A stretch of DNA of 32,363 bases from Terriglobia bacterium (lineage in GTDB: Bacteria; Acidobacteriota; Terriglobia; UBA7540), in contig JAIQGB010000001.1 in the NCBI GenBank assembly GCA_020072905.1, forward strand, positions 1 to 32,363, given 5' to 3'. This document shows, piece by piece, positions 1-32,363 of the stretch. Positions within the stretch are counted from its first letter, which is position 1; every line of letters starts with the position of its first letter. The notes beneath the pieces are model-generated. The model was given only the letters and a program-made list of their open reading frames with translations, searched no databases and was not told the origin of the DNA. A program made the translations under genes and the position numbers.

Positions 1-2156
1 AGGACGTCGTGGATGTAAAGCTGGACAACTTCATCGCCCGTGCGCGCCCCGATGTTCTTGACGTCCACACTGACCCGCACGGTGCCGGCCGGCCCGCTTT
101 CCGGCGGATCGATCCGAAGGTTGCTGTACTCGAACCTTGTATAGCTTAGGCCGTACCCGAACGGATACAGCGGAGTCGCTGGCATATCGACGTAGCGTTC
201 ACCCCAGCCCTCCTTGATCCAGTAAGCCTTAGAGGGCTTGAAGTTGTAGTAAGCAGGCAACTGCCCGACGTGGCGGGGGATGGTAATCGGCAGGTGCCCA
301 CCGGGGTTGTAGTCGCCGAACAGCACCTCGGCGATCGCCTCTCCGCCATGTTCGCCCGGCTCCCAGGCTTCCAAGATCGCAGGCACGTTTTCCGCAGTCC
401 AGCGAATGGAGAGGGGCCGACCATTGATGAGAACCACCACGGTGGGTGTGCCGGTCTCCGCGACTGCCTTGATGAGGTCCTCCTGCACACCAGTCAGATC
501 AAGGCTGGCCACATCGAAACCCTCGCCCACAGTGGGCCGATTTCTGGCATCGGATTCGTTGCCACCGGAGTCCTTTTCCTGTTGCTCCCCGACAATAACA
601 ATGGCGATGTCCGACTTCTTCGCCGCCTTCGTGGCCTCTGGAAATCCACTCTTATCGCTCCCTAATACGTCACAGCCCTTGGCGAAGATAACCTGGGTTT
701 GCGGTGAAACCCTTCCTTTGATTCCCTCCAGGGGCGTGACGACATGCTGGAGCACCTTGGTGGTCGTGTAGTCGCCAAGCTGGTTTCGGGGGGCATTTGC
801 ATTGGGGCCAATCACGGCGATGGATTTCACGTTCGGGTTAAGAGGCAGGAGGTTCTTTTCGTTCTTCAAAAGCACGATCCCTTCTCGTGCGGCGCGCAGC
901 GCCAGCTCCTGGTGCTCTTTGGCATGCACCGTCTGGATTGCCGGGCCGGGGTCGACGTAAGGGTTCTCAAACAGGCCCAACCGGAACTTCTGCTCAAGAA
1001 CCCGCCGCACGGCGCGATCCACAGTATGCATGGAGACGCGCCCCTCCTCGACGTTTTCAATCAGCGGCTTCAAGTACGCGGCCTCATAGCTGATACCGAC
1101 GTCCAGGCCCGCCTTGAGGGCGATCGCGCCCGCTTCCTTTTGGGTCGGCGCGATGCCCTCGTAGACGAGCGTGCTGAGCCCGCTTCCCTCACCCAGTACC
1201 AGGCCCTGGAACCCTAGTTCCTCGCGCAGAATCCGTGTCAGAAGCTTTTCCGACGAATGGGTCGGGACGTCGTCGATTTCGGGATAAGTGGCCATCACTC
1301 CGAGTGCCCCGGCCTTCTTGATCCCCGCGACCCACGGCGGCAGGAAGATCTCTCTCAAGGTGCGCTCCGATATTTCCATCGCGCCGCGCTCCAGCCCGCT
1401 GACGGGCTGGCTCTGGCCGGGGTAGTGGCAGAGGCCGGCCACAACCTTGTCTGGCGCGGAAACCGTTTCACCCTGTGCCCCATTAACGATGTTCACGGCA
1501 ATTCGGGAGCACAAATAGGGATCTTCGCTGTAACCTTCCGCGTTTCTCCCCAGGCGCGGGTCGCGGTTGGGTTCGACGACAAGTGTATAGAGTTGATGAA
1601 TGCCGACCGATCTGGCCTCCCGGGCAGCGGTGGCGTAGATGGATTTGACCACTTCCATGTCCCATGTGCTACCCAGCGCCAAGCCTTCCGGAAAGATGGT
1701 GGCACCCGGGAACATCCCGCCGTGCGTGCCTTCCTCTGTCTCGAGCAGTGGAATGCCCAGACGCGTCTGCTTGAGAGCAATCCCCTGGAGCTGGTTGAGG
1801 TACTCCACTTGTTGTCGCGTGCCCTCGTGCAGGATCGTATTGGGCAATGTGAAGAAACCCCCGCCGGGCCCGATCTCGTCGGTGTAAATGCCCTCCGCGA
1901 ACCGCTTGCACGCTTCGAGCTTGCTCGGAATATCCCGGCCAAGCTCTTCCACGTAAACACATGGCATATTGAGCTGGCCGATCTTCTCTTTCAGCGTCAT
2001 CCGCCGGAGCAAATCTTCCACTCGCTTGTGAACAGGTTGGCGTGGGTCGCGATACTCCGGCAGATCGCTTTCCGACTGCGCCAGCGCGCCGGCGGGGGCT
2101 GAGAGCAGCAGTCCAAACGCTGCCAGGAACAACATCGCAGAACCTCTGAATTGCAT
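1..2156 (-). CDS. Glycoside hydrolase family 3 beta-glucosidase-like protein, C-terminus cut by window edge
   Basis: Manual reverse-strand translation from ATG at 2156: MQFRGSAMLFLAAFGLLLSAPAGALAQ (signal peptide)...RVEDLLRRMTLKEKIGQLN...VVEPNRDPRLGRNAEGYSEDPYL...KAGLDVGISYEAAYLKPLIENVEEGRVSMHTVDRAVRRVLEQKFRLGLFENPYVDPG...LLPLNPNVKSIAVIGPNA...EAWEPGEHGGEAIAEVLFGDYNPGGHLPITIPR...PLYPFGYGLSYTRFEYSNLRI. These are GH3 N, GH3 C and FnIII-like hallmarks. Absent from the ORF track, presumably because it runs off the edge. Confidence 0.95.
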   Translation of the reverse strand, partial: MQFRGSAMLFLAAFGLLLSAPAGALAQSESDLPEYRDPRQPVHKRVEDLLRRMTLKEKIGQLNMPCVYVEELGRDIPSKLEACKRFAEGIYTDEIGPGGGFFTLPNTILHEGTRQQVEYLNQLQGIALKQTRLGIPLLETEEGTHGGMFPGATIFPEGLALGSTWDMEVVKSIYATAAREARSVGIHQLYTLVVEPNRDPRLGRNAEGYSEDPYLCSRIAVNIVNGAQGETVSAPDKVVAGLCHYPGQSQPVSGLERGAMEISERTLREIFLPPWVAGIKKAGALGVMATYPEIDDVPTHSSEKLLTRILREELGFQGLVLGEGSGLSTLVYEGIAPTQKEAGAIALKAGLDVGISYEAAYLKPLIENVEEGRVSMHTVDRAVRRVLEQKFRLGLFENPYVDPGPAIQTVHAKEHQELALRAAREGIVLLKNEKNLLPLNPNVKSIAVIGPNANAPRNQLGDYTTTKVLQHVVTPLEGIKGRVSPQTQVIFAKGCDVLGSDKSGFPEATKAAKKSDIAIVIVGEQQEKDSGGNESDARNRPTVGEGFDVASLDLTGVQEDLIKAVAETGTPTVVVLINGRPLSIRWTAENVPAILEAWEPGEHGGEAIAEVLFGDYNPGGHLPITIPRHVGQLPAYYNFKPSKAYWIKEGWGERYVDMPATPLYPFGYGLSYTRFEYSNLRIDPPESGPAGTVRVSVDVKNIGARTGDEVVQLYIHDV

Positions 2157-2396
2157 GGGTCACCTCAACGATCGGTTCGCGTCCTCGGCATGATGACTTC
2201 AGCGCACCGCATTTCCCTTGTCCTTGTTCGCTGGCCGCCTGGAAGAGGAGAACGCCACAATCTTTCCCGGCAAGCTGCCGAACAGCCTCCGACTCACGTA
2301 CTCAATGACCATGAGCGGCCAATGACGCACTTGGGTCGCCAGAGAACGATCCCAGAGAAGACGAAGACCACTCGACGTCGGCCTTCCCGCCCCGGG

Positions 2397-4202
2397 TCAA
2401 TGTTGGTTGTCGTGGGACAACTCGCTCGCTAACCAGATTGTCTGGGCCAGATGAGGAGTCCATATCTCACACGAATGCCACGTACCCGGCTGCAAATCAG
2501 GGCGGTCTTCTTCATCACCTACGATCCCATTCATCACCGACCCGGGGATGGTGGGGAGTCGAGGTATGAATTCGGGTGCGATGTAGAGTGGTGGATTCTT
2601 GTACCCGACTCCGTTCATCATACAAACGTCAAAGGGGTTGAGGCCAAGAATCCAGTCCAGCATTCTTTGCGCGAGGTGTCTGTACTTCTCGGAGCCGAAT
2701 ATACGCCCCGCATAACACAGCATGATCCCAGTCCCTGCCAGATTCGAATTATTCCCCTGGTACATCACCTCACCTGCTGACGGAGTCGAACTGCCTTGAC
2801 GCCAGGGATTCCGAATGCTCATGAAATATCTATAGGTCGTCCCTTGGTAATTCCTCGATCCCTGGGGCATTTCCGCCTTGACCACACAGGGGACAATTCC
2901 GAAAGCGTTCAATCCTGCCATGGTCAGGAGGTATTCGTCGCAATAGAGTGCCAGCGCTCTTTCCCAGCGACCGACATCTGTTTCGGATCTGAGCGCCTCC
3001 ACAGCCTCACAGAAACCGATCATTCCAAGAGTTTCGATTCCAACATGCATGGCGGCCTTTGATCTGCTAGCGTCTTCGTAGAAGTACCCTTTCAGCATCT
3101 GGGGTGCCGCGCCCGTTTCCTGAAGGCCCGCAAATCGGTCGGCCATTTTGACGGCATAATCCAGGTAGTCATGATCGCCTGTTGCCCGATAAAGCCTCAG
3201 TCCGGCGGATGCTCCCGTCCCGAAATCCAGATAAGTCCGAGACTCCCTCTTCTTCACCCAATTGAAGCACCTCACAGCGGCGTCCAGCGAGCGCTTGGCG
3301 TAAGGTGCGTCCCAGTCCTTGTAGAGCAATGCCAATTGGGATTGGGCCGAAATAAACATGTGCTGCAGGTGAGGTTCGCCGGGCCGGGTCGCGGCTTTCC
3401 GGTCGTCAGCCGTTCCTCGGACGTTGTCTGTCCAGTGATTTCCCTCCTCAGGAGCATCGCCACCAATTCCATGGGAGTAGTAGTAACCTTCAGGATCCTG
3501 GAGTTTTAGGAAGTAGAGATTCCCCCATTTTACCTCTTCGAGAATTCTGGCCTTTAGCTGGTCGTCCCGGGCCTTCTCTGCGACGTGCAAGAGCCCAATC
3601 ATTCCCGTGAGCGTCGCATCAGACCACTTGAGGAGGTCACAGGCATCATGCCAGCCTCCAACGAGATCCAGGAACTGCCCATTGTCCAGACGAACGCCAT
3701 CGTCCAGGTGGCAGGGAGCATGGTAGCCCGTCGTACTGGGTCCGCATCTCTGGACCGCAAAGCACTCGATTCCTTTTTGGATCACCTCGCGGTAGTCGTC
3801 GCCGATGGTGAAAACATAGGAGGAAATAAAGTCATTTGAAGGCAAAGTATCCCTATACATATCCAGCGCGTACTTCCCTGGTCGCGTATATTCAGAAAAA
3901 TCACCCACATAATATCCGCCAAAATCTCCATGGAATTCCGCAAGTTCGCCGTGGAAGACGCGGTGGTCTCCGACAACGCTCAGATCGCGGAGGTAGAAAT
4001 CCGGCTTGATGGAATAGATGTTGCTCTCGACCAGAAACTTCTTGCTCCCGTGCGTTAGGTAGCCGACTTGGTTGGTCAGGATGTTGACCCGACAAACCAC
4101 CTCAGGGTGAGCCACGGCGGCCGCGGTTCGAGCTCCCTGGTTATGAAGTGCTAAGCCAGAGGCACCCACCTTCATCAAGAAGTTGCGTCGCGAATCTGCC
4201 AT
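2397..4202 (-). CDS. Glycoside hydrolase family 9 endoglucanase-like protein with N-terminal Ig-like domain and Tat-like signal
   Basis: 601 aa ORF. SRRNFLMKVGASGLAL Tat-like N-terminus; NILTNQVGYLTHGSKKFLVES (CelD N-terminal Ig-like start); GGWHDACDLLKWSDA (GH9 Asp motif region); WILGLNPFDVCMMNGVGYKNPP; C-terminal WHSCEIWTPHLAQTIWLAS (catalytic Glu region). Confidence 0.88.
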   Translation of the reverse strand: MADSRRNFLMKVGASGLALHNQGARTAAAVAHPEVVCRVNILTNQVGYLTHGSKKFLVESNIYSIKPDFYLRDLSVVGDHRVFHGELAEFHGDFGGYYVGDFSEYTRPGKYALDMYRDTLPSNDFISSYVFTIGDDYREVIQKGIECFAVQRCGPSTTGYHAPCHLDDGVRLDNGQFLDLVGGWHDACDLLKWSDATLTGMIGLLHVAEKARDDQLKARILEEVKWGNLYFLKLQDPEGYYYSHGIGGDAPEEGNHWTDNVRGTADDRKAATRPGEPHLQHMFISAQSQLALLYKDWDAPYAKRSLDAAVRCFNWVKKRESRTYLDFGTGASAGLRLYRATGDHDYLDYAVKMADRFAGLQETGAAPQMLKGYFYEDASRSKAAMHVGIETLGMIGFCEAVEALRSETDVGRWERALALYCDEYLLTMAGLNAFGIVPCVVKAEMPQGSRNYQGTTYRYFMSIRNPWRQGSSTPSAGEVMYQGNNSNLAGTGIMLCYAGRIFGSEKYRHLAQRMLDWILGLNPFDVCMMNGVGYKNPPLYIAPEFIPRLPTIPGSVMNGIVGDEEDRPDLQPGTWHSCEIWTPHLAQTIWLASELSHDNQH

Positions 4203-5211
4203 CGTTCCTCCACGGTCTCAAGAGTTGGTGCAGCGACCCCAGTCTGGGTCATCTGCCGAGCTGTTGACGCAGTCCTTTCGAATAGGAAGGCTGGGATGCG
4301 GCACATACGCCTCTCCCCAGTCTCTTGAATATCCACCTTGGGCATAGAAGGAATCTGTCACTTTAAGCCGAAAAGTAGCTGGGTGCCTTGGCCGCGGGTC
4401 TTTCAGCCATGAGCCTGCCAGTTTGCCTCGACTCTACCTTCCAGTCTTCCCCGAGATGACAACGGATCTAGCGCGCGTAACGAGGCGTTTATAGACGAGT
4501 GCGAATTCGGAGCTTCCGGCCCCTCGACGAGTCGAAGAGTGTCAATTTCGCGTCGTTTTCTTCTCCGGGATTTCGAAGACGCGGTAACCAATAGCAAAGT
4601 CAAATTCCGTTGTCAAGAGAACATTCTCTTAGCGAACTAACTCGACCGTGACCATCCGACGCGACTGACAATGTATTCTGTAGATGAACTAACTTGGGAT
4701 TCCCGCGCCTGTGATGATTAAACGAACCTTGGATCGAGTGGACCAATCAGTCGTGGTGTCTCCCACGAGGTGTAGAGGTTCGATGCCAAACTGGCTGGCA
4801 ACACACCCACTGCGGGCTAAGAAAACATTGATCAGGGATGGATGCTCTTACTTTCGACGATTTGAGATTTCGACCAAAGATCCTAGAATCAGTAGTTCGT
4901 AGGAATAAGCATACTTAAATCCAAGGTGAGATTCTGTTTCGATTGAATTCTGAATGAGAAAATAATGTTGACGTGGGCAGGCGCATGTGGTAGACGAAAA
5001 TCGGCAGTGCGTATTCCGGAAGCTGGGGGGGGCGCCACGAGGTCAGGGGGATCGTATCACCCTATGTCTTTCGGCGGTTCTCGCACCGGTATTCTTCCTC
5101 GAACTCTGTTGTTGGCTTCAAACCAGTTGTCCGATCGCGCTTTGAGTGTCATGAGCGCTGTTTCATAAGCCAGTCATCCTGAAGGGGCCAGTCAGGAGGA
5201 GGTACCAAACT

Positions 5212-6273
5212 TTGAGACTAAGTTCGGGATCGTTGCTCTTGCTTCTGGTCTATCCAATCATAGGTTGGCCTCAGGGAGGACGTCTCCCGCAACCGACGCT
5301 CTGGCCGCAAGACCGGACCGCGGCCATTTCTCTTACTTTTGACGACGCGATGGAAACCCAGCTTGACAATGCCGGTCCAGTTCTCAAAAACCATGACCTG
5401 CGAGGAACTTTCTTTGTCATTACGGGGCCTTCGAGCACCTGGCGAATGCGCCCTCGCGATTGGCAGCAGTTGGCAGCGGGCGGAAATGAGATTGGTAGCC
5501 ACACGGTGAACCATCCGTGCTTGCTCGCGGAAATCGAACCCCACTCTCAGGACTACAGCCCGGAAATGATGCACAAGGAGCTGCGGGAAAGCGCCAGAGA
5601 GATTCTGGCGAGACTGGGAACTCAGCGGGGCCTAACGTTTGCTTACCCCTGCGGGAATATGAGTTTCGGGCCTCCGACGGCGCAGGCTCGTAACCAAGCA
5701 CTTTACATCGACTACGTGGCGGAGTCCTACTTTGCCGCGCGCGGGTACGGCGGCGAAGGAGAAGTGAATCCGGAAGAGTTAAACATCCTCACTGTGCCCG
5801 ATTTGGGTTCGACTGCGGGGAAACCCTTTCCCGACCTCTTGGCGATGATGCAGCCGGCAGTTCGAGGACACCGGTGGGGAATTTTCGCCATCCACGGCGT
5901 GGGCGGCGAGTGGCTCTCCGTAAGCACAGAAGTCCTGGACGAGCTCGCGGCCTATCTGCAACACCACACGGAAATCTGGACCGCTCCTTTCGGGGATGTC
6001 ATCCGCTATATTCAGGAGAGCAAGGCGCTGGGGATCCGAGCAACGGGACATGGGAACCAGCAGGCGCAATTCTCGTTGGACTGGCCCCTTGACCCGAAGG
6101 TCTTCGACTTGCCGCTCACGCTCAAGTGGCAGTTGCCACCGGGCTGGACAGCGTGTCAGGCGGAAGCGGATGGCCGGCCTCTGACCTGCACAATCCTGCC
6201 AAAAACGAACCAGAAAACTATACTTGTTGATGTTCCTCCACAAACAAAGAGTCTCCAGTTCACATCAAAGTGA
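5212..6273 (+). CDS. Polysaccharide deacetylase (NodB/CE4 family), secreted
   Basis: 353 aa; TTG start preceded by AGGAGGAGG (5194-5202); signal-peptide-like N-terminus; AISLTFDDAMETQLDNAGPVL (TFDD) and EIGSHTVNHPC (HxxxH) metal motifs. Confidence 0.92.
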   Translation: MRLSSGSLLLLLVYPIIGWPQGGRLPQPTLWPQDRTAAISLTFDDAMETQLDNAGPVLKNHDLRGTFFVITGPSSTWRMRPRDWQQLAAGGNEIGSHTVNHPCLLAEIEPHSQDYSPEMMHKELRESAREILARLGTQRGLTFAYPCGNMSFGPPTAQARNQALYIDYVAESYFAARGYGGEGEVNPEELNILTVPDLGSTAGKPFPDLLAMMQPAVRGHRWGIFAIHGVGGEWLSVSTEVLDELAAYLQHHTEIWTAPFGDVIRYIQESKALGIRATGHGNQQAQFSLDWPLDPKVFDLPLTLKWQLPPGWTACQAEADGRPLTCTILPKTNQKTILVDVPPQTKSLQFTSK

Positions 6274-6436
6274 GGACAGAGGTAATTAGCGCAACGGCGC
6301 GGAGTTCTTTCCGGGAGCAACGATGGAAATCGGTGTCTCCCGGCCGCCGGTTGGGGTCTGAAGACCAAGGGGACCACCACGCCCAGCGGGGTCTTCTGAA
6401 CAGTTGACTTGATCGCCGTGGTGGCGGAGGCAAAAA

Positions 6437-7903
6437 GTGAAGACGCGAGACGGAAGGCAAGGCGCACAGGGAACCGGAGCGAGGCTCGGGTCATCAGTTG
6501 ACCGGCGAGAGTTCCTGACCGCGGCAACGGGCGTAGCGTCTGCGATGCTGCTCGCAGGGAACGAGGCGAAGTCCTCTCCGGGCATGGTCAAGCCGGGCAC
6601 CGATCCTGGCGGGCCGGGGCAAGGCAGCCGGCTTGCCCTGCGAGGCGGGAGCCCCGTGCGCAGGACAAAACTCGCAGCGAACTTTCCGGGTCCGCTTTAT
6701 TATGATGAGGATGAACAGCGGGAATTACTGGATGTGCTCAAGCGTCGGGCCCCGTTCCGGTGGTACGGGGTTGGCCCGAAAGGCGGGATACCGCACCAGT
6801 GCGATGACTTTGAGAAAGAATTTGCAGCCCGTCAGAACACCCGATTCTGCGTAGCGGTTACATCTGGGACGATGGCTCTTTGCACGGCGTTGGCGGCTCT
6901 CGGGGTCGGGCCGGGGGACGAAGTGATTCTCCCTGCCTGGACCTGGTACTCCTGCTACAACGCCATTGTAGCGGCGGGGGCGACGCCGGTCTTCGCCGAG
7001 ATTGACGATTCGTTGGACATCGATCCCAACGATATCGAGCGGCACGTCACTCCACACACCAAGGTGATCATGGTCGTGCACATTTTGGGCGAGCCGGCGA
7101 ACATGGATCCTATTCTGGAGATTGCCCGGCGACACAAACTCAAGGTGCTCGAAGACTGTGCCCAGAGTGTGGGCGCCACGTACCGGGGCGCTCCCGTCGG
7201 CTCGATGGGCAATTGCGGCATCTACAGCTTCCAAGAATGTAAGACGATCACGGCAGGCGAAGGCGGGTCCGTGGTCACCAAGGATCCCGTCATCTTCGAG
7301 CGCGCGTCGCGCTTCCACGACCTGGGAGATCTGCGCGACGGCCACGCCCAAAGGTTGGGGCAACCGCCGCACTTTCCGCAGTTTCTGGGTGGCCAGTTTC
7401 GCATGAGTGAGTTCACCGGCGCTGTCCTGCGCGCGCAATTGCGCAAGCTGGATCGCATCGTCGCCGACTTCCGATCACGGGCGACGCGAGTGATGGAGGG
7501 CATTCAGGACCTGCCCGGGATTCGCTTTCGCCGCAGCAATGATCCGCAAGGCGCCATTCGAAACTCCATTTACTTCCAGACACTGGACAAGGCGCACCGG
7601 GATCTTATGATTGCGGCATTGGAGGCGGAAAACGTTCCTGCCATGCAGATGGAGGGGTCGGTGATTCTGCCGATTGTGCCTTATGTCGAGCAGAAACAGA
7701 ATCCCAATATGGATACCAACTGGCCCTCTTTTTCGACACCGGAGAGCAAGGCACTTCGCTACGGGGCTGCCTGCTGTCCACGCACACTGGAGCTTTACGA
7801 TCGCTTTGTGGGCATCCCAATGGATCCGCAGTATTCCGACCAGGACGTTGCGGACATCATAGCGGCAGTCCGGAAATTGTATCCGGCGATTCTGCAGGCT
7901 TAA
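6437..7903 (+). CDS. DegT/DnrJ/EryC1/StrS family PLP-dependent aminotransferase with Tat-like signal
   Basis: 488 aa; GTG start with GGAGG at 6426-6430; DRREFLTAATGVASAMLLAG; TSGTMALCTALAALGVGPGDEVILPAWTWYSCYNAI; LEDCAQSVGA; PLP-lysine motif YSFQECKTITAGEGGSVVT. Confidence 0.92.
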   Translation: MKTRDGRQGAQGTGARLGSSVDRREFLTAATGVASAMLLAGNEAKSSPGMVKPGTDPGGPGQGSRLALRGGSPVRRTKLAANFPGPLYYDEDEQRELLDVLKRRAPFRWYGVGPKGGIPHQCDDFEKEFAARQNTRFCVAVTSGTMALCTALAALGVGPGDEVILPAWTWYSCYNAIVAAGATPVFAEIDDSLDIDPNDIERHVTPHTKVIMVVHILGEPANMDPILEIARRHKLKVLEDCAQSVGATYRGAPVGSMGNCGIYSFQECKTITAGEGGSVVTKDPVIFERASRFHDLGDLRDGHAQRLGQPPHFPQFLGGQFRMSEFTGAVLRAQLRKLDRIVADFRSRATRVMEGIQDLPGIRFRRSNDPQGAIRNSIYFQTLDKAHRDLMIAALEAENVPAMQMEGSVILPIVPYVEQKQNPNMDTNWPSFSTPESKALRYGAACCPRTLELYDRFVGIPMDPQYSDQDVADIIAAVRKLYPAILQA

Positions 7904-8095
7904 AGGTGACGCGCTTGCGGGTCGTGGGTAGGTGGGCGGATCTGTAGGGGCACGACTGCGACCGGCTTGACCCGCTCGACTGAACTGCCAGTGGAAGCCC
8001 TCATCTTGCAGTGAAGACCTTTTATGTCCTCTTGCTGATAAACAAGGGCTGGACGTCAGCCGCCAGGGCTTTCCGCGAAGGCTGTGCTGGGTGAA

Positions 8096-9457
8096 TCAAA
8101 AATCCAGCAGTAGGCCCGTCCGGTCCGGCCGTTTGGAGGCGCGCACGAGGAATACAAAAACCGCGGTCGCGACACAAGGAATCACCGACGCCGCAATCAC
8201 GATGGGCTGGAACGTGAAGCGGTCGCTGATGCGTCCGATCAAGTATGTGGAGGCCAGTGTTCCGATGCCGGCACCTGCTCCTCCCAGTCCGCTGACCGAG
8301 GCCACGGCGCGGGTCTGGAAAGCGTCGGCCGGCAACGAGAGAAACATGGTCGAACAGGCCGAGTAGGCGAAGGAGGCGTAAGCGAAAAGGCCGACGAGCA
8401 GCGCGTAGCTCGAGGTGAACGCTGCTCCGAGAAGGACGAGCATGCTCGGCCCGAAAATGAGCAGGACGCGACGCCGCGAGCGGCCCACAGGCCAACCCCG
8501 AGAAATCCAGAAACTCGAGAGAGCACCTCCGAAAAAGTTTCCCAAATCCGCCGCCAGGAAAGGTAGCCAGAACCCCAGGATGCTCTTCTCAAGCTGAAAG
8601 CCTTTGCTCACCAGATAAATCGCAAACCACTCCGACATGAGATACCAGTAAGGGTCGAGGAGGAAGCGTCCCATGACAATCCCCCAAGTTTGGCGGTATC
8701 GCAGCAACCGGCCCCAGCTGACGGAGGGCGCCGCTCCCGAAGTTGCGATGGAAGGCGCGCGTCCTTGTTGAATATAGGCAAGCTCTTGGGCAGAAAGACG
8801 CGGGTGACTTTCGGGCGAATGGTAAATGGATCGCCAAACGAGGAGCCACAAGAAACCCAGGGAGCCGGTGATCAGGAATACGAGGCGCCAACTGTGGAAA
8901 GCCCGGTAAGCGAAAAGCACAATAAACGGGGCGAGGGCGCCGCCCACTGAGGAGCCGCTGTCAAACAAGGCTACCGCCCAGCCGCGCTCTTTGACGGGAA
9001 ACCATTCGGAGACGGCCTTTGTTGCTCCCGGCCAGTTGGGCCCCTCGCCGACACCCAGCAGAAATCGAAATACGCCGAAGCTCGCCAGGCCCCGGGCGGT
9101 GGAAGTCAGCGCCGCCACCAGCGAATAGAACGCCACCGTGAACGAGAGCCCCTTGCGAGTCCCCAACCAGTCCAAAATCCGCCCGCCTACCGCCTGCATG
9201 ATGGTATAGGCAACGCGGAAAGCAATAAGGATCATGGCGAAGTCGGTGTTGGTCCAACCATGCTCGATCTTCAAGATGGGTGCCAGCGCGTTCAAGGATT
9301 GCCGATCGATGAAGTTGATTACGGTGGAGGCAAAGAGGACCGCCCCGATCCACCAGCGAAGCCGTCGGATCGGCCGTAACTGTCGCTTGCCAGTTTCGTC
9401 TCGAGGACGATTCATTGGACTTGGTGGCAACGGGAATTTCCCGGACTCAGGTTTCAA
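8096..9457 (-). CDS. MFS transporter, anion:cation symporter (ExuT/hexuronate-like) family
   Basis: 453 aa, multiple hydrophobic TM segments; INFIDRQSLNALAPILK, FRFLLGVGEGPNWPGATKAVSEWFP, typical of ACS/ExuT-like MFS. Start may be the internal Met at 9415. Confidence 0.88.
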   Translation of the reverse strand: MKPESGKFPLPPSPMNRPRDETGKRQLRPIRRLRWWIGAVLFASTVINFIDRQSLNALAPILKIEHGWTNTDFAMILIAFRVAYTIMQAVGGRILDWLGTRKGLSFTVAFYSLVAALTSTARGLASFGVFRFLLGVGEGPNWPGATKAVSEWFPVKERGWAVALFDSGSSVGGALAPFIVLFAYRAFHSWRLVFLITGSLGFLWLLVWRSIYHSPESHPRLSAQELAYIQQGRAPSIATSGAAPSVSWGRLLRYRQTWGIVMGRFLLDPYWYLMSEWFAIYLVSKGFQLEKSILGFWLPFLAADLGNFFGGALSSFWISRGWPVGRSRRRVLLIFGPSMLVLLGAAFTSSYALLVGLFAYASFAYSACSTMFLSLPADAFQTRAVASVSGLGGAGAGIGTLASTYLIGRISDRFTFQPIVIAASVIPCVATAVFVFLVRASKRPDRTGLLLDF

Positions 9458-9476
9458 AGGCCGAGCCGTCAGGGTT

Positions 9477-10955
9477 TCAGCGTGTTGAGTCGCCTCGATC
9501 GGTTGGATTCCACAAACCGGTCGTGATGGAGAGCGGCGGTAAGGTCATCTCCAGGAGTTTCCCTCGCCAGTGAAGTTCCGTCTTGACCTGGCGAGGCTGA
9601 CTGTTCAAAACCTCCGCGACCATGCCTCCCGCCGGCGTCTTGAAGACGATACAGCGGACGCCCGCCACCGCTCCCTCCGTACGAATCCGATAGGCGCCGG
9701 GCCTCACAAACTTACTGAAGTGCGCAAGATAGTAATAAAGAGCTGTGTAGGTCACCTCCTTCGTCCGGCGGTTGACGATGATCACCGGGTGCTGGAAATT
9801 GTCGGGACCATCGCGGTGCTCTTCGGAAAGCAGATAGGGACCGCCTTTCTCATCCAGAATCAGGTTCCAGTAGATCCATGCGGAAGCTCCGGCTTCCAAG
9901 TCGGAGAAAATCTGGGCTCCCCAGAAGTCCCCGTCCTCGTAGTCGTAGCGGGGAAGAGGCTGGCTGCGGGGAGTATCCGTGCCATAGGAGTGATCCACTT
10001 CGGTCATCCAAAACGGGAGATCCGGATAGCGTTCGTGGAGGGCCGCGATTTTGTTGTAATCCTTAAATTCATATCCGTGATACGAAATGCTGCGGACATA
10101 CTTCCGGGCGGCGGGGTCATCGAGAATAACCGGCAGGTTCGTTGCAGCGTCGCCCCGATTTGCAAAGTCGCACACCTGTATTTTGGTCTCGACGCCCTCT
10201 TTCGTGAAAAGCGGACCTACGTAGTTCCGAATCAGATCCCGAATCTTCTCCGCCGGAATCTTTGTGTAGATTCCCGGCTCATTGAATGGGCTGAGGTATT
10301 CGATAGAGATTCCGTGCTTCTTGTAATTACGCAGGTAGTAGAGGTAGTACCGGGCCAGGGCGGGGAGGGCGCGGGGATTGACGTCCTGGTTCTTTTGAAC
10401 GTCGAACAGCATCCAGTCCGGCGGATAGTCCATGGGTGCTTGAAGGACGAAGCTGCCATGCTGGCGGGCACGCTTGATATAGGGAATCAGGCCCGCGGGT
10501 TGCAGATCGCGCGCGATGGAGAAGTGAAGGAGCTTCAGGTCTCCCGGCATATCGTCGTAAGTATAGTAAGGCCCCGCAGACTGGAAATCCGTGGCGCCGA
10601 TGACGGTCTTCATGGCGGAGAATCCAGCTCCCTGGTGGGCATTGAACACCGCCCGCAGAACGGCTTCCTGAGCCGAATCGTCTAGGCTTTGGAGGCAAAT
10701 CGGTCCGGCTTCGAGGAATGAGGCTCCAAACCCGTCGATCTTCTGATACGTGGTTGCGTCGTCCACGCGAAAACCCGGCTCGGGCCGGGCGGCCTTCTCA
10801 ACGAAGTGAAGCGGGGGTTTGGAGGCCAATCGGTCACCCGCCTTCGAGGTCACATAAACAGTCACTTCCTGGCTGAATCCCGGAAACATAAGACTCGAGC
10901 CTAAGATGAACAAGATCAAGCGTAGCGCCGTCGCGTGAATGCGGCGTGAGTCCAT
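9477..10955 (-). CDS. Glycoside hydrolase family 30 (O-glycosyl hydrolase), secreted
   Basis: The ORF track starts at 11021, but ATG at 10955 follows a good SD (AGGAAGG) and gives MDSRRIHATALRLILFILGSSLMFPGFSQ (signal peptide). YQKIDGFGASFLEAGP; acid/base motif SPFNEPG; nucleophile motif WMTEVDHSYG. Confidence 0.88.
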   Translation of the reverse strand: MDSRRIHATALRLILFILGSSLMFPGFSQEVTVYVTSKAGDRLASKPPLHFVEKAARPEPGFRVDDATTYQKIDGFGASFLEAGPICLQSLDDSAQEAVLRAVFNAHQGAGFSAMKTVIGATDFQSAGPYYTYDDMPGDLKLLHFSIARDLQPAGLIPYIKRARQHGSFVLQAPMDYPPDWMLFDVQKNQDVNPRALPALARYYLYYLRNYKKHGISIEYLSPFNEPGIYTKIPAEKIRDLIRNYVGPLFTKEGVETKIQVCDFANRGDAATNLPVILDDPAARKYVRSISYHGYEFKDYNKIAALHERYPDLPFWMTEVDHSYGTDTPRSQPLPRYDYEDGDFWGAQIFSDLEAGASAWIYWNLILDEKGGPYLLSEEHRDGPDNFQHPVIIVNRRTKEVTYTALYYYLAHFSKFVRPGAYRIRTEGAVAGVRCIVFKTPAGGMVAEVLNSQPRQVKTELHWRGKLLEMTLPPLSITTGLWNPTDRGDSTR

Positions 10956-11017
10956 GGTTTCCTTCCTGCTCGCCCAGGGGTGCGAGCTTCCTCTTGACCC
11001 TCGGATCAGACCCGAGG

Positions 11018-12337
11018 TCAAGCCGCCGCTATCGAAGTTCTGGCGAGGAGCAGCGCGGACAATACTTTGTCGAAAGCCCGAATGATATCATCTTCGTCCT
11101 TTTCGGACAGGCAGGAGGGAACCGCGATCAGCATGCTGCGCTCGAACAGGCTGTCCGCCACGAGACATGCCCCTTTATGGTAATCCCTCGCGAGCCCCGC
11201 ATTTTCCGCAAGGGTCCAAGGGAATCCACGGCCATCCACACTGGTTTGATTGACGAGACTGGGGATGTTGTAATAGAGATGAAGCCCCCAATCGGTCATC
11301 AGGATATTCGAGATTCCTTGGGAGGAGGTCACAATCCCCTCGGCTCGGAGAGCCAAGTTGATCTTTTTGGCTGTCTCCGCGTCGTGGTAAGTGATGATGA
11401 GGAAGGAGCCTGTATCACCCTTCTTATCGATAATCTTCCTCAGTTGAACTTGCGGGAATTTCTCAAGTGCTGTCCGAATCCTGTACTTGCTTGCGTGCAT
11501 GCGCTCGATGATGCTGGGAAGTTTTTTCAACTGGACCCGTAGGATGGCAGCACGCACTTCGTCAAGGCGATACCCTTTGCCCCACAGGCAGAGGTCGGGG
11601 TCATTCATAATCAGCCGACCGTTCTGGTCGCGCGCGAATCCGAGATCGTGGACGGCAAATGCCCGGCGATAGAGACGCGCATCATTGGTCACGACGCATC
11701 CTCCCTCTCCCGCCGTAATATTCTTGTTCATCTGAAAGCTAAAGATGCCCATGTCCCCAAAGGTGCCCACCTTCTGTCCACCCACACTTCCGCCGTTGCA
11801 TTGTGCGCAGTCTTCGAGAAGGAACAATCTTTGCTTACGTGCGATCTTCAGAACCTCTTTGACGTTTCCTGGAGCTCCACTCATGTGCACAAGGATGATG
11901 CCGCGAGTTTTCGGTGTAATGCACTTCTCGACTTCTGCGGGATTCAAACAAAATGTATCGTCGATATCCGCTAGGACTGGAATCGCCCCCTGGTTGACCA
12001 CGGCAGCTGCCACGGAAACCCAAGAGTATGCAGGAACAATGATCTCCTGCCCGGGCCCCACGCCCAACGCCGAAAGGGCCACCTGGAGGGCGCCGGTTCC
12101 GCTGCTAACCGCAATGGTGTACTTCACGCGGAAGAAACGTGCGAGTTCAGCTTCCAGTTTTTCCACTTCTTTCTGCAGCGCAATACCGTAGTAGCGAAAC
12201 AGCGAACGGCTTCTGAGCACGCGAACCGCGGCGTCTACTTCCCTCTGGTCCATGTGGTGAATCCCAGGAAACTCCAAAGGGAGGGGTTTAGTTCTGACTG
12301 GTTTTCCACCAGCAATCGCCAATCTACTCCGGTTCAT
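11018..12337 (-). CDS. DegT/DnrJ/EryC1/StrS family PLP-dependent aminotransferase, apparently cytoplasmic
   Basis: Start reassigned from 12367 to ATG at 12337 (MNRSRLAIAGGKPVRTKPLP) behind GGAGG. SSGTGALQVALSALGVGPGQEIIVPAYSWVSVA; LEDCAQCNGG; PLP-lysine motif FSFQMNKNITAGEGGCVVT. Confidence 0.93.
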   Translation of the reverse strand: MNRSRLAIAGGKPVRTKPLPLEFPGIHHMDQREVDAAVRVLRSRSLFRYYGIALQKEVEKLEAELARFFRVKYTIAVSSGTGALQVALSALGVGPGQEIIVPAYSWVSVAAAVVNQGAIPVLADIDDTFCLNPAEVEKCITPKTRGIILVHMSGAPGNVKEVLKIARKQRLFLLEDCAQCNGGSVGGQKVGTFGDMGIFSFQMNKNITAGEGGCVVTNDARLYRRAFAVHDLGFARDQNGRLIMNDPDLCLWGKGYRLDEVRAAILRVQLKKLPSIIERMHASKYRIRTALEKFPQVQLRKIIDKKGDTGSFLIITYHDAETAKKINLALRAEGIVTSSQGISNILMTDWGLHLYYNIPSLVNQTSVDGRGFPWTLAENAGLARDYHKGACLVADSLFERSMLIAVPSCLSEKDEDDIIRAFDKVLSALLLARTSIAAA

Positions 12338-13129
12338 TTGATACCTCCGCGAGAGTAAGGTAAGCATCGGCTGAAAAAGAGCCTCTGGTGGCCGCGAAAA
12401 CGATCCAAATTCGGCACAGCTCTCTCGGTCCAGAACCCAACTTCAAGTCGAGCCGCCTCCGGCAAGCTGACTTGGGCCGAGATAAACAGACCATTCGCCG
12501 CCTAACTGTAAGAACAGAGCACCGCCGTTTGATAATGCGACCCCCAGCACTAGGGTTGTTGAAATAATGGCAGATCGTGGGATTCTCATGGGTCAACAAG
12601 GAACAGGAGGATGCTTGCGCAGCGTCGAACGCCACACGACTGGCTGCCGAACAGGATCCGGTTTCTTGCTTCTGTCTCCGACGTGGCATAGTAGACCCAA
12701 TTTCTCCCGCTATTCCTAAGGCAGTCAAGTGCACACGTCGCACCCGGTCCATTGGCCCACAACCTTCGTCGAGTCGCGCGCACGTAGGAAACTGGTACTC
12801 TAAGGTCCCTACGCTCCGCGCTCTTGGCAAACCTTACCATCCTCCCGATTCTTTTCTGCTTGCTGTCCTAGTTGCGACAAGCTCCGCCCCCCCTGTTTTG
12901 GAAGTCTGTCATGGGCGGTTAGTGGTCTCCCACCACGAGTGCAGACGAGAATTTCAGGTAGCTTCAATTTAGCATTAGGGTCATTGAAGCTCACCGAAAG
13001 GGTTGTGCTGACAAGCCGACCTTATACCACACAAAAGAGGTTCTTTCGAGAATTTAATTCAACCTGAGCATTATATTGCGGAAAAATGGCGTAAATTTTG
13101 GAGTGTTAGGTGTTTCACAGAAAAAATAC

Positions 13130-13159
13130 TTGACAAGCACCCGTGAGTGTTGGTATGAG
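13130..13159 (+). promoter_or_regulatory. Candidate sigma70-type promoter upstream of the TonB-dependent receptor
   Basis: TTGACA (13130-13135), 18 bp spacer, TATGAG (13154-13159), in an AT-rich stretch upstream of the receptor gene. Confidence 0.4.
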
Positions 13160-13387
13160 GTGTGACATTCCTGTGGATGGGCCTTGGGGGTCCCCGGTGC
13201 GGGCAGAACCTCTCAAGAGCGTCTTCGGAGGGGAAGAGTATAGGTGCGGTGGTCGGTCAAGGCACTAGTGTGGCAGAACTGGCCAACGATCTAGCCCGGG
13301 AAAAGCGCGCCGTCATCCTCAAGGGTCCAATATCGAGTTGCGAGGGTGCATGGGTTCTTTGAAATCCGTATCACGAGGACATCAATA

Positions 13388-16300
13388 ATGAAAACACTAG
13401 ATTCGGATCTGTCGAACCCAAGCTGCGAAGAGAACGATGTGCGAATTCGTTCTACAATGAATGCTCTTCGATGTGCCGAGCCTCGAACCCCGCGAGCGAC
13501 TATGTCGGGGCTTCGGATGAGGCACTGCCGGTTCAGGCTTCACTGCGCTCGATGGCTGTGGTCGCTTGTTACTCTCCTCCCGTTCGCCCTCATCGGAGTA
13601 TTTAGCCCACCAGCTTGGGCACAACTCTACAGCGGCTCGATTACGGGCGTAGTCACGGATCAGTCAGCCGCGGTCGTTCCGGGGGCCAAGATCAAGCTCA
13701 CAGATGTCGGCAAAGGTTACACCAACGAGGCCACGACGGACACCGTTGGCCGCTTTGTCTTGAGAGGTCTCCCCCCGAGCAACTATAAGTTGGCAATCGA
13801 GCGTGCGGGTTTCAAGACCTTCATCCAGGACGGAATCACGCTGGATGTCAGTCAAAATGTTACGATCGGCGTCGTCCTGCAAGTCGGCGCCGAGACACAG
13901 TCGGTAAAGGTAACAGCCGCTGCTCCCGTCCTCTCCGCCCAGGATGCTGTGACGGGCCAGGAGCTAAACCGAATCTTCATCAATGACCTTCCCCTGATTG
14001 AGCGCTCGGTCTTCGACTTGGCTTACCTCTCTCCCGGCATTACGCAAGTCTCTGGTGGAGTCACTGGAGGCGGCATTGCCAACAACTTCATTTCGAACGG
14101 CGGACGCAATGCTACGGCCGACATTCTGATTGATGGGGTGACCACCACGAATATCGAGCAGGAAAGTGGGATTCAGATCCCGCTGTACACGCCATCGATT
14201 GACTCCGTACAAGAGTTCAAGGTTCAGCAGTCAAACTTCAGCGCCGACGTCGGGTTCAGCGGAGCTACCGTCGTCAACATGGTGACGCGCTCCGGGACTA
14301 ACGAATTCCACGGCAGCGCCTACGATTTCCTCCGCAACAACGTGCTCACGGCAAACGACTGGTTCAACAACGCCAGCGGACTTGACCTGGCAGCGCGCCG
14401 GAAGAATGTGTTCGGGGCGACTATTGGCGGGCCGATCCGCAAAGATAAGACGTTCTTCTTCTTCGACTACGAGGGCACGCGCGATCGCCAGGCCCACACA
14501 CTGCGAAATGGGAATCCCAGCGCCGCGGAACGGACGGGGGACTTCGGTGAGCTTTGCGGTTACGCCGGGGGAACTTTTGACGCCAGCGGCGCGTGCTCCA
14601 GCCCGGATGGCCAGCTCTGGGACCCGTACTCCAGCGTTTACGATCCCTCGGTGGGCGGACCGGTGCGGGGGCAGCTTATCCCCTTCAATAACATGGCCAC
14701 CTACCAGAGCCCGGGGGATCCTAATCTCGTCGGCACCTCCCTCGACCTTAGTACACCAGAGAACGCTCACCCAGGCAACTTGATTGATCCCGTTGCCTCC
14801 AAGATGATGCAGTTCTACCCCCTGCCGAACCTGAACGTGGGAAACGCGAATTACGATTACCTCAACAACTGGATCATCGCAGCCTCGACGCCGAGTAACA
14901 ATGACCAGTGGGACATCAAGATCGACCAGAGCTTCAGCGAAAAAGACAGGATGAGTGTCAAGTTTTCTCGGGCCGTCAGCAACTCACGCTTACCTGACTG
15001 CTTCCATAATCCCGGGGACGCGTGCAGCAACGGCCCGAACACGAGCAGCAGCCACCTCTTCTCGCTAACGCATACCCATACCATTAACCCTAACACCCTT
15101 CTCAATATCACTTTTGGAGTTGCACGCACATACGGTCTGGTTGGCGCGGGAGGATTGGCGGATTACCCTGGCTACAACCCGATCTCGGACCTCGGGCTAC
15201 AGCCCTATATGGGAGCCTCGGGAGTCCCTTCAACACCCTCGATTTATATTAGCGATTACGCTCAAGCAGGCACCGTCAATACCCTCGGAACGCAACCCTG
15301 GGGTTTCTATCGCAATGGCAATCAGACTTTCCATCTGCTAACAAGCCTGAACCGGATTCAATCGCGCCACGATTTGAAGTTTGGGTGGGAAGGGCGTATG
15401 CACCGCATGGGGATGATCATTCCCGGGGCTCCTGGAGGAATATTCAGCTACGACCGTTCCAGCACTTCGGAATTTCCATCCGAAGGGGGTGGAGACGCGT
15501 TGGCGAGCTTCCTGATGGGCGTGGGCGGGCCCGGGGCCTGGGGACAGTATCAGGTGCCTCTGGCCCCCAGCACCCAGAGTTTCCAATATGCGGCGTACGT
15601 ACAGGACAACTGGCGAGTGAGTGACCGGCTGACGCTCAATCTGGGTCTTCGATATGATCTGAACTTGTCACGGACCGAGCGGTTCAATCGTCAGAGCTAC
15701 TTTGATCCCGGCGCCGCTATATCCTTACAGGTTCCCTGCCTTCCCGATGAACCTTGCCTTGACAATCTTCACGGCGGAATCAGGTTTGTCGATGCAAAGC
15801 AGCGCACGAATTACGGCGTCGACCATAACAATTTTGCGCCTCGCTTTGGCTTCGCCTATCGACTCAGGGAAAAGTTAGTGATCCGCGGGGGTTATGGGCT
15901 CTTCTACTCGATCACCAGGAACGGCGTCGCTGGAACCGATACTTCTGGGTGGACAGGCTTTTCCCAGGATACTCTCGACTGGCCCAGGACTTACAGGAAC
16001 GATGGCGCAACACCCTGGGCTCGGTTAGCTGATCCCTTTCCGATCACGGGCCCTGACCTCCCGCCGGGAAGTTCGTTGGGCCTGCTCACTAACGTTGGCG
16101 CTGGTTTCAGGTTGCCCATTCGCAGCGTTCTGGCAACTCCTTACGAGCAGACCTGGACGCTTGGAATTCAGAAAGAGCTGCCGGGCGACATCGTAGTTGA
16201 CGCCAACTATGTGGGTAAGAAGGGGACCAAACTCTACTTTGGTGGCGCTGGAGGGTTGAACTTCCTGGGACCTTGGGTCGAAACCGCGACACCGGATCAA

Positions 16301-17242
16301 ATCACGGCGCTGAACGAGAACGTTCCCAATCCCTTTTTCGGGGTCATCCAGACCGGCAGCTTGTCTGGGGATACGGTTCTGCTTTCCCAGCTCCTGCTTC
16401 CTTACCCTCAGTTTATAGACCCGACCGCCGATGAGTTCCCTTTTGCGGATTCTATCTATCATGCCTTCCAGTTGCGCGTCGAGAAGCGATTCTCACGGGG
16501 CCTCCAGTTCTTGGCGACTTACACTAACTCTAAATCCATTGATGATGCCTCAATAACCAGTGGAGACCTCACTTGGTTAGGTGGGCAAACAAGCCTCCAA
16601 GACCCTAACCGGCGCAAACTGGAACGCTCACTTTCCGAGTTCGACATCCCCCAGGTTCTGCAGTTCAGCTACGTCTATGAACTTCCCGTGGGACGAGGCA
16701 AGAAATGGGGAGCCAAATGGAACCCCTGGATTGATGGGTTCCTCGGCGGCTGGAAGACGACAGGTATTTGGCGCTTTTCCAAAGGCCAGCCCATCGCGTT
16801 GGGCCTTTCCGAAGGCACTTCGCTGCCGACCTATGGCGCTCAGCGGCCCAACCTGATAGGACAGTTGCAGGTCAACGACCGCTCGAAATGGTTCTGCGAT
16901 GGTCCGGGCTGCGGTTACTTTGCGAATCAAAGCGCAGACCAAGCTGATACCGATGTCGCGATCAATCCTCCGGCATTCACTTTGGGCACTGCTCCCCGGA
17001 CGCTATCCAACGTCCGGAACCCTGGAATCAACTTGGCTAACCTTGCGCTCTTCAAGGAGATTCCTTTGAGCAGGTTCCGCGAGGGCATGAGGCTTGAATA
17101 TCGCGCCGAGGCCTTCAATACCTTCAATCACCCGCACTTCTGTGGGCCAGACGCCACGATCGATAGCGGAAGCTTTGGCCATGTCACAGGTGTGTGCACT
17201 GGCGCCCGCGAAATTCAGATGGCGCTGAAATTCTACTGGTAG
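13388..17242 (+). CDS. TonB-dependent receptor, Oar-like, with N-terminal carboxypeptidase-regulatory-like domain
   Basis: ORF 13346-17242 (1298 aa); ATG at 13388 is one plausible start and Met codons nearer the signal peptide are possible. PPAWAQLYSGSITGVVTDQSAAVVPGAKIKLTDVGKGYTNEATTDTVGRFVLRGLPPSNYKLAIERAGFKTF; plug-like region; KTFFFFDYEGTRDRQAHTLRNGNPSAAERTGDFGEL; C-terminal FREGMRLEYRAEAFNTFNHPHFCGP; terminal aromatic KFYW. Confidence 0.93.
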   Translation: MKTLDSDLSNPSCEENDVRIRSTMNALRCAEPRTPRATMSGLRMRHCRFRLHCARWLWSLVTLLPFALIGVFSPPAWAQLYSGSITGVVTDQSAAVVPGAKIKLTDVGKGYTNEATTDTVGRFVLRGLPPSNYKLAIERAGFKTFIQDGITLDVSQNVTIGVVLQVGAETQSVKVTAAAPVLSAQDAVTGQELNRIFINDLPLIERSVFDLAYLSPGITQVSGGVTGGGIANNFISNGGRNATADILIDGVTTTNIEQESGIQIPLYTPSIDSVQEFKVQQSNFSADVGFSGATVVNMVTRSGTNEFHGSAYDFLRNNVLTANDWFNNASGLDLAARRKNVFGATIGGPIRKDKTFFFFDYEGTRDRQAHTLRNGNPSAAERTGDFGELCGYAGGTFDASGACSSPDGQLWDPYSSVYDPSVGGPVRGQLIPFNNMATYQSPGDPNLVGTSLDLSTPENAHPGNLIDPVASKMMQFYPLPNLNVGNANYDYLNNWIIAASTPSNNDQWDIKIDQSFSEKDRMSVKFSRAVSNSRLPDCFHNPGDACSNGPNTSSSHLFSLTHTHTINPNTLLNITFGVARTYGLVGAGGLADYPGYNPISDLGLQPYMGASGVPSTPSIYISDYAQAGTVNTLGTQPWGFYRNGNQTFHLLTSLNRIQSRHDLKFGWEGRMHRMGMIIPGAPGGIFSYDRSSTSEFPSEGGGDALASFLMGVGGPGAWGQYQVPLAPSTQSFQYAAYVQDNWRVSDRLTLNLGLRYDLNLSRTERFNRQSYFDPGAAISLQVPCLPDEPCLDNLHGGIRFVDAKQRTNYGVDHNNFAPRFGFAYRLREKLVIRGGYGLFYSITRNGVAGTDTSGWTGFSQDTLDWPRTYRNDGATPWARLADPFPITGPDLPPGSSLGLLTNVGAGFRLPIRSVLATPYEQTWTLGIQKELPGDIVVDANYVGKKGTKLYFGGAGGLNFLGPWVETATPDQITALNENVPNPFFGVIQTGSLSGDTVLLSQLLLPYPQFIDPTADEFPFADSIYHAFQLRVEKRFSRGLQFLATYTNSKSIDDASITSGDLTWLGGQTSLQDPNRRKLERSLSEFDIPQVLQFSYVYELPVGRGKKWGAKWNPWIDGFLGGWKTTGIWRFSKGQPIALGLSEGTSLPTYGAQRPNLIGQLQVNDRSKWFCDGPGCGYFANQSADQADTDVAINPPAFTLGTAPRTLSNVRNPGINLANLALFKEIPLSRFREGMRLEYRAEAFNTFNHPHFCGPDATIDSGSFGHVTGVCTGAREIQMALKFYW

Positions 17243-17770
17243 GTTCGTCGCTGCCGGCGGAAGCGTGGTTGATGCTCGATTAATCTACAAGGTTTCCGTT
17301 CACGAAGTATTAGCTGCCTTCCCCCGCGCTTCTCCCCGGGGGGCATGCGAGGCGGGCCAGCAGGTTAGAGCGGAGCACGGCGAGGACCGTGACTGCATCC
17401 ATTGTGTGGCCGAACCTGCCGACTTTGGCTCGGGCGTTTGGTTCCGTGGCGAACTGCCTCTCGCCGCTTTCTTACAATCGAACTGCCCAGGGTTATTGGG
17501 GCTCATGAAACTCCATGTGGGATATCAGGTGGCAGTCGGTGGCAACCCCGCGCCTCATTCCTCGTGACCGCTCAGGGTCGGAATCCGTCTTAAGACGCGA
17601 TGCGTGCAAATCGGAGAGAGCCAAGACTTCTTCAAGCTTCCTCGCCTCTTGATCTCAACGCCGCGCTCAGCTAAATTCGGGCACAATGTATTATAGGATT
17701 CAGCTCAATGTGTCATTGGTCGCGGCGTTTCCGATCTCTTGACGGAATCAGTGAGGGTTCATAAGCGGCC

Positions 17771-20488
17771 ATGGTATTTCGTCGAATCTTCTCAGCCGTT
17801 GCGGTTGTGTGGGCTTTCACACCTTCTCTCTACCTCGCTCAGGACCGAATCCCATCCGCTGTGTACGAGCAGACCGATGCAGCTCTCCAGCAAGGTAAGC
17901 TGGCAGATGCGGAGCAGGTCTTGCGGTCTGCGCTTCGAGCACATCCTCGTGAAGTCCGTGCCTTGGGCCTCCTGGCGGTCATCCTCGATGCACAGAAGCG
18001 CTACGATGAGGCCGAAAGTGTTTACGCGCAGGCAGTGAGCCTATCTCCGGGCCTTGTGCCCCTGTTAAATAATCTGGGAAACCACTACCTGGCTCGCGGC
18101 GAGTTGGACCGCGCTCGGGACACCTACCTGCGTGTTGTGGCTATCGAGCCTGACTACCCTAACGCCAACCTGCAACTGGCGAAGCTGAGTGTGGCCAAAA
18201 AGCAGGGCGCGGCGGCGCTCAAGTATCTCAACCGTCTCCCGAGCGACGAGCAAGCGGGCCCCGCGGCCCGAATATTGCGCGCCCAGGCACTCCATCTGAG
18301 TGGCCGGCACGCGGCGGCTGAGCCCATCCTCCAAGAGCTAGAGAGACAAGCCACAAGCGACCCGCAAGTCGCCTTCTCGGTGGGAATTGTCTACGTCGAA
18401 TGGCAGCGTTTCGACGCGGCGGAGAAGGCCTTTTCCCTCGCACTCCGATCCGCCCCTACCGACTTTGACATTCTTTATAACCTGGGCCTGGCGGCGATCC
18501 GTGCAGGCCATCTGGAACGCGCTCAGGAGGTTCTGCAAATCGCTCTGCGCCAGCGGCCCGACGATGTTGACTGCATTTACGGCCTGGCGCGTGTCTACGC
18601 CGATCGGGCCCAGGAAGAGCAGGCGATGTTGCAGTTGGTTCGAGCCGAGCGGTTAGCCCCTGGCCGGGCAGATGTGTTGCTACTATTAGGGCGGGTAACA
18701 GAGAAACTCGGCTTTTTCGGGGATACGGCAACTGCCTATGACAAGTATCTCAAGCTGCGACCCAGCGACGATGTGGTGCGTCGCGAGCGGGGGTTCGCGC
18801 TGGCGCGAACGGCTAAGGTGAACGAAGGCCTTCGAGATCTCCAATCGTATGTGGAGAGACATCCGAAAGATGCGCGGGGCCTGTACGAAGTGGCCGTTGC
18901 GGAAACCCTTCATGAGCGCGAGAGGGCCCTGGCCCATCTCGATCGCGCCATAGAATTGGATGCCAACCTGCTGGAGGCGCGCCAAGTCCGAGCCTTCCTT
19001 AACTACCACAGGGGCAGACCTCTTGAGTCAGTAGAGGATTCGAAATTCATCCTCAAGCACGATCCAAAGAACTCTGCGGCCCTGGACATGCTCGGTGAGT
19101 CCTTCCTGCAGCTTGGACAAATTCAGGAAGCCATAGAGTCCCTCCGCCGATCCGCCGAACTTGCTCCCAGTGATTCCAAGATTCTCATGCATTACAGCCG
19201 CGCCCTGCTGAGGGCTAACCGCAAAGAGGAAGCCGCGGCCATCGTACAGAAGGTTAGGGAGCTGGGCCCGGTGGCAAAAAGTGGTAGACCCAACAGCGGG
19301 TTATTCGACTTCCTGAGTGAGCCCCCGATGGAGCGACAGGCTCGATATTTGGACAATCTGAATGCGCGCATTCGGATGAATCCGGCGGATGCTTCCCTGA
19401 AGCTTCAACTCGGGAAAGCGCAGCTTTCCGAAGGGCGAACGGAAGAAGCTCTAAAAACTTTCAGTGAGGTTCGCACTATGACCTCCGACCTTCGGATCCT
19501 TGCCGACTGCGGAAGAACGCTTTTGGCTAACGAGCAATACGCAGCGGCGCGCGAGTTCCTTGAGCCAGTGGTTTCATCCGAGCCCTCATCCACCGACGCT
19601 CGACTCGACCTTGCCATCGCCGTATTTCACACTGCAGGCCCGCAGGCTGGGATGGCGGAACTCGACAAGATACCTCCCGACCAGCATGGTGGAGATTACC
19701 TCCTGTTGAGGGCGCAGATGCTCGATACGCAGGGAAAGTTTGAGGAGGCATCAAAAACTCTGAACCGCGCCTTTCGCGCTGCGCCCACGCGCCCGGATCT
19801 CTACTTCCATGCCGCACTGTTCTTGATCAAGCACGAGGACTATGGCCAGGCCGCTGAACTCCTCGAACAGGCTTCGCGCATCCTGCCCGATGCTCCCGAA
19901 CTCCTGCTGATTCGGGCCATTGCTCAGGATATGCTTCGGCGGCCCGAGGAGGCCCAGAAGCTCCTCGCCGACATCCAAGCCCGTTGGCCGGAATGGTTCG
20001 AGCCTTATCTGATCAATGGCATCATCCTGGAGATTCGCTCCAAGTCGGCTCAGGCAAGATCGATGCTGGAGACCGCTATTTCCCTTGGGGCCGAGGATGC
20101 GGTGGCTTACTACTACATGGCCTTAGCCACCACTCATGCCACTCCAGAAGACACGGATAGCGCCCAGCAGAACATTGCCAAGGCACTCAAGTTGAGCCCT
20201 GAGGATCCCTATATTCAATCACTGGCCGGAAAGATCGCTTATATGCGAAAAGATTACACAGCCGCCCTGGGGCATCTGAACGCGGCACTGCGCTTGTGGC
20301 CTGACATGGTCGAAGCGCACCTGACCCTGAGTGCTACTTACCGGGCTCTCGGCGAAATCGACCAATCGGCCGCGGAGTTGAAGGAAGTACTGCGAATCAA
20401 GCAACAAAACCGCAGCGCAAGTGAAACGCCTCCCTTCTCGCTGAGGAATTTGCTCTTTTCCGTTCGCCCGCCTCGCTGTGCCTACTGA
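17771..20488 (+). CDS. Tetratricopeptide repeat protein with N-terminal signal
   Basis: 905 aa with many TPR-like units (ALQQGKLADAEQVLRSALRAHPREVRALGLLAVILDAQKRYDEAESVYAQA and others); hydrophobic N-terminus. Confidence 0.9.
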   Translation: MVFRRIFSAVAVVWAFTPSLYLAQDRIPSAVYEQTDAALQQGKLADAEQVLRSALRAHPREVRALGLLAVILDAQKRYDEAESVYAQAVSLSPGLVPLLNNLGNHYLARGELDRARDTYLRVVAIEPDYPNANLQLAKLSVAKKQGAAALKYLNRLPSDEQAGPAARILRAQALHLSGRHAAAEPILQELERQATSDPQVAFSVGIVYVEWQRFDAAEKAFSLALRSAPTDFDILYNLGLAAIRAGHLERAQEVLQIALRQRPDDVDCIYGLARVYADRAQEEQAMLQLVRAERLAPGRADVLLLLGRVTEKLGFFGDTATAYDKYLKLRPSDDVVRRERGFALARTAKVNEGLRDLQSYVERHPKDARGLYEVAVAETLHERERALAHLDRAIELDANLLEARQVRAFLNYHRGRPLESVEDSKFILKHDPKNSAALDMLGESFLQLGQIQEAIESLRRSAELAPSDSKILMHYSRALLRANRKEEAAAIVQKVRELGPVAKSGRPNSGLFDFLSEPPMERQARYLDNLNARIRMNPADASLKLQLGKAQLSEGRTEEALKTFSEVRTMTSDLRILADCGRTLLANEQYAAAREFLEPVVSSEPSSTDARLDLAIAVFHTAGPQAGMAELDKIPPDQHGGDYLLLRAQMLDTQGKFEEASKTLNRAFRAAPTRPDLYFHAALFLIKHEDYGQAAELLEQASRILPDAPELLLIRAIAQDMLRRPEEAQKLLADIQARWPEWFEPYLINGIILEIRSKSAQARSMLETAISLGAEDAVAYYYMALATTHATPEDTDSAQQNIAKALKLSPEDPYIQSLAGKIAYMRKDYTAALGHLNAALRLWPDMVEAHLTLSATYRALGEIDQSAAELKEVLRIKQQNRSASETPPFSLRNLLFSVRPPRCAY

Positions 20489-20549
20489 AAATGCCGTCCA
20501 ACCTGAAACCGTTGATGTTATCAGCCCCCGTTGTTAAACTCCTGTTTCC

Positions 20550-21572
20550 ATGTGCAACCTAATCTTCTTTCTTTTTGCCTCCTTCCGTTCCTGGTTCCAA
20601 AGCCGCCTCCGACTGCAAGCAGAGATCGTCGCCTTGCGCCAGCAGGTCATGGTCCTTCGACGGTCTCAAAGAGGATGTGTCCGCCTCCGTGCCACCGATC
20701 GTGTGTTCTGGGTGTGGCTGTGGTCGGGTTGGCGCTCGACGCTGGCAATCGTCAAACCGGAGACCGTAATTTCCCGGCATCGCAAAGGATTTCGTCTGTA
20801 TTGGACCTGGAAAAGTGGGTGCGGTATGCCCGGCAGGCCGGAGGTGTCTCAGGAAGCTCGAGACCTCATTCGGAAGGTGAGTATGGCGAATCCCTTCTGG
20901 GGAACTCCTCGTATCCATGGTGAGCTCCTCAAGCTCGGCATCGAGGTGTCGCAAGCGACGGTGGCCAAGTACATGGTTCGCCAACGCAAACCGCCCTCTC
21001 AGATGTGGCGCGCCCTCCTCAGTAATCATGTGAATAACTTGGTCTCCACTGATTTCTTCATTGTCCCCACTATCAGTTTTCGAGTCCTGTTTGTCTTCAT
21101 CGTTCTGGGCCATCAGCGGCGCCGGCTGCTTCATTTCAACGTAACCTCCCATCCCACTGCGGAATGGACGGCACAACAAATTGCCGAGGCCTTCCCGTGG
21201 GACAGTGCTCCACGATATCTGCTGCATGACCGCGATTCGATCTATGGAGATTCCTTTCGTCAAAGAGTGCGAGGCATGGGTACGCGTGAAGTCCTGACGG
21301 CACCGCGATCGCCTTGGCAAAATCCGTACGCGGAACGATTGATTGGATCTGTCAGGCGGGAGTGCCTGGACCACGTCGTCGTCCGGAATGAGACTGGTCT
21401 ACGACGGACTCTCAGCTCGTATTTCAACTACTATCTGAAGGCGCGCGCACATCTGGCATTGGGTAAGGACGCGCCTGAACCGCGAGCGATTCAACCGCCG
21501 AAACTCGGAGCCGTGGTCGAGATCCCGGAAGTCGGAGGCCTCCATCACCGTTACGAGCGGCGAGCCGCTTGA
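20550..21572 (+). mobile_element. DDE integrase-core transposase (single-ORF insertion sequence; ends not defined)
   Basis: 340 aa: NPFWGTPRIHGELLKLGIEVSQATVAKYMVRQRKPPSQMWRALLSNHV; STDFFIVPTISFRVLFVFIVLGHQRRRLLHFNVT; LLHDRDSIYGDSFRQRV; APRSPWQNPYAERLIGSVRRECLDHVVV (rve core with acidic residues retained); GGLHHRYERRAA terminus. Confidence 0.9.
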
Positions 21573-21923
21573 AGAGGTATTCCCTTCAGACGATTCTGTG
21601 TTTCCATCGGTTGGTGTAAAACCTTGGCTCTCAGCAAGAAGCCACGCGACGAATTCTGTTGTCTTCTGATTGGGACAAGTGAAAACCCCGCGATGACAAG
21701 AGCCCCATACGCAGGTTACCGAACCTGGAGCATCAGGTCCCGCGGCCTGGTCTTTTTCTTGGCTCAATCGATTTCTTGGTATCGACACCGCACGTACTTG
21801 TAAATCGAAAATGTGGCGAGTCCCATAGTTTCCCTCTTCTCCTAAGTACTGGAAAGTTGGGAGATCCACGGGATGTCTTAGGAAGATTTTAGGATGGCAT
21901 CTAACCCACTCATTCTAAAGGAC

Positions 21924-22017
21924 TGGCGGAGAGGGTGGGATTCGAACCCACGTGCCCGCTTTTGGCAGGCAAGACGCTTTCGAGGCGCCCCCGTTATGAC
22001 CGCTTCGGTACCTCTCC
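21924..22017 (-). tRNA. tRNA-Ser(CGA), class II, CCA encoded
   Basis: Reverse strand GGAGAGG...CCTCTCC-G-CCA: 7-bp acceptor pairing, discriminator G and encoded CCA (TGG at 21924-21926). GTTCGAATC T-loop, long variable arm, anticodon stem-loop GGCGC-CTCGAAA-GCGTC. Confidence 0.95.
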
Positions 22018-22019
22018 GC

Positions 22020-22054
22020 GGAAATCGAAAGTCGAAATTGGAAACTCGAAACTC
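22020..22054. repeat. 5 x 7-bp degenerate tandem repeat (consensus GAAANTC)
   Basis: GGAAATC GAAAGTC GAAATTG GAAACTC GAAACTC, lying 2 bp from the 5' end of tRNA-Ser. Confidence 0.8.
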
Positions 22055-22116
22055 GCGGCGCCCCCGCAAACCGCCGGAGGTTGCATCCCCTCCAGCACCC
22101 CGAGCAGGGATGGCGC

Positions 22117-22614
22117 TCATCGTTGCTGAGGCTTCATCCTCCGGCGGCGAAAGAATTCGCGCAAGATCGCTGCGCAATCGTCCGTGAGTAATCCCCTTGA
22201 AATCTCGGCCTGATGATTGAGCTTTGGGTGGTTGAGGACCGTGAGCGCCGATCCGCTCGCGCCGGCCTTGGGGTCGCTGGCGCCGAAAACCACACGCCGC
22301 AACCGCCCCTGCACGATGGCGCCGGCGCACATCGCGCAAGGTTCGATTGTAACATACAGGGTGCAGTCGGGCAGACGGTAGTTGCCAAGTTTGCAGGCGG
22401 CGCGGCGCAAGGCGAGGATCTCGGCGTGGGCCGACGGGTCCTTCAGGTGAATGGGACGGTTGTGGGCGCGTGCCACGACACGTCCTTCGCGCACGACGAC
22501 GGCGCCGACGGGCACCTCGTCCTCTTCGAGCGCGCGCCTGGCTTCGCGCAGCGCGCGACGCATGAAAGCTTCGTCATGAGCAACCGAGCCGGCGTGGGGA
22601 CGCTTCCTCCGCAT
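22117..22614 (-). CDS. tadA: tRNA-specific adenosine deaminase (TadA family)
   Basis: 165 aa: DEAFMRRALREARRALEEDEVPVGAVVV; SAHAEILALRRAA (HAE); TIEPCAMCAGAIVQGRLRRVVFGASDPKAGA (PCxxC). Confidence 0.94.
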   Translation of the reverse strand: MRRKRPHAGSVAHDEAFMRRALREARRALEEDEVPVGAVVVREGRVVARAHNRPIHLKDPSAHAEILALRRAACKLGNYRLPDCTLYVTIEPCAMCAGAIVQGRLRRVVFGASDPKAGASGSALTVLNHPKLNHQAEISRGLLTDDCAAILREFFRRRRMKPQQR

Positions 22615-22785
22615 GTCTGCATCCTAACACGCCCGTGCGTTGACCGCAGGCGTTCGGGGTTCTCCCGGGGGAGACGAGATGTCCGCAGGCGGTGATGGCG
22701 GCTGGGCATTGCACCTCGGCGGATGAGTCGGTATAGTTATCCGGCCCAAAGTTTCGGATCTTCCCGGTAAGGAGGAATCATTCCC

Positions 22786-23709
22786 ATGAGTTCGATCAAC
22801 CGAAGAGATTTCCTGCGCAAGAGTGCCGCGGGTTTGGCCTCGCTCCCGGCGTTGGCAGCGATTTCCTGCTCGACGACGCCGGAGACCTCCACCGCGCCCG
22901 TGCAACCGGCGGCGCCCACGGGCCCGCCCTACGGCATTCCTGTGGGACTGCAGCTTTACACCGTGCGCGCCGAGTGTGAGAAGGATTTTGAGGGCACGTT
23001 GAAGCAGATCGCTGCGATCGGCTACAAGAACGTGGAAGTCTACGACTTCTACGGAAAGACAGCGGCGGATGTGAAGAAGCTCCTGGACGACAACGGGCTC
23101 AAGGCCCCCAGCGGCCACTGGCTTTTGCCCAAGCTCCAAAAGAGCCTGCCAAAAACCATCGAGGACGCCAAAACACTGGGCTGCGAATACATTGTCATGC
23201 CGATCTTTGATCCGCCGGAACGCAAAACCTTCGCCCAGTTCAAGCGCCACGCGGAGTTCTTCAACAAGGTTGGCGAGCAGTGCAAAAAGGAGGGCCTGTC
23301 GTTCTGCTATCACGACCACAATTACGAGTTCCAGAAGCACGACGATTCGACGATCTTCGACTACCTGCTCTCGGCGTTCGACCCGCAACTGGTGAACATC
23401 GAGATGGACTGCTTTTGGGTCACCCACGCGGGCTCTGATCCGGTGGCCTACATGGAGAAGTATCCGGGGCGCTTCCCGCTCTTGCACATCAAGGACCTCA
23501 AGGCGGGCAACGAGCCGACGACCACGCTGGATGCCAAGATGGGCCTGTTCGCGGAAGTCGGGCACGGCACGATCGACTGGAAGCGCATTTTCGCTGCGGC
23601 CCCCAAGGGGGGGCTGAAGTACTACTTTGTTGAGCAGGACTTCTGCGAGCGGCCGCCGCTTGAGTCCATCAAGATGAGCTACGACTATCTGAAGAGTCTG
23701 ACAGTGTGA
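22786..23709 (+). CDS. Sugar phosphate isomerase/epimerase-like TIM-barrel protein with Tat/lipoprotein-like signal
   Basis: 307 aa; AAGGAGG SD upstream; NRRDFLRKSAAGLASLPALAAISC signal; YGIPVGLQLYTVRAECEKDFEGTLKQIAAIGYKNVEVYDFYG; FCYHDHNYEF; HIKDLKAG; VGHGTIDWKRIF; YYFVEQD. Confidence 0.92.
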   Translation: MSSINRRDFLRKSAAGLASLPALAAISCSTTPETSTAPVQPAAPTGPPYGIPVGLQLYTVRAECEKDFEGTLKQIAAIGYKNVEVYDFYGKTAADVKKLLDDNGLKAPSGHWLLPKLQKSLPKTIEDAKTLGCEYIVMPIFDPPERKTFAQFKRHAEFFNKVGEQCKKEGLSFCYHDHNYEFQKHDDSTIFDYLLSAFDPQLVNIEMDCFWVTHAGSDPVAYMEKYPGRFPLLHIKDLKAGNEPTTTLDAKMGLFAEVGHGTIDWKRIFAAAPKGGLKYYFVEQDFCERPPLESIKMSYDYLKSLTV

Positions 23710-23715
23710 AGACGG

Positions 23716-23757
23716 AAGAAAGGAGTCAGGAGACAAGAGTCAGTAGAAAGAAGGAGG
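23716..23757. repeat. 7-bp-period degenerate tandem repeat, left arm
   Basis: AAGAAAG GAGTCAG GAGACAA GAGTCAG TAGAAAG AAGGAGG. Confidence 0.65.
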
Positions 23758-23858
23758 AAGACTGACGCTCCTGGCCACGACTTAATAGAGGGGAGAGGTC
23801 CGCGCCCTGTCGGAGGACCGGCCTTCAGCAAATTAAGAGAGGCCTCGGGGAATCTCGT

Positions 23859-23900
23859 CTGACTCCCGACATCTGACTCCCGACATCTGACTCCCGACAT
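23859..23900. repeat. 3 exact 14-bp tandem copies (each two 7-mers), right arm
   Basis: (CTGACTC CCGACAT) x3, exact. CTGACTC is the reverse complement of GAGTCAG in the left arm at 23723-23743. Confidence 0.95.
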
Positions 23901-23914
23901 CTTTTCTTCAAACC

Positions 23915-25981
23915 CTACCGCCGCTTTTTGGAGCGAGGGGTTTCCGTGCCTTCGGACTTCCGGGAGGCAGGCTGGGGTCCCAGCAGCATCTGACCCAGCG
24001 TACTGCGGAACATCTCGGTGGCTTCCGTGACCAAGTCTTCCTGTTTTTCCTTTAACTGCTCGGTAACGAGTTCCAGATTCTCGGCGCTGCGCTTGTCGAA
24101 CTCCGCGTCGGACTCCTCGAGCTGCTTCAGCATAAATTCGCGGATCTTCTCCTCAAGTTCTTTCTGACTCTTCTCGAGCAAGCCGCGGCCGGCCTGGTCA
24201 AGATGCGCCTGGAGTTCCTTCAGCAGGTTCTGGGCATCCTCGCGGACCCTTTCGAGCACCGTGGTGGAGAGTTGGCCGGCCTGCTCCTGGAGCGCTTCGA
24301 CGGAGGCCTGGAAGCTTCCGTCGAGCAATTGCGAGTAGGCGCCGAGCTTTGCCTGCGCCTGCTCCTCCCAATCCTTCAGAATCGTCGCTGCGGGCCCCCC
24401 TTCTTTTCCCAGCGTCTCCGTAATTTCTTTGACGACCAGTTCACACTGAGTCTTGAGCTGTGTGACGGCCCTATTCGCTGTGTCGTCGCCGACGAGTTGG
24501 ATCTGCTTCAGCACCGCCTGGCGCTGTTTTTCCAGGGCCTTCTGGAGATGCTCTTCCAGTTCATGAGCGCGCTGGTCCTGGAATTCCTGAAGCTGCTTGC
24601 GCACTTGGACGGGATAATCCTTGGCCACCTGTTTGGCGTCCTGCGTCAGGCCTTCGAGCGCGCTCTGCTTGGTCATTTCGAACTGCAGCCGTGTGTCGTC
24701 TACCAGGGTTTTCGCCACGGTCTGAAGTTCCGTCGCGAGCCGGCTGGCCGTTCCGGCGACGCGCTTTTCCAGATCGCGCGCTGCGGATTCGAGGAACCCC
24801 GCCGCCGTTTTCTGTAGCAGCGCTTCGACATCTCGGGCGCCCTTGTCGCGCGCCTCCCCGAGGGCCTTATCGATATGCCCTTGCAGCTCCCCAACCTGAG
24901 TCTGAAGCTTCTGCTGGAGTGTCTCCAAAGCGGACGCGGCCTGCTCCTCGATGGCAGTGCGCTGTTCCTGGGCTGCGTCTGCCAGTTTTCGCTCGAGCTC
25001 TTCCCCAGCTAACTGCACCCTGCCTGTCGACTGCTCCCCGGCGGCCTTAATAGAATCCAGGAGGCTTTCTGCCCGCTGCGCCACGTGTTCTTCCGCAAGC
25101 TTGTTGACGCGCTCCGCTTCGCGTTGCGAGAGTTCGCGGAGCTGCGCGGTGGCGCGCTCGATTTCCTCCTGGATTTGCTTCTGGAAATCCTGCAAGCCCT
25201 GGCGGAGTGCCGCATCGATTTCGCGGGTATCGATGGGGGCCTGTGGTGACGCGCTTCCTGTCGAAGCCGCCTGTGGAGGCTGCTGGACTTTCGCGAGCAG
25301 GGTTTCGATCCGCTGCTCGAAGCTGGCGAGCCGTTGCTCGAGCACCGGGGGGATCGACTGCTCCTGCGGGTGTGCTTCCGCACCCGAAAACAGTGGCCGA
25401 CGGCTGAGTTCCTGCGTGAGCTTACTGAACCCCACTTCGAGCTGCCGGAAGCGCTCTTCGAGGGCGTCGCGGGCCTCCGCAGCGACGGCGGGTGCTTCTG
25501 CCGCCTGCGGCGGAGGCGCTTCCTCGACGGCGGGTGAGGAAGGCATGGCTGTAGCTGCCCCTGCGGGAGGGGCCGGCATCTTTTCGAGCCGCTGGCCGCC
25601 TTCGCCGATGGGCGGGCCCTCCTGCCAGTCCTCCGGCGCGAAGTCGATCCCCCAGATGTTCTGCGCTTCGAACAATTGCACGCCGACTTCCTGGGGGTCC
25701 TTCGAGGATTTGCGATCACCCAGCCAGACGATGGTGGCCTTGGCCGAGCGGCCGAGTGCACGATTCTCGACCATGACTTCCGAGCCGAGCGCCAGCTCGT
25801 GGAACGTGATGACCTTCGCGCCTTGCTTGTTGATGATGACCGTGCGGGAGTTCTCTTTGAAGGCGCGGTCGCTCGCGTCCTTGCCGCTGAGGCTGATGGG
25901 AATGGCGATGGCGAGGCGGGTGCTGCGTCGTCCTGCAGCACTGGAAGAGTCGGTTTTGCCCTGCTTCAGGGGTATGCCCAT
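23915..25981 (-). CDS. PilZ-like N-terminal domain followed by a long coiled-coil region
   Basis: The ORF track starts at 26002; ATG at 25981 (MGIPLKQGKTDSSSAAGRRSTRLAIAIPISLSG) is preferred because a consensus promoter overlaps the first codons of the longer version. RRSTR (RxxxR), beta-rich about 110 aa, then Pro/Ala linker and more than 450 aa of Q/E/K/L-rich heptad-like sequence. Confidence 0.82.
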   Translation of the reverse strand: MGIPLKQGKTDSSSAAGRRSTRLAIAIPISLSGKDASDRAFKENSRTVIINKQGAKVITFHELALGSEVMVENRALGRSAKATIVWLGDRKSSKDPQEVGVQLFEAQNIWGIDFAPEDWQEGPPIGEGGQRLEKMPAPPAGAATAMPSSPAVEEAPPPQAAEAPAVAAEARDALEERFRQLEVGFSKLTQELSRRPLFSGAEAHPQEQSIPPVLEQRLASFEQRIETLLAKVQQPPQAASTGSASPQAPIDTREIDAALRQGLQDFQKQIQEEIERATAQLRELSQREAERVNKLAEEHVAQRAESLLDSIKAAGEQSTGRVQLAGEELERKLADAAQEQRTAIEEQAASALETLQQKLQTQVGELQGHIDKALGEARDKGARDVEALLQKTAAGFLESAARDLEKRVAGTASRLATELQTVAKTLVDDTRLQFEMTKQSALEGLTQDAKQVAKDYPVQVRKQLQEFQDQRAHELEEHLQKALEKQRQAVLKQIQLVGDDTANRAVTQLKTQCELVVKEITETLGKEGGPAATILKDWEEQAQAKLGAYSQLLDGSFQASVEALQEQAGQLSTTVLERVREDAQNLLKELQAHLDQAGRGLLEKSQKELEEKIREFMLKQLEESDAEFDKRSAENLELVTEQLKEKQEDLVTEATEMFRSTLGQMLLGPQPASRKSEGTETPRSKKRR

Positions 25982-25990
25982 CTTCAGCGC

Positions 25991-26019
25991 ATTATAGGGC
26001 ATCGGTCAAATCGGCTCAA
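25991..26019 (-). promoter_or_regulatory. Near-consensus sigma70-type promoter for the PilZ-like gene
   Basis: Reverse strand TTGAGC (26019-26014), exactly 17 bp spacer, TATAAT (25996-25991); ATG at 25981 begins 9 nt after TATAAT. Confidence 0.6.
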
Positions 26020-26155
26020 CTTTATTGGACTGATGCGTTCCGACTTGGCCGCGCCATGGTAGCTACCTGAGTAACCCCGCTCGGCTCCTCACGCGCTTGG
26101 GCCCAGGACAATGGCTCGAGGGTAAGGCCGATTCTCTCCCCGGCGGGACCGCCGG

Positions 26156-26842
26156 CTAATTTTCGACAGGCAAAAGCTGGCCCTTCTCCAAATGACGGAC
26201 GACGGTCGCGTGGTGCGCGGCGCGAGGATCGTGGGTGACCATAAGGATGGTTTTCTTGAAGTCCCGGTTGAGGCGCGAAAGGATGTCGAGCACCTCGTCG
26301 GCGGAATACGCGTCCAGGTCGCCCGTAGGTTCATCGGCCACGACCAGCGTCGGGTCGGTGACGATGGCGCGCGCGATGGCCACGCGTTGCTCCTGGCCGC
26401 CGGAGAGTTGCCGGGGATAGTGGTCGATGCGGTCGGCGAGGCCGACGAGCTTCAACGCCATCAGCACGTGCTCCTTCCGCTCCGCGGCAGAGAGCTTGGT
26501 GAGCAGCAGTGGCAATTCGACGTTCTCGTAAGCGGTGAGCACGGGGATCAGGTTGAAGGTCTGGAACACGAAGCCGACGTGGACATTGCGCCAGGTGGCC
26601 AGGGCGTCTTCGCTCAGGGTGGCGATGTCCTCGCCCAGTACATGCAGTTCGCCCCCCGTCGGCCGGTCGATCCCAGCGATGATGTTAAGCAGCGTTGTCT
26701 TGCCCGAGCCCGAGGGGCCCATGAGGCAGAGGAATTCGCCCTCCTTCACATCCAGATCAATGCTCTCCAAGGCGGCCACCGAGAAGGAATCACGCTGGAA
26801 GATCTTGGAGAGGTTCTTGATTTCCACTACAGACTTGGCCAT
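26156..26842 (-). CDS. ABC transporter ATP-binding protein (MacB/LolD-like)
   Basis: [18 protein letters not shown] (Walker A), [15 protein letters not shown] (signature), [12 protein letters not shown] (Walker B). Start [11 protein letters not shown] at 26842; the track ORF begins at 26875. Confidence 0.95.
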
Positions 26843-26870
26843 TCGTATCCTCGCAGGTTGAGCGACAGGC

Positions 26871-26965
26871 AACACTCGATAGTCAAAAGCCAGCCGCCAT
26901 CGGCCTCACGCGAGGCACCCGCATTGGGCGGTTCTTGGACTGTGGACTTTTGACTGTCAACTGTT
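26871..26965. repeat. Imperfect 21-bp inverted repeat made of 7-bp-period units
   Basis: Left arm 26871-26891 AACACTCGATAGTCAAAAGCC. Right arm 26945-26965 GACTTTTGACTGTCAACTGTT, reverse complement AACAGTTGACAGTCAAAAGTC, 17/21 match by eye. The right arm continues as AACTGTT at 26966-26972. Confidence 0.75.
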
Positions 26966-26975
26966 AACTGTTTTC

Positions 26976-28361
26976 CTATGCTCCTCGTTTCACACGCACA
27001 CGCTGGCCGGAGGTCAGCCCCTCGAGCCCGCGCACTACGATCTTGTCATTCGGTCCCAGACCACTCGCCACCTCCAGCCGCTCGCCCAGGTCGCGGCCCA
27101 CTTCGACTTCCCGGAGCTTGACGTGCGAGCCATCCAGGACGAAGACCGCGGACTTGCCCTCGTTCTGCACCATGGCCGCGCGGGGAATGGAGAGCATTTC
27201 CCGCGGCGCACTGCTCACTTCGCCTTTCGATGGCGGCGCCAGGAAAGAAACGTGCGCGTTCATCTCCGGGCGGAGGTACTCGTCCGGCTTCAGGACCTTC
27301 ACTTTGACCTGGATGGTGGCTTTCTGGCGATTGGCCTCGGGCGCGATTTCGTCGACGACGCCCTTGTAGGTGCGGTCAGGGTAGGCATCCGCGGTGACGA
27401 CGCAGTCCTGGTGTGGCGAAATCCTCGGAAAATCGTTTTGATTGATGTCGAGCTCCACCTGCATGTCGTTCAGGTCGGCGAGCGAGCAGACCGAAGCCTT
27501 CACGCCGCCCGTCCCGCCGAAGTTCATGGTGGAGACCATCTCACCCTTCTCGATCAGGCGTTCGAGGACGGTGCCGGAGACCGGGGCGCGGATGAGCGTT
27601 GAGTCGAGCATGGTCTGCGCGTAGTCCACAACGGCCTGCGCCTGAGCGGCCTGTGCGCGCGCGTAGTCGATCTGTTCCCGGCGCGGCCCGATCTTGACCA
27701 AGTCGTGATGCTTCCGGCTGTCCTCGAGCTGGGCCTTGGTGACGTTGTACTGCGTCCGAGCGTTATCGAGCTGCTGCTGGGAAGCGACCGCCTGCTTGGC
27801 CAGGTCCTCGACGCGCTTGAGATTCACCTCGGCATTCTGAAAATTGGCCTGAGCCTCTTCCATCTGGGCACGCGCTTGGTCGATTTCCTGCGGCCGTGAG
27901 CCCGTTTCGAGTTCTTGCAGCCGCGCTCGGGTCACGGCGAGATTGGCTTTTGCCTGCTCGACCTGCGCGCGATACTCGTTGTCTTCGAGGCGCACCAGCA
28001 CTTGGCCTTCCTTCACCTGGTCGCCCTTCTCAATGCCCACCCAAGCGACTTTGCCGACCACCTTGGAGCTGACCTGGATGGTGTGGTGGGCCACAATGTA
28101 GCCGCCGGCGGTGAGGACCACCGTGCCCCCCGTTGACGACCCACGCTCGAGCGTCACGCGCTGGACTTCGACCTCCGGCGCCTGGGCGAAGATGCCGGAA
28201 ACCGCCAGGCCGACCACGAGGACAAAGACAATCCCCACACCCACATAGAGGAGCGGTCCCCACGGGACCTTGCTTTTGGGCTCGAGCGATTCCTTGCGCG
28301 AGCGGTCGATTTGCAGAACGCTCAGATCCTGCTGCCGGCTATCGGTTGGAGCCATTACCAC
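26976..28361 (-). CDS. HlyD/MacA-type efflux periplasmic adaptor protein
   Basis: 461 aa: N-terminal TM; ASTGGTVVLTAGGYIVAHHTIQVSSKVVGKVAWVGIEKGDQVKEGQVLVRLEDNEY lipoyl half; long coiled coil; TLIRAPVSGTVLERLIEKGEMV second lipoyl half. Sequence reads SSTGGTVVLTAGGYIVAHH in the ORF. Confidence 0.93.
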   Translation of the reverse strand: MVMAPTDSRQQDLSVLQIDRSRKESLEPKSKVPWGPLLYVGVGIVFVLVVGLAVSGIFAQAPEVEVQRVTLERGSSTGGTVVLTAGGYIVAHHTIQVSSKVVGKVAWVGIEKGDQVKEGQVLVRLEDNEYRAQVEQAKANLAVTRARLQELETGSRPQEIDQARAQMEEAQANFQNAEVNLKRVEDLAKQAVASQQQLDNARTQYNVTKAQLEDSRKHHDLVKIGPRREQIDYARAQAAQAQAVVDYAQTMLDSTLIRAPVSGTVLERLIEKGEMVSTMNFGGTGGVKASVCSLADLNDMQVELDINQNDFPRISPHQDCVVTADAYPDRTYKGVVDEIAPEANRQKATIQVKVKVLKPDEYLRPEMNAHVSFLAPPSKGEVSSAPREMLSIPRAAMVQNEGKSAVFVLDGSHVKLREVEVGRDLGERLEVASGLGPNDKIVVRGLEGLTSGQRVRVKRGA

Positions 28362-28438
28362 TTCTTCCTTTCAACGTTGCCTTTCGGCCACGGCAACGTC
28401 TTGCCTGGAGCCAATGCTGATCTTCATCCCCTCCATGC

Positions 28439-29602
28439 TCACGTGGAGCGCAACGCCGTCACGATGTTCTCGTGGGCCGCGCGCCAGGCGGGGAAGAGCC
28501 CGCCAATGAATCCCATGAGCACGGCAAAGATCATGCCGGCCAGCATCAGCCCCGGCGTAATCTGGAAGCTGAAGGCCAGCTCGCTGAAGGTCATGAAGTT
28601 CGTGGTGCCGGTCGTCACACCGTTGATGGGCAGGGCCAGGAGGCAGCCCATAAACCCGCCGAGCGCCGCGATCAGGACGGATTCGATGATAAACGAGAGC
28701 AGGATACTGCCGCGTGAGAAGCCCACCACCCGCAACGCCCCGATTTCCTTGGTGCGGCGCGCTACGGCCGCGTACATAGTGTTCATGGCGGCGAAGGAAG
28801 CGCCCACTGCCATCAACGCCGCGATGAAAATCCCCAGGAACTTGATGGGGGCCGCGGTGCGCGTCTGCCGCTCGTAGTACTCCTGTTCAGTATCGGCTTT
28901 GAGATGCAGACGGCGGTCGTCCGCAACAGCCTTCTTGAGCCGCTGAACGGCGCCCGCGTCCGTGGCGCGCACGAGGACGCTCGAGTAAGCGTCGCGGTCG
29001 AAATCCGGCGCGAGGTCGTCGGCGTTCGTCCAAATCTCCGAGGCAAAGGCAGTGTTGCCGGCGTCGAAGATACCGACCACTGTCCAGTAGCCTTTGGCGA
29101 ATTTCAGGCGGTCGCCGAGGCCGCAGTTCTGGAAGCGCTCGGCGATGCGCTTGCTGACGATCACCTCGCGCAGGCCGGAGCGGTACTCCCGGCCTTCGAC
29201 CAGCTTGAACTCCTTGCGCATGGCGAAGCCTTCGGGGCCTAGGCCCCGGATCGTCACGTTCGACCCTTGCACCTGACCGCGCCGGGGCAGGTTGATGAGC
29301 ACGACGAGCTCGGGGGAGACGACCGGCTCGCCCTTCTCGTTCTTGGCGATGCCTTCCAGATACTTGATGGTTTGCAGGGCGTCACGCTGGACGGAGCTCT
29401 GCGTCTCCGACTGCGACCCGTCGCGCATCACAATCAGGTTCAAGGGGTGGCCTGTGGCAGTGAGCGATGTCTGCAGCCCTTGGGCCAGCGCCATCAAGAC
29501 GACGAACACGGTGACGGTGAGTGTAATGCTGGAGGCCGTCATGGCCGTCGTCGTGCGGCGGACGGCCAGGTTGCGCAAGTTGTATTTAAGCGGAATGGCC
29601 AT
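28439..29602 (-). CDS. ABC transporter permease, FtsX/MacB-like
   Basis: 387 aa; N-terminal TM, MacB periplasmic-core-like region, C-terminal FtsX-like TMs (AALMAVGASFAAMNTMYAAVARRTKEIGALRVVGFSRGSILLSFIIESVLIAALGGFMG). Confidence 0.93.
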   Translation of the reverse strand: MAIPLKYNLRNLAVRRTTTAMTASSITLTVTVFVVLMALAQGLQTSLTATGHPLNLIVMRDGSQSETQSSVQRDALQTIKYLEGIAKNEKGEPVVSPELVVLINLPRRGQVQGSNVTIRGLGPEGFAMRKEFKLVEGREYRSGLREVIVSKRIAERFQNCGLGDRLKFAKGYWTVVGIFDAGNTAFASEIWTNADDLAPDFDRDAYSSVLVRATDAGAVQRLKKAVADDRRLHLKADTEQEYYERQTRTAAPIKFLGIFIAALMAVGASFAAMNTMYAAVARRTKEIGALRVVGFSRGSILLSFIIESVLIAALGGFMGCLLALPINGVTTGTTNFMTFSELAFSFQITPGLMLAGMIFAVLMGFIGGLFPAWRAAHENIVTALRST

Positions 29603-29610
29603 AGCTTATT

Positions 29611-29719
29611 GACTCATTGGATCATGGGGTCATTGAATCATTCAGGTCGTCGATGGTTTTCCGAGTATCGAGGCCGTTCAGCCCTTGAATGGATCAATGG
29701 ATCAGTGACTCAATGAAAC
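29611..29719. repeat. Inverted pair of 4 x 8-bp degenerate tandem repeats
   Basis: Left 29611-29642 GACTCATT GGATCATG GGGTCATT GAATCATT. Right 29688-29719 AATGGATC AATGGATC AGTGACTC AATGAAAC, reverse complement GTTTCATT GAGTCACT GATCCATT GATCCATT. Confidence 0.8.
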
Positions 29720-29728
29720 AATCCCCTT

Positions 29729-30862
29729 TCATCCCGTGTGCCGCAGTGCCACGGCGATATTCGTCCGCGCGGCGCGATACGCGGGCCAAGTGGCGGCCAG
29801 CAGCGCAACACTCAGCGCGATGCCGAAGCAGAGGGCCAACGTCTCCGGGCGCAGTCGCAGGTCCGCGAAGGCGAACTGGCCAATCTGCGTAAGCCTCAAC
29901 GAGTCGTAAAGCAGTTTCGCGCCACCTATCCCCAACAGCGCCCCAGCCAGGGTCAGAAGCAAGGATTCTCCCACGAAGAGGCGCAGAATGTGCGCCGGGC
30001 GGAACCCCAGACTCCGCATGATGGCGGCTTCGGAGATCCGCTCGCGCACGGACATCGCCATGGTGTTGGCGACAATGAGCAGGATCGCGAAGGTCACCGC
30101 CGACCCGATCAGCAGGATGATGCCCCGCACGTTCCCCAGCATGGCAATGAAATTGAGCATAAAGGCGCTGAGCGACTCGGTCTTGGTTTCGTTGGGCGTG
30201 TTGCGGAACATCGCGTCGATCGCCTCGCCGACGCGCGAAGCCATCTCGGGCTTCTCCAGGCGGATCCAGTAGAGTCCCACAACATTCATGCGGCCGATGG
30301 CTTCGTTGAGATATTCCCAATGAAACCAGAGTTGGTCGTCCGGTCCGCCACTGAAAATTCCTCGCAGGGTGAGTTCGGGGTTGAACCCCCAGAGGCTGCC
30401 GAGCAACGTGATCTTGTCGCCCACTTTCCAGCCGAACTTCTCCGCCAAGCGCCGGCCAGCTACCGCCGCTGTGCGCTCGCGCTGGAAGGCTTCGAGCTGG
30501 TCGGGGGGAATGGTTGAAGCGAACTGCACCTTAAAGACATTTTCTGGATCCACAGCTAAATTGGCGAACATATTCGCCGGGTCCTTCCAATAACCGCCGA
30601 ACCAGCTCAGGGAGGCGCAGGCCGCCACGCCCGGCACTTCCCGAATCCTCGCTCCATAGCTCGCGGGCATTGGAAAAACAATGCCCGTGGCGCGGCGTAC
30701 CATCATGATGGGAATGCTGTCCGCGTTCTCGAGGGGCTTGCCGAGCGCCGTGTACACCATAGCGAGCGAGGAAAGCAGGAAGAGCGAAACCGCCACGCTT
30801 GTCCCGGTCAGGAACGAACGCCGCTTGTTGCGCAACAGGTTTTTCAGGACCAGCCGCCACAT
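29729..30862 (-). CDS. ABC transporter permease, FtsX-like
   Basis: 377 aa: MWRLVLKNLLRNKRRSFLTGTSVAVSLFLLSSLAMVY; IILLIGSAVTFAILLIVANTMAMSVRERISEAAIMRSLGFRPAHILRLFVGESLLLTLAGALLG. Confidence 0.93.
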   Translation of the reverse strand: MWRLVLKNLLRNKRRSFLTGTSVAVSLFLLSSLAMVYTALGKPLENADSIPIMMVRRATGIVFPMPASYGARIREVPGVAACASLSWFGGYWKDPANMFANLAVDPENVFKVQFASTIPPDQLEAFQRERTAAVAGRRLAEKFGWKVGDKITLLGSLWGFNPELTLRGIFSGGPDDQLWFHWEYLNEAIGRMNVVGLYWIRLEKPEMASRVGEAIDAMFRNTPNETKTESLSAFMLNFIAMLGNVRGIILLIGSAVTFAILLIVANTMAMSVRERISEAAIMRSLGFRPAHILRLFVGESLLLTLAGALLGIGGAKLLYDSLRLTQIGQFAFADLRLRPETLALCFGIALSVALLAATWPAYRAARTNIAVALRHTG

Positions 30863-31074
30863 CTTCGATTTACCTTTCCGGCGATCCGCTCGGCTTCGAC
30901 AATCTTAACACGGGACGCGCCGCCGCCGGCGTAACCGGATGGCCTGTCAACCGGGCAAGGAAAGCGGCCAAAATGTCACCCTTAGAAGACGTTTGGCTGG
31001 CCGCTTCACACACGAGGTCATACGCGATGATGGGTGTCCAAGTTCCCAGGGGGCGCGGGGCGGGAATTGCTTTT

Positions 31075-31102
31075 GTAGGGGCAATTCATGAATTGCCCCT
31101 AC
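31075..31102. repeat. Perfect 28-bp palindrome (REP-like)
   Basis: GTAGGGGCAATTCATGAATTGCCCCTAC is fully self-complementary. Confidence 0.95.
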
Positions 31103-31166
31103 GACACAGGACGCCGGTCCCTTCCTGCGTCAGGGCAGGCACCGACCGGCGCTACGGCCCGAGGTA

Positions 31167-31189
31167 GAGACGGCCCGGTGGGCCGTCTC
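31167..31189. repeat. REP-like hairpin, 10-bp perfect stem
   Basis: GAGACGGCCC-GGT-GGGCCGTCTC. Confidence 0.9.
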
Positions 31190-31198
31190 ATCCAGGGG

Positions 31199-31221
31199 GA
31201 GACGCCTCACCGAGGCGTCTC
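31199..31221. repeat. REP-like hairpin, 10-bp perfect stem
   Basis: GAGACGCCTC-ACC-GAGGCGTCTC. Confidence 0.9.
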
Positions 31222-31255
31222 TACATCGCCCCCTTTGTGTTATGCTTTCGCCGAC

Positions 31256-31498
31256 ATGGACTGGAAAAATAAACTCTACTTCGGCGACAACCTGAAAATT
31301 CTCCGCGAGTATGTCCCCGAAGCGAGCGTGGACCTGATCTACCTCGACCCGCCGTTCAACTCCAGCGCCACCTACAACGTGCTCTTTAAGGAAAAGAGCG
31401 GCGAAGAATCCGCCGCGCAGATCACGGCTTTCGAGGACCCTTACCGAGGAGAGTCTCACTCGGAGTTCAATGAAATCGTGATAACATCGGTCCACTGA
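31256..31498 (+). pseudogene. N-terminal fragment of a site-specific (adenine) DNA methyltransferase
   Basis: MDWKNKLYFGDNLKILREYVPEASVDLIYLDPPFNSSATYNVLFKEKSGEESAAQITAFED, then unrelated-looking PYRGESHSEFNEIVITSVH and stop. Contains the DPPF motif but is only about 60 recognisable residues. Confidence 0.8.
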
Positions 31499-31501
31499 AC
31501 C

Positions 31502-32128
31502 GTGAGGCAAGAAGTGGCACGATACAGTTTATATTTCGGCGACTGCCTCTCGTGGATGGAGAAGACAGAAGAACAGTCCATCCACTCTATCGTTACCGAC
31601 CCCCCTTACGGCCTGAAAGAATACACCTCTGTGGAGAAGGAAAAGCTTCGCAACGGCCATGGCGGAGTGTGGAGAATTCCGCCGTCGTTTGACGGCTGCA
31701 AGCGGCGGCCTCTGCCCCGTTTTACCGTCCTCACCGATAGAGATCGTGAGAAGCTCCGCAGCTTTTTCTCGCAATTCGCCCGCCGCGCGATTCGTGTGTT
31801 GGTTCCGGGCGGCCATTTGTTTATAGCCACAAATCCCTTGCTCTCACACCTCGTCTACCTGCCGCTCATGGAGGCCGGGTTCGAAAAGCGCGGCGAAATC
31901 ATCAGGCTGGTAAAAACGCTGCGAGGCGGCGACCGTCCCAAGAACGCCCACGGAGAGTTTGCCCACGTCACGGTGATGCCACGGTCGGACTGGGAGCCGT
32001 GGGGGGTGTTCCGCAAACCTTGCGAAGGCCGCGTTCAAGACAATCTGCGCAAATGGAAGGTGTCTGCGGACGTCGTTGCGGGCTACATGGGCGGCAACGC
32101 CGCGCGCTATTTCAGCCCGGCGGCGTAA
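31502..32128 (+). pseudogene. DNA methyltransferase (DPPY type), apparently truncated at the C-terminus
   Basis: 208 aa: YSLYFGDCLSWMEKTEEQSIHSIVTDPPYGLKEYTSVEKEKLRNGHGGVWRIPPSFDGCKRRPLPRFTVLTDRDREKLRSFFSQFARRAIRVLVPGGHLFIATNPLLSHLVY...EPWGVFRKPCEGRVQDNLRKWK. The expected HPSLKP / LDPFxGSGST SAM-binding region is absent before the stop. Confidence 0.72.
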
Positions 32129-32177
32129 GCTAGCTGCTGGGAGGGGCATGCGGCCAGGATGGCCGCGCTCCAGGAGC

Positions 32178-32194
32178 GCAGGCTTCCAGCCTGC
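32178..32194. repeat. Short REP-like hairpin
   Basis: GCAGGCT-TCC-AGCCTGC, 7-bp perfect stem. Confidence 0.75.
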
Positions 32195-32202
32195 ATCGTG
32201 CG

Positions 32203-32363
32203 TCAGGACCCGCCGTCGTCAGCCGGTGGCGTCGGCTCGAGCATGCGACACACCCCCGAAGCGCATTGGCCCGTTTGGGCGGCGACGGTGCACGGGATCC
32301 CGTCGGGTGCCGGCTCGCTTTCACATCCGCTGGTGCCGTGGAAGTCGTAGGTGCAGATGTTGC
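32203..32363 (-). CDS. C-terminus of a Cys-rich, probably secreted protein, cut by right window edge
   Basis: Manual translation from the right edge: NICTYDFHGTSGCESEPAPDGIPCTVAAQTGQCASGVCRMLEPTPPADDGGS*. Regular Cys spacing with GxPC...GQCxxGVC. Absent from the ORF track, presumably because it has no start in the window. Confidence 0.55.
   Translation of the reverse strand, partial: NICTYDFHGTSGCESEPAPDGIPCTVAAQTGQCASGVCRMLEPTPPADDGGS

Follow-up and report, generated by a model that had tools for sequence, protein, structure and literature searches.

Predicted Tat export of a DegT-family aminotransferase from an acidobacterial glycan-use locus, and its conservation in three phyla

Introduction

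Sugar transamination is treated as a cytoplasmic activity, and mostly as nucleotide-sugar chemistry. ArnB, WecE, and PseC share their Pfam family, fold and catalytic residues with the protein considered here, but differ from it as cytoplasmic enzymes that act on NDP-sugars. The gene for that protein lies at 6437-7903 of a 32,363-nucleotide stretch of DNA from a soil bacterium (Terriglobia bacterium, contig JAIQGB010000001.1), the whole of which is referred to as the window. Its best structural match is KdnA, the 8-amino-3,8-dideoxy-D-manno-octulosonate transaminase of Shewanella oneidensis (5k8b). KdnA has the same PLP site and its substrate is a sugar acid without a nucleotide. However, the matched KdnA chain has no export signal, is only about 31% identical and falls on a separate tree branch, and its substrate should not be transferred to the window enzyme by assumption.

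Aminotransferases can also work in partnership with a dehydrogenase. GenD2 and GenS2 deaminate kanamycin B and, together with GenN, convert gentamicin A2 (PMC4340712). The likeness here is that a PLP aminotransferase and an oxidoreductase act on an intact glycoside, with both amination and deamination in vitro (PMC4340712). The differences are that this pair serves antibiotic biosynthesis and has no reported export signal, and the comparison is one of biochemistry, not sequence. Another pair, NtdA and NtdC, is cytoplasmic and has no known signal. The DegT-like NtdA, from the kanosamine pathway of Bacillus subtilis, pairs with the sugar 3-dehydrogenase NtdC on a non-nucleotide sugar, in an analogous oxidation and transamination of glucose-6-phosphate (PMC8788734). 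This pair differs from the window enzyme, which matches NtdA (4k2b) at E 4.6e-30, in using a sugar-phosphate substrate.

PvdN of Pseudomonas aeruginosa acts on pyoverdine. Two aminotransferases of this species, PvdN and PA2531, have experimentally validated Tat signals; they resemble the window enzyme in this respect, and neither is called a DegT-family enzyme in that study (PMC6085387). Tat export of other aminotransferases (PvdN and PA2531) is already known, then, and so are dehydrogenase-aminotransferase pairs that act on intact glycosides. A Tat-exported DegT enzyme was not found in the open-access literature searched. What is new here is the gene order DegT, Tat-signal Gfo/Idh/MocA, RidA in five planctomycete loci, and an exported Ceramidase_alk neighbor in about 10 others.

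The Window Locus

The open reading frame scores 277 bits with PF01041 (E 2.9e-82; curated cut-off 19.8), and contains the motifs DRREFLTAATGVASAMLLAG, LEDCAQ, and QECKTITAGEGG. This bears out the initial annotation, which had quoted these motifs and assigned the gene to the DegT-family PLP aminotransferases. The same annotation had placed the gene in a glycan-degradation locus, and the surroundings agree: a GH3 gene that runs off the left edge, a Tat-signal GH9, a CE4, an MFS transporter, a GH30, a second DegT gene without a signal and a TonB-type receptor. The features closest to the gene are as follows.

5212-6273, plus strand: secreted CE4 polysaccharide deacetylase, directly upstream (PF01522, 8.2e-19)
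6426-6430, plus strand: GGAGG ribosome-binding site, read from the sequence, six bases before the GTG at 6437
6437-7903, plus strand: DegT/DnrJ/EryC1-family PLP aminotransferase with predicted Tat signal (488 aa, GTG start; PF01041 277 bits; AF2 pLDDT 91; best fold match KdnA, 5k8b)
8096-9457, minus strand: MFS sugar-acid-type transporter (PF07690; TIGR00893 match below its cut-off)
11018-12367, minus strand: second DegT aminotransferase, signal-less, placed in clade C by the tree (PF01041 263 bits)

The GH9 glycosidase (2397-4202, minus strand) has a Tat-like signal of its own (DSRRNFLMKVGASGLAL) in place of the usual Sec signal. Further along, at 22786-23709 (plus strand), is a xylose-isomerase-like TIM barrel (PF01261) with a Tat signal that ends in a lipobox-like LAAISC; codon scores prefer this frame over a longer antisense ORF at 22624-23736. 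An integrase-core (rve_3) transposase-like ORF occupies 20550-21572 (plus strand) in an otherwise metabolic region.

Relatives and the Export Signal

Relatives were sought in 61 relatives, 396 genomes of the phylum, 392 Planctomycetota and GTDB contigs. The group that contains the window gene, clade A, has members at about 95 loci, most of them 45-66% identical, in Acidobacteriota (chiefly Bryobacterales and gp13), Planctomycetota, and Verrucomicrobiota. Judged from these sequences, the window gene is a member of a cross-phylum family and not a lone oddity. The clade is rare in genomes sampled evenly across a phylum (5/396 and 3/392 at strict thresholds).

The N-terminus, MKTRDGRQGAQGTGARLGSSVDRREFLTAATGVASAMLLAG, carries a twin-arginine motif together with a run of apolar, uncharged residues.

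6503-6514, plus strand: twin-arginine motif R23-R24-E-F26 (RRxF); R23, R24, and F26 invariant in 69/69 clade-A rows
6512-6556, plus strand: signal h-region, residues 26-40, FLTAATGVASAMLLA; the N-terminal hydropathy maximum starts at residue 26 and the modeled helix spans 23-39

In a 107-row alignment all 69 clade-A rows keep R23, R24, and F26, and the N-terminal positions around them vary. A conserved RRxF amid a diverged N-terminus is the sequence pattern of a selected export signal. A strict rule, requiring an RR-x-F-type motif and then a 12-residue uncharged apolar stretch, picks out 56 of the 69 clade-A members, against 0.07% of shuffled N-termini, none of 22 non-Tat relatives and none of 1090 internal windows. 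An RRxF signal is present in nearly every complete clade-A N-terminus, and many relatives start directly with M-x-RR-x-F-L. It is absent from the non-Tat sister groups and the cytoplasmic cousins, including the second DegT protein of the window. By eye, an AxA-type signal peptidase site is clear in many orthologues and weak in the window protein, whose c-region is atypical. This genome encodes TatC, its N-terminal and C-terminal parts each giving a partial match on a contig of its own. The Tat-like N-terminus pointed out in the initial annotation is well supported as a prediction by the invariant RR and F, and the absence from orthologues that might have undone it is not what the clade displays.

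Could translation begin downstream of the twin arginines? The next in-frame ATG after them, at 6545, has no ribosome-binding site comparable to the GGAGG before the GTG. A similar element precedes the ATG of several orthologues. Because RRxF is conserved and a ribosome-binding site precedes the GTG, a downstream start was rejected.

A quick maximum-likelihood tree was built with the signal part removed. Tat-signal DegT proteins fall into three clades: A with 69 rows, B with 12 (about 32% identity), and D, from planctomycetes, with 4. One starred group, the order inside which is uncertain, unites KdnA, KdnA-like acidobacterial rows, the signal-less clade C and clade A. The Tat label needs three changes on this tree, at least two of them forced by starred branches. 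Therefore, export of DegT enzymes probably arose more than once, as far as can be read from a label count that cannot tell gains from losses. The clade-C protein at 11018-12367 is the probable cytoplasmic counterpart of the enzyme at 6437-7903.

Active Site and Fold

AF2 modeling from 12 sequences reached a pLDDT of 72; a model from 82 sequences, with a pLDDT of 91, took its place. In this model a signal helix (23-39) is followed by a low-confidence linker (41-60) and then by the enzyme from about residue 62.

6620-7900, plus strand: mature aminotransferase domain, residues 62-488; model confidence is high from about 62, where cytoplasmic homologues begin
7154-7156, plus strand: D240, in 69/69 clade A and in E. 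coli ArnB and WecE
7226-7228, plus strand: S264, in 69/69 clade A and in ArnB and WecE
7241-7243, plus strand: K269, Schiff-base lysine, in 69/69 clade A and at the position of the lysine in ArnB and WecE

D240 presumably pairs with the pyridine nitrogen of PLP, and S264 is presumably the serine at its phosphate. Q266 and E325 are also invariant throughout clade A, and the phosphate loop S143-G144-T145 aligns with ArnB and WecE, SGT being essentially invariant in the clade. Alignment with DegT family active sites thus supports a catalytically competent PLP site, as predicted from these residues.

The fold is that of the type-I PLP enzymes, and the best PDB matches listed are DegT-family aminotransferases. 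Foldseek ranks KdnA (5k8b) first, at E 1e-35 with a TM-score of 0.90 by target length and 31% identity, followed by Fic25, AHBA synthase and BtrR; most NDP-sugar enzymes rank lower. KdnA is also the leading match of the clade-A profile by a wide margin, at E 3.8e-85 over almost the whole of its length. Conversely, the NCBIfam equivalog models for NDP-sugar enzymes (ArnB, PseC, WecE, and LegC) score the window protein at 152-179 bits against cut-offs of 375-631, the best being 179.4 bits against a cut-off of 375.

This bears on an argument in the initial annotation, namely that export would imply periplasmic transamination of free or glycan-linked sugars, or else a non-catalytic role. Export stands as a predicted and conserved property. 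However, the substrates of KdnA, BtrR, AHBA synthase and Fic25, judged from names and ligands, carry no nucleotide. Since the nearest characterized relatives do without nucleotide-linked substrates, export alone implies no new substrate chemistry.

Neighbors in Other Loci

Neighboring genes were identified with Pfam, with profiles built here and, for the GC-rich planctomycete loci, with a codon log-odds gene caller. The neighbors of clade-A genes vary greatly, and most loci lack a shared partner. One recurrent arrangement is the order clade-A DegT, Tat-signal Gfo/Idh/MocA, RidA in five planctomycete loci (L121, L142, L154, L201, and L202). The dehydrogenase has PF01408 with PF19051 and a Tat-type signal. 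The RidA/L-PSP gene is recognized by Pfam (PF01042) in L121, L142, and L154, and by a profile built here also in L201 and L202. A Gfo/Idh protein directly adjoins the clade-A gene in two Acidobacteriota loci as well (L100 and L158). One or two further Tat-DegT genes from other clades sit beside the clade-A gene in eight loci (L121, L132, L142, L150, L156, L157, L201, and L202). Three planctomycete operons (L142:4908-12449, L121:4240-13732, and L202:7234-13018) combine two or three Tat-DegT genes with a RidA-family gene and one for a Tat-signal Gfo/Idh/MocA protein.

The other recurrent neighbor is Ceramidase_alk (PF04734), which adjoins about 10 other clade-A genes on the same strand, mostly in Acidobacteriota, although relatives carry about one such gene each on average. 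Gfo/Idh proteins are far from scarce, with 45-141 per genome in four planctomycete genomes. A crude binomial estimate gives P about 4e-17 for the ceramidase neighbors and 1e-3 for the Gfo/Idh neighbors; because the loci are non-independent and the background rates rough, these values serve as guides only. Among the proteins examined from the window's own genome (L174-L192) there are about 14 distinct Tat-signal Gfo/Idh/MocA proteins, several of them clustered on contig C214.

The partners have signals too. Those of the Gfo/Idh proteins, which bear a cofactor, are Tat-type, those of several ceramidase-like proteins are Sec-type, and those of RidA in L121 and L142 are lipoprotein- or Sec-type. 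This is what would be expected if all were to work outside the cytoplasm. Going by these predicted signals and gene orders, the recurrent partners of clade A are exported Gfo/Idh/MocA, RidA, and Ceramidase_alk proteins, not CE4. The CE4 gene of the window does lie next to the DegT gene on the same strand (PF01522), as the initial annotation stated. However, neighbor clustering did not reveal CE4 beside the orthologue in other clade-A loci, and a conserved partnership was rejected. An MFS homologue adjoins the orthologue in L048, L049, and L092, and the first two of these loci share with the window the trio of Tat-DegT, MFS and clade-C DegT. The conserved neighborhood of L040-L042 (a LytB gene and others) was set aside as a functional association, looking instead like synteny of near relatives.

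Outside clade A, clade-B Tat-DegT genes adjoin Ceramidase_alk-like genes (PF04734) in L053, L054, L055, L057, and L059; we know of no description of this pairing. Four Tat-DegT genes lie in one acidobacterial locus (L086:4111-14596), together with a gene for a Tat-signal protein that matches no Pfam family; a Ceramidase_alk-like gene lies upstream.

What Might the Enzyme Do?

The explanation we favor, with a probability of roughly 0.6, is that the protein is a periplasmic aminotransferase, Tat-exported along with exported partners, that acts on free or glycoside-linked keto or amino sugars without a nucleotide. If these sequence-based predictions are right, a kind of amino transfer usually placed in the cytoplasm probably goes on in the periplasm. 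The enzyme would fold with its PLP cofactor in the cytoplasm, and the holo-enzyme would pass through the Tat pathway by means of its RRxFL signal, to be either cleaved or membrane-anchored in the periplasm. There it would move an amino group to or from the carbonyl of a non-nucleotide sugar, sugar acid or cyclitol, free or glycoside-linked. The reaction would presuppose a supply of glutamate or 2-oxoglutarate in the periplasm. Gfo/Idh/MocA dehydrogenases mostly act on sugars and cyclitols, and their Tat-exported members may supply or remove the keto group. RidA proteins hydrolyze reactive imines made by PLP enzymes, and in some relatives an exported RidA-family protein could deal with those that leak from the reaction. 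In others, an exported ceramidase-like amidase may strip an N-acyl group first. The direction might be either amination of a keto sugar or deamination of an amino sugar that a ceramidase-like or CE4 enzyme has first N-deacylated. In the window locus the neighboring MFS carrier probably imports the product during glycan use.

The conserved signal, active site, fold, and operon partners come from comparison, and from them we infer export itself, the substrate class, the direction, and the uptake. Because the Gfo/Idh-RidA operon is found in planctomycetes and not in the window locus, to ascribe its function to the window gene, at about 47-50% identity, is a step of inference.

What if the substrate is not a sugar? 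An exported PLP aminotransferase might instead use an amino acid, a peptide-linked ketone or a long-chain amine freed by the ceramidase-like amidase. The structure of Fic25, second among the structural neighbors, holds an amino-acid-like adduct, and the recurrence of Ceramidase_alk beside clades A and B could point to a lipid or another amide. However, the operon partner in planctomycetes belongs to a dehydrogenase family with a known preference for sugars and cyclitols, the best match, KdnA, is a sugar-acid enzyme, and the window gene lies among glycoside hydrolases. A non-sugar substrate is therefore regarded as unlikely, although it is the strongest of the competing ideas.

Two others fare considerably worse. 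A false signal or a downstream start would make this an ordinary cytoplasmic (nucleotide-)sugar aminotransferase, and the GTG start codon and the atypical c-region of the window signal lean in this direction. Yet RRxF is invariant in 69 clade members from three phyla, M-x-RR-x-F-L is the very start of many relatives, the partner genes look exported as well, and the NDP-sugar equivalog scores are far under their cut-offs, all of which leaves the idea very improbable. Just as hard to credit is the non-catalytic role that the initial annotation had offered as an alternative, here an exported protein that would bind PLP or a sugar or be sensory or structural. Roles of this sort have been proposed for some DegT-family members. 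However, the clade keeps K269, D240, and S264 in every row and the SGT phosphate loop in essentially all, and exported RidA proteins beside Tat-signal DegT genes argue for active PLP chemistry in that compartment. Given the invariant active site, a non-catalytic protein was not kept as the main reading.

Concluding Remarks

Beyond the favored periplasmic sugar aminotransferase there is a broader and more tentative proposal, one we consider rather less probable than its negation. It holds that Planctomycetota, Acidobacteriota, and Verrucomicrobiota might have a dedicated periplasmic keto/amino-sugar metabolism, in which Tat-exported Gfo/Idh/MocA dehydrogenases and up to three Tat-DegT enzymes, with an exported RidA imine deaminase as protection, would turn hydroxyl, keto, and amino groups of free sugars or whole glycans into one another. 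The compact operon of DegT, Gfo/Idh, and RidA makes the question testable with purified enzymes. For automated annotation, the family is a reason against labeling Tat-DegT genes as LPS or antibiotic-sugar biosynthesis. If the conserved exported branch is what it appears to be, bacteria could add or remove sugar amino groups outside the cytoplasm, which would bear on the degradation of amino-sugar polymers, on the modification of cell-surface glycans and possibly on the fate of aminoglycosides in soil.
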